A stretch of DNA of 64,000 nt from NCBI RefSeq assembly GCF_000186865.1, contig NW_008705565.1:1511686-1575685 (forward strand), read 5' to 3'. Source of the stretch: Aureococcus anophagefferens (taxonomy: Eukaryota > Sar > Pelagophyceae > Pelagomonadales > Pelagomonadaceae). The position numbers and the translations under genes were made by a program. This document shows positions 1 to 64,000 of this stretch, one piece after another. The notes under the pieces are model-generated. The model did no database searches. It was not told the origin of the DNA and saw only the letters and a program-made list of their open reading frames with translations. Position 1 is the first letter of the stretch; each line of letters begins with the position of its first letter.

Positions 1-441
1 GTCGCCGCGGACGAGCTTGTCGAAGGCCGCGTCGATTTTGGCCGCGTCGCCCTTGGCCTGGCGCGTCGCGATGGAGAACTCGCGGTCGACCCAGGGCGAC
101 TGCTCCATCGGGTCCGTGACCTTGGACGCGTCGCCCTTGGCCAGCAGCAGGAGCACCATCTGCTGCATCCACGTCGTGCCGCACTTGGGGTACGTCGCGA
201 TGAGGACGTCGCCCTCCCGCGACCAGTCCTCGCCCATGAGCCGGTCGATGGCCGCCTCCGACGCGAAGGGCGGGTAGCAGACGCCGTGGACCATGCGGTA
301 GGCGTAGCCGTGCTCCGGGTCCATGAGCGACGGCGGGTCCTTGGGCTTCTCCGGCTCCGGGTTCGTCGCGGGGCACATCATGCCGAAGACCGAGTTGAGC
401 CAGCTCGGCGCGCCGCTCTCGTCCTTCGCAGCCGCCGCCAT
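1..441 (-). CDS. Cytosolic-type sulfotransferase, N-terminal part (runs off the window)
   Basis: The ATG is at 439-441 and the frame stays open to position 1, giving the first 147 residues. Around residue 85 the protein reads DVLIATYPKCGTTWMQQMV, the 5'-phosphosulfate binding loop (YPKxGTTW) of PAPS-dependent sulfotransferases of the SULT/Sulfotransfer_1 family. These move sulfate from PAPS to a hydroxyl or amine acceptor; the acceptor cannot be told. There is no signal peptide, so it is probably cytosolic. The 3'-phosphate motif and the C-terminal half lie outside the window. It is head-to-head with the coiled-coil gene starting at 548, so about 106 bp serve both promoters. The family is secure, the substrate unknown. 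Confidence 0.85.
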   Translation of the reverse strand, partial: MAAAAKDESGAPSWLNSVFGMMCPATNPEPEKPKDPPSLMDPEHGYAYRMVHGVCYPPFASEAAIDRLMGEDWSREGDVLIATYPKCGTTWMQQMVLLLLAKGDASKVTDPMEQSPWVDREFSIATRQAKGDAAKIDAAFDKLVRGD

Positions 442-547
442 AGCTGCGACGTGTTGGAGAGCTCAGCCAATCCCTGTCTTAGCCGTGGCAATTTCGCTTC
501 ACCATGCATCCTTGAAGCTTGCCCGATGGTTTAGGGCAGCCTCGATC

Positions 548-1518
548 ATGCAGGCGTCGAAGAAGCCTCCGTCCGCGGGCCGCGGCCGGGGCGGCGCGGC
601 GCCGGCGGCCAAGGAGCGCAAGCTGGCGGCGAAGCCGCGCATGTCGGCGCGCAAGGGCGCGAACCAGGCGACGGCGAGCAGCGCCGCGCGGCGCCAGGCG
701 ACGGCGGCGCCCCGGGACCAGCGGCGCGACAAGGGCCTCGACGAGTCGGCGACGACGCGCGAGGTGCGCGCGCTCATCGAGCGCGTCCGGCTCGAGCAGG
801 GCCTCGAGGGCGCCGCGGCGCCGGCCGCGGCGCCCGCCGCGCCGCTGCCCGTCGTGCCGCCCGCCGCGCGGGGCAAGGCCGACGCCCGGCGCCGGCGCGA
901 GAGCCCCAAGGCGCGGCCCGCCGCCGCCGCGCGGCCGCCGCCGCCGCCGCCCGCGCCCGCGCCCGCGCCGCCGCCGCCGCCGCTTCGCGAGCCTCGAGCC
1001 CGAGGCGCCCGCGCGGACGCCGCCGGCCGCCCGACGACGACGACCTCGACGCCAAGGAGGAGCACCTCGAGCAGCACCGGAAGGTCCTCGAGAAGCAGAT
1101 GCAGGCCGTCAAGCGCCAGCGCGCGGCGCTCCTGCTCCAGCGGCGCGAGCGCGAGCTCCGCGACGCCGCGGCGCGGAGCCTCGAGGCGGACCGCGTCGCC
1201 GACGGCGAGGCCGCGGAGCGCGACGTCGCCGCGCTCCGCCTCGAGCTCGAGCGGCGCGAGGCCGACTGCGAGGCGCGCCGCGCGGCGCTCAAGCGCGAGA
1301 TGGACCGCCTCTGCCGCGACTACGAGGACGCGGCGAGCGCCGCGCTCGAGCTCCGCGCGGAATTCGAAGCGGGCGAGGAGGAGATTCGCGTCGCCGCGCG
1401 CGCCAAGGCCGACGCGCGCGCGAAGCGCAGCGACGCCGCGATCCGCGCGCAGCTCGAGAAGGAGGCCCTCGCCCTCGGCTTCCGCATGTCCCCGCGCGGG
1501 GGCGACGGCGGCGGGTAA
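548..1518 (+). CDS. Coiled-coil protein with Ala/Pro-rich linker; frame change inside the poly-Pro stretch
   Basis: Starts MQASKKPPSAGRGRGG and runs through a basic, low-complexity N-terminus. About 930-1020 encodes a poly-Pro/Ala run, where the coding frame shifts by one base. The second part (about 1024-1518) begins with an acidic DDDDLDAKEEHLEQHRK segment and is a long Arg/Glu/Ala heptad-like helix ending ALGFRMSPRGGDGGG. Neither half has a stop in its own frame, so the shift is more likely a collapsed or miscalled CCG repeat or a tiny intron than a dead gene. No enzyme motif is visible. It could be a cytoskeletal or cilium-type scaffold, but that is only inferred from the coiled coil. Confidence 0.6.
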
Positions 1519-1601
1519 CCAAGGGGGTGTTTGGTGATCCCCGCGACGACGCTCCGGCGCGCGGCGAACGGCCCGGGCACCACCCCCCGGACGCGAGACC
1601 G

Positions 1602-3470
1602 TTAGCCCATGGACGCCATGGCCTCCATCTCCTCCCAGAGGTCGTCCTTCTCCGCGAAGGGGTGCGTCGCGCGCTCGAGGATGGTCCTGACCATGCGCTT
1701 GACGTCGAGGATCGCGCGCTCCTCGCCCTGGGCGTCCGTGCTCATCTTGTAGTCGATGGTGATGGCGTCGTCGGGCTCGGCGCCGCCGGGGAGGAAGAGG
1801 ATCGCGGGCGTCGTGTTCACCTGGGAGAAGGGCGGCGCGGCGACGTCGTTCGCGCGGTTGTCGATGGCGCCGAACTTGACGCGCGGCTCGTGCTCGAAGA
1901 GGTGGGCGACGCCGTCGACGTGGGGCCAGAGCTGGTGGCAGGAGAGGCAGTCCTTCTGGACGAGGTAGACGACCAAATCGTCGTCCGTGGCGACGAAGTC
2001 GTCGAACGTGTCGCCCACGAGGTAGAAGAGCGGGCCGACGTTGAGGTGCGCGTCGGGGATCTTGTCGCTGAGCGTCGCCTCCTTGAGCTCGTCGCGGAAG
2101 TGGGCGTCGAGGAACTCCGCGCCGGCCTTGCGCGTGAAGGACCGGCCGAGCGCGAACTTGCGGAGCGTGCCGTACTTTCGGACCAATCCCTTGCGCCGGT
2201 CCTCCTTGGCCCTGAGGATCATCTTCATGTGGGGCGTGAGGCCGTCGTCGTCGGTCTGAACGACGCCGCCGTTGTCCGCCTTGGTCTTGCAGGACACGGG
2301 CGGCTCGGGCCGCCGGCCGACGTCCATGACGACGAGACCCGCGCCGCCGGACGTGTTGAACCGCGGGAACGTGTACTGGGCCATCTCGTCGCAGAGGTAG
2401 TTCGCCTTGGGGTCCAACTCGGGGTCCTCGAGGCGGCAGTAGACGAAGCGCATGAGCGCGTCCTCGGGCGCGGTCGGCGCGAGCTTGCGCGCGGCGTCGA
2501 CGGCTTTCTTCGCGTTCGCGCGCGTCGCGTTGGGCCGCAGGATGACGACGCTCAACGCCTCGACGTCCCGGAAGAGGCGGCGGTAGTCGCCCGCGTCGCG
2601 GATCTCCGTGACGCGCGGCACGACGGCGCGGCGGAGCCGCTCGCGGAACATGGCCTGCGTCTTCAACGTCGCGGCCGCGTCGACGTCCGCGGGCGGCGCG
2701 ACGACCACGGTCGCCGGCTCGCCCGCGAAGCCCGCGCGCTCGACGACGATGCCCGTCACGGCATTGCTGCAGTAGACGGCCGTGCGGCGCTCGACGCCGT
2801 AGCGGTCCGCGGCGCGGTCGGCCTCGACGCGCGCGAGCGCGCGCTCGTTCGCCGACAGGCCCGCGCCGAGCGTGATGGCGACGCGCTCGTCGTCGCCGCC
2901 GATGGTCGCGGCGAGCGCCGGCGGCGGGCCGCAGGCCGCGAGGTCCGCGAAGGCCGCGACGTAGTCCACGAGCTCCGACGACTCCCGCCAGCCGCCCCAG
3001 TACTTGAAGGGCTCGCTGTAGACGTCCTCGATGAGGACGATCGTCGGGAACTCGACGATCTCGTACATCTCGCCGACCTGCTCGAAGCCGCTCTCCTCGC
3101 AGTTGAGGCCCACGAACTTGACGTCCGCGTCGGGATAGCGCTCGCCGAACGCCGTCGCGGCCGCGCCGAAGATGGGGCTGTACTTGGCGCAGTGCTCGCA
3201 GCCCGGCTTGTAGAAGTAGAGCGCGAAGGCCCGCACGTGCGGGTTCTCGAGCACGAGCTCGGCGAGGGCGCCGTCCCAGGCGGGCAGGTCCTCGAAGGCG
3301 AAGCTGTGCACGTAGCGCTCCTTCGACTCCGCGGCGCGCATGACGTCGTCGTGGGTGATGGCCGGGCCGCCATCCTCGTCGACGTCCACGAGGTCGAGGT
3401 CGTCCCAGCCGAACTCGTCGCCCTTTGCGATCGCCGCTAGGGCTGCGCCGAGCAGCCAGAGCCGAACCAT
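1602..3470 (-). CDS. ER-type thioredoxin-domain (PDI-like) protein
   Basis: A 622-residue protein starting MVRLWLLGAALAAIAKGDEF, a short cleavable signal peptide. A first thioredoxin fold carries the redox motif CEHC at residues 91-94, preceded by FALYFYKPG and followed by a FPTIVLIED strand with the cis-proline. A second, C-terminal thioredoxin-like domain has CLSC in DLVVYLVQKDCLSCHQLWP and a TTPAILFLPGG strand. The order a - linker - a' recalls protein disulfide isomerases, which form or reshuffle disulfides in the ER. The C-terminus (EEMEAMASMG) has no KDEL-type retention signal, so the protein may be secreted or go elsewhere in the endomembranes. It is convergent with the gene ending at 1518 and divergent from the one at 3579. 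Confidence 0.8.
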   Translation of the reverse strand: MVRLWLLGAALAAIAKGDEFGWDDLDLVDVDEDGGPAITHDDVMRAAESKERYVHSFAFEDLPAWDGALAELVLENPHVRAFALYFYKPGCEHCAKYSPIFGAAATAFGERYPDADVKFVGLNCEESGFEQVGEMYEIVEFPTIVLIEDVYSEPFKYWGGWRESSELVDYVAAFADLAACGPPPALAATIGGDDERVAITLGAGLSANERALARVEADRAADRYGVERRTAVYCSNAVTGIVVERAGFAGEPATVVVAPPADVDAAATLKTQAMFRERLRRAVVPRVTEIRDAGDYRRLFRDVEALSVVILRPNATRANAKKAVDAARKLAPTAPEDALMRFVYCRLEDPELDPKANYLCDEMAQYTFPRFNTSGGAGLVVMDVGRRPEPPVSCKTKADNGGVVQTDDDGLTPHMKMILRAKEDRRKGLVRKYGTLRKFALGRSFTRKAGAEFLDAHFRDELKEATLSDKIPDAHLNVGPLFYLVGDTFDDFVATDDDLVVYLVQKDCLSCHQLWPHVDGVAHLFEHEPRVKFGAIDNRANDVAAPPFSQVNTTPAILFLPGGAEPDDAITIDYKMSTDAQGEERAILDVKRMVRTILERATHPFAEKDDLWEEMEAMASMG

Positions 3471-3578
3471 TGCCTCGTGGAGCGTTGCTGTCCAGCCAAT
3501 TTACAGAGCATCAAAAAAGAAGGAAATACGGGCTTGGTGAACTCTTGGTGATGGAGAGGGCTGCTCATTGAGACGGCA

Positions 3579-4439
3579 ATGGCTGCCCTGATCGAGGACG
3601 ATTCTTGGCGCGACCGCGCGGTCGCGCTGCTCGGCAGCGACGACGACGAGTTTGTCGACAGCGGCGCGGATCCGTGCGCCGCCGCGGCGTGGCGCGCCTA
3701 CGTGGAGATGTCCGAATCCTTCTTCGCCGGCCTGGCGCCGGTCGTGAGAGACGGGCTGGGCATGGCGCCGTGCAACGCGGACTGCCGCGGCGAGGTGCTC
3801 CTCGTGCTCCTGGGGCTCAAGCCCTGCGTCCTCTTCGCCTACGGCGCGAGGCCCGGCTTCGCCGACGACGTCGAGCGCGGGCTCGTCGCGCCCTGGGCCG
3901 CGGCCGCCGCGCCGCGGCTCCGCCGCGCGCGCGTGGCCCGCGACTGCGCGCCGTGCGCCGGCGTCAACTTCGTCGGCGGCCTCGTCCTCTACGACGCCGC
4001 GTCGCCGCGGTCGAGGCACGTCTCGCACGCCTTCTTTCCGCGCGCGGCGGCGCCCCCGCCCGGGGACGCGCCGCTGCTCATGGGCCTCGTCGGCCGCGCG
4101 CTCGGCTACCCGGCGCGGCCCGGCGCGCGGCGGAACTGCCACGTGGCGTTTACGCGGGAGGGAGACGCGCCCGCGGCGGGGTTCCGGCGGCGCGCGGCCG
4201 ACTCGGAGCTCGTCGAATTCCTCGTCGAGGGGCCGGGGGAGGTGCCCGCGGCCGCGCGCTACTTCGAGCGCTGCCGGGCCGCCTGCGCGCCGCACGTGCG
4301 CCTCGAGTTTTCGCTCTGCGGCGTCGTCGTGCCGCTCGGCTACGCGCGGCGACTCGCGGCGGGCGGCGACGTCGCGCTCGTCGCCCGACTCGTCGCGGCG
4401 ACGAACCGGGGCGAAGCTCCCGTAACGGAGCGCGAATGA
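3579..4439 (+). CDS. Hypothetical protein, 286 residues
   Basis: Begins MAALIEDDSWRDRAVALLG and has the GC-rich codon use of its neighbours, with no low-complexity. No family is recognised. It has scattered cysteines (for example CNADCRGE and CAPCAGVNFVGG), a LVLLGLKPCVLFAYGARPGF stretch that could be a beta-alpha core, and a C-terminal segment EFSLCGVVVPLGYARRLAAGG. No signal peptide or membrane helix is obvious. The stop codon at 4437-4439 is three bases from the stop of the convergent helicase gene, so both mRNAs must overlap in their 3' ends. Confidence 0.65.
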   Translation: MAALIEDDSWRDRAVALLGSDDDEFVDSGADPCAAAAWRAYVEMSESFFAGLAPVVRDGLGMAPCNADCRGEVLLVLLGLKPCVLFAYGARPGFADDVERGLVAPWAAAAAPRLRRARVARDCAPCAGVNFVGGLVLYDAASPRSRHVSHAFFPRAAAPPPGDAPLLMGLVGRALGYPARPGARRNCHVAFTREGDAPAAGFRRRAADSELVEFLVEGPGEVPAAARYFERCRAACAPHVRLEFSLCGVVVPLGYARRLAAGGDVALVARLVAATNRGEAPVTERE

Positions 4440-4442
4440 CGG

Positions 4443-6215
4443 TTAGGACTCGGGGAGCGACATGGCCCAGCCGTCGGGGAGGCCGCCGTCCGCGGCGGCG
4501 ACGAGCGCGGCGACCTTCTTCGCGGGGACGTCGACGAGCGCCGCGGCGCCGTCGTCGACGACGCGCACGACGCCCAGCTTGCCCGAGCCGAGGGCCTTGC
4601 AGGCGGCCATGACGGCCTTCGGGTCGAGGCCGCCCGCGGCGCTCTCGAAGCGCAGCGTGCGGTCCGTCGGCTTGCACGTCAGCAGGCTCCTCGGCGCCGG
4701 CGGCCGATCGTCGACGCCCGCGAGGATCGCCAAAGCTGCGGCCAGCGCGTCGCGGCGCTCGTCGTCGCTCAGGCCGTCGACCGTCGCCGCGACGGCGTCC
4801 GTCGCGGTGGCCGGCGCCGCCGCGCAGGCCTTCAGGGCGTCGCCGAGGGCGTTCTCGAGCACGGCCGCGGGCCGCGGCGGCGGCCGCGGCGGCAGCAGGC
4901 CCGGGAAGTTGTCGGCGAGCGCGTTCACCAGGGGCCGCTCGCCCGCGGACGGGTCGAAGAGGAGCAGCGACGTCGCGGTCTCCGCGGCGTCGCGCGCGCC
5001 GCGGCCCGCGCGGTGCGCGTAGAGGTCCCCGTCGAGCGTGCCCTCCTTGCCCGCTTTTCGCGGCGCGCCGAGCTGGACCACGAGCCCGACGCCCGGCAGG
5101 TCCAGGCCGCGCGCGGCGACGTCCGTCGCCACGAGCACGGCCCGCCGCCCGCCCGTGTCGTCGCCGCGCCGCGCCGCGCGGAAGACGCGCTTGCGGAACT
5201 CGGGGTTCATGTCGCCGTGGAGCAGCAGCACGTCGAAGACCGCGCGCGGAAGCTTCCGCGAGAGCAGGTCGTGGAGGTGCGTCGCGTCGGCGATGGTCCG
5301 CACGAAGACGAGGGACAGGGCGTCGCCGCCCTCGCGCAGCACCTCCAGCGCGACGTCGTGCCACTCGCCGCGGACGCACGCGAGGGACGCGTGGTCGACG
5401 CGCGGCGCCGCGGCCAGGTCGACGTCCGCGGACCCGTGCTCGAGCTCCATGGTCCCCCGCGCGAACTTCCGGACTTTGTCCGTGATCGTCGCGGAGAAGA
5501 GCACGAGCTGGTAGTCGCGCTCCATGGCGTCCATGAAGCGCCGCACCTCGGGCACGTCGTCCTCGTCGAGCATCTGGTCCGCCTCGTCGAGGATGATCGT
5601 CTCGACGGCGTCCAATCCTAGGACGACCTCGCTCCGCGCCGTCTTCTTCGTGCGGCCCTGGCGCAGCAGCTCGGCGGTCCGGCCCGCCGTGCCCACGAGC
5701 ACGTCGCAGCCGCCGCCGCGGCGCAGCGCGCCGACGCTCCGCTCGAGCGGCGTGCCCCCGACGACGACGGCGACCCTCGGCGCGGCCGCCGCCAGGGGCC
5801 CGCAGAGGCTCGCCCACTCGGCGCCGATCTGCGTCGCGAGCTCCCGCGACGGCGCGAGGACCAGCACGCGCGGCGCCGCGGGCCCGCGGCCCGCGCGCGG
5901 CGGCCGCTCCGCGGACGCGAGCCGCGCGACGAGCGGCGCGACGTAGGCCAGCGTCTTGCCCGTGGCCGTCGGCGACTGCACGACGGCGTCCAGGCCCTCG
6001 AAGACGGGCGCGTAGGACCGCGTCTGCACGGGGAGCGGGGCCGCGAGGCCGCGCGCGTCGAGCGCCTGGCGGCAGGGCTCGGGCAGGTCGTCCCAGACGT
6101 TGGCGGCGTAGCGGCGGCCGTGTGTGGAGCGCAGCGCTGGTGTTGGAGCGCGCAAGGCTGTGACCGTTGCTACGAGTGAGATGAGGAGCGCTTTTTGCAA
6201 CTGGCGGCGGCCCAT
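4443..6215 (-). CDS. DEAD-box RNA helicase, probably plastid-targeted
   Basis: Starting at MGRRQLQKALLISLVATVTA the protein has 590 residues; 14 further residues are possible from an ATG at 6257. The N-terminus is a signal peptide followed by ALRAPTPALRS, which suits a stramenopile plastid presequence. Helicase motifs in order: Q-like LPVQTRSYAP, motif I SPTATGKT at 81-88, Ia PSREL, Ib GTAGR, II DEAD in IILDEADQML, III SAT in FSATI, then LVFVRT, the LLLHGDM strand and VATDVAARGLDLP. Motif VI, normally HRxGRxGR, is HRAGRGARDA, so one arginine finger is displaced. It should unwind plastid RNA or help ribosome assembly. It is divergent from the BET1 gene at 6316. Confidence 0.85.
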   Translation of the reverse strand: MGRRQLQKALLISLVATVTALRAPTPALRSTHGRRYAANVWDDLPEPCRQALDARGLAAPLPVQTRSYAPVFEGLDAVVQSPTATGKTLAYVAPLVARLASAERPPRAGRGPAAPRVLVLAPSRELATQIGAEWASLCGPLAAAAPRVAVVVGGTPLERSVGALRRGGGCDVLVGTAGRTAELLRQGRTKKTARSEVVLGLDAVETIILDEADQMLDEDDVPEVRRFMDAMERDYQLVLFSATITDKVRKFARGTMELEHGSADVDLAAAPRVDHASLACVRGEWHDVALEVLREGGDALSLVFVRTIADATHLHDLLSRKLPRAVFDVLLLHGDMNPEFRKRVFRAARRGDDTGGRRAVLVATDVAARGLDLPGVGLVVQLGAPRKAGKEGTLDGDLYAHRAGRGARDAAETATSLLLFDPSAGERPLVNALADNFPGLLPPRPPPRPAAVLENALGDALKACAAAPATATDAVAATVDGLSDDERRDALAAALAILAGVDDRPPAPRSLLTCKPTDRTLRFESAAGGLDPKAVMAACKALGSGKLGVVRVVDDGAAALVDVPAKKVAALVAAADGGLPDGWAMSLPES

Positions 6216-6315
6216 CACACACTGCGCGCGAGTCCTCATTGCACTTTGCCACAGCACATCGCTTGTCGTGTGGCAAAGGCACCGACGACCTCAAGAACCT
6301 CGAGACCGCGTGAGC

Positions 6316-6762
6316 ATGGCCAAGCGCGGCGCAGGAAACGCGGGATGGTTCGGCCAGTCGAGCCGCGAGAAGGCGAACCAGATGGACGCGGAGCTCGGCC
6401 TGCGCGAGAACAACGAGCACCTCGACGCCCTGTCGGAGCAGGTGGCCATGCTCAAGGGGCTCACCATGGAGAGTGCGTGCGCCCGCGCGCGCGCGCGCGC
6501 GCGACAGCCCCGCGCGACGAAAACCTCGCCCCCCGCCGCAGTCGACGAGGAGGTCAAGTCGCAGAACTCGTTCCTCGAGACCATGGGCGCGGGCATGGGC
6601 GGCGCGGGGAGCGCGCTGGCGCGGACGATGGCGGCGCTCGAGCACGCGACGAGCTCCGGCGGCTCGCGCTTCGGCCTCTTCGTCGCCGTCGCCGTCGTCT
6701 GTTTTTTCGCGACCGTCTACTGGGGGTCGAAGAAGCTCGGCGCGGACCAGGGCGAGCCTTAA
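6316..6762 (+). CDS. BET1: BET1-like Qc-SNARE (two exons)
   Basis: Exon 1 is 6316-6472 and exon 2 is 6542-6762; the 69-bp intron has donor GTGCGT and acceptor CCGCAG. Spliced, the centre reads RENNEHLDALSEQVAMLKGLTMEIDEEVKSQNSFLETMG, the heptad pattern of BET1 SNAREs, with a Q in the zero layer. A single C-terminal membrane anchor FGLFVAVAVVCFFATVYWG precedes a short lumenal tail. BET1 acts in ER-to-Golgi vesicle fusion. The intron length is a multiple of three and leaves the frame open, so unspliced reading would insert a 23-residue Ala/Arg-rich stretch in the SNARE helix; the splice is preferred because it restores the helix. Confidence 0.85.
   Translation: MAKRGAGNAGWFGQSSREKANQMDAELGLRENNEHLDALSEQVAMLKGLTMESACARARARARQPRATKTSPPAAVDEEVKSQNSFLETMGAGMGGAGSALARTMAALEHATSSGGSRFGLFVAVAVVCFFATVYWGSKKLGADQGEP
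6473..6541 (+). other. Short spliceosomal intron in the BET1 gene
   Basis: Starts GTGCGTGCGC, contains an alternating CG run, ends CCCCGCCGCAG, 69 bp. Removing it joins ATG GAG A to TC GAC, giving MEIDEE in the SNARE helix. It has no inverted-repeat ends or target duplication, so it is a conventional intron and not an introner. Confidence 0.8.
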
Positions 6763-6772
6763 GAGCGTGTCC

Positions 6773-8656
6773 CTAGCCGGACGCGGAGCGGCGGAGCACC
6801 GCCGGGTCGTGGAGCGTGTGGCGCCCCGTGCGCCGCGCGCGCTCCGTGGCCACGGCCGAGTCGCGCGGGCGGATCACCAGCGCCGAGTAGCGCGCGTCCG
6901 GCGCCGTCGCCGAGCCGCGGAGCTGCGCGCCGGGCAGGGGCCGCGGGCTCGGCCAGCGGACGTCGTACTCGAAGGTGCACTCGTCGGCCGTGTGGAGGAG
7001 GTGCATGGCGCGCCGGGGCTCCGGCGCGGCCTCGAGCGCGCCCGGCGGCGGCTCGACGGCCGCCGCCAGCGGGCGGTTGTTGTACGTGAACGTCCGCGCG
7101 GCCGACACGGTCATGAAGAAGACCGCGACGACGTGGACCACCGTGGCCCAGAGGTCGACGTAGAGCGCCGCGCAGAGCTTCTTCGCCTTGCCCCGCGTCG
7201 GGTACCCGTAGACGTCGTGGGCGTCGCCGAGCATGTAGCCGTCGACGCAGCGCGACGCGTCGACCTTGAACAAATCGTGCTGGAGGCCCCCGTGGACCGT
7301 CGCCGCGAGCGTCGGCAGGTCCACGAAGAGCGCCAGCGCGCCGAGGAGGAAGGCGATCCTAAAATTCGCCAGGTCCTCCGCCGCGAAGCCCCGCAGCAGC
7401 GACGAGAACGACGTGAACGCCGCGCCCGCGCCGATGGCCATGCCCGGCGCCGCGGCGACGTAGGCCGCGGTGCCCGGCACCTCGAGGCCCAGCACGTTCC
7501 GCGACCCGAACAAGGCGGCGTCGAAGGCCCGCTGGCTCAGGATGGAGAGCGCGCAGCGGCTCGCCGCGGCCGCGACGTACGCGGCGACGACGACGGAACC
7601 GAGCGTGATCGTCCGCGGCGCGGCGACGCAGCAGTAGAGCCGGTGCTCGAGGCGGCCCGGCGGGCGCCGCGGGCCGCCGCCGCCGGCGCCCTTCTTCGCC
7701 GGCGACGGCGTCAGGCCCGACGGCAGGCGGAGCGGGTTCGCCGAGCCCGCGGAGAGGCGGTCGAGCGGCGCGGGCGCGTCGATGGACTCGTCGCTCGACG
7801 AGCCGCGGCGCCGCCGCCGGGGCGCCGGGGCCTCGGCCTCGCCCTCGAGGGCCAGGGCCGCGTCCTCGGCCTCGACGGCCGCGCGCCGCCGGCACTCGGC
7901 CTTCAATAGGAACGCGAGCGCGCCGACGTTGCAGAGCAGCGTCGCGGCCGTGAGCCCCACGCAGAGGACCATGAAGGCGTGGGCTTTGCCGCAGTCGTTG
8001 GGCTCGGCGACGGCGCCGAAGGGCCGCGCGCGGAACGTCCACGCGCATAAGCTCACGAGCGAGGACGCGATGGCCGTCGGCGCGGGCCACGCGGCCGTGA
8101 AGGGCGGCAGCGCGATGAGGAGCGTCGTGAAGGAGACATTCACAATAGCCGACGAGATCCAGTCCATGCGGATGCACGCGCGCTGCGTGAGCACGAGCGC
8201 GACCCAGGCTAAGATCGCGCTCTGGACCATCGTCGCCGCGAGGACGCCGGGGATTTTCTGCTTTTGCTGGCTGTCGACCCAGTGGGCGACGAGGCCGTCG
8301 TCGCAGAGGCACTTCCACCAGTCGACCTCGAGGCTGCCCCGCCGCGACTCGACGATGATCCACTCGCACGCGCCCGTCGCGCAGGCCACGGACGCGGAGA
8401 CGCAGAGCAGGTAGCCCATGAGGAGCCGCACGACGCCCAGGCCCCACTCGCAGGTGTTGCGCAGCAGCGTGATCTTCTCCGCCGCGTTGCGCCGCGCCTC
8501 CCGGGCTTCCGCCGACCGCCCGCCGTCCTCGGGGTCGCTGTCGCCCAGGAGCGCCTCCTCGAGGAGGTGGGGGCTCTGGGCCTCGGCCAGGGCGCCCTCG
8601 TCGCGCCGCATCGTCGAGCTGCTGCACCCGTCGTCGTCGAACTTCTCGTCGGCCAT
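6773..8656 (-). CDS. Polytopic membrane protein of unknown family
   Basis: I take MADEKFDDDGCSSSTMRRDE as the start (627 residues); an ATG at 8761 would add 35 Arg/Trp-rich residues that look like 5' leader. An acidic cytosolic head is followed by about eight hydrophobic helices, for example VVRLLMGYLLCVSASVACA, LAATMVQSAILAWVALVL, ITLGSVVVAAYVAAAA, FRIAFLLGALALFVDLPTLAA and VVHVVAVFFMTVSAA. Between helix groups lies an Arg/Ser/Pro-rich loop (about residues 300-370). The tail is basic and ends LHDPAVLRRSASG. No transporter or channel signature is recognised. It is convergent with BET1 (stops about 10 bp apart) and divergent from the Nse1 gene. Confidence 0.7.
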   Translation of the reverse strand: MADEKFDDDGCSSSTMRRDEGALAEAQSPHLLEEALLGDSDPEDGGRSAEAREARRNAAEKITLLRNTCEWGLGVVRLLMGYLLCVSASVACATGACEWIIVESRRGSLEVDWWKCLCDDGLVAHWVDSQQKQKIPGVLAATMVQSAILAWVALVLTQRACIRMDWISSAIVNVSFTTLLIALPPFTAAWPAPTAIASSLVSLCAWTFRARPFGAVAEPNDCGKAHAFMVLCVGLTAATLLCNVGALAFLLKAECRRRAAVEAEDAALALEGEAEAPAPRRRRRGSSSDESIDAPAPLDRLSAGSANPLRLPSGLTPSPAKKGAGGGGPRRPPGRLEHRLYCCVAAPRTITLGSVVVAAYVAAAASRCALSILSQRAFDAALFGSRNVLGLEVPGTAAYVAAAPGMAIGAGAAFTSFSSLLRGFAAEDLANFRIAFLLGALALFVDLPTLAATVHGGLQHDLFKVDASRCVDGYMLGDAHDVYGYPTRGKAKKLCAALYVDLWATVVHVVAVFFMTVSAARTFTYNNRPLAAAVEPPPGALEAAPEPRRAMHLLHTADECTFEYDVRWPSPRPLPGAQLRGSATAPDARYSALVIRPRDSAVATERARRTGRHTLHDPAVLRRSASG

Positions 8657-8810
8657 GTCACGCCATCGTTGCCGGGGCGCCCCCCACCGCACGTCGGGGC
8701 TCCCCACCCACCTTCGACGCGCGCGCCACCTTTGGTTGCTTGCACGGCAGCTTTGGCTCACGAGCGCTCCTCGTCGGGCGCGGTCTGCGCCTTCAAAACA
8801 CGAGCAAAAG

Positions 8811-9561
8811 ATGGGCCTCGATCAACGCCAGCAGTTGTTCCTCCAGGCGTTGACGGTGCGCCGCCCGCGTCCTCGATGCGCGCGCGCGACGAGCGCTGCG
8901 CCGCTTCCGGGGGGTGCGCCCGGGACGCCCGGCGGGGTTCGAACCGCGGCGCGCCGCGCGCGCGACCCGCCCGGCGCCGCGCGCGACGCGGAAACGGCGC
9001 GCGCGCGCGCACGCCCTCGCCCCCGCGCAGCAACGCAAGGTCATGACCGAGGACGAGGCGGGCAAGGTCATCGACGAGATCGCGACGGACGTGCTGCCCG
9101 GACGCGGCCAGAGCCTCCGCATGGCGCTCGCGGACATCAACAAGGAGCTGAAGAAGATGGACCTCGAGGTGCGCGGCTACTACACGGGCAAGAAGGTCAA
9201 GGACGACCAGGGCGACGCGCACGACGAGAAGGTGCTCGCGCTCATCAACCTCGTGAGCGACGACGTCGCCAAGGTCGAGGGCGGCCGCCTCACGCCCGAC
9301 GAGGTCAAGCTCTTCACGAAGATGCTCGCGCGCATCGCCGCCGGCGAGGACCACGAGGTGCCCATCGACGTCCTCCGCGACGACAAGGGCAAGCTCACGA
9401 ACCCGCAGTTCGCGGAGTTCGCCAAGTCGCTCGTCGACGCGCGATGGCTCGCCAAGGCGCCCGACGACGACGTCGTGTCCTACGGCCCGCGGTCCTACCT
9501 CGAGCTCGCGGACATCATCCGCGAGCACGGCGTCGAGGTGCCCCAGATGATCACCTACTGA
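8811..9561 (+). CDS. NSE1: Nse1-like subunit of the SMC5/6 complex, without a RING domain (two exons)
   Basis: Exon 1 (8811-8855) encodes MGLDQRQQLFLQALT. A 175-bp GT-AG intron (donor GTGCGCC, acceptor CCCCGCGCAG) joins it to exon 2 (9031-9561), which starts QRKVMTEDEAGKVIDEIA. The protein is 191 residues. The order of elements follows human NSMCE1: DINKELKKMDLEVR, then a KVLALINLVSDDVAK strand-helix, then LTPDEVKLFTKMLARI, then a WLAK winged-helix end. Nse1 forms with Nse3/Nse4 the winged-helix subcomplex that bridges SMC5/6 heads in DNA repair. The usual C-terminal C4HC3 RING should follow IREHGVEVPQM, but the frame stops at MITY and no Cys/His cluster follows. Either the RING is lost or a 3' exon is missed. 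Confidence 0.72.
8856..9030 (+). other. Intron of the Nse1 gene
   Basis: GTGCGCC donor and CCCCGCGCAG acceptor, 175 bp, very GC-rich. Its removal fuses the N-terminal helix MGLDQRQQLFLQALT in phase 0 to QRKVMTEDEA. It contains the 10-bp palindrome GGTTCGAACC at 8936-8945 but no tRNA fold. Confidence 0.7.
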
Positions 9562-9908
9562 GTAAGGAACGAGACGTGGAACTTGAACGAGGGCGATCCA
9601 CAAATGGGAACGGACGCGTACACGGGCTTCGGCCGCGCGGAGTCCGTCGCCGAGCGGCCGTCGGACGCGACGAACGTGTTCGTGTAAGGCGCAGTATCGC
9701 AGTTTAGAGTATACCGGCCGTGTTTTACGCATCCATGGCGAGTCCGATGGCGCGCACACCCAAGGAGCGCCTTCGCCATCTTCGCCACAGCCAATGCTCG
9801 GATTGTCGGGCAACCACGCCGTGAGGGGACAAAATCGCCTATCGCTCAGCGGCATCGCAGCTCTACATTTCCAAACTCTCACCGCGATCACGCCACCTCT
9901 CTTCGATC
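9562..9908. other. Intergenic region between two genes on the + strand
   Basis: 347 bp. The first part (about 9576-9687) is open in one + frame and reads NLNEGDPQMGTDAYTGFGRAESVAERP, which looks coding-like but has no start and no obvious relation to Nse1; it may be 3' UTR or a decayed exon. From about 9690 the DNA becomes AT-richer (GCAGTATCGCAGTTTAGAG), consistent with a terminator/promoter zone for the gene at 9909. No RNA gene or repeat is seen. Confidence 0.5.
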
Positions 9909-11714
9909 ATGCCTTCCTCCGCGGAGCCTCCGCTCGACGGCGAGTTGGAGTCGGAGAACGACAAGAGCGCCTCGCCGGCTAAGGCCGCTACACCGCCCGT
10001 CTTCGACATCGATGTCAACTGTGCGGACTCAACCTTGACGTCGCCGGACACACGTGCGAAGATTGTCGACGCGCTTCGTGCCTCTGGCGTCTGCGCCATG
10101 CTGTCCGCGGCCTCCGCGCCGACCGCATCGAACGAGGGCGTCGAGAAGGGCGTCGCCACGTACCTCGTGCTCCTCGCCCGGATCGTCGCATCTGGCGTGA
10201 GTCAGCGCAAGGTTAAGCAGATTCCCAATTCAAGGATCCTGGCTTGCTGCCGCGCTGCGCTCTTTTTGGACGCAAAGAACGAGCGCGGCATGATCGAGTT
10301 CGCCTGGGAGCTGTATCACCGCAAAGAGTATGAGAACGTTTTCGAGCTCGAGCGCCTGTCCCGGTTCAAGCTCGTGATGGAAGATGTGTCAGCAGTATTG
10401 TCTGAAGGGAGAACGGTGGTAGCATTGTCGGGAGAGAAGCGCGAACAATTGACGGTCAATCACAAAAGCCCTACGGAGCGGCCCCTGACCGCGAGCTCTC
10501 CGGTCAAAGCCATTAAGGGTCTGGGAGATAGAAAGGCGAGCGAGATGTCCCCGAGCAAGGATCCCAATGTCAAAATCTGTGATGCGGTGTTCCCGGAGAA
10601 TGACACGAAGAAAACACCGGCGCACAAGCTCGTCGAAGAGATCTCCAAAGCGACACGGCTGACTCTCAACTTGAAGGAGACGTTGTCCGAAAACCTGGTG
10701 CGCGAGATCGAGGGTCTGCTCCAGCCATCCGATGGTAAGTTCAAGGTCGTCTCGTGGAACGCGAGGGCCAGCCTGGGAACCCATGGCCTGACGCCCGCAG
10801 TCCTCGCCAAAAAGACGGCGAACCTCGCGGCCGCCGTGCGCCGCGAATCTCGCGTCTCCATTATCTGCATCCAGGAGTGTCCGCACGGCCGTCTCGCGGA
10901 GACCGCGGGTCCCGAGACTTTTGACGTCTTGCTGGCTCGCGAACTCGACTGTTTCGACGTGCGGCCGATCGAATGCCGCGGGCTGGGAAAAACGAGCAAA
11001 GGCGAGACGCACGTGGTGGCCTGGGACCCGCAAATCTGGCAGCTGGAGGCCTCGAGCGATAACCCGAGGGCACTCGAAGACGACGAGCTACGGCGTGCTA
11101 TCGGGCTCACGATTCTGCAGACTGTGCCGACATCCAAAGCCGAGCCCGTGAAACGGCTCGCGCTGCTGTCCTGCCACCTCAAATCCGGCGGCAAAGACGA
11201 CACCAAGCGGGACCTCCGCACCTTGTCTGAGATAATTGTTCCGAAGGTCCAGGCTTCGCTGCAATCTGGGGACGCTGTACTGGTCCTCGGCGACTTTAAT
11301 CTTGCCCCGACGCATGACGCGTTCGAGAAGTTGACACGTCTTGGATTTCAAAACATTGGCAGCCGCGACGGCGAATCAACGAATCAGTCTGACTTTGTCG
11401 ACGTCGGAGGGAAGATTTACGATTCGGCATGGCTGTGGCGGTCAGGTGTCGCCGCGGGCTTCTCGAGCGGCGTGGTGTTGGAGTCCGAGGATGCGCAAAA
11501 CGCAGTCGAGGAACGAAAACAAATGTTGGATGTTTTCAAGGGGGTCTACGACCAGATTAAGGCCAGCAGCGAGCTTGGGAGCGGCGCCAAGGATGTTCTG
11601 CTGGGCGACGGCAAGGGGTCGATCGCACAGGCTGTGAAGGCGGCGTTCAAAACTCAAGTCTATGAGAATTGGAGCGACCACAAGCCCATCTGTCTCGAAG
11701 TCGCGCTGTCATAA
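9909..11714 (+). CDS. Endonuclease/exonuclease/phosphatase (DNase I-like) fold protein with helical N-terminus
   Basis: 601 residues without introns. The C-terminal half (about 277-600) carries EEP-fold signatures: FKVVSWNARAS (first strand with Asn), VSIICIQECP (catalytic Glu), LALLSCHLKSG, AVLVLGDFNLAP (Asp/Asn pair) and WSDHKPICLEV (Asp-His). These are the metal-dependent hydrolase residues of DNase I, Ape1 and inositol phosphatases. The N-terminal half is helical (KIVDALRASGVCAML, YLVLLARIVASGVSQRKVKQIPNSR) and then Ser/Lys-rich. Codon and base use differ from the flanks: AAT, ATT, TCT, AAA and TTG are frequent. Transfer or relaxed-bias ancestry is possible. Substrate (nucleic acid or lipid phosphate) unknown. 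Confidence 0.75.
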   Translation: MPSSAEPPLDGELESENDKSASPAKAATPPVFDIDVNCADSTLTSPDTRAKIVDALRASGVCAMLSAASAPTASNEGVEKGVATYLVLLARIVASGVSQRKVKQIPNSRILACCRAALFLDAKNERGMIEFAWELYHRKEYENVFELERLSRFKLVMEDVSAVLSEGRTVVALSGEKREQLTVNHKSPTERPLTASSPVKAIKGLGDRKASEMSPSKDPNVKICDAVFPENDTKKTPAHKLVEEISKATRLTLNLKETLSENLVREIEGLLQPSDGKFKVVSWNARASLGTHGLTPAVLAKKTANLAAAVRRESRVSIICIQECPHGRLAETAGPETFDVLLARELDCFDVRPIECRGLGKTSKGETHVVAWDPQIWQLEASSDNPRALEDDELRRAIGLTILQTVPTSKAEPVKRLALLSCHLKSGGKDDTKRDLRTLSEIIVPKVQASLQSGDAVLVLGDFNLAPTHDAFEKLTRLGFQNIGSRDGESTNQSDFVDVGGKIYDSAWLWRSGVAAGFSSGVVLESEDAQNAVEERKQMLDVFKGVYDQIKASSELGSGAKDVLLGDGKGSIAQAVKAAFKTQVYENWSDHKPICLEVALS

Positions 11715-11739
11715 ATCCCTAGTTCCCCACAAACACGAG

Positions 11740-12003
11740 TTACAGCGGCAGGTCGCTCGCGCACTTCCGCGCGGCGAACGCGATGCGGCAGTCGATGACG
11801 CGCCGCGTGCACGAGTCGAGGATGTCGTGGAGCATCTCGAGCTGCGACGCGCTCAGGTCCTCGGACGGGAGCAGGAGGTCGCTCGGCGAGAGCGCGAGCG
11901 ACCCCGCCGACGGGTAGAGACCCTCGACGAGCTCCTGGGCCTCGCGCGGCGGCGGCGGCGGCGCCACGGCCGCGGGCTCCGGCGGCGGCGGCGGCGCCTC
12001 CTT
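11740..12003 (-). pseudogene. Orphan 3' exon or gene remnant, Pro-rich then helical
   Basis: An open frame without an ATG runs from 12003 to a stop at 11740-11742. It reads KEAPPPPPEPAAVAPPPPP, then a helical segment EDLSASQLEMLHDILDSCTRR and ends CASDLPL. The only internal candidate start is a GTG. A stop codon lies immediately upstream, inside the palindrome at 12004-12033. Either this is a last exon whose upstream exon is not recognisable, or a remnant cut off by the palindromic insertion. It is convergent with the EEP gene, whose stop is about 25 bp away. No family is recognised. Confidence 0.4.
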
Positions 12004-12033
12004 TTAACATATCCCGCCGGCGGGATATGTTAA
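12004..12033. repeat. Perfect 30-bp palindrome
   Basis: Each arm is 15 bp: TTAACATATCCCGCC followed directly by its reverse complement, with no spacer. The arm is AT-rich outside and GC-rich inside. It lies between the orphan exon (11740-12003) and the 3' end of the omega-like gene (12097). Both strands could form a loop-less hairpin. A bacterial-type terminator is unlikely because this is a nuclear genome. Confidence 0.85.
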
Positions 12034-12096
12034 CGACGGAACGAGCGCGATCCACGTTGGGGGGACGTCGCGGCGGAAGACTTAGCCCCGCGCGCC

Positions 12097-12622
12097 CTAG
12101 CCCTCGCCGGGGAACTTCTGCGCCTCGGCCGCGATTTTCGTGTCGACGTTGTCCTCGTCGACGAAGACGACGCCGATCTTCGCCGGCCAGGACTGGTCCC
12201 GCATCTCGCCGTACGCGGGGTCCGCCTCCCACTGCTCGAGCTCCTCGTCCATCTGGGCGATGAGCGGCTTGACGCCGTCGAGGTTGCCGTCGCCCATCTG
12301 GTCGAGGAGCGCGCGCTGCTTGGCCTTGCGCGCGAGCGCGACGACGGCCTCGTACCTGCGCGGCCGCGGTCGCGGTCGCCGCCGCGCGAGGGACGGGCGG
12401 ACGCGGGCGCGCGTGCCGGTTGTCGGCGAGGTTCAGGCACGCGTCGATCTTCGGGATGATGCTCGAGTTGTTGATGTCCTCTGCCCGCGAATTGGCCAGG
12501 TTGTATCGTCGCGTGTCGCGCGTGAGCTGCTGCGTCGTCGCGGCGCGGGGCGCGATGAGGGCGCACGAGAGGGTCGTGAGCAGGACCGCGCAGAGGCGCG
12601 CGAGGCGCGCGAGGCTGAACAT
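12097..12622 (-). CDS. Plastid-targeted small protein resembling RNA polymerase omega subunit (two exons)
   Basis: Exon 1 runs 12622-12417 and encodes MFSLARLARLCAVLLTTLSC followed by ALIAPRAATTQQ, a signal peptide plus plastid-type motif. A 61-bp intron (12416-12356) has a GC donor (GCACGC) and CGCAG acceptor. Exon 2 is 12355-12097. Across the junction the protein reads SIIPKIDACLNLADNRYEAVVALARKAKQRALLDQ, which recalls the NRYE-x-V-x-x-A-x-R-A core of the omega/Rpb6 family. The remainder (EELEQWEADPAYGEM... FPGEG) is acidic and unlike bacterial omega. If right, it would serve the plastid-encoded polymerase. The match rests on one short motif, so treat the function as tentative and the gene model as better supported. 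Confidence 0.5.
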
Positions 12623-13105
12623 CGTCGATGAGCTCAGGTCGGCGACAACATCAACGCAACATTGATGTTGCAGTCCGCGCGAGCGGACAACTCCGGACCC
12701 CTCGTCGCCCGCCGAGTAAACTGCGGTCGACGGCAGGCTCCTCGCCGTCGTCGAAATGGACCACCTCGTAAGGACGCACCTGCTTGCACGCGTGGGCTCG
12801 ACGCCGCGGCGGCCGCCACTGGCACCGCGCCGCGGCCGCGGTTGCCTGCCGCACCTAGTTCCGACGGACAGGCGTGCGGCCGACGAGGCAGCGGCCGCGC
12901 GGACGTTGCGCACGTGGGGGAGGTCGCAAAACGCCACTGCCTCGACGGCAACAAAGGTGCAACGAAGCATTGGCAGGTTTTCGAGGCCGTTTTGCGCACA
13001 CCGCCTGGGCTCCAATCAATCAGAGCCGCTTCTCGAGCTGACGAGAAGTTTTGTCGCCGGTCCAAGCGCACGCGGAACAGAAACCGGGCAGGGGCGTCGA
13101 CCACG
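12623..13105. promoter_or_regulatory. Long divergent intergenic region
   Basis: 483 bp between two head-to-head start codons, presumably holding both promoters. A perfect 9-bp inverted repeat (CAACATCAA at 12646-12654, TTGATGTTG at 12662-12670, 7-base loop) lies 24 bp upstream of the omega-like ATG. The rest has no stop-free frame with convincing composition, no RNA gene and no repeat that I can see. Confidence 0.45.
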
Positions 13106-13540
13106 ATGCTCGCCCGCTCGTCGATCCGGCTCCTGCGCGCGCGCGCGCCGCCGCGCGCCGCGGTGGCCTACAGCAACTCCATCACCTACAGCGGCGGCCA
13201 GGCGTCCGTTGGCCAGGGCGGCTTCTACGGGAGCGGCGGCGCGCGGTGCACGAAGCGCAAGACGGAGTGGAACGCGTCGGCCGTGGCCAGCGCCGAGAAG
13301 GTCGCGTCCCTCGCCGAGATCATGGACCAGGCCTACGCGCTCCGGGAGACGATCACCGCGGCGGACCCCGTCTCCGAGGCGGCCATCGAGAGCAAGGCGT
13401 CGCTCAAGAAGCTCATGACGAGCCCGGCGACCGTCAAGGTCATCGACTGCCTCGAGGTGAAAAACGAGCCCGTCTGGGGCCTCACGCAGGCCGAGCGGAG
13501 CCTCGTCCGCGAGGCGCGCGAGATGTCGCTCAACTGCTAG
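13106..13540 (+). CDS. Small mitochondrial-looking protein, 144 residues
   Basis: Starts MLARSSIRLLRARAPPRAAVAYSNS, an Arg/Ser-rich presequence without acidic residues, as in mitochondrial import signals. It continues SGGQASVGQGGFYGSGGARC, a Gly-rich block reminiscent of the conserved Gly-rich start of mitochondrial ATPase inhibitor (IF1)-type proteins. The C-terminal part KVASLAEIMDQAYALRETI to TQAERSLVREAREMSLNC is helical. The IF1 resemblance is only to the Gly-rich block; the C-terminal helix is not obviously IF1. A mitochondrial location is likely, the function unassigned. Confidence 0.6.
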   Translation: MLARSSIRLLRARAPPRAAVAYSNSITYSGGQASVGQGGFYGSGGARCTKRKTEWNASAVASAEKVASLAEIMDQAYALRETITAADPVSEAAIESKASLKKLMTSPATVKVIDCLEVKNEPVWGLTQAERSLVREAREMSLNC

Positions 13541-13744
13541 AAGCCCCGGGCTCTCTCGTGCACATAGACGCCGCGTCGGATTGCGCCCTCGCGGCGCACG
13601 CCGCCGCCGTCCCGTCGACCCCGGCGGTCGACGCGCGCGCGCGCACCGCGCCGCTTTGCTCATCCCGCTGCTCATTATAACCACGCCCACATAGTCATCC
13701 GAGCCACGGGTCAGGGAGCCGCGACTACTAGTAGACACCGGGGA

Positions 13745-14371
13745 TTACGCGCCCCCCGCGGGCGGCGCGACGTCCGCGGGCTCGAGGAGGTCCGGCTCGG
13801 AGCCGACGGACACGAGCCGCCTCAGGGCGGCCTGCGCTTTCCGCAACACCGCCGCGGCCTCGTCGCGCGCCGCGGCGCCGTCGTCGAGCTCGAGGCGCCG
13901 CGCCTTGAGGTCGAGGGCCTCGACGGCCTTGATCGTCTCGTCGTACGCGAGGCCGACCTCCGACACGTCCGACAGCGTCGACAGGCGCTTGCCCTGGGCC
14001 CGGAGCCCGTCGAGCGGGTCCTTGCGCAGCGTCTCCCGCACGCGCGCGCCGCCCGCGACGGACATCTCGACGTTCTCGAGGCGATCGAGCCGCTCGCTCG
14101 CGCGCCGCAGCGCCGCGAGCGCGCGCCGCCGCATCTTGAGCCGCTTCGCCGGGTCCTGGACGTAGGCCTCGCATCCGAACTCGATCCCGTTCTTCGTCTC
14201 GGAGTCGCTTTTTTTGCAGTAGTCCTCCTTTGTGTAGTACAGATCCTTGGCGAGAGCGGTCTGGGGGGGCAGCGCGGCCGTCGCGCAGGCGGCGACGAAG
14301 CGGCGTCGTGGCAGCGCGAGCGCGTCGCCAGTGGCGGCGAGGATTAGAAGTGCATAAATGCGTTTGCTCAT
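13745..14371 (-). CDS. Probable thylakoid-lumen protein with bipartite presequence and twin-arginine motif
   Basis: Starting at MSKRIYALLILAATGDALAL, the protein has 208 residues. This first signal peptide is followed by PRRRFVAACATAALPPQTALAKD, a second hydrophobic segment preceded by three arginines and ended by an Ala-x-Ala site. That is the layout of a plastid protein passed into the thylakoid lumen by the Tat route. The mature part starts LYYTKEDYCKKSDSETKNGIEFG and is helical with many Arg/Leu (ALAALRRASERLDRLENVE). No known lumenal family is recognised. It shares its upstream region, with 30-bp repeats, with the gene at 14594. Confidence 0.65.
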   Translation of the reverse strand: MSKRIYALLILAATGDALALPRRRFVAACATAALPPQTALAKDLYYTKEDYCKKSDSETKNGIEFGCEAYVQDPAKRLKMRRRALAALRRASERLDRLENVEMSVAGGARVRETLRKDPLDGLRAQGKRLSTLSDVSEVGLAYDETIKAVEALDLKARRLELDDGAAARDEAAAVLRKAQAALRRLVSVGSEPDLLEPADVAPPAGGA

Positions 14372-14397
14372 TGTGCTCGCGCTGCTGCCGCAGCGTC

Positions 14398-14472
14398 GAT
14401 GACGCTGGCGGTGCCTCGATTTGCGTCGATGACGCTGGCGGAGCCTCGATTTGCGACGATGACGCTGGCGGC
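14398..14472 (+). repeat. Tandem repeat, 30-bp period, 2.5 copies, in a divergent promoter
   Basis: Copies start at 14398, 14428 and 14458 with the shared core GATGACGCTGGCGG followed by GCCTCGATTTGCG in the first two. They lie between the start codons of two divergent genes (14371 on - and 14594 on +), so they are probably 5' leader or promoter sequence. Copies 1 and 2 differ at two positions. Confidence 0.8.
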
Positions 14473-14593
14473 GTCCTTTTTGGGCTTCAACCTCGCTGCT
14501 CGCAGGCCTCATGTTGAGGCTCAACAAAATCGGGGCAGCCATCGAGGTCCACGCCTGCAAGTGCGCGCGCGCCGCCGCCAACAGCCACAAGCC

Positions 14594-15793
14594 ATGGCCG
14601 ACAAAAAGAAGCTCCTCGAGTACAACGCGACGCCCCCGCCAGCATCAATCTGGCCCAATGCCACCATGCAAGCCGCGACGATCCTCGTGCTCATCTTCTC
14701 GCTCTACCTCCTGAGCGAGAGCGCCAAGACGCCGAACCACGGCGCCGTCTTCGACGACGACGGCGCCTACCCGGACGCGCCCAAGGGCCCGGCCTACCGC
14801 GGCGCCGTCGTCGACGGCGGCAGCGGCAAGACGGCCGTGTCGCTCTACGAGTGCGCGCTCGTCGACACGGGCTGCGCCGCCGGCTCGGTCCGCGAGCTGC
14901 CCGGCGGCGCGCGCTTCAAGGCCGACGTCGCCGCCGTCGCCGCGACGCCCTATGCGTACGACGGCTACCTCGACGAGGTCTCCGCCGCCGTCGGCCCCGG
15001 CGACTTCTCGCTCAGCGTCGGCCTGACGGGCGGCGCGCGCGCGGCGTTCGCGTCCGGCGCGCTCACGTCGCGGCTCGTCAACGACTTCTTCGCCGCGATC
15101 AAGGCGCGCTTCGCGACCGTCGCGACGCTGGAGGTGCTGTCCGGCGACGACGAGGCGGATCTGGAGCACGCCGCGGGCGTCTACGCGGCCTCGCTCGTCG
15201 GCGTCGACGACGCGACGACGCTCGCGACGCTGAGCGGCGGCGGCCTGAGCGCGCAGGTCACGGCGGGCGACGAGGTGGCCAGCCTGGACCTGGACCTCTT
15301 CGCGGCGCAGAAACGGGCCGCGGAGACGGGCGACGAGGCCGAGCTGGCCAATTGGCGAAACCTCGTCGACGCGGAGATCGAGAAGAAGATCGCGGGCACG
15401 CCCCTCGAAGCGGCGCTCGCGCGGGCCGAGGTCGCCCTGGGCCTCAGCATGCACGCGACGGCGGCGGCGACGGCCGGCGTCGCGGGGACCTTCAAGAAGA
15501 AGGCGAAAGCGATCGGCAAAATAGAAGAGCTCGTCCGCGACGCGACGAGCGACGGGCCGGCGTGGCGGTCGCGCGCGGAGACCCTCCCGAACCCCTACGG
15601 CCTCGACGACGCGACGCTGCGCCGGGCGACGCTCTACGCGGCCGCGCGCGCGGTGCGGATCGCCGACCGCCTGCTGCCCGACGGCGCGCGCGTCTACTTC
15701 TCCCGGACCTACGGCGCGCCGCCCGTCACCTGCGACTGGTCCCTCGGCATGTTCCTCGACGCCGCGCGGCGAAAGGCCGCGGAGCTCGAGTAA
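14594..15793 (+). CDS. GDA1/CD39-like nucleoside phosphatase, divergent
   Basis: 399 residues from MADKKKLLEYNA. A single N-terminal membrane helix (MQAATILVLIFSLYLL, about 25-40) would make it a type II Golgi or surface protein. Motifs fit the apyrase conserved regions: ACR1-like AVVDGGSGKTAVSLYEC, ACR3-like VGLTGGARAAF, an SGDDEADLEHAAG segment matching SGxEEG-x-YGW, ACR4-like TLSGGGLSAQVT, and a C-terminal CDWSLGMFL matching the DWxLG of ACR5. These enzymes hydrolyse NTPs/NDPs, often to recycle GDP or UDP after glycosyl transfer. Several normally invariant residues differ, so activity is uncertain. A 282-bp spacer separates it from the USP gene on the same strand. Confidence 0.62.
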   Translation: MADKKKLLEYNATPPPASIWPNATMQAATILVLIFSLYLLSESAKTPNHGAVFDDDGAYPDAPKGPAYRGAVVDGGSGKTAVSLYECALVDTGCAAGSVRELPGGARFKADVAAVAATPYAYDGYLDEVSAAVGPGDFSLSVGLTGGARAAFASGALTSRLVNDFFAAIKARFATVATLEVLSGDDEADLEHAAGVYAASLVGVDDATTLATLSGGGLSAQVTAGDEVASLDLDLFAAQKRAAETGDEAELANWRNLVDAEIEKKIAGTPLEAALARAEVALGLSMHATAAATAGVAGTFKKKAKAIGKIEELVRDATSDGPAWRSRAETLPNPYGLDDATLRRATLYAAARAVRIADRLLPDGARVYFSRTYGAPPVTCDWSLGMFLDAARRKAAELE

Positions 15794-16075
15794 CGGGAGT
15801 TTTGTTGAGTCCGAGATAGTCCTGGCATCTTGTTGAGTCCGATAGTGCTAGCTTCGGCGGGTAAACCAAGCGCTCTTGAACCGCATCGAATTACTCTGAG
15901 ATTGCCACTGGAAATCAGGGCCGGCTCGAGCGCATCTTCCTCGCGCGCGGCGCCGCCGGCACCGGCCGCGTTGCCGGAGGCGTCGGACCAGGCAGTTGGC
16001 GCGTCCACCGCGGAGAGAGGTGCGCGACGCGCCACGACCGACCACGCCACCAGAGACCGAAACGAGACGCGCACG

Positions 16076-19000
16076 ATGGCCACGGCAATCATAGATGTGG
16101 TGACGACCCTCGGAAACACGCTGGGTCCCGCGGGCTACCGGCGCGTGACGACGGCGTCCGGCGGTCCCTTCGACCTGACGCGCGTGTCGACGTCCCTCGG
16201 CGGCTCCGTGTCGCGCGCGGGCGCGGTGTCCGCGACGGCCGTCTTTTTGTGGACGAAGCGCGGCGAAGCCGGCGGCGGCGCGGTCACGGGCGTGCGCCTC
16301 GTCGGCGACGGCGCGTCGCCCGGCGAGGCGAGCGACGAGTTCGGCGTGGGCGTCGGGAGCGAGCGCCTCGTGTTCAGCCGCGGCGCGGGCCGCGCGGTGT
16401 CGGAGCTCGTCGGCGAGCTCGAGGCGGGCGACGGCTCCGACGGCCGCGAGCGCGTGCGGCTCGGCTCCGGCGCGGCGCTGCGCGTGGCCCGCGTCGGCGA
16501 CGCCGAGGCCGACGCGCCCGGCGCGGCGCCGCGCGCGGCGGCGGCGAGCGGCGCGGGGCCCGCGGCGCGCGAGGCCGCGGAGCTCGAGGACGAGCTCGTG
16601 CCAGGGCAGCAAAAGGGTGATTCAACGTCGCTTCAACGTGAGTGTTCCGCGCGCGCGCGTTCCGGAAACAGCACCCACGCTTCGAGAGCGCTCCGAGAGA
16701 TGATCGCTCGTCCAAAAATCAGCCGAAACGAGCGGAAAACGACCGAGATAGGAGCCTTTGAAGTTGGGAATTTCGCACCCTTTTCCTGCCCAGGCTCGTG
16801 CGCCGCGAGCTCTCGGCCGCGAAATGCGACGACGAGGCCTGGTGGGAGGGGCGCTTCGAGCCCGCGCTCGAGAAGCTCCTGTTAGCCGCGCGGCGCGACG
16901 CCGACGGCGCCCTCGGCGCGCGCGCGCACCGCCTGCTGCGGCGGACGCTCGAGGCGCTCGCGCGGCGCCTCGCGGACGCGTCCAGGCCCCTGGCCCCGGC
17001 GACGACGCGCATGCTCGCCCTGGCGCTGACGACGGGCGCGGGCGTCGCCGCGCGCCGCGCGGAGCTGCGGCCCGCGCCCGCGCCGTCCGCGGCGCCGCCG
17101 CCGGGCGCGGCGGCCGCGCGGACCGCGGACCGGCAGCCGGCGCCGAAGCAGGCGGCCTTCTTCGGCCGCTTCGGCGGCTCCAAGGCCGCGCGCGGCAAGG
17201 CCGGGTCGCGGTCGTCGTCGTCGGACGCGTCGACGGCGGGGTCGCTCCTCGGCGCGGCCGCGGACGGCGCGGCGCTTCAGCGCGGATTCCGACCCGACGA
17301 ACCGGACGAGTGGGCGCCGCCGCTCGAGCCGCTGCTCGGGGGTTTACTGGATGACGTCGGCGGGGCGACGCCGCGGAACCCGCTCCGGGGCGGCCGCGCG
17401 CGGCGGACGAAGGCGCTCTGGCCCCTGGACGAGGGCAGCGAGAGCGAGGGCGAGGGGCCCGGCGACCGCCTCGACGACGCGTTGGGCGCGGACCGCGCGG
17501 CGCTCCTGCGCTTCGCGGAGGCGTCGAAGCAGCCGGGCGCCTCCTTCGCGGCGCGGCCGGACCCCGACGGCGACGACGGCCGCGGCGCGGGCGTGCTTCT
17601 AGATCACTTCGCGCGCGCGGGCGGCGTCGACGCTCTCGTCGCGCGGCTCTCGCCCGCGGGCAAGCGGCCCCTCGACGTGCTCGTGCTCCGGCGCCTGCTC
17701 GGCGCGTTCTACGTCGGCGCGGCCAAGGCGGCGCCGACGATCCCGCCGGCCTTTGGCGGCGTCGTCGCGCGCGCGGTGCAGCGCGCGGGGAACGCGCGGA
17801 TCCGAGCGCTCGCGGCCGAGGCGCCGCAGCACCGCCACCGGCGCTACGCGGAGGCCGACGGCCGCTGGGACTTTGGCGAAGCTTTGGCGGGCGCGCGGGA
17901 GAAGCTCTGTTTGGTCGTCGGCGCGCTCGCGCGCGACGCGTTCCTCGGCGGCGACGTCCACGAGTCGCTCGACTCGCCGGCGACGATGGGCGACCGGTCC
18001 GCGTCGCAGTCGAGCTTCGCGTCGCTCGGCGACGGCGACGGCCGGCGGAGGCGGAGCCCGGCGACGTCCTGGAAGGCCCACGTGGCTTCTTATTGGAACG
18101 GCGCGCCCGCGGGCGACCAGCCGGCGGACGCGGGCTTGGACGCGCGGCACCGCGCGCTCCGCGCGTCCGCGGAGCGGCTCCAGGTCGACGTGGCCTACGT
18201 GGCCTTCGCCGACGCGGCGCGCCCGGCGGCGGAGCGCCTCGCGGGGCTCGAGGGCCTCGGCGCCGTCGCGCGCGGCGTCGACGAGACGGGCGCGTTCCAG
18301 CTCGGCGCCGGCGCCGACGGCGCGCCGCCGCCGCGGCCGCCGCCGCCCTGGGCGTCCGGCCGCGGCGACGCGCGCTGGGAGCTCGGCGAGCAGGCGCTGT
18401 CCATCTGGCTCGCGAAGCGCGACGTGCCCGGCGCCGTGACGAAGCTCGCGCGGGGCGACCGCGACGCGCTCGACCGGGGCGGCGCGGTGCTCGCCGTCGC
18501 CGCGCGGCGCGGGCCCTTTTCGCCGAAGCTCGTCGAGGACCTCGCGGCGCTCGCCATCGCCGACGCCGACGACGAGGCCGTCGACGCCGGCCCGGAGGTC
18601 GCCGACGGTGCGCCGCGGCCGCGCGGCGCGCGGGCGTGGGGCGCGTCGCCCGGCGGCCGCCGGAGGTCCCGGGGCGCGTCGGGCCGGCGGTCTGCCTCCG
18701 GCGACGCCGTCGCGCCGCCGAGCTCCTGGCGCATCTTCGTCGCCCTCGCCGCGCGCCTGCCGCCGGACCTCGTCGCGCGCCAGCGCGACGCGCTCCGGCG
18801 CGCGTTTTCGGACGGCGGTCCGACGCCGCGCCGCGCGGACCTCGTGGGCCGCTTCGCGGCCGTCGCGGCCGTGCGCCTGCGCGCCGTCGCGTCGCCCGAC
18901 GAGCCGGCGAGTCTCGAGGCGACGCTCGACGGCGGGCTGGCCCTGCTCTGGCGCTGGGCGGCCGCGGCCCACGCGCCGGGCCCCGGCGACGCGGGCGCGG

Positions 19001-22000
19001 CGCGCGCGGGCCGCGCGCTCTCCGCGCTCCTCCACGGGCCGCCGGAGCCGCTGGAGCGGTCGAGCGTGCTCTGCTGCGAGCTCTGCGTGGACCGCCTCAA
19101 GGCGCCGGCGCAATCGGACGACGACCGGCGCGCCGCGGCGCGCGCCGCGGCGCTCCTGGGCGACCTCGCGACGGTCGGCGACGGCGGCGGGCCGGGCCCG
19201 GGCGACCCGGCCCTGGGTTTTAGGGGAGGCGGGACCATGGTCGAGGTGCGCCGCGCGCGGCGCGTCCACGTCGAGCACCGGCGGGGCGCGTCGCTGCTCG
19301 CCGCGGCGCTCGACGCCGCGGAGGCCGAGAAGGCCGCGGGGGGGCCCGCGTACCGCGCGGCGCTGGACCTCGCGCTGGCGCTGGCGTCGGACGCCCTCGT
19401 CGTCGTCAACTCGCTGCAGCACGCCGTGCCCCTGAAGCTCTGCGACGCCGCGGACGTCGCGCGCGCGCGGCGCGACGACGGCGACTTCGTCGCGTGGCTC
19501 GCCGCGGCCGCGGATCGCCTCGCGCTGGACCCGGGCGCCGCCGAGGCGGCGCTCCTGGAGCTCGCGCGGGGCAAGGTGCGCCTGCGGGGCGTCTGCGCCG
19601 CCGCCGTCGCGCTCTTCGAGCTCGCGGACGGCCGGAGCCGCCGCGACGGCTACGGCGGCCGCGTCGCCGCGCTCGTCGACGTCTGGCTCGTCGCGGCGCG
19701 CGGCGACGAGCCCTGGGGCGAGCGGTCCGCGTCGCTCCTGGCCAAGGTCTGCCGCGCGGGCGGGCCGACGCGCGCGGCCGTCGTCGGCCGCTGCGTCGAC
19801 GCGGCGCGCGCGGGCGACGCCGCGGCCGCGCGGCGCGCGGCGCGCGTGCTGCGGCGGGCCCTGGGCGGCGGGGCGGCGCCGCCCTGGCCCGCGGCCGCGC
19901 CGCCGCCGGGCGCGCCGGCGGACGGCGAAGAAGAAGGCGAGAACGCGGCCTGGGCCGCGCTCGACGGCGTCGACGCCGGCGGCGACGCGGCGGCGCTCCT
20001 CGCGCGGCTGCGCGTCGCGTCGGCCCTCGCCGCGGGGTCGCCGGCCTGGAAGCGCACGCTCGGCGACCGCGGCGCGCTCCGCAGGGTCGGCGCGCTGCTC
20101 GAGCCCCTGCGGTCGCGCGGCGACGCGGCCGCCGCGCGCGCGCTCCGCGCGGCGCTCGGTCTCCTCCTGGACCTCCTGTCGTCGGAAAACTCGCCGCCGG
20201 CGACGGGCGCCCACCTCGGCGACGACCTCGGGGGCCTGCTCGACGCCCTCCTTGAGATCGCGGCGACGCGGCCGCGCGTCGGGGGCCTCGCGGCGCGCGC
20301 CGTGCTCGCGCTCGCCGCCGCGGCGCCCGGCGCGGTCGCGGGCGGCGGCGAGGCGCCGGCGGGGTCGTCGCCGTCGGACGTGACGCCGAACCTCGGCGCC
20401 CTGGACCGGACCCGCGACGCCGCGGCCGCGACCGACCGCCTCGCGGCGGCCGTCGCGTCGGACGCCTTCGGCGCCGCGTTCGCCGCGTGTCTCCTCCCGC
20501 GCGCCTTCGACGACGACGAGCCGGCGGCGCCGCGCCGCGCGCGCGAGCGGCGCGCGCTCCGCGGCGACGCGCTGCGCCTCGCGCGCGACGGCGACGGCGC
20601 GGCCGCGCCGCTCGCGACGCGGCTCCTCGAGGCGCTGCGCGCGGACGACGCGGCGGACGCCCTCGCGCCGGAGCCCCACGCGCGGGCGTTGGAGCTCGCG
20701 GCCCAGCTGCTCGACGCCGCGCGCTGCGCGGCGCCGGCGGGCGCCGTCGACGCGGTCGCGCGCGCCGTCGCGGCGCGCGCCGCGGACGACGCCGCGCGGC
20801 GCGTCGACGCGGCCGAGCTCGCGGAGCCGGCGGCGCTCGACGACGACTCGAGCGACGGCGAGTCGTCCGACGACGGCGGGCCCGCCGCGCGGCCCGCGCC
20901 GGCGCGCGACGACGACGACGCGCGGCGGCCGCCGGCGCNNNNNNNNNNNNNNNNNNNNNNNNNNNNNNNNNNNNNNNNNNNNNNNNNNNNNNNNNNNNNG
21001 GCCGAGCGGCGCCGCGGCGACGGCCCTGGCGGCGCACCTCGCGCGGGTCTGCGATCTCGACCTCGCGGGCGCCGCGGCGCCCGCGGCGCCGGCGCCCGTC
21101 GCGCGCGGGCCCGAGCGCGACGACGCGCTCCACGCGCTGTCGGCGCTCTGCGACGTCGACAGCGGCGCCTTCTTCGCCGTCGCCGAGGCGGCGCTGCGGC
21201 TCCACGGCGACCCGGAGGCCGGCGACGACCTCCGGGACCCGGAGTCCGTCGCCGCGCGCCTCGAGGCCGCGGACGTCGTCCGCGCGCCGCACGCGCTGCC
21301 GCCGCCGGCGCCCCAGGGCCTCGCGCCGCGCGACGACGGCGCCCTGCGCCCGACGTCCGGGCCGTCGCCGCCGGGCCCGCCGCCGCCGGGCCGCGCGCTC
21401 CAGGCGCCGCCGCCGACGCAGTTCGTGTCGCCGCGCGCCGCGGCGTCCGCGGCGGGCGGCGCGCCCGCGGCGACGGCGACGACGACGGTCGTCGCCATCC
21501 CGCCGCGGCGCGGCGACGAGGGGCTGGCGGGGTTGGAGAATCTCGGGTGCACGTGCTACCTCAACTCGACGCTCCAACTTTTGGTGTCCGTGCGGTCGTT
21601 CCGCGCGGCGGCCTTCGCGCTCGACGCGAAGCAGCAGGGCCTCGCCCGCGAGCTCCAGTTACTCGTGACGCGGCTCCAGATGCGCGACGCGTCGACCGTG
21701 AGCCGGCGCGACTTCTGCGCCCACTTCAAGAACTGGGACGACGAGCCCGTCGACGTCCGCGTGCAGCAGGACGCGTCCGAGTTCCTCTCGAATTTATTTA
21801 CCCAGGTCGAGCGCCTCGCGCTGGCGCCGGGCGACGGCGCCGTCGCCGCGCCGGAGGCGGAGGAGGCCGCGCCGACGGCGGCGTCGCGCCTCGAGCGGGC
21901 CTTCGGGGGCGTCTTCGCGCACGAGTTGGTTTCCGTACGCGACCCCGCGGGCAACTCGAGCCGCCGCGACGAGCCCTTCTACATGCTGAGCGTCCAGGTC

Positions 22001-25000
22001 AAGGACCGGCGGCGTTTGGAGGACGCCCTCGAGGCCTTCGTGAGCCCGGAGCTCGTGGACTACTCGTGGCGCGACGGCGGGCGCCGCGAGAAGACGTCGA
22101 AGCGCGCGTCGATCAAGCGCTGCCCGAACCTGTGTGGAAATCAAATCTTCAACCCGACTTCAATGTGCGCGTATGCGACCGTTTCGACGCGAGGTTTTCT
22201 GCTGTGCTTCGAGAAATTGACGAGAACAATCGATTCGTCCAAAAATCAGCCAAATCGACTTCGACTTGACCGAGCTAGAGATTTCTGAAGTTTGGCCCCG
22301 ACGTCCCAGCTCACTGGTTGATTTCCACGCAGGCCCGAACCACCTGCTGCTCCACCTCAAGCGCTTCGAGTTCGACCTGACGACGCTGAGCCAGCGCAAG
22401 ATCAACTCGCGCTTCGAGTTCCCGGCGGTGCTGGACCTGGCGCCCTACGTCTGGCGCGGCGACGCGCAGCGGACGCCGTCGCGGCCCGACGCGGCGGCCG
22501 CCGCGGCGCCGCCGCCGCTGGACCTCGGCGCGCCGGCGGTGAAGCGCGGCGACGAGGGCTACGACAGCGACGCCGACGACGCGGACCGCGACGCGCGCGA
22601 CCGCGACCGCGTGGGCCGGGGCGAGCCCGTGCTCTACGACCTCGGCGGCGTCGTCGTCCACAGCGGCAACTGCAACTCGGGCCACTACTACAGCTTCGTC
22701 CGCGAGCAGGGCGGCGACTGGTTCGAGTTCAACGACGCCCACGTCGCGCCCTTCGACGCGCGGGACCTCGGCGCCGAGTGCTTTGGGGGCGCGGAGCCGC
22801 GCGCGCCGGCGGCGCGCGGCGGCGGCCTCGACGAGCTCCGGCCGTTCGCGAACGGCGGGCCCCAGCTCCAGCGCGAGCGCACGCGCAACGCCTTCCTGCT
22901 GGTCTACCACCGGCGGGGCTCGAAGCAGGCGCCGGAGGCCGCGGCGGCGCGCCGCGACGGCGACGGCGGCGCACCGCGGCGCCGCGAGAGGCGCTGGGAC
23001 GGCCTCGTGCCGCCGCCGCGGACCGCGCTCGACCGCATGAACCGCGAGAACGCGGCCCTGCGCCGCGCGCGGGCGGCCTTCGACGAGGGCGCCGTCGCTT
23101 TTGCGGCGCGGCTCGTCGTCCACGGCCTGCGGCCGAGCCCGTTCGACGACGCCGCGCGCGACGCGCGCGCCGCGGTCGCCGCCGCGCGGCTCGGCGGCGT
23201 CCTCTGCGTGCGCACGCTCGCGCGCGCGCGCACGGACGAGTCCGCGGCCCTGCTGGCGCGCTGCGCGTCGGCCCTGGCGACGGCGCTCGCCGGCGGCGGC
23301 GAAAACGCGCGCGCGGCGGCGCGCGCGGTGCTCGGCGACCTCCGGGCCGCGGCGCCGGGCCTCGACCGCGCGCTGCGCCGGGCCGCGGCGCACCCCGACG
23401 ACGCCGCGCGGGAGTCGCTCTGCGGCGTCTTCGCCGCCGCGCTCGCCGCGTTGGAAGGCGAGCCGGAGTTCGCGGACGCGGGCGGCGCGCTCGTCCGCGC
23501 CGCGCGCGAGACGCCGCCGCCGGCGCCGCGGCGCCGCGGCGCGGACTACGAGCGCTGCGCGGCGCGCGCCGCCTGCGACGTCCTCGCGCTCGTCTGCCGG
23601 TCTTCGGCCGGCGCGGGCGCGGCGCTCGCGCGGCTCGAGGTGGGGGACGAGTCCGGGCTCGAAGCCACCAGGACCGCCGTCGACGCGATCGCCGCGGGCG
23701 TCGCCGAGGCCGCGGGCGACGACCCCTTCCGCACGGGCGCCGACGACGGCAAGGTTTCCGTGCCGTCGGCCCACTCGTTGCGCAAGCTCCTCGACGCGGC
23801 GCCGTTCCTCGGCGGGGCCTTCGCGCCCAAGGCGGAAGCGCTCGCGCTGCTGCTGGAGCGCGCGGCGCCCGACGACGCGAAAAAGGCCCTCGACGCGCTG
23901 ACGGGCGCGCAGGTCGCGGCTTTAGCCTACGGCGCCGCGTCGCTGCTGGACCGGGGGCGGCACAGCCGCCGGGGCTCGGACGAGCAGCGGCGGCGGTCCG
24001 CGGCCGCGCGGTCGGTGCTCGAGGCCGTCGTCGCGAACGACGCGCCGCGGAGCGACGTCGTGTTAGCCGCCCTCGCGGCGTCCTTGGAGCGCGCGGGCAC
24101 GGCGCGGCCCGACGAGTCGAGCGACAGCGACGACGGCCGGGGCCCGCCGGGCGCGGAGCCACCGCCCCGCTACTACGGCGCGGGCCGCGCCTTACGGCGC
24201 GCGTGGCGCGCGCTCGGCGTCGTCCTGCGCGTCGACGACGGGCTGCGCCACTGGCGCGCGACGAAGGGCCTCGGCCGCGCCGTCGCCGTCGCGGAGCACG
24301 CCTTCGAGCGCGGCGCCAAGGAGGGCAAGGTCCGCGCGGCCGTCGAGGAGCTGCTCAAGCTGTGCAAGCGCGACGCGAAGGCGCGCGACTGGGCGCGGAC
24401 CCACGCCCACGCCTGCGCCTGGCTCGAGACCTGGGCGTCGGGCCACGGCCCGCCGCCGGACCGGCCCGACGCCGCGCGCGGCGCGGGCGCGCTCTCGGGC
24501 TTCCACCGCGCGGCCGGCGGCGCCGCGGCGGCCCGGCGGCCCGGCGACGCGGCGCCGGGGCCCGACGGCGAGTGCGACGGCGACGCGCCGTCCTTCTCCG
24601 GCGCGGCCCTGGGCGCCTTCGGCGCCGTCGCGAGCGCCGCGCGCGCGCTCGCGTCCCACCGCGCGACGCCGCCGCCGCCGGACGACGGGCCGCCGCGCGA
24701 CGACGGCGCCGCCGCGCCGCCGCCGCCGCCGCCGCCGCCGGCCTACCACGACGCCCGCCCGCCCGCCGCCGCCGCGGCGCCGCGGCGCCGCGCGAAGCAG
24801 CCGGACCTGCTCCACCGCGTGCGGACGCTCGCGAAACCGTCGAAGGGCGCGCCCGAGCCCTTCGACGCGCTCGCGCCCTACGACTCCGACGACGACCCCA
24901 ACGTCCTCGTCGGCCGCCGCGTCGAGGTCCGCTGGGCCGGCGGCACCTTCTACTCCGGCGTCATCAGCAACTTCGACGACCTCGGCCACCACGTCTGCTA

Positions 25001-25061
25001 CGACGACGGCGACTCGCGCGTCTACTCCGACATCCTCGCGAAGACGTTCCGGCTCCTGTGA
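16076..25061 (+). CDS. Giant ubiquitin-specific protease (USP9X/USP34-like) with C-terminal Tudor-like domain; three visible exons
   Basis: Exons are 16076-16593, 16794-22121 (with a 61-N gap at 20939-20999) and 22333-25061, about 2,850 residues. The reading frame differs on the two sides of the gap, so its true length is not 61. The long Ala/Arg/Leu-rich N-terminal region is probably helical-repeat scaffold. The UCH domain starts GLENLGCTCYLNSTLQLL (nucleophile Cys near 21554), has the KRCPNHLLLHLKRFEFD block, and the His box HSGNCNSGHYYSFVREQGGDWFEFNDAHV near 22660-22735. The C-terminus (NVLVGRRVEVRWAGGTFYSG to FRLL) is a Tudor-like barrel. It should remove ubiquitin from proteins in cytosol or nucleus. 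Both introns are introner transposons, and splicing them out restores conserved motifs exactly. Confidence 0.88.
16602..16793 (+). mobile_element. Introner element, subfamily B, forming intron 1 of the USP gene
   Basis: 192 bp with inverted ends CAGGGCAGCAAAAGGGTG and, read from the other end, CTGGGCAGGAAAAGGGTG. An 8-bp target duplication GCTCGTGC flanks it (16594-16601 and 16794-16801). The intron is 16594-16793 (200 bp): its donor GC is the first two bases of the left duplication and its acceptor is the element's own terminal CAG. Splicing yields EDELVRRELSAAK with the target sequence intact. The interior has TCGTCCAAAAATCAGCC, shared with the two other introners here, although the ends differ. 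Confidence 0.88.
20939..20999. other. Assembly gap (61 N) inside the USP gene
   Basis: The coding frame is position class 1 (mod 3) before the gap and class 2 after it, with clean coding on both sides (DDDDARRPPA before, PSGAAATALAAHLARVCDLDL after). The N count cannot be the real length. The flank is Asp/Ala low-complexity, so a collapsed repeat or a further intron may be hidden here. Confidence 0.95.
22130..22332 (+). mobile_element. Introner element, subfamily A, forming intron 2 of the USP gene
   Basis: 203 bp. Left end CTGTGTGGAAATCAA, right end TTGATTTCCACGCAG: 14 of 15 positions match as inverted repeats. The 8-bp target duplication is GCCCGAAC (22122-22129 and 22333-22340). The intron is 22122-22332 (211 bp) with a GC donor from the duplication and the element's CAG as acceptor. 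Splicing restores IKRCPNHLLLHLKRF, a conserved USP block, without a gained or lost base. It is the same element, in opposite orientation, as 63517-63719. Confidence 0.92.
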
Positions 25062-25103
25062 TAAGGCGGCTTTTGGGATCCTGTTCGCACGAGGGATGTT
25101 ACT

Positions 25104-26231
25104 TCAGTCGGAGTAGTAGTAGGCGCCGGCGGGGTCCGCCCGCGGCGGGAGCGCGGCGGGCGGGGCCTCGGCCTTCTGCTTGCCGCCCTTGCCCTTGCCC
25201 TGGAAGCCGAGGAAGCGCGCGACCTCGGGCTTGGAGCGGAAGATGCGGCCCGAGACGGGGTCGATGAAGATCGTGTCGCCGCGGTTGTTCTTGGCGACGC
25301 CCCAGTCCGCGACGAGGTCCCGCGCGCCGCCCTTGGCGACGATGTAGTTCGCGAGGCCCGCCATGGCGTGGGCCTTGTTCCGGTGCTCCGGGTACTCGGC
25401 GCCGCGGATCGTCGGCGCCAGCGCGAGCTCGCGGCCCGGGATCGCGCGCGGCGCCGGCGGCGCGGGGCCGTCGCGCGCGTCGCTCGCGGCCGCGGCGAGC
25501 GCGAGGAGGAGCAGCGCCTCCGCCGGCTCCTCGGCCTTGGGGTCCCAGAGGGGCGCGCGGCGCTCCTCCTCCTCGTCGTCGTCGTCGGGGAAGTTGCACT
25601 TGGCGTGCTCGCCGAGCTGCCGCGCGCGGCGGTCGTAGGCCCGGGCCGCCGCGACCTCGTCCTCGAAGGTCCCGAGGTTGTCGCGCGTGCCCGCGTGCGT
25701 GATGTGGACCTGCCACTTGTCGCGGAACTTGGCGACGCCCCGGTACCGCGAGCTCTGCGCGGCCGTCGTCGGCACCGGCGGCGGCGACGCGTCGTCGGGG
25801 AAGTTGCACCAGGCTTCCTCGCCGAAGAAGCGCGCGCGCGCGTCGTAGGCGCGCGCCGCGTCCTCCTCGACGTCGAAGCACCCGATGTGCTCCCTGTTCG
25901 AGGCGCCGCCCTTTTGGATCGTCGCGATATACTTGCCGCCCGCGTACTTGACGCCGCGGTAGCGGCTCTTCGTCGGCTCGGACTCGCGGAGGCGCTTCTC
26001 GGGCGTGAACTCCTCGTCGTCGTCGTCGCTCGGGACGCCCCCGTAGCCCTCGGCGGCGGCGGCGGCCTTCGCCGCGCGCTGCCGCTTCTCGCGGCCGACG
26101 TCTCCGCCGTCGATCGGATCGGCGACGACGTTGACGGAGCGCTTCATGAGGGGCGACGGCGGCAACGCCGTAGGCAGCGGGGGCGCGGCGGGGATCGCGG
26201 AGGGCATGTTCGGCTCGCGAGACTCGACCAT
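25104..26231 (-). CDS. Double-AP2 domain DNA-binding protein with C-terminal MBD-like segment
   Basis: 375 residues from MVESREPNMPSAIPAAPP. Two AP2/ERF domains at about 89-147 (SRYRGVKYAGGKYIATIQ to WCNFPDD) and 161-217 (SRYRGVAKFRDKWQVHIT to AKCNFPDD) each have the RYRGV strand and the ARAYD helix. A basic KREKRQRAAK-type stretch before them may be a nuclear signal. Near residue 310-340, GDTIFIDPVSGRIFRSKPEVARFLGF resembles the methyl-CpG-binding-domain core. AP2 domains bind DNA; algal double-AP2 proteins are usually transcription regulators. It is convergent with the USP gene (about 40 bp between stops). The long non-coding region upstream is its likely promoter. Confidence 0.82.
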   Translation of the reverse strand: MVESREPNMPSAIPAAPPLPTALPPSPLMKRSVNVVADPIDGGDVGREKRQRAAKAAAAAEGYGGVPSDDDDEEFTPEKRLRESEPTKSRYRGVKYAGGKYIATIQKGGASNREHIGCFDVEEDAARAYDARARFFGEEAWCNFPDDASPPPVPTTAAQSSRYRGVAKFRDKWQVHITHAGTRDNLGTFEDEVAAARAYDRRARQLGEHAKCNFPDDDDEEEERRAPLWDPKAEEPAEALLLLALAAAASDARDGPAPPAPRAIPGRELALAPTIRGAEYPEHRNKAHAMAGLANYIVAKGGARDLVADWGVAKNNRGDTIFIDPVSGRIFRSKPEVARFLGFQGKGKGGKQKAEAPPAALPPRADPAGAYYYSD

Positions 26232-26966
26232 AGCTTCTTCACTTCCTCCTCGCTCGCCGTAGGAATCGCGACGCGGCGCCTGCGGGAGTTCAGAGAGGTG
26301 AGAGATGGTGTCACGGGGTGGGCATCGAGGCGGCGGCACGTCGAAGCGATAACACGCGGCCCCGCACCGGCGAAACGGTGCGGGGGCCGGGGGACCGCCG
26401 GCTCGCGCGGCGCGCGATTCGAACGGACGAGTTCCGAAGGAGGCGGGCGCGTCGCGACCACGCGGCGGCGCCGAGGGCCCGGCCGCGCGGCGCCAGCGCC
26501 GGGGCGCCATCGGGGCGGGCCGCGCAGCTGCGGCGCCCCCCCCGCCCCCCTCGGGCCCAACGCGGCCAAACTGACAATTGGGATCCGAAAACCACCCCCG
26601 TGACATCGCCTCTCGCCCTTCGCGTTCCGCGCGTCCCCCGCGCGTGGCCCAAAGGAACTCGAGACACCGTGCGCGCGCCTTTTTGCGTGCGCGTGGTTGA
26701 CGTTGGGGCTCTAAAGAGAGACCAACTAGAGCCTCGCTCACGGGTTGTGAGTTTTGGTGAGCGATAACACAACCGGCTCCGCCGCGTGGCGGGGCGTGAA
26801 ATCCACAGCCCGGAGGGGTCCGGGCGCTCATCCCGGCTCACAGGAGTACTAGGGCTCCTCACTTAGGATCGACGTTCCTAATCCAAAATCGGAAGCGGCG
26901 GCCTCGTCTCCAGCAAAGGAGGGGCCAGGGTAGCATCGAATCGTGCGCGCCTATTCACGCATTGCC
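26232..26966. other. 735-bp region without a recognisable gene
   Basis: Lies between the 5' end of the AP2 gene and the 3' end of the helical protein gene, both on the minus strand. It is C/G-rich to about 26570, then more balanced. The string GCGATAACAC occurs twice (near 26348 and 26761) in otherwise different contexts. A GGCTCTAAAGAGAG to TAGAGCC stretch near 26706-26735 could fold, but no tRNA, snRNA or conserved RNA is recognised. Probably the AP2 5' leader/promoter plus the next gene's 3' flank. Confidence 0.45.
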
Positions 26967-27920
26967 CTACGGGTTTCGAAGCGCCTCGAAGAGCTGCATC
27001 TGGGCGGCCGCGTTCTTCTCGAAAAGCTCGTTCTGGGAATCCTGGTTCTTCTCAGCGGCTCCGCGCTGCGCACCGACGCTGTCCGAAATCGTAATCCTCA
27101 TGGCTTCGAAACAAGCCATGACAGCTTCTTTCTTTTCAGTTGCTATGTGGTTGGCTGTTCCCGCAAGGACGGTCGAGGTGTGCTTCGCGTGTGCGAACAA
27201 GTTTGCTCGCTCACTGGCTCCGGCGTCGTATTCGAGTGGCTCGGCGACTTGCGCCTCTGCTTCCGAAGGGTTCAGGGGCCGTTCGTCTAAGAGCCCGTCG
27301 AGGCCGAAGCCGTGTCTTGCGACGTCCAGCTGAATCTTGGCGTGAAAATTATGGGCAGCGGACATAGCATCTTGGGTGTGCATGGTCGTGTCCCGTATGG
27401 CATCCGAAATGCATTCAGTCACACGGCTGATTGTTGCGCACGATGCTACAGCCAGCTCCCTCAACATTTTACTCGTAGCGAGTGTAGCCGCGCTCTTCTC
27501 GCGTATGCACGATTTGAAATTGCTGTGGACTGCTTCGCTAACCGCTTCGAGCATTTTGCATTCGTTGACGAACAGCTGCGGGGTCGCCGGCTGCGCCGGG
27601 AAGGTCGGCGGCTGCGCCGCGACCGGCTGCTGCTGCTGCGCCGGCTCGGCCGCTGCCCTCGGGGCGTCGCAGCGCAGGGCCGTGATCTGATTTTTGACAT
27701 TGAGACTAATTTCAGCCATGGAATCGATGTGCTCCTTCGCCGCCAAGGTGACCGCCTCCTCCGTGCTCGCTTCAACCTCCCACGTACAGCGCATCGCCGT
27801 CAAATCAGGCAGCAGCTCTGGAGGAATCTTGCCGTCGTGCAGGGAGCGGTGGGCATCGAGCAGGACAGCCGTGTGGTCGATCGAGGTCTGAATCGCCTTC
27901 TGCAGCGCTGCCTGGTCCAT
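26967..27920 (-). CDS. Helical protein of unknown function, low-GC for this window
   Basis: 317 residues from MDQAALQKAIQTSIDHTAVLL. It is almost entirely predicted helix with a central Gln/Pro/Ala linker (AEPAQQQQPVAAQPPTFP). Segments such as REKSAATLATSKMLRELAVASC and NQDSQNELFEKNAAAQMQLFEALRNP suggest coiled-coil or bundle packing. No catalytic motif, signal peptide or membrane helix is seen. Its codons (AAT, ATT, TCA, GAA) are much less GC-biased than the flanks, as also seen in the gene at 9909. It is divergent from METTL16 with about 97 bp between start codons. Confidence 0.65.
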   Translation of the reverse strand: MDQAALQKAIQTSIDHTAVLLDAHRSLHDGKIPPELLPDLTAMRCTWEVEASTEEAVTLAAKEHIDSMAEISLNVKNQITALRCDAPRAAAEPAQQQQPVAAQPPTFPAQPATPQLFVNECKMLEAVSEAVHSNFKSCIREKSAATLATSKMLRELAVASCATISRVTECISDAIRDTTMHTQDAMSAAHNFHAKIQLDVARHGFGLDGLLDERPLNPSEAEAQVAEPLEYDAGASERANLFAHAKHTSTVLAGTANHIATEKKEAVMACFEAMRITISDSVGAQRGAAEKNQDSQNELFEKNAAAQMQLFEALRNP

Positions 27921-28017
27921 GTTAGGTCAACCGGCACGCGGCGAAGGCAATGCGATGGGGTCGGCGGGCTGCCGTAGATCGTAGCACAGGTGATGCAACC
28001 AGGGTCAAGATGCCGAG

Positions 28018-29298
28018 ATGTTGAACAAGCAGAGCATGGAGGCCTGGCGCATGTCCGTCCATGCCATGGCGGAGTATGGCGCGACGACGGACTGGAAAGC
28101 GCTCGCCGCCGTCGACGCCGGGGTCGCGTCCGTCGCGAACGCGAGCGGCGGCGTGGACTGGTCGCTGCCGGGCGCGCGCTACGCCGTCGCGCGCGCGCTG
28201 CTGCGGCGCGACTTTTGCGTCGCCTACGAGGCGTCGCCGCGGCACCTCGTGCCGTGCGTGCCGAACCGGCTCCGCTACCTGGCGTGGGTCGCGGCCGTCG
28301 CGGGCGACGACGGGTCGCGCGCGCTGCGCGCCGTCGACGTCGGCGCCGGCGCGTCGTGCGTGCTCGCGCTCCTCGCGGCGCGGTGCCGCGGCTGGCGCGT
28401 CGTCGCGTCCGAGGTCGACGCGGCGGCCGCGGCCGAGGCGCGCGCGAACGTGGCCCGGAACGCGGCCTGGGGCGCCGCGGACCGCGTCCGCGTCGTCGTC
28501 GTCGACGGCGCCGCGGCGCCCGTGTCCGCGGCGCTGGCCGCCGCCGGCGGCGACGACGCCTACGACGTCGCACTGACGAACCCGCCGTGGTTCGAGTCGG
28601 AGGAGGCGCGCGCCGCGGCCGCGGGCGGCGCGACGCGCGCCGACGGCGTGACGGCGGCCGCGACGGCGTCCGAGGCCGTGCACGAGGGCGGCGGCGAGGT
28701 CGCGTTCCTGCGGGCCATGGTCGCGGACTCCGTCGCGCTCGGCGGGCGCGTCCGGTGGCACAGCGCGCTCCTCGGCCGCCGCGCGTCGCTCAAGCGCGCG
28801 CTCGCGGACCTACGCGCCGAGCCGCGGGTCCTCGACGTGCGGACGACGCGCTTCACGCTCGGCCAGACGACGCGCTGGGCCGTGGCCTGGACGACGTGCG
28901 CGGCGCCCGGGGCCGCGCCCGCGGGCGACAAGGTCTTCGGGGCCAAGAAGGCGCGGAAGCGGGCCGAGAGCCGCGCGCCGCGGGTCCTGCGCGTCCCCGC
29001 GGCCTGCGACGCCGCCGAGCTCCGCGACCGCGTCGCCGCGTTCCTCGCGTTCCACAGCCCCGCCGCGGCCGTCGCCGACGCGGCAGCGGACGACGACCTC
29101 TTCGCCGTCCGCGCGGCGGGGCCCGGCCTCGACGTGACCGTTTCCGCGACGTCGCAGGCCGCGGGCTTCGCGCTCCGCGTCGCCGCCGCGGACGCGACGC
29201 CGACGGACGCGATCACGCGGCTCTGCGACGCGCTCCCCGGCGAGGTCGCGCGGACGAATCGGCGCTGGCGGCGCAAGCTTAACGCGAAGGGTCCTTAA
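28018..29298 (+). CDS. METTL16: METTL16-type RNA N6-adenosine methyltransferase
   Basis: 426 residues. The family pattern is followed in order: DWSLPGARYAVARALLRRDF, LVPCVPNRLRYLAWV, the SAM-binding strand VDVGAGASCVLALLAARCRGW, acidic EVDAAAAAEARANVARN, the catalytic NPPW in VALTNPPWFESEEARAA (NPPF in most homologues), GGEVAFLRAMVADS, VRWHSALLGRRASLKRALADL and LGQTTRWAVAWTT. METTL16 (RlmF in bacteria) methylates adenosine in U6 snRNA-like hairpins. The C-terminal third (FGAKKARKRAESRAPRVLR onward) is a second domain that is poorly conserved. Its last codons lie in a 74-bp unit that is duplicated downstream and also encodes the end of the convergent gene. Confidence 0.87.
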   Translation: MLNKQSMEAWRMSVHAMAEYGATTDWKALAAVDAGVASVANASGGVDWSLPGARYAVARALLRRDFCVAYEASPRHLVPCVPNRLRYLAWVAAVAGDDGSRALRAVDVGAGASCVLALLAARCRGWRVVASEVDAAAAAEARANVARNAAWGAADRVRVVVVDGAAAPVSAALAAAGGDDAYDVALTNPPWFESEEARAAAAGGATRADGVTAAATASEAVHEGGGEVAFLRAMVADSVALGGRVRWHSALLGRRASLKRALADLRAEPRVLDVRTTRFTLGQTTRWAVAWTTCAAPGAAPAGDKVFGAKKARKRAESRAPRVLRVPAACDAAELRDRVAAFLAFHSPAAAVADAAADDDLFAVRAAGPGLDVTVSATSQAAGFALRVAAADATPTDAITRLCDALPGEVARTNRRWRRKLNAKGP

Positions 29299-29402
29299 AT
29301 TTGAGGACCCCCTGAGGCGCTGCGAGGGCGAATCGACGATGGCGGCGCAAGCTTAGCTCGAAGGGTCCTTAAATTTGAGGACCTCCTGGAGGCGCGTCAT
29401 GT
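29255..29402. repeat. 74-bp tandem duplication spanning two convergent gene ends
   Basis: Unit 1 is 29255-29328 and unit 2 is 29329-29402. Both carry GGCGGCGCAAGCTTA and the near-palindrome GGTCCTTAAATTTGAGGACC (29290-29309 and 29364-29383, 74 bp apart). METTL16 ends in unit 1 and the reductase ends in unit 2, yet each unit encodes both C-termini (KGP-stop on +, LKFKDPS-x-stop on -). Confidence 0.85.
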
Positions 29403-30288
29403 CGGCCTTGGACCGGACCGGGTCGCTCGCGCCCGCGGCGTCCAAAATCGACACGGCGAAGTCCACGAGGACCGTGGGGAAGTTGTGCTCGACGAAGTAG
29501 GGCAGGCGGCTCGCCCAAAAGTTGCGCCAGGTGCCGAGCGTCGCGACGGGCTTGTCGGCGTAGGACGCGTCGTCGCGGCCCGCGGCCATGCGCGCGGCCG
29601 CGAGCTCGATGGCGCGCGGCGTGCCGGACAGCCGCTTCGCGGCCTCGCGCGCGAAGAGCGCCGTGTCGACGCCCTCGCGTTCGAGCATGGCCGCGTTCGC
29701 GGCAAACGCGACGTAGTTGACGAATGCGAGGTCGACGACGGCGTAGTCGAGGGCCCGCGAGCTGCCGACGCGGCCGCAGAAGACGACGTCGCCCAGCGCG
29801 TCGAGCGCCGCCTTGTTCCGCGTGACGGGGTCCTCGCCGGCGTCGGACGCGAGGAAGAGCTGGCCCGTGCCGCTCTCGACGGAGGCCGGCGGACCGCAGT
29901 AGGCGCCGTCGACGTAGGTCGCGGCGCCGAGGCACTCGGCGACGACGTCGCGGACCTTGTGGCCGTCGGCCGGCGATCCGCTCGTGATGTTGGCGAAGGC
30001 GAAGTCCGCGCCGCAGTCGAGCCCCGCGCAGCCGCCGAGCACGTCCTCGACGCTCTGCGTGTCCGAGAGCACGGCCAGCGCGAGGCCGCCGTCGGCGACG
30101 CAGGCCAGGGCCTCGCGCGCCGAGGATTTGACGCTCACGAGCGCCGACTCGGCCGCGAGCGCCTGGCCTTTGGCCTCCGTGCGGTTCCACACCGCAACCT
30201 CGTAGTTGAGCGCGACGAGCCGCCGCACGGCGGCCGCGCCCATCTTTCCGAGACCGAGGACAGCGATTTTAGGCTGAGCAGCGGCCAT
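29353..30288 (-). CDS. 6-phosphogluconate/beta-hydroxyacid dehydrogenase-like NAD(P) reductase
   Basis: 311 residues from MAAAQPKIAVLGLGKMGAAAVRRL. GLGKMG is the dinucleotide-binding GxGxMG of the 3-hydroxyisobutyrate dehydrogenase/imine reductase group, followed by YEVAVWNRTEAKGQALA. FANITSGSPADGHKV takes the place of the substrate-binding DxSTxxP segment, and YVDGAYCGPPASVESGTGQLFLAS matches the DAPVSGG region. The catalytic Lys region (normally GxxGxGxxxK) reads VGSSRALDYAVVDLAFVNYVAF, with Asp where Lys is usual, as in imine-reductase-like members. NAD(P) binding is secure; the substrate is unknown. It is divergent from the Gal3ST-like gene with 73 bp between ATGs. Confidence 0.78.
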   Translation of the reverse strand: MAAAQPKIAVLGLGKMGAAAVRRLVALNYEVAVWNRTEAKGQALAAESALVSVKSSAREALACVADGGLALAVLSDTQSVEDVLGGCAGLDCGADFAFANITSGSPADGHKVRDVVAECLGAATYVDGAYCGPPASVESGTGQLFLASDAGEDPVTRNKAALDALGDVVFCGRVGSSRALDYAVVDLAFVNYVAFAANAAMLEREGVDTALFAREAAKRLSGTPRAIELAAARMAAGRDDASYADKPVATLGTWRNFWASRLPYFVEHNFPTVLVDFAVSILDAAGASDPVRSKADMTRLQEVLKFKDPSS

Positions 30289-30361
30289 TGCGAACGCAGC
30301 CCTGTGGTAAATTGAAGTGCAATGAAGCGTTGCTTGAACCCGGGCAGCCCCGCACGGCACG
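30289..30361. promoter_or_regulatory. 73-bp shared divergent promoter
   Basis: The whole space between start codons of the reductase (-) and the sulfotransferase (+). It is AT-richer than the coding DNA and contains ATTGAAGTGCAATGAAGC near 30311-30328. TTGAAG-type words recur in several other intergenic regions here. No TATA box is evident. Confidence 0.45.
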
Positions 30362-31492
30362 ATGATGCGCGCGCTGCTCGTCGTCGTCGTCGCGGCGCGC
30401 GCGAACATGCTCTCCGAGATGACGAGCTTCCTCGACTCGGCCGTCGTGCCCGACGGCGCGCCGTCGTCGCCGGGCGTGTCCGTCGTGCGCAAGCAGCCGC
30501 CCGCGGCCGCGCCGCCGCCGCCGGCCGCCGCCGCGCCGCGCGCGAGGACCAGAGCCACCTCCACGTCCGAAGCCAAGAAGACGCGCGTCGTCTTCGTCAA
30601 GACGTACAAGACCGGGTCGACGACGGTGTCCGAGTTCCTCGCGGCCGTCGGCTACGACCTCGGCCTGCACGCGCTGCACCCGCGCGACGGCGGCAACTTC
30701 CGCGCGGGCGAGCTCGCGCGGCGGGGCGCCGCGGGCGAGCGCTACCACCTGAGCTACCGGCACCCGACGCCGCGCCTCGACGTCGCGAGCCTCGGCGCGC
30801 TCGTGCCCGACGCGTACTGGTGCACCATCATGCGCGAGCCCGTGAGCCGCTTCGTGTCGACGATGCTCTTCGTGAAGCGCGTCGGCGAGCGCTACGGCAA
30901 CTCGCCGCCGAAGCTCGTCGCGGCGATCCAGGCGCGGAAGCACGACGACGGCGAGGCGAACACGTTCTGCAACAACGTCGCCTGGGTGCTTTTAGGCGAC
31001 GCGCGGAGCCTCGCGTACGGAATCTCGGACGACGACGCGGCCGCGGCGACGGCGCGCGTCCGCGCGGATTTGGACGGGCGGCGCGTCGACGTGCTCATGC
31101 AGAAGGACATGGCCGCGTCGCTGGCCCTCGTCGCGACGCGCATGGGCTGGGACCTGGAGACGCTCCACGCGCGCGTCGGCGCGGCGCGCGCGACCAAAAA
31201 AACCCGCGCCGCGCCCAAGTGCGCCGACGACGCCTGCCGGCGGGCCGTCCTCTCCTGCAACGCCGTCGACGACGCCCTTTATAGCCACTACGAGGCCGCC
31301 TTCGACGCCGAGGTCGCGCGGCTGCGCGGCGACGCGGCGTTCGCGAGGAACCGCGCGGCGCTCGACGGGCCGCCGCCGTCGCGGCCGCCGCCCTTCGCCG
31401 CGAAGTACCCGATCAACTGCCAGCAGCCCAACACGGGGCCGCCCGAGCGCAAGCGCTGGAAGCTCCTCAACTCGTGCGGCGGCGCCGAGTAA
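30362..31492 (+). CDS. Galactose-3-O-sulfotransferase-like (Gal3ST family) Golgi enzyme
   Basis: 376 residues. A weak N-terminal hydrophobic stretch (MMRALLVVVVAARANM) and Pro/Ala stem precede TRVVFVKTYKTGSTTVSEFL, the 5'-phosphosulfate loop in the form seen in Gal3ST/cerebroside sulfotransferases (KTxKTGSTT). WCTIMREPVSRFVSTMLFV is the 3'-phosphate motif (RxPxxRFxS). The middle DVLMQKDMAASLALVATRMGWDLETL helix also fits the family. Such enzymes sulfate sugars of glycolipids or glycans in the Golgi lumen. The C-terminus FAAKYPINCQQPNTGPPERKRWKLLNSCGGAE has two cysteines. Its stop is two bases from the stop of the convergent SDR gene. Confidence 0.8.
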   Translation: MMRALLVVVVAARANMLSEMTSFLDSAVVPDGAPSSPGVSVVRKQPPAAAPPPPAAAAPRARTRATSTSEAKKTRVVFVKTYKTGSTTVSEFLAAVGYDLGLHALHPRDGGNFRAGELARRGAAGERYHLSYRHPTPRLDVASLGALVPDAYWCTIMREPVSRFVSTMLFVKRVGERYGNSPPKLVAAIQARKHDDGEANTFCNNVAWVLLGDARSLAYGISDDDAAAATARVRADLDGRRVDVLMQKDMAASLALVATRMGWDLETLHARVGAARATKKTRAAPKCADDACRRAVLSCNAVDDALYSHYEAAFDAEVARLRGDAAFARNRAALDGPPPSRPPPFAAKYPINCQQPNTGPPERKRWKLLNSCGGAE

Positions 31493-31494
31493 TC

Positions 31495-32181
31495 TTACCA
31501 GGGGTGGGGCTCGCCCTCGTACGTGAGGAACGCGCCGTCCGCCGGCGCGCCCGCCGCGAGGGAGGCGACGACTTTCCGCAGGCCGGCGACGCTCGCCTCG
31601 ACGGTGACGGGCGCCGACGCCCCGCCCATGTCCGTGGCGACCCAGCCCGGGTGCACGACGCAGGACGCGACGCCGAGCTCGCGCCAGCCTTTGACGGACT
31701 CGCGGTAGCAGTCGTTCATGAGGCACTTGGACTTGCCGTAGGCGTCGCGCGGCGTGTGCCCGCCGTTGACCTTGTCTTCGCCGCCGCCGAACTTGACGCG
31801 CGACCCGAGCTGCGAGCTCAGGAGCACGACCTTCGCGCCGGCGCCGGCCGTCGGCACGAGGCAGTCCGTGATCGTGAACGGCGCGAGGCTGTTGACGCGG
31901 ACCATCTCCCCCCGGTCGGCGCACTTGATGCCCGCGCTGTGGACGAGCACGTCCCAGGGACCCACGGCCTCCGCCAGCGCCTCCGCGTGGGCGCGCCTCA
32001 AAACGTCGAGCTGGTGCCAGCGCACGTCGAGGCCCTCGGCCGCGGTTGGTATTGTTGTTCGGTAAGTAGCATGAACGAGCGCGCCCGTCGCGGCGACCTG
32101 GCGCACGAACTCGAGGCCGATGCCTCTCGAGGCGCCGACGATGATCCAGACGGGCCGATGGGCAGCGTCCATGCTTGCCAT
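31495..32181 (-). CDS. Short-chain dehydrogenase/reductase (SDR)
   Basis: 228 residues from MASMDAAHRPVWIIVGASRGIGLEFVRQV. GASRGIG is the cofactor TGxxxGxG loop; DVLVHSAGI replaces the NNAG strand; VVLLSSQLGSR carries the catalytic Ser, and DAYGKSKCLMN supplies the YxxxK pair, with HPGWVATDMGG after it. All catalytic residues are present. This resembles the C-factor/CsgA-like atypical SDRs that act on small carbonyls; the substrate is unknown. A second Met, nine bases in, could also be used. The start is 62 bp from that of the divergent transporter gene. Confidence 0.85.
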   Translation of the reverse strand: MASMDAAHRPVWIIVGASRGIGLEFVRQVAATGALVHATYRTTIPTAAEGLDVRWHQLDVLRRAHAEALAEAVGPWDVLVHSAGIKCADRGEMVRVNSLAPFTITDCLVPTAGAGAKVVLLSSQLGSRVKFGGGEDKVNGGHTPRDAYGKSKCLMNDCYRESVKGWRELGVASCVVHPGWVATDMGGASAPVTVEASVAGLRKVVASLAAGAPADGAFLTYEGEPHPW

Positions 32182-32243
32182 GCGTATGATTGACGCGAGT
32201 TGAAGGTTTGGGTGAAGTTTGGTTGCACTGTCAAGCGCAGCAC
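32182..32243. promoter_or_regulatory. 62-bp shared divergent promoter
   Basis: Shortest head-to-head spacer in the window, between the SDR and transporter ATGs. It contains GAGTTGAAGGTTTGGGTGAAG near 32197, again with the TTGAAG word. Confidence 0.45.
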
Positions 32244-33239
32244 ATGGGTGCCAGAAGTCAGGCCGGAATCGTCGTCTGGCTGCTCTCGCGATGCGTCCAT
32301 TCCTTCGGCCTGTTCGACCGCCGCGGGTCGCATTCGATAACATCGCTGCGCTACGGCGGGCCGCGCTTGACCAAGACGACGGTGCGCTGCAACGGAGGAG
32401 CGGCAGCAACCACCGATGACGACAGGGACGGCGCAGCGCGAGCCTACGTCGCAACGTCCGCCGGCGTCGCGGCGGTCATGAGCTTCCAGGCCGGATCGCT
32501 GGCGGCGCGCGGCTGCGGATCGGTCACGGCGCTCTCCTGCGGCGTCGTCGCGGCCGCGGCCACCGGCGCGCTCGCGGCCCGGTCGCCGTCCGAGGCGCGA
32601 GGGAAGCTCCCGGCGGTCCCGTTCGTCGCGCAGGCGCTGCTCGGGGCGGTCCTGCCGCACCTCGCCTTCTTCGCCATCCCGCGCGCGGGCCTCAGCGTGG
32701 CCAACTGCCTGATGTTCACGATGCCTCTGTGGACCGCGCTCTTCGCGAGCCTCGCGTCCGCGACGTTCACGCGAAGAGACGCGGCCGCGTCGGCGACGTG
32801 CCTGGCCGGCGTCGTGCTCGTCGCGCGGCCCTGGGCGGCCGCCCGCGGTTCGTTGGCCGGCTGCGCGGCCGCGCTCGCCTTCGGGATTTGCGGCGGAGCG
32901 CTCAACGTCCTCGTCCAACGAACGTCGCTGAAGGACGCGAGCCCAGACCTGCTGACGTGCTCGCAGATGGCCGTGACCGCCCTCCTCGGCCTCTGGAGCG
33001 TCGACGCGGGGCTCATCCGCGGCTTCCTTCCGGGCCTCGCGGCGCTCGGTGTGCTGATGGCCCTGCAGGCGTCGTTGAGAACGCGGGGCCTCCAGCTGAC
33101 GCGCTCTCCGGCCGTCGCGACGCTTTTGTACTCGGAGATCCTCTGGTGCTTCCTGCTGGACATCGCCTTCCTCGGCGCGCGGCCGGCCGCGCTCCAGGTT
33201 CTCGGCGCGGCCCTCATCGTCGGCGGCGCGGTCGTCTAG
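32244..33239 (+). CDS. EamA/DMT-type transporter
   Basis: 331 residues from MGARSQAGIVVWLLSRCVHS. After a polar N-terminus of about 70 residues come eight to ten hydrophobic helices with the two-fold EamA pattern, for example VTALSCGVVAAAATGALAA, QALLGAVLPHLAFFAIPRAGLSVANCLMFTMPLWTALFA, AASATCLAGVVLVARP, LAGCAAALAFGICGGALNVL, SPAVATLLYSEILWCFLLDIAFLG and LQVLGAALIVGGAVV. The SVANCLMFTMPLWTALFA and YSEILWCFLLDIAFLG segments match the ends of the two EamA repeats. These are drug/metabolite-type exchangers. Substrate unknown. It is convergent with the coiled-coil gene (13 bp). Confidence 0.8.
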   Translation: MGARSQAGIVVWLLSRCVHSFGLFDRRGSHSITSLRYGGPRLTKTTVRCNGGAAATTDDDRDGAARAYVATSAGVAAVMSFQAGSLAARGCGSVTALSCGVVAAAATGALAARSPSEARGKLPAVPFVAQALLGAVLPHLAFFAIPRAGLSVANCLMFTMPLWTALFASLASATFTRRDAAASATCLAGVVLVARPWAAARGSLAGCAAALAFGICGGALNVLVQRTSLKDASPDLLTCSQMAVTALLGLWSVDAGLIRGFLPGLAALGVLMALQASLRTRGLQLTRSPAVATLLYSEILWCFLLDIAFLGARPAALQVLGAALIVGGAVV

Positions 33240-33252
33240 CTAAGAGTCCGAT

Positions 33253-34611
33253 TTAAAACTCCCCGTCCACCCCACGGCCCCTCCGGTCCCGCTCCATCCC
33301 CAGCAGGCCGTCGCCGAGCTCGCTGAGCATGTCGCTGAGCTTGGCCTTCTCGCGGTGCGCGGCTTTCACCTCGTCCTTGAGGCGCTCGATCTCGGCGTCG
33401 CGCGCGCGGAGGATGCGGCGGACCTTGGCGTCGAGCGCGTCGAGCTCCGCGTCGAGCTTCGCCTGCCACGACGCGCGCTCGGCCTCGTGGGCGACGCGGT
33501 CCGCGTCGCGCGTCTTCGCCAGCGCGTCGAGCTCGCGGCGGGCCGCGTCGCGGGCGACGAGGGCCGCGTCGCGCGCGTCGTCCGCCGCGGCGACGTCGCG
33601 CGCGCGCTCCGCGCCCGCGACGACCGCGGCCCGGAGCCGCGCGGCCTCGGCGTCGGCGTCCGCGAGGCGCTCCTCGAGGGCCCGGCGCTTGTGCGCCTCG
33701 GCCTCGCGGAGGGCGTCGCGGGCCGCGTCGGCCTCGACCCTGGCGGCCTTTGCGGCGGCGGCGACGGCGTCGCCGCACGCGGCCTCGAGGCGCGCGGCCT
33801 TCTCGCGCGCCGCCGCGGCGTCGAGGGCGGCGCTCGACGCGCCTTGGGCCGCGCGGGCCTCGGCCGCGGCGAGCTCCGTGGCCGCGCGGTCCCGCTCGCG
33901 CGCGACGGCGGCGTCGCGGTCGAGGCGCGCGGCCTCGGCGAAGCCGCGCGCGCGCCGCTCCGCGGCGGCGCGGCGGTGCTCGAGCGCCGCGGCGTCGNNN
34001 NNNNNNNNNNNNNNNNNNNNNNNNNNNNNNNNNNNNNNNNNNNNNNNNNNNNNNNNNNNNNNNNNNNNNNNNNNNNNNNNNNNNNNNNNNNNNNNNNNNN
34101 NNNNNNNNNNNNNNNNNNNNNNNNNNNNNNNNNNNNNNNNNNNNNNNNNNNNNNNNNNNNNNNNNNGGCGCCGGGGCTGCCCGCGGACGGCGGCCGCGAC
34201 CGCGCGCTCGACGGCCGCGCGCTCGACGGCGTCCGGGCGCCGGACCGCGGCGTCCGCGAGCCGACGGACGCGCGCGACGCGTCGCGCGAGCCGACGGACG
34301 CGCGCGACGCGCGCGGCGCGCCGGCGGCGGCGGGGCTCCGCGCCGACGCCGCGGACGCCAGGGCGCGCCCGCCGCGGCGCGCCGCCGGCGCATTCGCGGT
34401 CTCGGCGGCCCGCCGCCGCGCCGCGAGGCTCCGGCTCTGCTCCCGGAGCTCGACGAGCTTCTTGCGCGCCGCGAGGTACTCCGGGTCCGTGAACGACGAC
34501 ATCTCGAGGTCGCTTCGCAGCCGCGCGAGCACGCGGCTCTCGTCGATCGACGCCGCCGCCGCGCGCGCGTCTCGTGCAGCTCGCGGGCAGCCTCTTCAAT
34601 AACTCGCGCAT
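33253..34611 (-). CDS. Coiled-coil protein interrupted by an assembly gap
   Basis: The end (33253-33997) encodes an unbroken Ala/Arg/Glu coiled coil finishing REKAKLSDMLSELGDGLLGMERDRRGRGVDGEF. Upstream of the 169-N gap (33998-34166) the likely frame reads SFTDPEYLAARKKLVELREQSRSLAARR followed by Ser/Arg repeats (RASVGSRDASRASVGSRTPRSG). The extreme N-terminus is uncertain: the frame with an ATG at 34611 gives MRELLKRL, but a helical segment EEAARELHETRA lies in another frame, so one indel in a CG run near 34560 is likely. No function can be named; the tail could bind microtubules or RNA, but that is speculative. Confidence 0.55.
   Translation of the reverse strand: MRELLKRLPASCTRRARGGGVDRREPRARAAAKRPRDVVVHGPGVPRGAQEARRAPGAEPEPRGAAAGRRDRECAGGAPRRARPGVRGVGAEPRRRRRAARVARVRRLARRVARVRRLADAAVRRPDAVERAAVERAVAAAVRGQPRRXXXXXXXXXXXXXXXXXXXXXXXXXXXXXXXXXXXXXXXXXXXXXXXXXXXXXXXXXDAAALEHRRAAAERRARGFAEAARLDRDAAVARERDRAATELAAAEARAAQGASSAALDAAAAREKAARLEAACGDAVAAAAKAARVEADAARDALREAEAHKRRALEERLADADAEAARLRAAVVAGAERARDVAAADDARDAALVARDAARRELDALAKTRDADRVAHEAERASWQAKLDAELDALDAKVRRILRARDAEIERLKDEVKAAHREKAKLSDMLSELGDGLLGMERDRRGRGVDGEF
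33998..34166. other. Assembly gap (169 N) inside a coiled-coil gene
   Basis: Coding lies on both sides. The flanks are GC-rich repeats of Ala/Arg/Ser codons, the usual cause of such gaps. The frame cannot be checked across it. Confidence 0.95.
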
Positions 34612-34654
34612 TTAAAAGCGTTGAACACGGATTGAAGGAGCTTCTTGGGCAGCG

Positions 34655-35545
34655 ATGGGCCTGCGATCCTGGGCAGCCATGGCTGCGACGCCGCTGCTCT
34701 CCGCTTCCGGAGGCGTGATTCCGAGCGAGTGGAAATCGACCCGCCGCGTCTACCACGTCAACGAGCGGAGCGCCGGTCCCGTCCCGCGCAACATGGACAC
34801 GGCGGACCTGCGCGGCGACATGTACTTTGAGATGCACTCGCTCGTGCTCCCGCTCGAGTGCCAGCTGGCCTACCGCCCCTTCGAATGCGAGAACGCCGAG
34901 GTCGTGAGCCCGGACCTCGTCGTCAACGAGCTGGTCCTCGAGGTCGACGCGCGCTTCGGGCCCTACGGCCGGTGCAACGTCTGCGAGAACGGCACGGACC
35001 ACCACGGCGACGACCACTGCGCGGACGGCTCCTACGTCTGCAACTGCGGCGACTCGGCGGCCCCCGAACCCTGCGGCGCGCGCGTCGGGTTCGCCAACCT
35101 CACGGAGGCGACGACGAAGTACTGCGCGTCCGGCGACCAGGACTGGCGCTGCTGGCAGGACACGGTCATCCAAAAGGTCGAGCCGGCGGCCTGGTACTCG
35201 ACGACGGCCGCGGGCCACTGCGACGGCGCGCCGGGAGGTCCCTGCGCCTGGCGCGTCGCGAACGTGTCGAAGGTCGTGAACAAGACGTGCGCGGACGGCG
35301 TGCGCTTCGCCGCCGTCGAGGCGCTCGGCGCGGCCCACTTCGCCAACTGCTCGAGCGGCGCGGCGCGCAACGCGTCGTCCCACTGCTGGCTCGCGGCGTT
35401 CTTCGCGACCGTGCTCGGGCCGGGCTGCTCGGAGCCCGACTGCGTCGTCCGGGGCGCGCCGCTCGCGGACCTCGAAGCGGCGTGGGCGCGGCCCTTCCGG
35501 GACGTCGCCGCCGGCGGCTGCCCGGACCTCACAGGAGAGGGCTAG
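34655..35545 (+). CDS. Secreted Cys-rich protein of unknown function
   Basis: 296 residues. MGLRSWAAMAATPLLSASGG can act as a signal peptide (a second Met at 34679). The mature part has about 20 cysteines, for example CNVCENGTDHHGDDHCADGSYVCNCGD, and several N-glycosylation sequons (ENGT, ANLT, ANVS, VNKT, ANCS, RNAS), all consistent with passage through the ER. There is no membrane anchor. The family is not recognised. The stop TAG (35543-35545) shares the palindrome CTAG with the stop of the opposite-strand gene, so the two coding sequences overlap by four bases. Confidence 0.7.
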   Translation: MGLRSWAAMAATPLLSASGGVIPSEWKSTRRVYHVNERSAGPVPRNMDTADLRGDMYFEMHSLVLPLECQLAYRPFECENAEVVSPDLVVNELVLEVDARFGPYGRCNVCENGTDHHGDDHCADGSYVCNCGDSAAPEPCGARVGFANLTEATTKYCASGDQDWRCWQDTVIQKVEPAAWYSTTAAGHCDGAPGGPCAWRVANVSKVVNKTCADGVRFAAVEALGAAHFANCSSGAARNASSHCWLAAFFATVLGPGCSEPDCVVRGAPLADLEAAWARPFRDVAAGGCPDLTGEG

Positions 35546-36492
35546 TTAAACATGTTCGGTCGTCCCGACGGCTCCGTGGCGATGGGGATCTGGTCGAAGT
35601 TGTCGGCCATGAGGAAGTCGTAGGCCGAGACGCCGACGACGCCGTCGACGGTAGTCGACAGCTTCAGCGTCACCTCCTTGCCCTTGGACATCTGGATGTC
35701 GGCGTAGTGCTCGTGCTCGTCGGACATCTCCGTGACGGCCTGGATGATCGCCGTCGCGGAGACGAAGGACTCGGCGACGATGCGCCGGCTCATGGACGTG
35801 CAGTCGTCGCTCAGGGTCCAGTTCGGCCAGTGGACGATGCACTCGCGGCACTGCTCCACGGTCATGAGGTCCCGCGACGCGATGGGCTCCTGCGGCTCCT
35901 CCGGCTCCTCCGGCGGCGCGGGCGACGGCGCGGGCGGCGCGGGCGGCGGCCGCGGCGCGGGCGGCGCCATCGGCGGCGGCGGCGCCATCATCGGCGCGTG
36001 CGGCGCCATCATCGGCGCGGGCGGCGCCATCATCGTTTGTGCGTGCGGCGCCATCATCGTCTGCGTGTGCGGCGCCATCATCGGTGCGTGCGGCGCCATC
36101 ATCGGCGCGTGCGGTGCCATCATCGGTGCGTGCGGCGCCATCATCGGCGCCATCATCGGCGCGGGTGGCACCATCATCGGCGCGACCGGCGGCATCGGCG
36201 CGGCCGGCGGCATCGGAACGAGCGCCGGCGGAACGAGCGGCGCCGGCGGCTCCGCGCTCGACGTCGGCACGACGACGGCCGTCGCGGGCATCGGGGGCAT
36301 CGTGGCGACGACGGCGGCCGCGGGCATCTCGGGCATGGCGACGTCGTCGGCGCGCAGGAAGGCGAACGTCTCGTCCACGGCGGCGTCGGACGTCGGTGCA
36401 GCTTCATGCGCGACCGGCGCATCCGGCGCGAGGCAGCCGAGGTCGCCGGTCAGCGGCGCCTCGCCATTCAGCGGCACCTCGAAGGCCGCCAT
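35542..36492 (-). CDS. Met/Ala/Pro-His repeat protein with C-terminal pterin dehydratase (PCD/DCoH)-like domain
   Basis: 316 residues from MAAFEVPLNGEAPLTG. The middle carries about a dozen copies of APMMAPH-type repeats (DNA about 35960-36200), then a Pro-rich stretch. The C-terminal 110 residues (NWTLSDDCTSMSRRIVAESF, SATAIIQAVTEMSDEHEHYADIQ, VTLKLSTTVDGVVGVSAYDFLMADNFDQI) follow the pterin-4a-carbinolamine dehydratase fold, which recycles pterin cofactor and can moonlight as a transcription dimerisation factor. The catalytic EHHP motif is reduced to EHEHY, so activity is doubtful. An ATG at 36630 would add 46 residues. Confidence 0.6.
   Translation of the reverse strand: MAAFEVPLNGEAPLTGDLGCLAPDAPVAHEAAPTSDAAVDETFAFLRADDVAMPEMPAAAVVATMPPMPATAVVVPTSSAEPPAPLVPPALVPMPPAAPMPPVAPMMVPPAPMMAPMMAPHAPMMAPHAPMMAPHAPMMAPHTQTMMAPHAQTMMAPPAPMMAPHAPMMAPPPPMAPPAPRPPPAPPAPSPAPPEEPEEPQEPIASRDLMTVEQCRECIVHWPNWTLSDDCTSMSRRIVAESFVSATAIIQAVTEMSDEHEHYADIQMSKGKEVTLKLSTTVDGVVGVSAYDFLMADNFDQIPIATEPSGRPNMFN
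35960..36200 (-). repeat. Coding tandem repeat (Met-Met-Ala-Pro-His)
   Basis: A 21-bp unit with core GGCGCCATCATCGGCGCGTGC is repeated about a dozen times with small changes. The translated unit is APMMAPH or close variants. It lies inside one open frame, so it is a protein repeat and not an array with spacers. Confidence 0.85.
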
Positions 36493-37003
36493 GCGGCGCC
36501 TCTCGGCTGCCGACGCCGACTGTTTGGGCTGCCCAAGGCGGGCTGCCCGAGCTTGGCAGAGAGTTTCAAGCGCATGCCTGCAGTTGTAAACGCAAGCATT
36601 GGCTCCCATTGTGATTCGGAGTGGTTTCAAGCAATCACAGCCATAAATAGGGTGAGCCAGCGCGGGTCAAAGCTGCGGGTCAGGTGCCGTGCCGTATTTG
36701 TCGGAAAACCACACGAGTGTGGGCAATTATGCGAGCGACGTCACCATAATATTTGTGAATTGAAGAAGATACGATCACTCAATCTTGAAGCAGATGAAGC
36801 TGCCCAAAAAGCGCGTAGGCCAGCGCCCGCCGGCCATGTCCAGACGACCTTACGAGCTGGGTGAGAGCGAGCGCCCGGCGTTTCGACTCCACGAGCGCGC
36901 CTCCTTCGCGGCTCGGAGTCGGACCGCGCGCGAGCGACGCCACAACGCACAACGCACAGCCAGTCGACGTATCTTCTATAGTCACTTTGCGCGCCAGCCC
37001 CTC
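36493..37003. other. 511-bp intergenic region, relatively AT-rich
   Basis: Between the 5' end of the PCD-like gene and the 3' end of the ISWI gene, both on the minus strand. It holds the promoter of the former and the 3' flank of the latter. It includes AATATTTGTGAATTGAAGAAG near 36750 and TTGAAGCAGATGAAG near 36783. No open frame of convincing composition, RNA gene or repeat is seen. Confidence 0.5.
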
Positions 37004-40000
37004 TCAGGCCTCGGCGGACGGCGCGTCGGGGGGGACGGCGTTCTCCTCGGACGCCTTGCGCTTCTTGGGGATCTTGGGCGACGCGGACGAGGGGACGGCG
37101 TTCGCCGGCGGCGGCACGGAGACGACGGTCGGCGCGGGCCGGGGCTTCTTGGCGAGCTTGTCGTCGTAGGCCTGCTTGTTCGACGCGGACTCGGCGTCCC
37201 ACTTGCGCTCGAGGAGCTTGAGGCAGTCGTCGATGATCGTCGCGTGGTCCGCGCCCGCGGCGCCCGGCGGCCGGCTGAGGTACGCGTCGACGACGGCGCC
37301 CGCGGTGTCCTGGGCGTAGACGACGAAGGACGAGCGCTGGTCCAGGGCCGGCTCGGCCGCGGCCTTGTGCGCGCGCTTCCGCGACGGCGCGGCCGCGGGC
37401 ATCTTCGTCTGCACGCGGACGGTCTCGCCGCGCTCCGCGCGCGCGAGGTCCTTCTTGCGCTGCGCGAGGAGCGCCTTGCCGCGCTTCTCGACGTCCTCGG
37501 CGAGGGACGCGGCCTGGGCCGCGGCGGCGAGGTCCGGGTCCAGCGCCCGGAGCTCCGCGAGGACGACGCCGCTCGGCCGCTCCGACGAGGCCTTCTTCGA
37601 CTTGCGGTCGGCCTCGCCCCGCTCGCGGCGCTCGACCTCGGCGAGGATGGACTCGGCCTTCTTCGCGAGGTCGCCGGCGCGCTTCGCTAGATCGCCGGGC
37701 GACTGGCTCAGGAAGAAGCGGTCGAAGAGGAAGCGGTCCGACGCGCGCGCGGCCGCCGCGAGCGCGTGGCCGTCCGCGCCGGGCCCGCCGAGGGCGTGGG
37801 ACGCGACGAGCAGGAAGCGGTCCTCCTCGCGGGAGAAGGGCCGGTCGTGGTCCTCCTTGAGCGCCTGGCCCTGCGTGTCCACGGGCAGCGTCTCGAGGAG
37901 GTTGCCGCCGCCGGCGCCGGGCGCGACGAGCCGGTCGAGCGCGGCCGCCGTCGCCGTGTTCTTCTCGAGCTCCTTCTCGCCGCGCTCGATGGACTTGAGC
38001 GCCTTCTGGTACTCGGCCTCGTCGATCTCGAGCGCGCCGCGCGCCCAGAAGGCCGCCGCGTAGCGCGCCACCTCGGCCGCGTCGACGCCGAGCGCCTCCG
38101 CGACGGCGCCGTGGTTCTCGCGGCCGAGGCGCGACACGCAGCGGTACCAGTCGCGGAAGCGCTGCTTGTTCCAGGCCGGGAAGCCCGCCGCGAGGAGCGC
38201 GGCCTTCTCCGCCTCGAGCTCTGGCCCGAGGACGCCCGCGTCGCACGCGGCCGCGTACGCGTCGCCGTCGTTGGCGACGTAGAGCGCGCGGTAGCGCTCC
38301 TCCTCGAGGGCGCCGAGTTCGCGGAGGCGGTCGCCGTCGCAGAACATGTGCGCGTCGAGCTTGGGCAACCGCCGCGCGGCCGGCACGACGTTGCGGCTCG
38401 GCTCGCCCTTGGGCTTGGGCTTGAAGGCGCGCTCGAGGGCCTGGACGTTGTAGAGGGACCGGGGCCGGTCGCGCTTCGCCAGGGCGTCGGCGTCGGCCTT
38501 GGCCGCGGCGATGAGGGCCTCCTCGTCCGTCTGCGTCCGGTTGCTCTTGTCGCTGTAGTCGACGCCCTCGAAGGTCTGCATGTTGCTGTCGCCGTCGAGC
38601 TTGAAGTCGAGCATGTCGCCCTGGTCCGCCTCGGCGAGCTTCTCGTCGAGGAGCGCCGTGCGCTCCGCGCCGCGCGCGATGATCGCGTCGATGTCGTCGT
38701 CCGTGACGTCGTTCGAGTCGCCGGACCGGAAGATCGCGGACGCGCCGAAGGTCACGGCCTCGAGCATCTCGTCCTTGGACGGGCCCTGGAGCTCCTTCTT
38801 CGCGTTGTTGAGGCGGCCCTGCTGGACGACCATCGCGTCGAGCTTGAGCTTCTTCTTCGCGCGCTCGACGATCTTCTCCTCGATCGTGTTCGCGGTCACG
38901 AGGCGGTAGACGTGGACGGGCTTCTTCTGGCCGATGCGGTGGGCCCGGTCCATGGCCTGCAGGTCCGCCTGGGGGTTCCAGTCCGAGTCGTAGAGCACGA
39001 CCGTGTCCGCGGTCTGCAGGTTGATGCCGAGGCCGCCCGCGCGCGTCGACAGCAGGAAGACGAACTTGTCGCTGTTTGGCGCGTTGTAGGCCTCGATGAG
39101 GTCGTCGCGCTCCTCGTAGGACGTGTTGCCGTCGATGCGGCAGTACTCGTAGTCGCGCATGGCCATGAAGTCCTCGAGGACGTCGAGGAGCGCCGTCATC
39201 TGGCTGAAGACGAGGACGCGGTGGCCGCGGTCCTTGAGCTTCGCGAGGAGCTTGTCGAGGAGCACGAGCTTGCCGCAGTTGGCGACGACGTGGTCGCCGA
39301 GGGGGTCCAAGTTGCGGTCCTCGACGCCCTGGAAGAGGTACGGGTGGTTGCAGCACTTGCGGAGCTGCATGGCGATGTTCGCCATCTTCGCGCGCGACGC
39401 GCCGGCCCGGTCGCCGCCGGCCTCGGGCCCGGCGAGGAGCGACGCGTCGCGCTTGAGGAGCGACTTGTAGACCTGCTTCTGGGACACGCTGAGGCCCGTG
39501 AAGAGGATCGTCTCCGTCTTCGGCGGCAGCGACTTCTCGACGTCGACCTTGAGGCGCCGGAGCACGAAGGGCCGCAGGAGCTTGTGGAGCTGCGTGATCA
39601 TGGTCTTCTTCGCGTCCTCGTCCTCGACGTCGAGGTCGAACCACTCGTCGAACTGGTCGCTCGACGCGAAGACGTCCGGCAGCAGGAAGTTGAGCAGCGC
39701 CCAGAGCTCGTGGAGGTTGTTCTGGAGGGGCGTGCCCGTGACGAGGAGGCGCCGCTCGGCGCGGAGGCTCCGGGCCGTGCGCGCGAAGAGGCTCGCCTCG
39801 TTCTTGATGCGGTGCGCCTCGTCGATGATGACGAAGCGCCACGACAGCTTCTCGAGCGCGCGCGCCTCCGCGTTGGCGACCTCGTAGGTCGTCACGCAGA
39901 CGTCCCAGTCGCGCTCGCCGGGCGCGCAGCCGGGCTTGAGCACGTCCCGGACGAAGGCCTCGCGCTCGGGCTTGGACCCGTGGAAGCGGACGGCCTTGAG

Positions 40001-40939
40001 CATCTCCGGGCACCAGCGCGCGAACTCGTTCATCCAGTTGCCGAGCGTCGACTTGGGCACGAGCACGAGGTGCGGGCCCTTGACGCCCTTGGCCTCGGCG
40101 AGCCAGCCGAGGACGGAGATGGACTGGAGCGTCTTGCCCAAGCCCATCTCGTCCGCGAGGATGCCGTTCATGCCGTGCTCCTGGAGCCGGATCATCCAGT
40201 TGAGGCCCTCGAGCTGGTAGGGCCGCATCTTGCCCGCGATGCACGAGGGCTGGGCCAGGAGCCGCGTCTCGGACACGGACTCGCGCCGCGCGGCCGCGTC
40301 GTCGTCGTCGTCGTCGCCCGCCGAGTCGACGCGCGCGCGGCGCTTCGACGGGCTCTTGGGCGTCCGGGGGCTCGCGGCGGCGCCGCCGTCGCGGCCCCGG
40401 CTCGCGGCCTTGGCCGCGGCCGTGACGCCGGACCCGAAGTGGCCGAAGATGTCGCTCTGCGACAGCAGGTACTTGAGCCGCGCCTGCGCGGCCTCGGCCA
40501 TGCGCTCCCGGAGCGCCTCGCGCTCCTCCTCAATGTTCTCCTCGCGCTGCTCGCGCTCCGCGCGGTCCGCGGCGATCTGCTTCTTCCGCGCCGCGCTCAT
40601 CTCGACCTTCTTCCGCGGCTTCGCGGCCTTCTCCTCGAGCGACCGCTTGCAGCCGCGCGGGCCCGTCGCGTCGCCGTCGCGCTGCGCGCGCTTCGCCTCC
40701 TGCTCCGCGGCGGCGGCCGCGTCGGCCTCGTCGGACTCGCGCTCGAAGCGCGCGCGGTCCTGCTCGGCGAGCTTGTCGAACTTCTTCTTGCCGCCGGCGT
40801 CGAGCGCCTTCCACGCGGCGCTGATCTCCTTCATGCGGTCGCCCATGGGCTTCGACTTGTCGTTCGCCGAGTACCACTCGTGGCGCGACTTCGTGAAGAA
40901 GCCGTAGGCCGACTTGGCGGGCGCGGGCTTCGAAGCCAT
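37004..40939 (-). CDS. ISWI-family chromatin remodelling ATPase with N-terminal HMG box
   Basis: 1,311 residues from MASKPAPAKSAYGFFTKSRH. Residues 8-70 are an HMG box (AYGFFTKSRHEWYSAND to RARFERES). The AutoN/NegC-like acidic linker leads to the SNF2 ATPase: MRPYQLEGLNWMIRLQEHGMNGILADEMGLGKT (motif I at 263-270), DEAH in VIIDEAHRIKNE (373-376), VTGTPLQNNLHELWALLNFLLPD, then RVLVFSQMT, LLSTRAGGLGINLQTADTVVLYDSDWNPQ and DRAHRIGQ. The C-terminal HAND-SANT-SLIDE region is visible (DYSDKSNRTQTDEEALIAAA; FPAWNKQRFRDWYRCVSRLGRENHGAVAEALG). A further HMG-like segment lies about 60 residues from the end. ISWI spaces nucleosomes using ATP. No intron is seen. Confidence 0.92.
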   Translation of the reverse strand: MASKPAPAKSAYGFFTKSRHEWYSANDKSKPMGDRMKEISAAWKALDAGGKKKFDKLAEQDRARFERESDEADAAAAAEQEAKRAQRDGDATGPRGCKRSLEEKAAKPRKKVEMSAARKKQIAADRAEREQREENIEEEREALRERMAEAAQARLKYLLSQSDIFGHFGSGVTAAAKAASRGRDGGAAASPRTPKSPSKRRARVDSAGDDDDDDAAARRESVSETRLLAQPSCIAGKMRPYQLEGLNWMIRLQEHGMNGILADEMGLGKTLQSISVLGWLAEAKGVKGPHLVLVPKSTLGNWMNEFARWCPEMLKAVRFHGSKPEREAFVRDVLKPGCAPGERDWDVCVTTYEVANAEARALEKLSWRFVIIDEAHRIKNEASLFARTARSLRAERRLLVTGTPLQNNLHELWALLNFLLPDVFASSDQFDEWFDLDVEDEDAKKTMITQLHKLLRPFVLRRLKVDVEKSLPPKTETILFTGLSVSQKQVYKSLLKRDASLLAGPEAGGDRAGASRAKMANIAMQLRKCCNHPYLFQGVEDRNLDPLGDHVVANCGKLVLLDKLLAKLKDRGHRVLVFSQMTALLDVLEDFMAMRDYEYCRIDGNTSYEERDDLIEAYNAPNSDKFVFLLSTRAGGLGINLQTADTVVLYDSDWNPQADLQAMDRAHRIGQKKPVHVYRLVTANTIEEKIVERAKKKLKLDAMVVQQGRLNNAKKELQGPSKDEMLEAVTFGASAIFRSGDSNDVTDDDIDAIIARGAERTALLDEKLAEADQGDMLDFKLDGDSNMQTFEGVDYSDKSNRTQTDEEALIAAAKADADALAKRDRPRSLYNVQALERAFKPKPKGEPSRNVVPAARRLPKLDAHMFCDGDRLRELGALEEERYRALYVANDGDAYAAACDAGVLGPELEAEKAALLAAGFPAWNKQRFRDWYRCVSRLGRENHGAVAEALGVDAAEVARYAAAFWARGALEIDEAEYQKALKSIERGEKELEKNTATAAALDRLVAPGAGGGNLLETLPVDTQGQALKEDHDRPFSREEDRFLLVASHALGGPGADGHALAAAARASDRFLFDRFFLSQSPGDLAKRAGDLAKKAESILAEVERRERGEADRKSKKASSERPSGVVLAELRALDPDLAAAAQAASLAEDVEKRGKALLAQRKKDLARAERGETVRVQTKMPAAAPSRKRAHKAAAEPALDQRSSFVVYAQDTAGAVVDAYLSRPPGAAGADHATIIDDCLKLLERKWDAESASNKQAYDDKLAKKPRPAPTVVSVPPPANAVPSSASPKIPKKRKASEENAVPPDAPSAEA

Positions 40940-41250
40940 GACTGCTTGTGGTGTGCTCGGCGGCGCTCTGCCGCGGCGCGGGGCGCGGCTCAGCGGCTCC
41001 GCCCGCTTGAGGGCGTTTTTCCGGCCGTCGCGAGCGCCTCCGGGGCGCGCGCGGGGTCCTGGGGTGAGCGCGCGGCGAGGGTGGAGGCGGCGTCGGGCCT
41101 CGACGACCTGATGATGTCTCGAGTTTGAATCGGAGATGCCGGACGGGACAAATGATCCGCGCCGGGGGTGGGGCCAACCTCGCAGCGCGCCGGGATGGGT
41201 CGCGCTCTGCGGCGCGTGCCGCTCTACAACTCCGGGCGACACGGTGTAGT
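40940..41250. other. Intergenic region upstream of the ISWI gene
   Basis: 311 bp between the ISWI start codon and the 3' end of the interrupted F-box-like gene (both minus strand). GC-rich near the ISWI ATG, more balanced beyond 41100. No gene, repeat or RNA is recognised; presumably the ISWI promoter. Confidence 0.45.
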
Positions 41251-41684
41251 TTACGAGTCGGCTATGCTATCACTCCACTCGCCGGTGGCCTCGAGGCGGA
41301 GAACGTGGTCGGCAAAATCGGACGCGGATTCCCGGGGGATGTGGATCTCGCACAAGTTGTTCTGTGGCCATGCAGCTTCGTCGAGCACGGCAACAGCGTT
41401 CCAGGGTGCGCAGATGGTGCCAAAGAGATCGAAGGACATGATGTGGAAACACTGTTGGTCTCGGTGATTCACGATGCGGAAACAGTTTGACTCGAAAGGA
41501 TCGAAGACCTGAAACCAGAGAGGGTCGTGTGAGATCTCAGAGTCATTTGAAAACGGAGAAACATCAGGAGAAAACATAGTCCGCCAGCCTGATGCAGCGA
41601 GCGAGTCTCGGGCCTCTAAAGACCAATCAAGGAACTTTGGCCTACTGCAAGTGCCAAAGCCAAGCGCAAAGCCGCTGCAACAAA

Positions 41685-42333
41685 GGGTCAACTTCCCAAT
41701 AAGGCGTCCGCTAGCACGTAAAGACGTCCCCGGGCGAATCCTACGTCCGCGGAGGGTTCCTAGACGCCGATTTTTGGTACGGTACCGGTTTTGGGCTTCG
41801 GGCGGCGCCCCATGCCCGAATCGACCACCGTACTTTTTTTTTACCCCCGGCGACAGTCTGCGGACGAAAAATACCACAGCGGAGAGAGCATGGCGCTACC
41901 ATCTCAGCGCGCTGCGCGCGGTGGACTTGCTGCGCTGCGTGCCTGACCTCACACCCATTCGCGAGGGTCGTTTCTGCGCTCTGGCCAGCGACGAAGTCGA
42001 AATTTTCTCCCGCGCGGCGCGCGGGGCGGGTGCGGCGACTCTGTGGCAGCGGCCTCTCGGGCGGCGGCAGCGGCGGCTGCGCGGAGCAGGCTCGTTCTCT
42101 GGCGAGGGCGCGACCTCCTGCACGCCGCGCGTGAGCGGCACGTGCAGCTGCGCCGGTTCTGGACCGCTACGCGCACTGGATCCCGCCGAATTTTTCCTCC
42201 CGCGCTTCGCGCGGCAAGGAGGCGCTCGAGACCAAAACCGGTGCCTGGGCGCTGCGCGGCTTCATGGAGGTGGTCTAGAACATGTTCGAGGACGCCATGG
42301 ACTTGGTCTCCGCTATAATCTCCACGCGCGCGC

Positions 42334-42368
<35 letters not shown>

Positions 42369-42554
42369 CGGCCGGCCGGCCGGCCGACCGACCGGCCGGG
42401 GCCGGGGCCGACGGCGCAAATGGCGTCCGTCGACGCCTCCGGCTTCGGCCCTGCGTCCCCGGGGTAAGACTAGGCGCCCCCGGCGTCGTAGCGACCGTAA
42501 ATGCACTTTTCCCGATTAACGACGGGTCTGCCTCGCTTATTGGGAAGTTGACCC
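41685..42554. mobile_element. Non-autonomous DNA transposon, 870 bp, 19-bp perfect TIRs, 4-bp target duplication
   Basis: The left end GGGTCAACTTCCCAATAAG (41685-41703) is matched by its exact reverse complement at 42536-42554. CAAA flanks both sides (41681-41684 and 42555-42558). It interrupts a reading frame that is continuous when the element is removed, so both ends are certain. Inside are a GAC triplet run near 42336-42367, CCGG repeats, and a decayed coding stretch. No transposase is present, so mobilisation must come in trans. A 4-bp duplication does not settle the superfamily. Confidence 0.92.
41950..42330 (+). pseudogene. Decayed coding fragment carried inside the transposon
   Basis: One + frame reads DLTPIREGRFCALASDEVEIFSRAARGAG. 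A later segment in other frames reads RDLLHAARERHVQLRRF and then YAHWIPPNFSSRASRGKEALETKTGAWALRGFMEVV, a stop, and MFEDAMDLVSAIIST. The pieces look like one helical protein broken by frame shifts and a TAG. No family is recognised. It may be a captured host exon or the remnant of an element gene. Confidence 0.4.
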
Positions 42555-43249
42555 CAAAGAGAGAAGGGCAGCTCGTATTCGGCGTAACTCTGCGAATTAG
42601 CTGCACAGTCGGAGATCAAGGTAGCAGCTTCTCCTTCCCCCGCAACGAGGTTATGGTCAAAATGTGAGGGACTCTCATCATCATTAAATACCTCTCCTCG
42701 TAGAGTGCTGCGAAGGAATGCATCACTGCTTTCTGTACCACCACTCTTCCGATTTATCCAGGTGACGCGCAACTGCGGCGGCGGAAGACGATGGCCGGGA
42801 AGCCGACGCAAGCTCGTCTCTGTCGCTTCCGGCCACGCGGTCGTTCCGAACTTTGTGGCGAGGGCGCGAACGACGCCGCCGCGTAGCAGCGAGTACGGCG
42901 CCGCGCCACGTGCCGCGAGCAGCAGGCGCGATCTCCTTAGCCCGAGTAGGCGCTTGGAGCAGGCGCCGAGCGTCGTCGCAGCCTCGGCGAATGAGAGGTT
43001 CGCAAGCACCAAGACCAGCGGGCCATCTGGCAGTGCGCGGAGAAGCGAAGGCGGTCCACGCCACGGTCGCGTCGCGTTCGCGCCGCCGAAGCGCTGCAAC
43101 ACGCGTTGCGAAGCGTCAGCATGTCCAGCGCTTCGGAGGAAGTCTGCTACAACATCGATCGTTGCCGCGTCGACCTCCATCGGCGGCTCGCAGATCTTGA
43201 ACCTGCACTATCCCTTCACCTTGAACTCCCTTTTCGATCGTAGAACCTC

Positions 43250-46200
43250 TTAGAGCGGCGGAAGCCCGCGACTGTTCTTCTTGAGATCGCGGAGGGAGCG
43301 GGGCACGTATCCAGCGGCGAGCGCCTTGGCGGGCTCGGGCTTGGCCGTCGGCGGCGGCCCGGGGTCCGCGGCCGCGGGTGCGTCGTTTGTCTGCTTCGGC
43401 GGTGGCGAGAAGGTGCCCATGGGCGGCGGCCGGTGGACCGCGGGTGGCGGCACGACGCGTGGCGACGCGGGTTTTGCCGGCGCGGGCGCGGGGGCCGGCC
43501 GCGCCTTCGGCGCCGCCTTGGGAGTCTTCGCCACCTTGGGCGTCTTCGCCACCTCCGGCGGCGGCGGCCGGAGGTCGCGCTCGATGACGACGAGGCGGTC
43601 GGTCTCCTCGTAGGCGTGGAGGTCGCCGTCGGCCTGGCCGATGATCGTGTGGTTGTTCTTGGCCGTGAGGATCGCGATGCAGATCTGGCGGTAGCGCCCC
43701 GGCTCGGGGTCGCCGCGGCGGCCGAGGACGACGCGCTGCTGGACGACGCCCCAGCGCAGCGGCGCGCCCAGGGGCACGTAGAGCCCCGCGGGGCGCAGGC
43801 TCAGCGTCGCGCCGACGCCGCTGTCGAAGATCTCCGCGATGGCCGGGTACACCGCCGGGTACGCCAGGGTCAGCGCGAGCGCGCGCGCGTAGATGGCCTG
43901 CGTGTTCACGAAGTCCGGCGGCTCGTCGACGTGCTCCTTCGTCCGCGGGCCCAGCGCGAGCATGGCCGTCTCGTCGATGTTGTTCTCGCCGATGATGTGC
44001 ATGTGCGTCCGCCACCACGGCGACTTGTAGTGCAGATGGCGCAGGAGGAGCAGGATGTCCAGGATGCGCGTGTCCGCGTGCTGCGCGGAGAGCTCCTTGC
44101 CCGCGGCCTTGGACTGGCCGCCCAACACGATGGCCGTGTGGAAGCACGTCGCCTCGACGATGGGGCCCAACAAACTCTCCTCCGCGGCGTCGCCGCAGAC
44201 CTGCCGCAGCTCGATGCCGCCGCGCGCGTTCCACGCGTCCGGGCCCGTGCGCTCGTAGCCGCAGTGGTCCGTGAAGAGCTCGTCGAACTGGTCGTCGGGC
44301 AGCGTGTTCACGAAGGTGATCGACGACCCCGGGCCGAGGCCCTCGAGGATCTGCGAGATCCGGTTCTTCAGACGCTGGTGCTCGACGGTCCAGATCTGGC
44401 GCCAGCCGCAGATGAGCACGTTCGCCGTGTGCTTCGGCGGGCTCACGGCGTAGGCCGGCGTCAGGCCCCGCGCCTCGTCGATGTCCCGCCGCGCCTCGGC
44501 CTCGCAGGACGCGGACCGCCGCGGCGTCGCCGTCTTGGCGACGAAGATGATCAGGTCGCCGTCGCGGATCACGTAGTCGAGGTCCGGGCAGAGGCCCAGG
44601 CCCTCGGGGACGACGTCGCCGGGGCAGTAGCCGTGCATGACGCCGATGACCGTGCCGTGGTCGATGAGGTCCTGGGCCGCGCGCACCGTCAAACCGACGA
44701 CGCCGCCGCAGAAGTACTTCGCGCGCCGCCGCCGGAAGCTGTCGCCGTCCGCATCCAGCAAATTCATGAGCACGTCCGCGAGGCCCCGCTGCGCCGCGCA
44801 GGCGAAGATCAACGAATTCATGAAGAGCGACAGGTCCAGCGGGCGAATCAACCGCCGGCCGTGGTCGTTGCAGAACGACGCTGCGGCGATGTGGGAGCTC
44901 GGCCGGCCGAGCTGGACGACGACGTTGCGCGTCGGGCTGTCGTTGGCCGACGTGAAGAGGACGTGGCGCAGGGCGAGCAACGTCCGCAGCGTCGCGCCGT
45001 TCTCGATCTTGCCGTCGGACGCCTCGCGCTCCTCCGTGTCCTGCTCCGTCATCATGATCATGATGGACTCGGCCGTGTCCGCGGACACGCGCATCAGGTC
45101 CTGGATGCTCGTCGCGTCGCCCACGCGCACGATGACGTCGCGCCCCATGGCCGTGTGCTCGGGCCGGATGCCCCGCGCGGACATGCCCGTGCGGATCTCG
45201 TCCTCCAATTCCCGCTTCTCCATCGTGTTCGACATGACCACGATGGACGCCGTCGCCAGCGGCGTCGACGGCGGCACGCGCGTCCACCACAGCAGCATGT
45301 TCCAGACGCCGCCGTTCGCCTCGATGTACTGGCGCCGCATGTGCGCGACCTGGCTCACGAGCCGGGGCGTCGCCTCGTTCGTTCCCAAAACGAGCGTGTG
45401 GCCGTAGGTGACGACCTTCGTGCGGCCCTCGCCCAGACTGTCCATGAACGACGTCACGGAGTCGGTGATGAAGCCGACGAGGATGGCGAAGACGACGAGG
45501 CCGCAGAGGAGCGCCGCGAAATAGACGACCCTCAAGATCGTCATGTCGGGGATGGAGTCGTCGATGCCCGCGGCCGCGAGGATCTGGAGCGACGCCCACA
45601 TGGACTCGTGGAGCGAGTGGTAGCCGATCGTGCCCTCGACGTCCTCCACGAGGTCGCCGGGCTGCCCCGTGCCGCCGCCGCCCTTGACGAGGCGCCGCCG
45701 CGACGCCGCGAGCTCGCCGAGGATGGTCCGCGACAGCGCCGCCGACACGTTCTGCGCGTCGACGAGGTAGGCCAGATCCGCCTCGATGGTCGCGTAGTGG
45801 TCGCCGTGCCAGGGGTGGTCGTCGTCCTGGATGACGTCGTCGGAGAACGGCCGCATCGACGTCGGCAGGTAGAGCTCGTACTTGAGGCAGACCCACCAGA
45901 GGAACCCGAAGGCGATGACGAGGATGACGAAGAGGAGGGCCAGCGCCAGGAAGGGCGCCACCGCGTGCTGCGCCATCGCGTTCTCCGCGTGGTACGCGAA
46001 CTGGTCCCAGACGCTCCGCTGCGAGTCGACGTCGCGGACCTGGACGACCTCGTTGCCGACGCGCATCATGGACTCGCGGTAGGCCTCGCTGAAGGTCTCC
46101 ATCTGCGTCTCGCCCTCGCCGCCCTCGTCCTCCGGGTTCACCTTGGGGCCCCGGGCGCCCTTCTTGATGTGCTTCTCGACGACGCCGTCGTGGCCCAGGA

Positions 46201-46294
46201 CCTTCTGGAAGCCGGGCTGGAGCGCCTTCTTCCACTGGTGGCGGTGCTTGTACTTGAGCGTCTGCACCTCCTTCTCCTTTTCCTCCTTCACCAT
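43250..46294 (-). CDS. CASTOR/POLLUX (DMI1)-like ion channel
   Basis: 1,014 residues from MVKEEKEKEVQTLKYKHRH. A charged cytosolic head is followed by a strong helix (FLALALLFVILVIAFGFLWWVCL, about 113-135), a lumenal loop with a pore-like segment (SMWASLQILAAAGIDDSIPD) and another helix (YFAALLCGLVVFAILVGFITDSV). Next comes the RCK-type tandem with TYGHTLVLGTNEATPRLVSQV and NTMEKRELEDEI, then VGDATSIQDLMRVSADTAESIMIM. A second module has ANVLICGWRQIWTVEHQRLKNR and GSSITFVNTLPDDQFDELF. This is the arrangement of plant CASTOR/POLLUX and related channels of nuclear or plastid envelopes that shape calcium signals. The C-terminus is Pro/Ala-rich. Only 69 bp separate its stop from the next gene's ATG. 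Confidence 0.87.
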   Translation of the reverse strand: MVKEEKEKEVQTLKYKHRHQWKKALQPGFQKVLGHDGVVEKHIKKGARGPKVNPEDEGGEGETQMETFSEAYRESMMRVGNEVVQVRDVDSQRSVWDQFAYHAENAMAQHAVAPFLALALLFVILVIAFGFLWWVCLKYELYLPTSMRPFSDDVIQDDDHPWHGDHYATIEADLAYLVDAQNVSAALSRTILGELAASRRRLVKGGGGTGQPGDLVEDVEGTIGYHSLHESMWASLQILAAAGIDDSIPDMTILRVVYFAALLCGLVVFAILVGFITDSVTSFMDSLGEGRTKVVTYGHTLVLGTNEATPRLVSQVAHMRRQYIEANGGVWNMLLWWTRVPPSTPLATASIVVMSNTMEKRELEDEIRTGMSARGIRPEHTAMGRDVIVRVGDATSIQDLMRVSADTAESIMIMMTEQDTEEREASDGKIENGATLRTLLALRHVLFTSANDSPTRNVVVQLGRPSSHIAAASFCNDHGRRLIRPLDLSLFMNSLIFACAAQRGLADVLMNLLDADGDSFRRRRAKYFCGGVVGLTVRAAQDLIDHGTVIGVMHGYCPGDVVPEGLGLCPDLDYVIRDGDLIIFVAKTATPRRSASCEAEARRDIDEARGLTPAYAVSPPKHTANVLICGWRQIWTVEHQRLKNRISQILEGLGPGSSITFVNTLPDDQFDELFTDHCGYERTGPDAWNARGGIELRQVCGDAAEESLLGPIVEATCFHTAIVLGGQSKAAGKELSAQHADTRILDILLLLRHLHYKSPWWRTHMHIIGENNIDETAMLALGPRTKEHVDEPPDFVNTQAIYARALALTLAYPAVYPAIAEIFDSGVGATLSLRPAGLYVPLGAPLRWGVVQQRVVLGRRGDPEPGRYRQICIAILTAKNNHTIIGQADGDLHAYEETDRLVVIERDLRPPPPEVAKTPKVAKTPKAAPKARPAPAPAPAKPASPRVVPPPAVHRPPPMGTFSPPPKQTNDAPAAADPGPPPTAKPEPAKALAAGYVPRSLRDLKKNSRGLPPL

Positions 46295-46400
46295 GGCGGC
46301 GGCGAGCTAGAATGCTCCGATCATACGCTGCCGCAAACCGACTTGTTCAGGTTGAAGCGGATAAGTTGAAGTGCGCCAAAAAACTTACCTTCCCCTTGCC

Positions 46401-47771
46401 TCACTCGACGGCGTCGACCTCCGGTTCGGCGGGCGCCTTCGGCGGCTCCGGGGGCTCGACCCAGCCCTTGGGCGGGCGGGCGAAGCCCGCGGAGAAGTGC
46501 GTCTGCTTCGGCGGGTCCGGGATCTTGGGCAGCTCCGGGTTCGGGTGCTCGAGGGGCGCGTCGATGGGGTGCGTCGAGTTCGGGAAGTAGCCCGGCTCGT
46601 CGTCCGGGCCCGGTCCGTCGGCCGTGGCCTTGTACTGGCAGGCCGCGTGCTCGTTGCGCGCGACGGTGAGGCACGTCCACTTGCCCTTGTCGTCCTTGAC
46701 GTAGGTGTAGACGGCGCCGTACTTGGCCGGCGGCGAGGGCTCGCCCGCGAGGCGCTCGTAGAGGCCCTCGGCCGCGGAGCCGTGGACGCAGAGGCACACG
46801 GAGCCGTCGCCCGTGGACATGCCGTTGTCGCAGTCCTCGGCGAGGTCGTCGTAGGCGGCGTCGAGCACGGCGAGCGTGCGGTCGACGTAGGCCTCCTTGG
46901 ACTCGAAGGCGCCCCACTTGTAGTCGAAGGCCACGTCGTCCTCGAGCACGGACTCGTACTTGAGGTCGACCTGCATGGCCTTGCCGACCTGGAGCGCGAT
47001 CGTGTACTTGTCGCGGAGGCCCTGGGCCTGCTTGCGCGTCGCGTGGAGGTGGAAGGCCGGCTCCTTGGCCGCCGCGTGGACGTCGTCGGGGGCGACGGGC
47101 GTGCCCATGGGGCAGTTCGCGGGGCCGCCGGTCTTGCCGTTCGCGCCCGGCACGCACCAGGACCGGTACCAGGGCTCGTCCATGCGCATCGCGAGGCCCG
47201 GCTCGAGGCCCACGTGCGTGATGTAGGCGCCCCACTTGGACCAGCCGCTGCCGCGCGCGGACGTGACCGCGAGCGCGTCGCCGACGCCGCAGCCGCACTC
47301 GACGCACCGGAGCAGGGGCGACGCGACGATTTTGGTGACGGGCTCCAAGATGAACTCCTCGCAGATCTTGGGGATCTCCTTGCCGCTACTGAACGCCTGC
47401 AGGTTGCCCTCGCGCGTCATCGGCGGGTCCCAGGGCCGCGCGTTCCCGGCCTCGCCGACCCAGTTCTTCCCGCTCCCGAACCACTTGTAGTCCTCGCGCT
47501 CGCCGCTCCGGATCACGAAGATCGCGCGCCGCTTCTCCAGCGCGTTGATGCGCTTCACCTCGCGCATGACCGTGTCCCAGGGCTTGACCCACCAGCCCGT
47601 CGAGTGGTCCCAGTCCTCGTGGAGCGTGCGCACGTCGACGCCGTTCTCGTCCATGTAGAGCGTCGGGTCGTCGTCCGGCGGCGGGCCGCGGGGGCCGGCG
47701 AGGAAGTCGTCGGGCGTCTTGTACTTCTTCGTCGTGCGCTCTTCGGGGGTTTTGGCTTTAGGCATGTCCAT
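46401..47771 (-). CDS. Hypothetical protein, 456 residues, Trp-rich
   Basis: Starting at MDMPKAKTPEERTTKKYKTPDD (another Met two codons on). It is hydrophilic with many Trp/Pro/Gly: DHSTGWWVKPWDTVMREVKR, RRAIFVIRSGEREDYKWFGSG, GWSKWGAYITHVGLEPG and EPWYRSWCVPGANGKTGGPANCPMG. Cys clusters (CVECGCGVGDA, VCLCVHG) occur. There is no signal peptide, membrane helix or known motif. The C-terminus ends in PEPPKAPAEPEVDAVE. The composition is that of a real protein, but no family is recognised. Confidence 0.65.
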   Translation of the reverse strand: MDMPKAKTPEERTTKKYKTPDDFLAGPRGPPPDDDPTLYMDENGVDVRTLHEDWDHSTGWWVKPWDTVMREVKRINALEKRRAIFVIRSGEREDYKWFGSGKNWVGEAGNARPWDPPMTREGNLQAFSSGKEIPKICEEFILEPVTKIVASPLLRCVECGCGVGDALAVTSARGSGWSKWGAYITHVGLEPGLAMRMDEPWYRSWCVPGANGKTGGPANCPMGTPVAPDDVHAAAKEPAFHLHATRKQAQGLRDKYTIALQVGKAMQVDLKYESVLEDDVAFDYKWGAFESKEAYVDRTLAVLDAAYDDLAEDCDNGMSTGDGSVCLCVHGSAAEGLYERLAGEPSPPAKYGAVYTYVKDDKGKWTCLTVARNEHAACQYKATADGPGPDDEPGYFPNSTHPIDAPLEHPNPELPKIPDPPKQTHFSAGFARPPKGWVEPPEPPKAPAEPEVDAVE

Positions 47772-47866
47772 CGTGGCTGCCCCGAGCTTTTCTGAATGCA
47801 TGCGGCAACGTTGGTGCATCATTCGCATTGGTGAACTACAAACAAACTAGGTTACGACGCGCCGCA

Positions 47867-48982
47867 CTAGTCCGGGCTCCGCAGGAACCAGAGGAACGCG
47901 TCGGTCCAGGGCGACGTCGCGCGCGGCTGCGCCGGCGCGTCGTCGTTGTCCTCGGCGTCGTCGCACGGGTCCTCGATGAGGACGACGGAGAGGACGACGC
48001 GCTCCGCGTAGAGGTTCGCGTCCGAGTCGCGCGGCCGCCCGTCCTTGCAGGAGATCGTCGTGCGGCTCGCGATGGGGATGAAGGCGCGCTCGTCGCCGCA
48101 GCGCCCCTTCGTCGCCTCGCCGTCGTCCGCGTCCGCGTCGCAGCGGACCTCGCAGAGGTGGCTGTGCGCCGTGGCGACGACGCGGTCCGCGTGGACGGCG
48201 ATGGTCGTCAGGGGCTCCGTGGGCCGCGACACGAGCGCGTACTGGGGCGCGTCCGCCGCCGGCGGCGCCGCGGCGGCGGCGTCGCCGACGGCGTCGCCCG
48301 ACGGCCGCCGCTTGAGCGACGCGGCCGCCAGGTGCTTCTGCGCGCGCTCCCAGGCGTCGGCGCCGACGCGCGTGCGCCAGCTCGCGCGGAGCGCCGCGTC
48401 GGCGAGCGCCGCGGCGATGGCGCCGTCCGCGTCGACGCGCATCGCGGCCGCGCACTGGCGGCGCACGCGGCCGTGGAGCGCCGCGTAGTGGTCGCGGCCG
48501 TCGTCCTTCGCCGGCGCCCGCGGCGCGCCGCCGATGACCACGGTCTCCCGCGCGAAGTCCTTGACCATCTGCGCGCGCGACCGGTCGTCCGGCGCGGCCA
48601 AGACGTCGTCGCAGCGCGCGCGGGACACGAACGTGCCGCCGCCGAGCGTGTCGTCCTGGAGCATGCCCGGGAACCGCTCCGCGAGCTGCCGCTCGACGTC
48701 GCGCGTCCGCGCGCCGCCCCGGTCGACGGCCTCGTCGAGCCGCGCGATCGCGCCGTCGGCCGCGGCGACGTCGCCGTCGCCGCCCGCGTCCGCGTCGCGG
48801 CGCTCGATGCGCGCGGCGCGGAGCTTGCGCAGCTGCTCCACGGACCGCCGCTCGTCCCAGAGCTTGAAGACGAGGCCCGTGTACTCCTTCGTCCAGGACC
48901 GCCGCCGGTCCTCGACGGACGTGTGGCTCACCATGCTGATGGGCATGTGGAAGAAGCGCAGCGTCGGCATCATGGCTGTCAT
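47867..48982 (-). CDS. Hypothetical protein, 371 residues
   Basis: Starts at MTAMMPTLRFFHMPISMVSHTS (an ATG at 49102 would prepend an Arg run that looks like leader). It opens EDRRRSWTKEYTGLVFKLWDERRSVEQLRKLRAARIERRDADAG and has a helical middle (RVRRQCAAAMRVDADGAIAAALADAALRASW). The second half has beta-like strands (QYALVSRPTEPLTTIAVHADRVVATAHSHL; RVVLSVVLIEDP). No motif is recognised. It is divergent from the ATRIP-like gene. Confidence 0.6.
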   Translation of the reverse strand: MTAMMPTLRFFHMPISMVSHTSVEDRRRSWTKEYTGLVFKLWDERRSVEQLRKLRAARIERRDADAGGDGDVAAADGAIARLDEAVDRGGARTRDVERQLAERFPGMLQDDTLGGGTFVSRARCDDVLAAPDDRSRAQMVKDFARETVVIGGAPRAPAKDDGRDHYAALHGRVRRQCAAAMRVDADGAIAAALADAALRASWRTRVGADAWERAQKHLAAASLKRRPSGDAVGDAAAAAPPAADAPQYALVSRPTEPLTTIAVHADRVVATAHSHLCEVRCDADADDGEATKGRCGDERAFIPIASRTTISCKDGRPRDSDANLYAERVVLSVVLIEDPCDDAEDNDDAPAQPRATSPWTDAFLWFLRSPD

Positions 48983-49199
48983 GTGCGTGCGCGCTTGAAA
49001 ACGACGTCGACGGCGACGTCGACGATGGCTCGAGGCTCGGAGAAGCGCCGCGCCCCGCGCCTCAAAGCTGCCCGCGCGCGCCGTCCATTGCCACAAACAC
49101 AAAAACAGCGGGAACTGAGCAGTGCGCCGCCGCCCGCGGCGCCGTCGAGGGCCCTATAGCGGCCGTCGAAGCGCGCTTTGCTGACGCGTTGCAGCGGTC

Positions 49200-50813
49200 A
49201 TGTCAAGAAATAATCCATACAACAAAGCGCCGAAGCTCGCGCTCGCGCGCGCGGCGCCGCCGTCGGCGCCGAGCCCGCCGAGCTGGTCTTCCCAGTCGCA
49301 GCACCTGGAGCCGAGCCCGGCGGCGCCGTCGCCGGCGGCGCCGTCGCCGTCGGCGCCGCTGGCGTCGCAGCCGGCGTCGCAGGCCGCCGAGGCCGTCGCG
49401 GCGCGCGAGCGCGAGGTCGCCGCGCGGCTCGCGGAGGTCGAGCGGCGCGAGGCGGCGGCGGCGGCGGCGGCGTCGACCGGCGGCGGCGGCGGCGACGCCG
49501 CGCTCGCGGAGAAATTGGCGGCGGCGGAGGACCGCATCTTCGAGCTCGAGGCGGAGCAGGCGACCATCGAGGTCGACGCCAAGTTCCAGATCGAGAAGGG
49601 CCGCGAGACGCTCCAGGCGGAACTCAAGTTCAAGGACGAGGAGCTCGCGAAGAGCGACCGGGCGCTCCAGCGCGCGACGGCGCAGCTCCGGCGCCAGGCC
49701 GAGGCCGCCGCCGCCGCGCCGCCGCCGGCGCCGGCGCCGCCGCCCGCGCCCGCGCGCGCCGCGCGCGCGGCCGCCTCCGCTTCCGGCGGCGAGCGGGGCC
49801 GCGCGGTCGGCGTCGTCTTCGGCGAGCGGCGCGACGCCGTCGCGCGCCTGAGCTTCGAGTCGCCGGCCCTGCGGCGCGCCGTCGCGGCGCTCGCGGCGGG
49901 CGACGAGGGCGCGTCCGTCGGCGCGGTGCTCGACGCGCTCGGCGCCGTCGCCGCCGCGGCGGAATCGGGCGGCGCCGCGGCGACGGACGCCGCGCGCGTC
50001 GCCCTCGAGGTCGGCGAGGAGCTCCTGGCCACGTGCCCCGACGCCGCCGCCGACGAGGCCGCGTGCGCGCCGCGCGCGCGCGCGGGCGGCCGCGGCGCGC
50101 TCGCCGCGGCCGCGCTCGCCGCGGCCGCGCGGCCGCACGCGCTCCGCGTGCCCGCGCTCCGCGTCGCCGCCGCCGCGGCCGCGGCGCGCGACGGCGACGA
50201 CGCCTGGTGGCGGCCGCGCTGCGCGGCGCCCCTCGGCGACGTCGTCGGCGCCGCGGGCTTCGGGTACGGCGCCGCGGCGCCGCGCGAGCTCGCGGCCGCC
50301 GCGGCCGCGGCGCTGGACCTCGCGTCGACGCTCGCGGCCTTTGAGGGCGACGCCTTCGACGCCGACGCCTGGCCCGCCGTCGCGGCGCTCTGCGCGCGCG
50401 CCGCGGAGGCGCCCGGGGACGCGGCCGCGCGCGCGGCGCTCCGCGCCGTCGTCGACGCCGCGAGCCACGTCGCGGCCCTCGACGCGCGCCGCGCGGCGGC
50501 GCTCCTCGCGCCGACGCCGCGGACGAACCAGGTCTCCGTCGCCGCGGCCCTCGTCCGCGCGGCCAACGACGCGGACGCGGCCGACGGCGACTCGCCGCTC
50601 GCCGCCGCCGTCGTCGCGCTCCTCGGCCACGTCGTCTTCTTCTCCACCGTCGCGCTCGCGGACCTCTTCGGCTTCCACGCCGACGCGCTCGCCTACCACG
50701 AGCTGCTGGCTCTCTGCGAGCGCGCCAAGTTCGCGTCGCCGAACCACGAGAACCGCGACGCGGACTGCGTCATCGAGCGCCTCGGCGACGAGGGGCACCT
50801 AAGGCTCACTTAG
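49200..50813 (+). CDS. ATRIP-like coiled-coil/helical-repeat protein
   Basis: 537 residues from MSRNNPYNKAPKLALAR. A Pro/Ser-rich head is followed by a coiled coil (AAREREVAARLAEVERREAA; AEKLAAAEDRIFELEAEQATIEVDAKFQIEKG). The stretch ETLQAELKFKDEELAKSDRALQR recalls the LQSELQFKDAEMNEL segment of human ATRIP. After a Pro linker comes an Ala/Leu-rich region that could be ARM-like repeats and ends ENRDADCVIERLGDEGHLRLT. ATRIP recruits the ATR kinase to RPA-coated DNA. The assignment relies on one short motif plus layout. Its stop codon overlaps the LRR gene stop by two bases (TTAG). Confidence 0.5.
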   Translation: MSRNNPYNKAPKLALARAAPPSAPSPPSWSSQSQHLEPSPAAPSPAAPSPSAPLASQPASQAAEAVAAREREVAARLAEVERREAAAAAAASTGGGGGDAALAEKLAAAEDRIFELEAEQATIEVDAKFQIEKGRETLQAELKFKDEELAKSDRALQRATAQLRRQAEAAAAAPPPAPAPPPAPARAARAAASASGGERGRAVGVVFGERRDAVARLSFESPALRRAVAALAAGDEGASVGAVLDALGAVAAAAESGGAAATDAARVALEVGEELLATCPDAAADEAACAPRARAGGRGALAAAALAAAARPHALRVPALRVAAAAAAARDGDDAWWRPRCAAPLGDVVGAAGFGYGAAAPRELAAAAAAALDLASTLAAFEGDAFDADAWPAVAALCARAAEAPGDAAARAALRAVVDAASHVAALDARRAAALLAPTPRTNQVSVAAALVRAANDADAADGDSPLAAAVVALLGHVVFFSTVALADLFGFHADALAYHELLALCERAKFASPNHENRDADCVIERLGDEGHLRLT

Positions 50814-53251
50814 AGGTCCGCCTCCTGGACCTTCCGCGAGACGGCGGCCTCCTGGCTCGCGACGATGGCCGTCTCGTCGACGGACGACTCCACGGGCACG
50901 GCGACGACGACGTCCGCCGCGTCGGCCGCGTCCCCCTCGAGGGGCGCGCTCTCCTCGTCGCCGTGGCCCAGGGGCGACTGGACGCCCTTGGGCACGCGGA
51001 AGAAGATCTGGTACGCGCGGTGCCGGAGCAACACGCCCGCGACGGCGAGCGCGAGCGCGACGACGACGACGACGACGACGACGATCGTCGACGACGCCGC
51101 GTCGACGCCGTCGTCGTCGTCGGCCGCCGCGTTCACCGCGGACGCGTCGGACGGCGCGGACGTCGCCGGCGCCGGCGTCGGCTCCGGCGCCGGCGCCGGC
51201 GTCGGCTCCGGCGCGGCCGTCGGCTCCGGCGCGGCCGTCGGTTCGGGCGCGGCCGTCGGTTCCGGCGAGGAGGCGTCCCCGAACGCGACGGCGTCGGAAA
51301 AGTCGTCGCAGTGGTGGGCGACGGCGACGGTCCACGCGCCGTCGGGCAACGGGCACGAGATGGACGTCGCCGAGAGGAACGTCGCGGCGACTCTCGTGTC
51401 GCCGTCGAAGCGGCAGGCGAGGTCGGGCGTGTCGAGGAAGTCGCCGTCGATCAGGATGGAGTCGTCCGCGTGGTCGCCGCCGAAGACGACGGACACCGCG
51501 GCGCCGAGGACGACGTAGACGCCGTCGACGACCGGCCGCGCGACGCAGTCCCCCCACAGGTCGACGTCGACCCAGGCGCCGTAGGCGCAGGCGAAGCGGT
51601 TGCCCGTGGCGAGGAAGCCCTCGCTCAGGGACGCGAAGGGCTCGAGGCTCTCGTCGAGGCTCCCGCAGAAGGCGTTGTCGTCGAGGCGCAGCTCCGCGTG
51701 GATCTCCGCGACCGTCGGATCGCCGACGAGCGCGTAGAGCGCGTCGTAGCTCAACGCCCCGGAGAAGGCGTTGGCGCTGAGGTCGACGCGCTTCAGCGCC
51801 GGCGCGCCGCGGTTCGTCGGCGGCGCTCCCGAGAGCGCGTTGTGGGCGAGGTCCAGGCGGCTGAGGCGCGGGAGGCCCGCGAGGAAGGCGTCGAGGTCGA
51901 GCGCGCCGGCGAGCGCGTTGTGGCTCAGGTCCAGGTCCGCGAGGGAGCCGCTGGCCAGCGCCGCGGGCGAGCCCGTGACGCTCGCGTTCGCCAGCGAGAG
52001 CCGAGCGAGGTTCGTCGCCGCGGCGACGTCCAGCGCGGCGACGTCGACGCCGAGCCTCGGGTTGTCGGAGAGCGCCAGGGTCTGCAGGTCCGGCAGGTCC
52101 GAGAAGTAGCAGTCGGGGAACGCGTCGAAGTCGTTCTTGGACGCGGACACCGCCGACAGCTTCGCGAGCTCGCAGCCGGGCAGGGACCCGGTCAGACGAT
52201 TATTGCTGAGGTCGAGCGTGTCGAGGTCGACGAGGGTCGCCAGGGACGGGAGCGACCCGGCGAGCTCGTTGTTCGCGAGCATCAACGTCTTCAAGCCGAC
52301 CAATTCGCCCAACGAGTCCGGCAGGGTCCCCCGGAGCCCCGCGGTCGTCAGGTCCAGGCGCACGACGTGGCCGTCGTCGTCGCAGTCGACGCCCGGGATG
52401 GCCAGGCAGCCCGTGGCGTTGCTCCGGCCCGCCCACCACGTGCAGTGCGGCGACGGCGCCTCGTGCTCGCGCGCGGCCTCGGACGCGTCGCTCGTCGCGC
52501 CGTCCCAGGCGAAGCCCGCCGGCGCGTCGGCCCAGGGGCCGCAATTGGCGTCGTAGAGCTCGTCGAGGACCGCGCGCTCCGCGTCCAGGATCGCGTCGGA
52601 GCCGTATCGGAGGTCCGCGACGAGTTCGACGCTCACGGCGCCCGCGGCCGTCCGCGCGGACACCAAAACATAAAGCACGTCCTGCGTGAGCCGCCAGTCG
52701 TCGTGGCCGCAGCCCGCCTTGCAGGACTCGGCGAGGGGCGCCGCGTGCTCGTAGTCGCACCGGTCGTAGCACCGGTAGTAGTCCTCCGTCGCGTTCCCCC
52801 CTTCGACGCCCTCGTAGAAGACGAGGGCATCGTCATGCTCCAGGGGCCAGTAGTACCAGTCGTAGACCGTGCCCCGGCCCGCGTCGAACTCGGGCCAGGT
52901 CCGCCAGCTGAAGAAGGTCGCGGGCGTCGCCGCCGACGTCTCGTTTACGTCCCACGCGTACGAGAGCGCCGGCAGCGACCCGTTCTTCTCTTCGGAGAAG
53001 CCCGCGATCGTGAGGTAGGCCGCCGCGTCCGCGGCGAGGTCGAGGCGGATGGCGCAGCCCGGCGTCCAGGCGATGGGGTTCGCCTGGGACCCGGCGTGCG
53101 TGCCGTTCACCTCGTCGAGGTTCGCGGCGATGGCGAAGGTCGCGGCGCACGCGGCGTCGTCGAGCTTCCGGCGCGCGAGCGCCGTCGGGGGCGCGCGGTC
53201 CAGAGCCGCGCCGGCGGCGAGCAGCGCGAGCATGGCGCACGAACGAAGCAT
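50810..53251 (-). CDS. Leucine-rich repeat cell-surface protein, single-pass
   Basis: 813 residues from MLRSCAMLALLAAGAALDRA, a signal peptide (alternative Mets at 53269 and 53233). The ectodomain first has a Cys-rich, Trp-rich region (YYRCYDRCDYEHAAPLAESCKAGCGHDDW). Plant-type LRRs follow from about residue 300: LVGLKTLMLANNELAGSLP, LVDLDTLDLSNNRLTGSLP, LADLDLSHNALAGALD, LSRLDLAHNALSGAPP and LKRVDLSANAFSGAL. After an IPT-like strand region comes a PEPTAAPEPTAAPEPTP stalk, the membrane helix STIVVVVVVVVALALAVAGVLL and a cytosolic tail of about 80 residues without a kinase. It may be a receptor or adhesion protein. Confidence 0.85.
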   Translation of the reverse strand: MLRSCAMLALLAAGAALDRAPPTALARRKLDDAACAATFAIAANLDEVNGTHAGSQANPIAWTPGCAIRLDLAADAAAYLTIAGFSEEKNGSLPALSYAWDVNETSAATPATFFSWRTWPEFDAGRGTVYDWYYWPLEHDDALVFYEGVEGGNATEDYYRCYDRCDYEHAAPLAESCKAGCGHDDWRLTQDVLYVLVSARTAAGAVSVELVADLRYGSDAILDAERAVLDELYDANCGPWADAPAGFAWDGATSDASEAAREHEAPSPHCTWWAGRSNATGCLAIPGVDCDDDGHVVRLDLTTAGLRGTLPDSLGELVGLKTLMLANNELAGSLPSLATLVDLDTLDLSNNRLTGSLPGCELAKLSAVSASKNDFDAFPDCYFSDLPDLQTLALSDNPRLGVDVAALDVAAATNLARLSLANASVTGSPAALASGSLADLDLSHNALAGALDLDAFLAGLPRLSRLDLAHNALSGAPPTNRGAPALKRVDLSANAFSGALSYDALYALVGDPTVAEIHAELRLDDNAFCGSLDESLEPFASLSEGFLATGNRFACAYGAWVDVDLWGDCVARPVVDGVYVVLGAAVSVVFGGDHADDSILIDGDFLDTPDLACRFDGDTRVAATFLSATSISCPLPDGAWTVAVAHHCDDFSDAVAFGDASSPEPTAAPEPTAAPEPTAAPEPTPAPAPEPTPAPATSAPSDASAVNAAADDDDGVDAASSTIVVVVVVVVALALAVAGVLLRHRAYQIFFRVPKGVQSPLGHGDEESAPLEGDAADAADVVVAVPVESSVDETAIVASQEAAVSRKVQEADL

Positions 53252-53440
53252 GCTTCGATCGACGAGCATTCGCAGCTTTGCGGAGGCTGCCCGGTCTGCA
53301 CCTGAGGTGCTCCGTTTACGGAGCAGTCGTATTGAATCGTTGAAGCGCTTGCCGCAGCTTCGCCTCGCGTGTCGACGCGTGCCAGCTACTGCAGCCGCTC
53401 TCTTGCGCCTCGACACCTCGTCGCAGCTCCCCAGGCAGCG

Positions 53441-55300
53441 ATGCGTCGTCTGCTCGTAGCCCTCGCGTGCGTCGCCGCAGCCGCGGCCTTCGTCGTCCCC
53501 GCGGCGCCGACCGCGCGCACCGTGGCCCTCCACGCCAAGAAGAGCAAGAACAAGAACAAGGGCGGCGGCGGCGGCCAGAAGCCGCAGGAGAAGAAGAAGG
53601 CCCAGGAGGAGCGCTTCGACGCGGCGACGCGCCAGTACATGTTCACGCTCGCGGGCCTCACGAAGAAGGTGCCCGACGGGTCGCGGACGATCCTCGACGG
53701 CATCGACCTCTGCTTCTTCCCCGGCGCGAAGATCGGCGTCGTCGGCGCGAACGGCGCGGGCAAATCGTCGCTCATGAAGATCATGGCCGGCGTCGACGGC
53801 GAGTTCGACGGCACGGCGCGGCCCGCGCCCGGCGCGTCCGTGGGCTACCTGTCGCAGGAGCCCGAGCTCGCGGGCGAGACCGTGGACGACGCCATCGCGC
53901 CCGCCGTCGCCAAGTCGCGGGCCGTGCTCGCGCGCTTCGAGGAGCTCAGCGAGTCCTTCGCGACGCTCGAGGGCGACGCGCTCGACGCGGGCATGGAGGA
54001 GCTCGGCAAGATCCAGGACCAGATCGACGCGGGCGATCTGTGGGACCTCGACCGCAAGGTCGACATCGCGTGCGCGGCGCTGCGCTGCCCGCCGCGCGAC
54101 GCGAAGACGGACGTGCTGAGCGGCGGCGAGAAGCGGCGCGTCGCGCTCGCGCGGCTCCTGCTCGAGGGCCACGACTTGCTGCTCCTCGACGAGCCGACGA
54201 ACCACCTCGACGCCGAGTCCGTGCAGTGGCTCGAGCGCTACCTGGCGGAGTTCGCGGGGACCGTCGTGACGATCACGCACGACCGCTACTTCCTCGAGAA
54301 CATCTCGGAGTGGATTTTAGAGCTCGACGGCGGCAGGGGCTACCCCTTCGAGGGCTCGTACGCGGAATGGCTCGCGGACAAGGCCCAGCGGCGCGCGGAC
54401 GGCAAGAAGAAGGCCGACGCGGCGTCCAAGGCCGCGGACAAGGAGCTCGCGTGGCTCCGGAGCGCCAAGGCCGGCGCGAAGACGAAGGCGCGGCTCAAGA
54501 GCTACGACGCTTTAGTCGACGCGGCGACGTCCGACGACGACGCGACGGTCGGCGCGGGCGCGATCTTCATCCCCCCGGGGCCGCGCTTAGGCGAGGAGGT
54601 CATCTCCGTGAGCGGCCTCCAGAAGGCCTTTGGGGACCGGGTCCTCATCGACGGCCTCGACTTCGAGATCCCCCGGGGCTCCGTCGTCGGCGTCGTGGGA
54701 GCGAACGGCGCGGGCAAGTCGACGCTCGTCAAGATGCTGAGCGGCGCGGAGGCGCCGACGAAGGGCGAGGTCAGGGTCGGCGGCACGGTGCGGCTCGCGA
54801 CGGTGGACCAGTCGCGGGACCGCCTCGACGCGTTGGCGGACAAGACGATCTTCGACGCGATCGCCGGCGGCCGCGAGACGCTCGACCTGGGCGGCCGCGA
54901 CGTCAACGCGCGCGCCTACGTCGGCGCCTTCGGCTTCCGGTCCCGGGAGCAGTCGAAGAAGGTCGGCGCGCTCTCCGGCGGCGAGCGGAACCGCGCGTGC
55001 CTCGCGGACATCCTCAAGGAGGGCGCGAACGTCATCGTCCTCGACGAGCCGACGAACGACCTCGACGTCGGCACGCTCCGCGCCCTCGAGGAGGCCATCC
55101 TCGGCTTCGCGGGCACGGTCCTCGCCGTGAGCCACGACCGCTACTTCCTCGACCGCGTCGCGACGCACATCATCGCCTTCGAGGGCGACGGCAACGTCGT
55201 CTTCTACAACGGCAACTGGGCCGAGTACGAGGCCGACCGCACGTCGCGCATGGGCGACGAGGTCTCCTCCTTCAAGTACCGGAAGCTCGTCGAGGCCTAA
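53441..55300 (+). CDS. ettA: Plastid-targeted ABC-F ATPase, EttA-like
   Basis: 619 residues. MRRLLVALACVAAAAAFVVPAAPTARTVALHA is a signal peptide ended by AFVVP, the Phe-type plastid import motif of red-lineage algae. Two ABC modules without membrane domains follow: GANGAGKSS, LSGGEKRRVALARLLL, LLLLDEPTNHLDAESV, then GANGAGKST, LSGGERNRACLADIL, VIVLDEPTNDLD. Between them lies the linker DKAQRRADGKKKADAASKAADKELAWLRSAK typical of EttA. EttA binds the ribosomal E site and adjusts elongation to ATP level. The start was chosen because it gives a complete presequence. Its stop codon is inside a 29-bp tandem duplication. Confidence 0.9.
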   Translation: MRRLLVALACVAAAAAFVVPAAPTARTVALHAKKSKNKNKGGGGGQKPQEKKKAQEERFDAATRQYMFTLAGLTKKVPDGSRTILDGIDLCFFPGAKIGVVGANGAGKSSLMKIMAGVDGEFDGTARPAPGASVGYLSQEPELAGETVDDAIAPAVAKSRAVLARFEELSESFATLEGDALDAGMEELGKIQDQIDAGDLWDLDRKVDIACAALRCPPRDAKTDVLSGGEKRRVALARLLLEGHDLLLLDEPTNHLDAESVQWLERYLAEFAGTVVTITHDRYFLENISEWILELDGGRGYPFEGSYAEWLADKAQRRADGKKKADAASKAADKELAWLRSAKAGAKTKARLKSYDALVDAATSDDDATVGAGAIFIPPGPRLGEEVISVSGLQKAFGDRVLIDGLDFEIPRGSVVGVVGANGAGKSTLVKMLSGAEAPTKGEVRVGGTVRLATVDQSRDRLDALADKTIFDAIAGGRETLDLGGRDVNARAYVGAFGFRSREQSKKVGALSGGERNRACLADILKEGANVIVLDEPTNDLDVGTLRALEEAILGFAGTVLAVSHDRYFLDRVATHIIAFEGDGNVVFYNGNWAEYEADRTSRMGDEVSSFKYRKLVEA

Positions 55301-55349
55301 GGTTGCGACTACACGTAGGCGAGGCCTAAGGTTGCGACTACACGTAGGC
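55292..55349 (+). repeat. Perfect 29-bp tandem duplication at the ettA stop codon
   Basis: The unit GAGGCCTAAGGTTGCGACTA plus nine bases occurs at 55292-55320 and again, identically, at 55321-55349. The first copy holds the last codons (Glu, Ala, stop) of ettA, the second is 3' UTR. Exact identity implies a recent event. Confidence 0.92.
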
Positions 55350-55401
55350 GCGACGCGGCTTAGACGTTGGCGCGTTTTCGTGCCTTCAAGCTTCCGGCAA
55401 C

Positions 55402-56769
55402 ATGCATCGTAAATTGGCAGTGTACCAAGTCTTATTGGCGGCCGGTTTGGCTCCGAGGGGTGGCCTGACACGCGCAGCGGTCGCGCCCGCCGCGATGAAT
55501 CGGCCGCGGCGCGAGAGCTCGTCGTCGCCGGCGTCGCCGCTGACGCGGGAGAGCTGGCTCTTCAAGTTCCTCTGCGCGGGCCCCCAGTCGCTCCTCCAGT
55601 CGGAGCAGTCGACGCACTCCTTCCTCCCGCAGTGGGCGTCGCCGGCGAGCGCGCCCGTGGACGTCGACGCGCCGACGGAGAGGGAGGACGAGAAGGAGGA
55701 GGTCGTCGAGCGGAACAACGCGCGCTTCAGCCTGTCCATCGACGGCGACTCCGCGCAGGCCGAGGACATGATCTGGGCGCACGACGAGAAGGAGCTCGCC
55801 AAGGTCTGGGGGTCCCTGGAGCGGGAGATCATCGAGGACCGCACGGTGCTCAACGACGCCTTCGTCTTCGCCTGGGTCGCCGTCGTCGTCATCCCCATCA
55901 TGTGCGCGGCGATGTCGTGCGCGCTGTCGGTGCCGCTGAACTACCGGTCGCACGAGGAGTTCGGCCACACGTTCATGTGGATGATGAGCAACCTCGCGGG
56001 CCTCCCGAAGTCGCGGAGCGGCTGGCGCCCGGACACGCTCGCGCGGCGCGTCATCGCCATGGCGACGACGGTCGTCGGCTACGTGCTCATCGCCGCGATC
56101 ACGGGCCTCGCGTCGCAGCTGCCGCTCGTGGGCCGCGCCGTGCACCAGATCAACCAGTGCGCGGACCATCTGCAATTAGCGACGACGATCGTGCCCCACG
56201 TGTTCGGCACGTCCCTCTACGTCCTGATCTTTCCCGTCGGCGCGAACGCGGTCCTCCTGAAGCTCATGGGCGGGGCGACGAACGCGATGACGTTCCGCCA
56301 GGCCTACTTCTACATGTTCTCCGCGGTCGTCGGGCTGACGGACCCGCTCACGGAGGTCCACCCCCACACCTTCGCCGAGGAGTTCGCGGCGTGCCTCGGG
56401 AGCTTCTCGAATCTGGGGGTGGTAGGCGCGATCATCGGCATCGTCGCGGAGCTCACGGCCGTGCGGAAATCCATGAAGGCCGTCACGAAGGTCGCCGCGG
56501 ACCGCATCCTCGCCGCGGAGAACAAGTCGCTCCAGCTCATCGAGGAGCGGCGCATCCGCGACCGGCACCTCGACGTCGCGGGCAAGCACACGCTCGCCGA
56601 GTCCGTCTACCTCAAGGAGAACGCGGCGCCGCTCAAGGCGCTGAGCTCGGACTACATGGAGGACGACGAAACCGAGGAGCACAAGGAGCCGCAGCCGGCG
56701 GAGCCGCGCGCCGAGTACGAGCCGGGCGTCCCGAATCGGGACCGCGTCGACTCCTGCGACAGCCCGTAA
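55402..56769 (+). CDS. Membrane protein of unknown family
   Basis: 455 residues from MHRKLAVYQVLLAAGLAPRG (another Met at residue 32). After a polar 145-residue head come hydrophobic helices: VFAWVAVVVIPIMCAAMSCAL, VIAMATTVVGYVLIAAITGLASQL, TTIVPHVFGTSLYVLIFPVGANAVLL and SFSNLGVVGAIIGIVAEL. Between the last two, AYFYMFSAVVGLTDPLTEVHPHTFAEEF could be a re-entrant pore-like loop. The tail is charged and helical (KKVAADRILAAENKSLQLIEERR). The layout resembles a small ion channel, but no selectivity motif is recognised. It is convergent with the FKBP gene. Confidence 0.65.
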   Translation: MHRKLAVYQVLLAAGLAPRGGLTRAAVAPAAMNRPRRESSSSPASPLTRESWLFKFLCAGPQSLLQSEQSTHSFLPQWASPASAPVDVDAPTEREDEKEEVVERNNARFSLSIDGDSAQAEDMIWAHDEKELAKVWGSLEREIIEDRTVLNDAFVFAWVAVVVIPIMCAAMSCALSVPLNYRSHEEFGHTFMWMMSNLAGLPKSRSGWRPDTLARRVIAMATTVVGYVLIAAITGLASQLPLVGRAVHQINQCADHLQLATTIVPHVFGTSLYVLIFPVGANAVLLKLMGGATNAMTFRQAYFYMFSAVVGLTDPLTEVHPHTFAEEFAACLGSFSNLGVVGAIIGIVAELTAVRKSMKAVTKVAADRILAAENKSLQLIEERRIRDRHLDVAGKHTLAESVYLKENAAPLKALSSDYMEDDETEEHKEPQPAEPRAEYEPGVPNRDRVDSCDSP

Positions 56770-57023
56770 CCCAAGCGCGACAACCCAAGCGCGACGCCCG
56801 CGAGGCGTGCAGCGCAGGTGCTTCCTAATGTACCATTCGAGCGATGCGTAGTTAGGGGTCCGCGCGCGGCCGCCGGTGGTGCTTGTGGCCTGAGGGACGG
56901 GTCCATGTCGCCGGCCGCCCGGTCTCTCGGGTCTCGTCGGTCGCGTCCGTCGCCGGCCGCGCGTCGTCTCGTCGCGCCGCCTCTTCGGACCCGTCGGGCG
57001 ACCGCGGAAGACACCCGGCGCGG

Positions 57024-57500
57024 TTAGAGCTCCGCTTGCACGCCCTGGCACGAGAGCATCTCCATGGTGAAGACGAGGACGCTGTTCGCGGGGATGTCGG
57101 CGCCCATGGCGCGCGACCCGTAGGCGATCTCCGGCGGGCACACGAGCTCCCACTTGGCGCCGACCTTCATCTCCTGCATCGCCTCGGTCCAGGCCTTGAT
57201 GACCTGGCGCGGCGCGAAGGTCGTCGGCGAGCCGCGCGCGTAGGAGCTGTCGAAGGTCTTGCCGCTCGGGTAGTTGGTCGCGAGGCGGCCCTCGTAGTGG
57301 CAGCTGCAGGGCGTCGCGAGGCCCGGCGAGCCGCCCGTGCCGTCCTTGAGCACCTTGTAGATGAGGCCGCTGTCCTTGGTCACGGCGCCCTCCTCGGCGG
57401 CGTACTTCTCGAGGAAGGCCTTCTGGTCGGCCGACGCCGCCGTCGCCTTGATGGCGGCGGAGCACTGAGCCAAAGCGAGCAGCAAAAGGGCGCGGAACAT
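57024..57500 (-). CDS. Secretory-pathway FKBP-type peptidyl-prolyl isomerase
   Basis: 158 residues from MFRALLLLALAQCSAAIKA, a clear signal peptide; an ATG at 57578 would hide it behind 26 residues. One FKBP domain: SGLIYKVLKDGTG, the CSCHYEGRL strand (V/C-x-YxGxL), GKTFDSSYARGSPTTFA, VIKAWTEAMQEMKVGAKWELVCPPEIAYGSRA and IPANSVLVFTMEML. Most FK506-pocket residues are in place. It would catalyse proline isomerisation in the ER or, with a plastid sorting step, the lumen. It is divergent from the sulfotransferase-like gene at 57591 with 90 bp between ATGs. Confidence 0.87.
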   Translation of the reverse strand: MFRALLLLALAQCSAAIKATAASADQKAFLEKYAAEEGAVTKDSGLIYKVLKDGTGGSPGLATPCSCHYEGRLATNYPSGKTFDSSYARGSPTTFAPRQVIKAWTEAMQEMKVGAKWELVCPPEIAYGSRAMGADIPANSVLVFTMEMLSCQGVQAEL

Positions 57501-57590
57501 CGTGAGCGGCTTGTGGCGCGACCGCTGATTCGGCGAGGCCGACCGTGCCCCATCGATGCAGCAGCCCATGGATGCCACCGAAACCCATCG

Positions 57591-59123
57591 ATGACACGAT
57601 CACGCACCGCCGCGCTGCTGCTCGCCGTGGCTCCGCTCGCCGGGTGCGCCCTCGAGGGCTACGACCCGTCGGAGTACCTGGCCTACCCGGCCCTCGAGGA
57701 CCTGGCGCCGCTGCCCGGCGCCCCGACGCTCTGGGACCTCACGGGCGCGAACTGGACGGCGATCTTCGTCGCGCTCGTGACTCAGAGCCTCGCGCGCGCC
57801 CCCGAAACGCCGAAGCACGCGGCGAAGAAGTTCGACGTGCTCTACGGCATGGGCCTCCAGAAGTCGGGCACGTCCTCTTTCCACGTCGCGGCGAATCGCA
57901 TGGGCTACCGGAAGCACAAGAAGGGCGGCACCAACAAGCAAAACAACTTCCGCCACGTCTACGAGGCCCCCGGCCGCCCCGCCGACGAGCGCTTCCACAA
58001 GCTCTGGTACCAGGACGGCCACCTGAGCGCGTCGCAGGTCGCGTCCCTCAAACAGGGCCTCGACGACATGACGCTCTTCGAGGACGACCCCTGGTTCGTG
58101 CTCCACCGCCTCGCCGACGCCCACTACGGTGAGACGAAGCGGCGCGTCGGCTACGTGCTCACGGTCCGCGACTGCGCCGCGATGGCCGAGTCGTCCGCGG
58201 CGTTCAACAACCCCACCACGGGCCTCGGCAACAGCGACGCGTGGAACCGGGAGCACTGCCACCGCCACTACCGCCGCTGCATGGTCCACCTCTTGGACGC
58301 CTACCACTTCCTGAAGGACCGGGCGCGCCGGACGCCCCTCGACGACGTCCTCGTGCTCCCCACGACGGCGAAGGCCTCGAAGTCCAACTGGCGCGCGCTC
58401 GTCGACTTCGCCTACGACGGCGGCCGCGCGGTCTACGGCAACGGCACGCGCCGCGACGACCCCGCGCGGACCAAGGTGCTCCGCGACTACGCGGACATGC
58501 CCCACGCGAACGAGCGCGACCGCAAGAAGCGGCGGACCTACTGCGACGGCGCCGCGCTCGAGGCCTACGCGCGGGCGACGCGCATCGGCGGCGACATCCT
58601 CGCGGGCCTGCAGCCGCCGCCGCCGAACTTCGGCCACTGCTCCCGCGCGCCCCAGCTCCCGGCCTGCGTCGCCATGGCGCACCCGGGCCTCGCGGATCGC
58701 AAGGCCGAGCCCGAGCCGCCGAAGCGGCGCAAGGCCGGCAAGCGGACGAACCCGCCGCCGCCGCCGCCCAAGGACGAGCCCGCGCGCGGAAAGCGCGGCC
58801 GGGACCCGAAGAAGCCGGCCGGGACCCGGGCCTCGCCGCCGCCGCCGCCCGCGAGCCCGAAGCGCGCCGCGCCGCCCCGGCCTCAACCCGCGACGCCGCC
58901 GCGCGCCGGCAGGCCGCGGCCCGCGGACGCCGCGCCGCGCGCCGGCAGGCCGCGGCCCGCGGACGCCGCGCCGCGCGCCGGCAAGCGGCCGCGCGACCCG
59001 CCCGGCGCGGCGCAGTTCGGCCGCCGCGGCGGCCGGCCCTTCGAGCGCGACGACCGGATGTCCGCGCCGTGGACGAAGCCCCGGGCGGCGGGGCGCAACG
59101 GCCGGCCTGCCGTGATCTTCTAA
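57591..59123 (+). CDS. Sulfotransferase-like secreted protein with Pro/Arg-rich tail
   Basis: 510 residues from MTRSRTAALLLAVAPLAGCALEG, a signal peptide. FDVLYGMGLQKSGTSSFHVAANRMGY contains a 5'-phosphosulfate-like loop (QKSGTSS) at the expected position after a beta strand, and RRVGYVLTVRDCAAMAESSAAFNN may be the 3'-phosphate region (VRDxxxxxxS). The C-terminal 130 residues are a basic Pro/Arg-rich tail with 33-bp coding repeats (RAGRPRPADAAP) at about 58900-58983. Acceptor unknown. It is the third sulfotransferase-type gene in the window. The family call is moderate because the second motif is weak. Confidence 0.65.
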   Translation: MTRSRTAALLLAVAPLAGCALEGYDPSEYLAYPALEDLAPLPGAPTLWDLTGANWTAIFVALVTQSLARAPETPKHAAKKFDVLYGMGLQKSGTSSFHVAANRMGYRKHKKGGTNKQNNFRHVYEAPGRPADERFHKLWYQDGHLSASQVASLKQGLDDMTLFEDDPWFVLHRLADAHYGETKRRVGYVLTVRDCAAMAESSAAFNNPTTGLGNSDAWNREHCHRHYRRCMVHLLDAYHFLKDRARRTPLDDVLVLPTTAKASKSNWRALVDFAYDGGRAVYGNGTRRDDPARTKVLRDYADMPHANERDRKKRRTYCDGAALEAYARATRIGGDILAGLQPPPPNFGHCSRAPQLPACVAMAHPGLADRKAEPEPPKRRKAGKRTNPPPPPPKDEPARGKRGRDPKKPAGTRASPPPPPASPKRAAPPRPQPATPPRAGRPRPADAAPRAGRPRPADAAPRAGKRPRDPPGAAQFGRRGGRPFERDDRMSAPWTKPRAAGRNGRPAVIF

Positions 59124-59148
59124 CGGCGGCTCGGCCCTTAGGGCGGCG

Positions 59149-59670
59149 CTACCTCGGGAAGAGGAGCTTCGTCCGCGTCGCGACGAGCGCGCCGAGGAGG
59201 AAGGCGCCGAAGACGGCCTCGGGCGAGTAGCCCTTGCGCTTCGGCGGCGGCCGCTTGACGAGCCAGCCGTCGCCGTCGAGCGCGCGGTAGTAGCAGGACG
59301 CGCGGCTCCGGCCCTTCTCGTCCTTCGTGTGGCACGCGCCCGCGCGCCGCGGCTTCACGAGGTAGAGGAGCGAGTTCTGCTCGCAGTTGACGCGCACCTC
59401 CTTGAGGTCCAGGTAGTCGCCGGACGTCTCGCCCTTGACCCAGAGCTTGCGGCGGCTCGTGCTCCAGAGCACGCAGACGCCGCGGCGCCGCGCCTCCGCG
59501 AGCGCGAACTCGTTCGCGTACGCGAGGATGAGCACCTCGCGCGTGTCCACGTCCTGCACGGCGACGGGCACGACGTCGTCGCCGCAGGTCGCCACCTTCT
59601 GGATCTTGCGGTAGTCGAGCATGAGCTCGCAGCCCTCCTCGAGCAGCGTGTGATCGTGCGAGCCGCCCAT
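59149..59670 (-). CDS. hisI: Phosphoribosyl-AMP cyclohydrolase (HisI) with altered metal motif
   Basis: 173 residues from MGGSHDHTLLEEGCELMLD. The family signatures are VAVQDVDTREVLILAYANEFAL, the VLWSTSRRKLWVKGETSGDYLDL block (WSxSRxxLWxKGxTSG) and GACHTKDEKGRSRASCYYR with the zinc-binding Cys/His and distal Cys. The usual DCDxDAL magnesium site is NCEQNSL here. HisI opens the ring of phosphoribosyl-AMP in histidine synthesis. After the domain a short hydrophobic stretch (AVFGAFLLGALVA) ends the protein, unusual for HisI. The frame upstream of the ATG is open and hydrophobic (AAILAAAATLAAV) but has no start codon. Confidence 0.82.
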   Translation of the reverse strand: MGGSHDHTLLEEGCELMLDYRKIQKVATCGDDVVPVAVQDVDTREVLILAYANEFALAEARRRGVCVLWSTSRRKLWVKGETSGDYLDLKEVRVNCEQNSLLYLVKPRRAGACHTKDEKGRSRASCYYRALDGDGWLVKRPPPKRKGYSPEAVFGAFLLGALVATRTKLLFPR

Positions 59671-59869
59671 GACCGCCGCGAGCGTCGCAGCGGCGGCGAG
59701 GATCGCTGCGGCGGTGTGCGCGCGCGATCGCGGGTGTGCCGCGGCGCGAGCTTAGAGCGGCCTCGAGCCGCGGCGCACTTGCAAGGCGCTTTGCACTCGA
59801 CGGCAAGGCGGGCGGTCGATCGAGCAAGCTCGCAAAAACGCGATTTCACCGTTCGCATCGGCGGGCGCT

Positions 59870-61545
59870 ATGGCTCGTCTCGCCCTCTCCCTCGCGACGT
59901 TCGCCGTCCTCCGGGGCTCGGCGGCTACGGGCCCGACGATCAAGACGGGCAAGGATATCGACAAGGTCGCTCGGGAAGTGGGCGTCGTCAAGCAGGTCAC
60001 CATCCTCGACACCGTGGACATCTTCGCCATGCAGGGCACATCCGACGCCGCCGTCGTCCACGCGGCGAACATCGTCGCCCAGTACCTCGACAACGACGAG
60101 GACGGCGCGCTCGACGATCCGCAGGTCGCCGCGGCGCTCCGAAGCGTCGGCGCGGCGATGTTGATGACCGAGACCGAGGACGACTGGGACTTGGACGCGA
60201 TGTTCGACGGCTACAGCAAGGGCAAGGTCAACGCCTTCGAGGACGCGCACGATTTCCAGAGCCTCTACGACGAGGAACAAAGTACGCCGGGAACGATATT
60301 TCGGCCGACGGCGCGATCGAGGAGGTACTGCACCTCATCACGGGCCGCGGCTACGCGGTGGCCTACCCCGACGTGTGGGGCGAGGAGCCCGGCTCGAGCG
60401 TCGCCGCCGCCATCGACGAGGTCATGGGCGACTGCGAGCCCAGTTGGCAGTGCGACGCCGGGCCCGACGCCGACGGCCGGAGCTGCGACGCCGAAGGAGA
60501 CGACGACCGCGACGAGGACGGAGACGGCGGCCACGACCACCCCGACGAGGACGGAGACGGCGGCGCCGACGAAGGCTCCAACGACGGGGTCCCGAACGGC
60601 GAGGACGCGTGCGAGGGCAAGGGGTTCGAGGAGAGCCAGTGCCTGGCCGTGGGGTGCTGCTGGTGGAACGACGGGGAGTGCTGGAGCGCCGTCGGCGAAG
60701 ACGAGTGCCAGTCGCGACGGCTCGACGAGACCGCCGAGGACGCGTGCGAGGGCAGCTTTCAAGGGCACGCGCTCAACCAGCAGCAGTGCCTGGCCGTCGG
60801 TTGCTGCGAGTGGGACCTCGACTTGAACTGCCACGACGGCCACTGCCACGGCGGCTGTTCCAGCGCCGGCAAGCCGACGGCGCCGTGCCGACCGGAACTG
60901 AACGGCGAGGAGGCGTGCGAGAACAAGGGCCTCACCAAGACCCAGTGCCGCGCCGTCGGCTGCTGCGACTGGGGCGACGGCGAGTGCTCGAGCGCCATCG
61001 GGACCGCGACGTGCCAGACGGGGCCGAAGCCCAAGTGCGCGCACTACGCGGAGTGCCGGTTCTTAGAGGGGTCGTGTTCGGGGGCCTTCCACTACGCGGA
61101 CGCGACCTGCGACTCCCGCTGCTTGATCACTGAGGGCCTATACTGGGCTCTCACGGCCAAGCTCGGCTACCTGGAGTCGCGCTGCGCCGACATCGCCGAC
61201 GAGTGGCAGGCGTGCACACCGGCGCTCGTGGCCTCGCTGGCTCCGGCGCTCGACGCGCTCATCGACGCGTCGACGCTCGCCAAGGTCCTTCCCGACGGGA
61301 CCTACTCCCGCTGGGGGGAGAGCGGCGCGACGACGACGACGACGGCGACCGGCGGCGGTTGCGAGGCTCACAAGAAGAAGCGCCCGTGCAAGCAGGACGA
61401 GACGTGCAAATGGAAGAAGCGCAAGTGCCAGGCCAAGAAACCGCCAATCGACTGCACTGCGCTCAAGAAGAAGAAGTGCAAGGCCAAAAAGAACAAGAAG
61501 TCCTGCCGCTGGAACAAGAAGGCCAAGGCGTGCGAGGCCAAGTAG
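59870..61545 (+). CDS. Secreted Asp/Cys-rich repeat protein (trefoil-like repeats, Lys/Cys tail); one-base frame break
   Basis: Starts MARLALSLATFAVLRGSAA, a signal peptide. The first part (to about 60280) has an EF-hand-like loop DNDEDGALDDPQVA. At AGGAACAAAGTACG the frame changes: DEEQ continues as KYAGNDISADGAIEEVLHL only if one base is added, so this is an indel or a lesion. The second part has an acidic DDDRDEDGDGGHDHPDEDGD stretch. Three repeats follow of the form ACEGKGFEESQCLAVGCCWW, each ending with Gly/Cys-Ser residues, resembling P-type trefoil patterns. The tail alternates Lys and Cys (KKKRPCKQDETCKWKKRKC). It could be a calcium- or mineral-binding matrix protein; no function is established. 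Confidence 0.7.
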
Positions 61546-61596
61546 AGATCACCGTGGGAGCAACCCCGCCGCGCGCGCGACTCCCGACAGTAAGGG

Positions 61597-62475
61597 TTAC
61601 CCAGCCTCGGCCCCGTCCCGGTCCGTGCCGAGGAGGCTGCGGACGTAGGGCAGCGCGAGGACGTTGTCCCGCTCATCCGGCGAGAAGCGGTACTGGCTCG
61701 TCTCGTCGAGGGCCATCTGGTACCAGTTGCGGGCGCGCTCGAGCAAATCGATGACCGGGCCCGCCGCGAGGAAGTCGTCGGCGTCGTAGCTCCGGCGCAG
61801 CGCGGGCGGCTTGGCCGCGTCGTCGCGCCTCTGGAGCTCGCAGGCGTCGAAGTAGAAGAGCTGCCCGAGCGCGGCGGCGGACGCGGCGACGCCCAACGAC
61901 GCCGACCGGCCGAGCATCTCGTGGCAGCGCCGCCGCAGCTCCGCGGGCGGGTCCTCGCCGCGGTCGCGCCGCGCCGCGACGTCGTCCGCGAGCGCCTTGC
62001 CTACGACGGCCCTCGCGAGCGCCGCGTGGGGCCCCTCGGGCACCTGCTTCACGAGCTCCTCGAGGAGGCGCACGTCGATGGCCGGGTCGCCGCTGCCCCG
62101 GCGGCCGCAGCCCCGGCAGGCGACCTTGGTCGAGCCGACGGCGACGACGGCGCCCGTCGCGGGGACGTCCTCGACGTGGCCGCAGTAGGCGCAGAGCGAC
62201 TTCGTCGGCCGCGGCGGCACGCAGGTCTTCTTGTGCGCGGGCCAGGCCCGGCGCTGGCACTCGGGCGTGCAATACGCGACCTGGCGGCACCGCGCGCAGC
62301 GCTTCGGGTAGTGGCAGGGCAGCTGGCAGCCCGCGCAGAAGAAGACGTCGGGACTCAGGCCCGCGCGCTCCCGCCAGCAGCGCCCGGGCCGCGAGTTGCC
62401 GGAGCCGCTCCGCGGCCGCGGCGGCGCGTGCGACGCGGACTCGTGCTCCGGCCAGTCGCTCCGCGAGTGAGCCAT
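61597..62475 (-). CDS. MYND-type zinc finger protein
   Basis: 292 residues from MAHSRSDWPEHESASHAPP (an ATG at 62505 adds ten). FCAGCQLPCHYPKRCARCRQVAYCTPECQRRAWPAHKKTC is a MYND finger with all Cys/His ligands in the C-x2-C...C-x2-C...C-x3-C...H-x3-C order. A second Cys pair set follows (CAYCGHVEDV, KVACRGCGRRG), likely a separate zinc ribbon. The rest is helical with SEL1/TPR-like character (LGVAASAAALGQLFYFDACELQRR; LLERARNWYQMALDETSQYRF). MYND fingers bind Pro-rich peptides in chromatin and signalling proteins. It is divergent from the OTU gene. Confidence 0.82.
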   Translation of the reverse strand: MAHSRSDWPEHESASHAPPRPRSGSGNSRPGRCWRERAGLSPDVFFCAGCQLPCHYPKRCARCRQVAYCTPECQRRAWPAHKKTCVPPRPTKSLCAYCGHVEDVPATGAVVAVGSTKVACRGCGRRGSGDPAIDVRLLEELVKQVPEGPHAALARAVVGKALADDVAARRDRGEDPPAELRRRCHEMLGRSASLGVAASAAALGQLFYFDACELQRRDDAAKPPALRRSYDADDFLAAGPVIDLLERARNWYQMALDETSQYRFSPDERDNVLALPYVRSLLGTDRDGAEAG

Positions 62476-62594
62476 CGCAACCGGGCTGCATCGATGCGGC
62501 CGCATCTACTTGGCTATCTTGCAAGCTTGGCTCGAACGACCGCATCACTGCTCTCGAGCGCGCCGCCCTCCGTGCTGCCGTCCGAGCCCGGAGC

Positions 62595-64000
62595 ATGGGC
62601 GCGGAACCGGAGGGTTGCTACGACGCCCCCCCGACGGCGTCGATGAAGCGCAACTTCTCGGGCCAGGTCTGCCGCCCGGAAGGTGCGCCCCCCGCCCCGC
62701 GCTCCCTCCCCCCGCCGCTCCGTCGGAAAGCCGCGACCCCGCGCGCCCCAGGCGTTTCCCGCGGCCCGCCCTGCGGCTACCACGCGGGCCAGCGCGTGGA
62801 CGTGCTCGACACGGTGAAGAAGTGGGCCGAGGCCGAGGTCGTCCGCGTCGACGACGCCGCGCGGCGCCTGCTCGTGACGTACACGTACTGGAGCGACAAG
62901 TGGGACGAGTGGCTGCCCGCCGAGAGCCCGCGCATCGCGCCCTTCGGGTCCCGCACCTACCAGCGGGGCGGCGCGCCCACGCCGGGCCAGCGCGTCGAGG
63001 CGCTCGACGAGACGGGCGCGTGGCTCGAGGCCGAGGTTCTGGACGCGCGGCCGGGCGCGGCGTTCGTGCACTACAAGGGCTTCCACCGCAAGTTCGACGA
63101 CTGGGTCGACGTCGGCACGCGGCTCCGGGAGTTCGGGCGGACCCGCGCGCCCCAGCTCCGGAAGCGGCCGCCGCCGCCGCGGCGGACGTACGCCGTGGCC
63201 GACGGCCCGGAGACGGACGACGGCGCGCCGCGGCCCGCGGAAGCCGGGGCGCCGGCGCCGCGGGCGCCGCGGCCCCCGCGCGCCGTGCCGGCGACGGGCG
63301 ACGTCTTCGACCGCTACCAGCGCTGCCTCCGGCGCCGGGGCCTGAGCCTCGTCCGCGTCGACGGCGACGGCAACTGCCTCTTCCGGTCCGTCGCGCACCA
63401 GGTCTACGGCGACGACGTGCACCACGACGTCGTGCGCCGCAAGTGCATGGACTACATGGACGCGGAGCAGGCCTTCTTCGAGCCCTACGTCGAGGGCGAC
63501 GCGTCCGCGTTCCGCCCCGTGTGGAAATCAACCACCGGTTTGGGGGGTCCCCACCAAACTTCAGAACTCTCTAGCTCGGTCAAATCGAAGTCGATTCGGC
63601 TGATTTTTGGACGAATCGATTGCTCTCGTCGAGTTCTCGAAGCACGGCAGAAAGCCTTGCGTCGAAACGGTCGCATACGCGCACATTGAAGTCGGGTTGA
63701 AGATTTGAGTTCCACGCAGGTTCCGCCGCTACGTCGCCGCGAAGCGCCGCGACGGCGCGTGGGGCGACGAGCCCGAGGTCCAGGCGCTCTGCGAGCTCTA
63801 CGACCGGCCCGCGGAGATCTGGTCCTACGACGCCGCGGCCAACGCCAAGGCCGGCGGCGCCAAGGTGCTCCGGACCTTCCACGGCGGCGAGCAGGCGTCC
63901 GCGGGCGGCGCGATGGCCGTCGGCGACGTCCGCCGCGCGCCCATGCGCCTCTCGTACTACGGCGGCGGCCACTACGACTCCGTCGTGCGCGACGCGGAGC
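62595..64000 (+). CDS. OTU-family deubiquitinase (OTUD5-like) with two Tudor/Agenet-like modules; interrupted by an introner; 3' end outside window
   Basis: Exons: 62595-62682, 62752-63508 and 63720 onward (the first intron, 69 bp, is an in-frame length and less certain). The N-terminal part has paired barrels: YHAGQRVDVLDTVKKWAEAEVV to YWSDKWDEWLPAES, and PGQRVEALDETGAWLEAEVL to KFDDWVDVGTRL. The OTU domain follows: VRVDGDGNCLFRSVAHQVYGDDVHH (catalytic Asp/Cys), then CMDYMDAEQAFFEPYVEGDASA joined by splicing to FRRYVAAKRRDGAWGDEPEVQA, ELYDRPAEIWSYD, and YYGGGHYDSVV with the catalytic His. The order matches OTUD5. It removes ubiquitin. The stop codon lies beyond position 64000. Confidence 0.88.
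62683..62751 (+). other. Probable short intron in the OTU gene
   Basis: GTGCGCC donor, C-rich interior and CCCCAG acceptor, 69 bp, the same donor style and length as the BET1 intron. Its length is a multiple of three with no stop, so retention would only insert 23 Pro/Arg/Ala residues in a disordered N-terminus. The splice is likely but cannot be decided from sequence. Confidence 0.5.
63517..63719 (-). mobile_element. Introner element, subfamily A, inverted copy, forming an intron of the OTU gene
   Basis: 203 bp, reverse complement of the element at 22130-22332 with strong identity across the interior. Left end CCGTGTGGAAATCAA, right end TTGAGTTCCACGCAG. The 8-bp target duplication is GTTCCGCC (63509-63516 and 63720-63727). 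The intron is 63509-63719 (211 bp), with GT donor from the duplication and the element's terminal CAG as acceptor. Splicing yields DASAFRRYVAAK inside the OTU domain with no base gained or lost. Confidence 0.93.

Follow-up and report, generated by a model that had tools for sequence, protein, structure and literature searches.

The window analysed here, a stretch of 64,000 nucleotides from Aureococcus anophagefferens, contains two copies of one short element in opposite orientations, each of which accounts for most of a putative intron in a protein-coding gene. The pair raises the question of how a single element can supply a 3' splice site in either direction and, as a first reading based on the letters of this DNA (the sequence-only reading) had proposed, whether selection acts on the end used as acceptor and on that end alone. 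The effect proves genuine and belongs to a class already known, and the end-by-end test of selection is clean and strong.

Two Copies of One Element in the Window

Both elements are 203 bp long, and that at 63517-63719 aligns without gaps, at 88.2% identity, with the reverse complement of that at 22130-22332. Together they form the longest inverted pair of the window (I1, 215 nt; the runner-up measures 79 nt). Each copy is bracketed by perfect 8-bp direct repeats, GTTCCGCC for the 63517 copy and GCCCGAAC for the 22130 copy, which are regarded as target-site duplications (TSD). Since the intron comprises the element and one TSD (203 + 8), its predicted length is 211 bp at both loci (63509-63719 and 22122-22332), so that the sequence-only reading had measured and placed the pair correctly. 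Because both host genes lie on the + strand, the two elements are also opposed relative to the genes. Their G+C content is 49-53%, vs 72% for the window. The features of the two loci are as follows.

62909..64000, + strand: segment of the host gene split by the element, encoding a Tudor-knot and an OTU-type deubiquitinase and followed as far as the end of the window
63509..63516, + strand: upstream TSD GTTCCGCC, with an exact repeat at 63720-63727
63517..63719, + strand: introner copy, 203 bp, with ends CCGTGTGG...CCACGCAG; the acceptor is the right end
63720..63727, + strand: downstream TSD, which matches 63509-63516 exactly and stays exonic
21422..22752, + strand: segment of the other split host gene, encoding a ubiquitin hydrolase of the USP type (PF00443, USP34 match)
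22122..22129, + strand: upstream TSD GCCCGAAC, with an exact repeat at 22333-22340
22130..22332, - strand: introner copy, 203 bp, in the opposite orientation; the acceptor is the left end
22333..22340, + strand: downstream TSD, which matches 22122-22129 exactly and stays exonic

Removal of the 211 bp leaves one open frame through each junction, whereas their retention introduces stops in that frame. At the first locus the putative 5' splice site is GT, the first two bases of 63509..63516, and splicing here would restore an OTU domain: once spliced, the frame matches PF02338 (E 1.8e-17) across the junction, and the alignment with OTUD5 (3tmo, E 9.8e-25) crosses it with a 3-residue gap directly before the junction. 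At the second locus the first two bases of 22122..22129 provide a putative GC donor (type GC-AG), the frame obtained by splicing matches UCH (PF00443, E 5.3e-43) across the junction and the alignment with USP34 (7w3r) is gapless there. An Rfam scan of the window gave nothing at the gathering score, and phage and viral collections, which may omit entries close to this genome, gave no match.

The ends of the two copies differ in state. The 63517 copy has an intact CAG at its used right end and no AG at its unused left end (CTG to CCG); the 22130 copy has CCACGCAG at its used end, and its unused end, CTGTGTGG, equals the family consensus described below. The observation from which the sequence-only reading started is therefore partly confirmed. 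Its end pattern CTGxGTGG...CCACxCAG is not followed by the left end CCGTGTGG of the 63517 copy. An intact acceptor was rightly noted insofar as CAG is preserved in both copies, but the CGCAG named as the intact form differs from the consensus by A to G at -4. Drift of the unused end is seen in the 63517 copy (CCGTG, AG lost) and not in the 22130 copy, as CTGTG equals the consensus, retains its AG and is ruled out as an instance of drift.

A Family of Introners in the Genome

A 22-mer from the element core has 585 matches (308 + 277) in the 49.05-Mb, 86-contig genome and its reversed control none, which excludes chance resemblance. A sample of 141 distinct full-length copies was drawn from the window's own genome, the sources being 30 loci found by best match, 30 found by core pattern, 74 further stretches, the window and neighbours within loci. 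It derives from 158 matches, 15 of which were dropped as partial, as members of a second family or as lying near an edge, and two as duplicates. The best-match search had listed 1760 first-look candidates, 40 of which were scored. Copies found by the core are unselected for end state, while best-match copies are biased toward 63517-like ones.

The length is exactly 203 bp in 116 of the 141 copies, and the 8-bp TSD is perfect in 111 and matches at 7 of 8 bases in 20. The family consensus terminates in CTGTGTGG...CCACACAG and carries terminal inverted repeats (TIRs) of 15 bp, CTGTGTGGAAATCAA / TTGATTTCCACACAG. Two hallmarks of introners are present: many near-identical putative introns occupy unrelated positions in one genome, and the boundary of the element is that of the predicted intron, the coding sequence being restored on excision (134/141 copies; two Pfam domains). 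The combination of TIRs with a TSD of fixed length, the donor lying in the TSD and the acceptor in the element, is that of the A. anophagefferens type.

Two further observations concern the anatomy and the location of the copies. At TIR positions 6-12 the two arms are identical in 69 of 130 copies, vs a mean of 37.7 and a maximum of 53 in 2000 shuffles that leave kinship uncontrolled, and paired arm variants such as CCGAATT and TGCAAAT are present at both ends of copies. Nearly all copies lie within coding sequence, as judged by flanks in one frame, though they were found regardless of genes.

Reading Frame, Coding Strand and Donor Site

The coding strand was called by a codon model trained on the long open frames of the window and blind to the element and to the splice-site rule; the two 150-base flanks were scored independently after removal of the element and one TSD. 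Following this excision the flanks agree in strand and phase in the 134 copies mentioned above, compared with 1-3 of 141 when the junction is shifted by 1 or 2 bases and 11 of 141 when the element is kept. In the 139 copies with confident strand calls the acceptor is the right end in 74 and the left end in 65.

On the coding strand the donor dinucleotide of these 139 copies is GC in 75, GT in 62 and another in 2 (GY in 137/139). GY occurs on one strand only in 105 copies, 104 of which were confidently called, and in all 104 that strand is the coding strand (49 and 55). A strict set of 130 copies was defined by a strand margin >10, a TSD with at least 6 of 8 matching bases and agreement of the flanks; its donors are GC (70) and GT (60), with GA and GG absent. 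The corresponding exon dinucleotide frequencies are 16.2% for GC, 4.3% for GT, 6.8% for GA and 9.3% for GG, so that GT is preferred about threefold over GC. In three strict copies the two TSD copies differ at position 2, and in 3/3 it is the donor copy that has GC while the exonic one has GT, a pattern that decay of GT donors to GC would produce.

The copies might instead be ordinary MITEs that sit unspliced in coding DNA or in pseudogenes, a view with which their TIRs, their TSD and a length too short for encoding a transposase would agree. A retained copy would, however, shift the frame or add a stop (an in-frame stop arises in 124/130 copies; the insert length modulo 3 is 1 in 110/130 and 0 in 10/130), yet the flanks are in one frame almost throughout. 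Two enzyme domains that align through the junctions, GY on the coding strand and an AG conserved at one end only likewise contradict this explanation, which we consider very improbable. From frame, homology and conservation we infer that the copies are spliced.

Selection on the Used End

Insertion in both orientations had been anticipated, and the strict set divides almost evenly between them (69 vs 61 of 130, binomial p 0.54). In this set the A of the terminal AG, A(-2), is changed at 0/130 used and 24/130 unused ends (Fisher p 3.7e-8); one of the 24, L067, is perhaps offset by one base at its end, and an alignment by columns counts 23. Each orientation shows the same difference (used 0/69 vs unused 11/69; used 0/61 vs unused 13/61), and the changes at unused ends are spread over the thirds of divergence (12/43, 6/43 and 6/44). 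The comparison of used and unused ends that the sequence-only reading had proposed, run on copies of the same genome, has thus revealed both a difference in conservation and insertions in either direction; the interpretation that selection acts on the acceptor end is supported, with two details wrong.

One of these details concerns the extent of the motif. At the other As the changes at used and unused ends are 23 vs 21 for A(-4), 13 vs 18 for A(-6) and 16 vs 13 for A(-12) (n=130), and among the As of used ends -2 stands out from these three (p 8e-8 to 2e-4). Since -4 varies as much at used as at unused ends, what is selected is AG and not CGCAG, which is ruled out as the acceptor motif. A conserved branch-point A at -12 is likewise ruled out, and so is selection for breaking the TIR as a means of immobilising the element, as -1, -3 and -5 of unused ends are changed in 2/130 copies each.

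When the 203 columns are ranked by how strongly they depend on orientation, the two terminal AG positions come first: column 202 is changed in 0/69 vs 12/61 copies (p 6e-5) and column 2 in 11/69 vs 0/61 (p 8e-4), whereas the third-ranked column (p 0.02) does not exceed what is expected from 203 columns. This result bears on the possibility that the ends differ because of subfamilies or of a mutation bias specific to one end, rather than by selection. Such a bias could account for the loss spectra, which differ between left and right ends; it cannot sense the strand of a gene, and the effect flips with orientation, the left end being lost in 11/69 vs 0/61 copies and the right end in 0/69 vs 12/61. 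The lack of any difference between used and unused ends at -4, -6 and -12 is also contrary to it, and we regard this explanation as extremely improbable.

In the wider set of 139 copies AG is present at 137 used vs 113 unused ends (p 1e-6). Exceptions among the called used ends are L014, which adjoins an assembly gap and has no TSD, and L077, which is truncated and has no TSD; these and nine other copies are excluded by the strict filter. The unused A(-2) is changed in 18.5% of copies vs 6.7% for the average A/T site, an average that takes in the core by which many copies were found, and this excess goes beyond simple drift unless the site is mutable.

Genome-Wide Search for Counterexamples

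Right ends were counted throughout the genome by their exact inner context, AAGATTTGATTTCCACRC, ends before GA or GG or with an altered context being excluded. Before GY the AG is kept in 192 and lost in 9, and before a non-G base it is kept in 92 and lost in 20 (p 1.7e-4). An end before a non-G base cannot be an acceptor under the rule, and therefore only the 9 are possible broken acceptors. All 9 were examined and proved to be unused ends, the intact left end being the acceptor (strand margin >10 in 8 and 7.4 in L143). Losses of AG at the left end in exact context number 21 genome-wide, of which 5 were already sampled and 16 are new; the 8 new ones that were examined all use the AG-bearing right end, with CAG in seven and AAG in L151. 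Altogether 17 additional lost ends were examined, comprising all 9 on the right and 8 of the 16 new ones on the left, and every one is an unused end. The spectrum of A(-2) loss is not the same at the two ends: G 25, C 3 and T 1 of 29 at the right end, and T 10, G 6 and C 5 of 21 at the left.

A Second Introner Family

The window contains a third introner-type intron, which belongs to another family.

16594..16793, + strand: second-family intron, with a 192-bp element at 16602-16793

Its TSD, GCTCGTGC, occupies 16594-16601 and 16794-16801, and the element has CTGCCCAG at the used and CAGGGCAG at the unused end. A scan of the collected sequence for TSD-TIR pairs defines this family by a length of 192 bp, an 8-bp TSD, the TIR CNGGGCAG[CG]A[AC]AAG and a core in common with the main family. 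Among 22 matches 17 are clean, and these have AG at the used end in 17/17 and at the unused end in 0/17. Of the five matches dropped, three aligned poorly or were foreign, in one the strand was uncertain and in one the end was shifted by a base; as scored, no AG would be seen at the end called as used in four of the five.

With AG at a single end, a second-family copy has only one direction in which it could form an intron, and the family looks orientation-committed, one way per copy. The acceptor is one end in twelve of the clean copies and the other in five. On the tree of this family (22 rows) orientation requires 3 changes as labelled, one of them resting on a poor row. The one-way commitment fits the symmetry argument made for the main family.

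Timing of the Loss

The used AG might be preserved because selection operates at insertion only: elements damaged at one end would transpose and survive where the intact end is 3', with no later drift. The second family fits this scenario, given that its 17 clean copies all have one AG-less end and that four of its five copies with a left-end acceptor cluster together (plus one poor row) with a support of 96/96. In the main family the evidence points the other way. On a tree of element interiors a minimum of 22 changes is required to explain the 25 copies that have lost the unused AG, so most losses are not inherited, and loss goes with decay of the TSD, which is imperfect in 10/25 copies that have lost the unused AG vs 13/105 others (p 0.003). 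Orientation changes at least 41 times on the same tree. These counts and the association with TSD decay indicate repeated flips and loss after insertion. In sign tests on independent pairs all informative pairs have the same direction, with median p of 0.25 and 0.125 (few pairs). Selection confined to insertion appears unlikely for the main family and would still be selection on the acceptor, the timing alone being different.

A Proposed Mechanism

Very probably, then, a TIR transposon inserts with an 8-bp TSD, the insertions are selected for GY, the used AG is held by purifying selection and the other end drifts. In this scheme a non-autonomous DNA transposon with the TIRs given above would insert with an 8-bp duplication, the first two bases of which would become the donor while the CAG of an element end would become the acceptor, and the original coding sequence would be regained once the element and one duplication are removed. 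Survival in coding DNA would require a duplication beginning with GY on the coding strand, insertions of other kinds being presumably eliminated. After insertion, purifying selection would keep the AG of the used end and the opposite end would be free to drift. The geometry, the use of both orientations, the restoration of the frame and the constraint specific to one end are seen directly in the copies, and mobilisation is attributed, conditionally, to a transposase acting in trans. Searches for a cognate transposase with PF05699 (hAT-dimer) and PF12762 (IS1595-type DDE) gave no match in the genome, a hAT control being likewise silent, and a U1 search gave no match, with its control equally silent.

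A quite unlikely addition to this scheme is that change at base 2 of the unused end is favoured: it would unpair the acceptor A in an RNA hairpin formed between the TIRs and so free the acceptor. In the second family, with its more G+C-rich stem, the same hairpin-opening change would have reached completion and given rise to orientation-committed elements. In the youngest third of the copies the unused -2 is changed in 6/44, vs 3.5% for A/T sites (p 0.004; 3.7% without the core), and all 17 clean second-family copies lack AG at the unused end. Against such a role, A(-4) and A(-6) of the TIR are nearly as variable as -2, -1 and -3 hardly change, and the predicted RNA folding of the two introns of the main family in the window is only weakly better than that of shuffles (z -1.48 and -1.76).

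The interest of these introners lies in their symmetry. Because there are two interchangeable acceptor ends, one of which is used, the other end of each copy, some two hundred bases distant, serves as an internal control free of selection, and what splicing demands of a 3' splice site (here AG, whereas the base at -4 is not required) can be separated from mutation bias within one genome. The data indicate that introns made by transposons are held by selection after landing. They also suggest why symmetrical ends help, as an insertion may then be tolerated whichever way it points.

Relation to Known Introners

Insertion of introners in both orientations is credited to Huff et al. (2016) in a review (PMC10228655). 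According to other publications, the introners of A. anophagefferens have TIRs together with direct repeats whose length is constant (PMC7789003), a length of ~210 bp is characteristic of them (PMC9481584) and GC-AG introns amount to 39.6% in this species (PMC3033335). The high G+C content of the window, GC donors in more than half of the introner introns and the intron length of 211 bp are in keeping with a pelagophyte such as Aureococcus. The copies described here resemble the A. anophagefferens introners of Huff, Zilberman and Roy (2016) in their TIRs, constant repeats and length of ~210 bp, a likeness at the level of published descriptions. Gozashti et al. (2022) compared intron ends in both orientations and described donors supplied by the TSD (PMC9860276). 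Among the introner papers listed by literature searches, no title or abstract opening reports a comparison of used with unused ends, and Huff et al. (2016) may contain one.

Comparable designs are described in the same sources. Introner family 4 of the Aureococcus sp. TARA MAG, possibly from the same genus as the present element, has an 8-bp TSD, as here; in contrast to the exact excision and the TSD donor of the present family, it carries both splice sites and adds 12 bp to the transcript (PMC9860276). The introners of Symbiodinium microadriaticum share TIRs, a 3' splice site in the element and a 5' splice site in the TSD, which measures 4 bp vs 8 here (PMC9860276). The introner elements of Amoebophrya share internal inverted repeats and direct repeats at the intron boundary; their splice sites are mostly non-canonical and their direct repeats 3-5 nt long, whereas the present family has GY-AG introns and repeats of 8 bp (PMC7789003).
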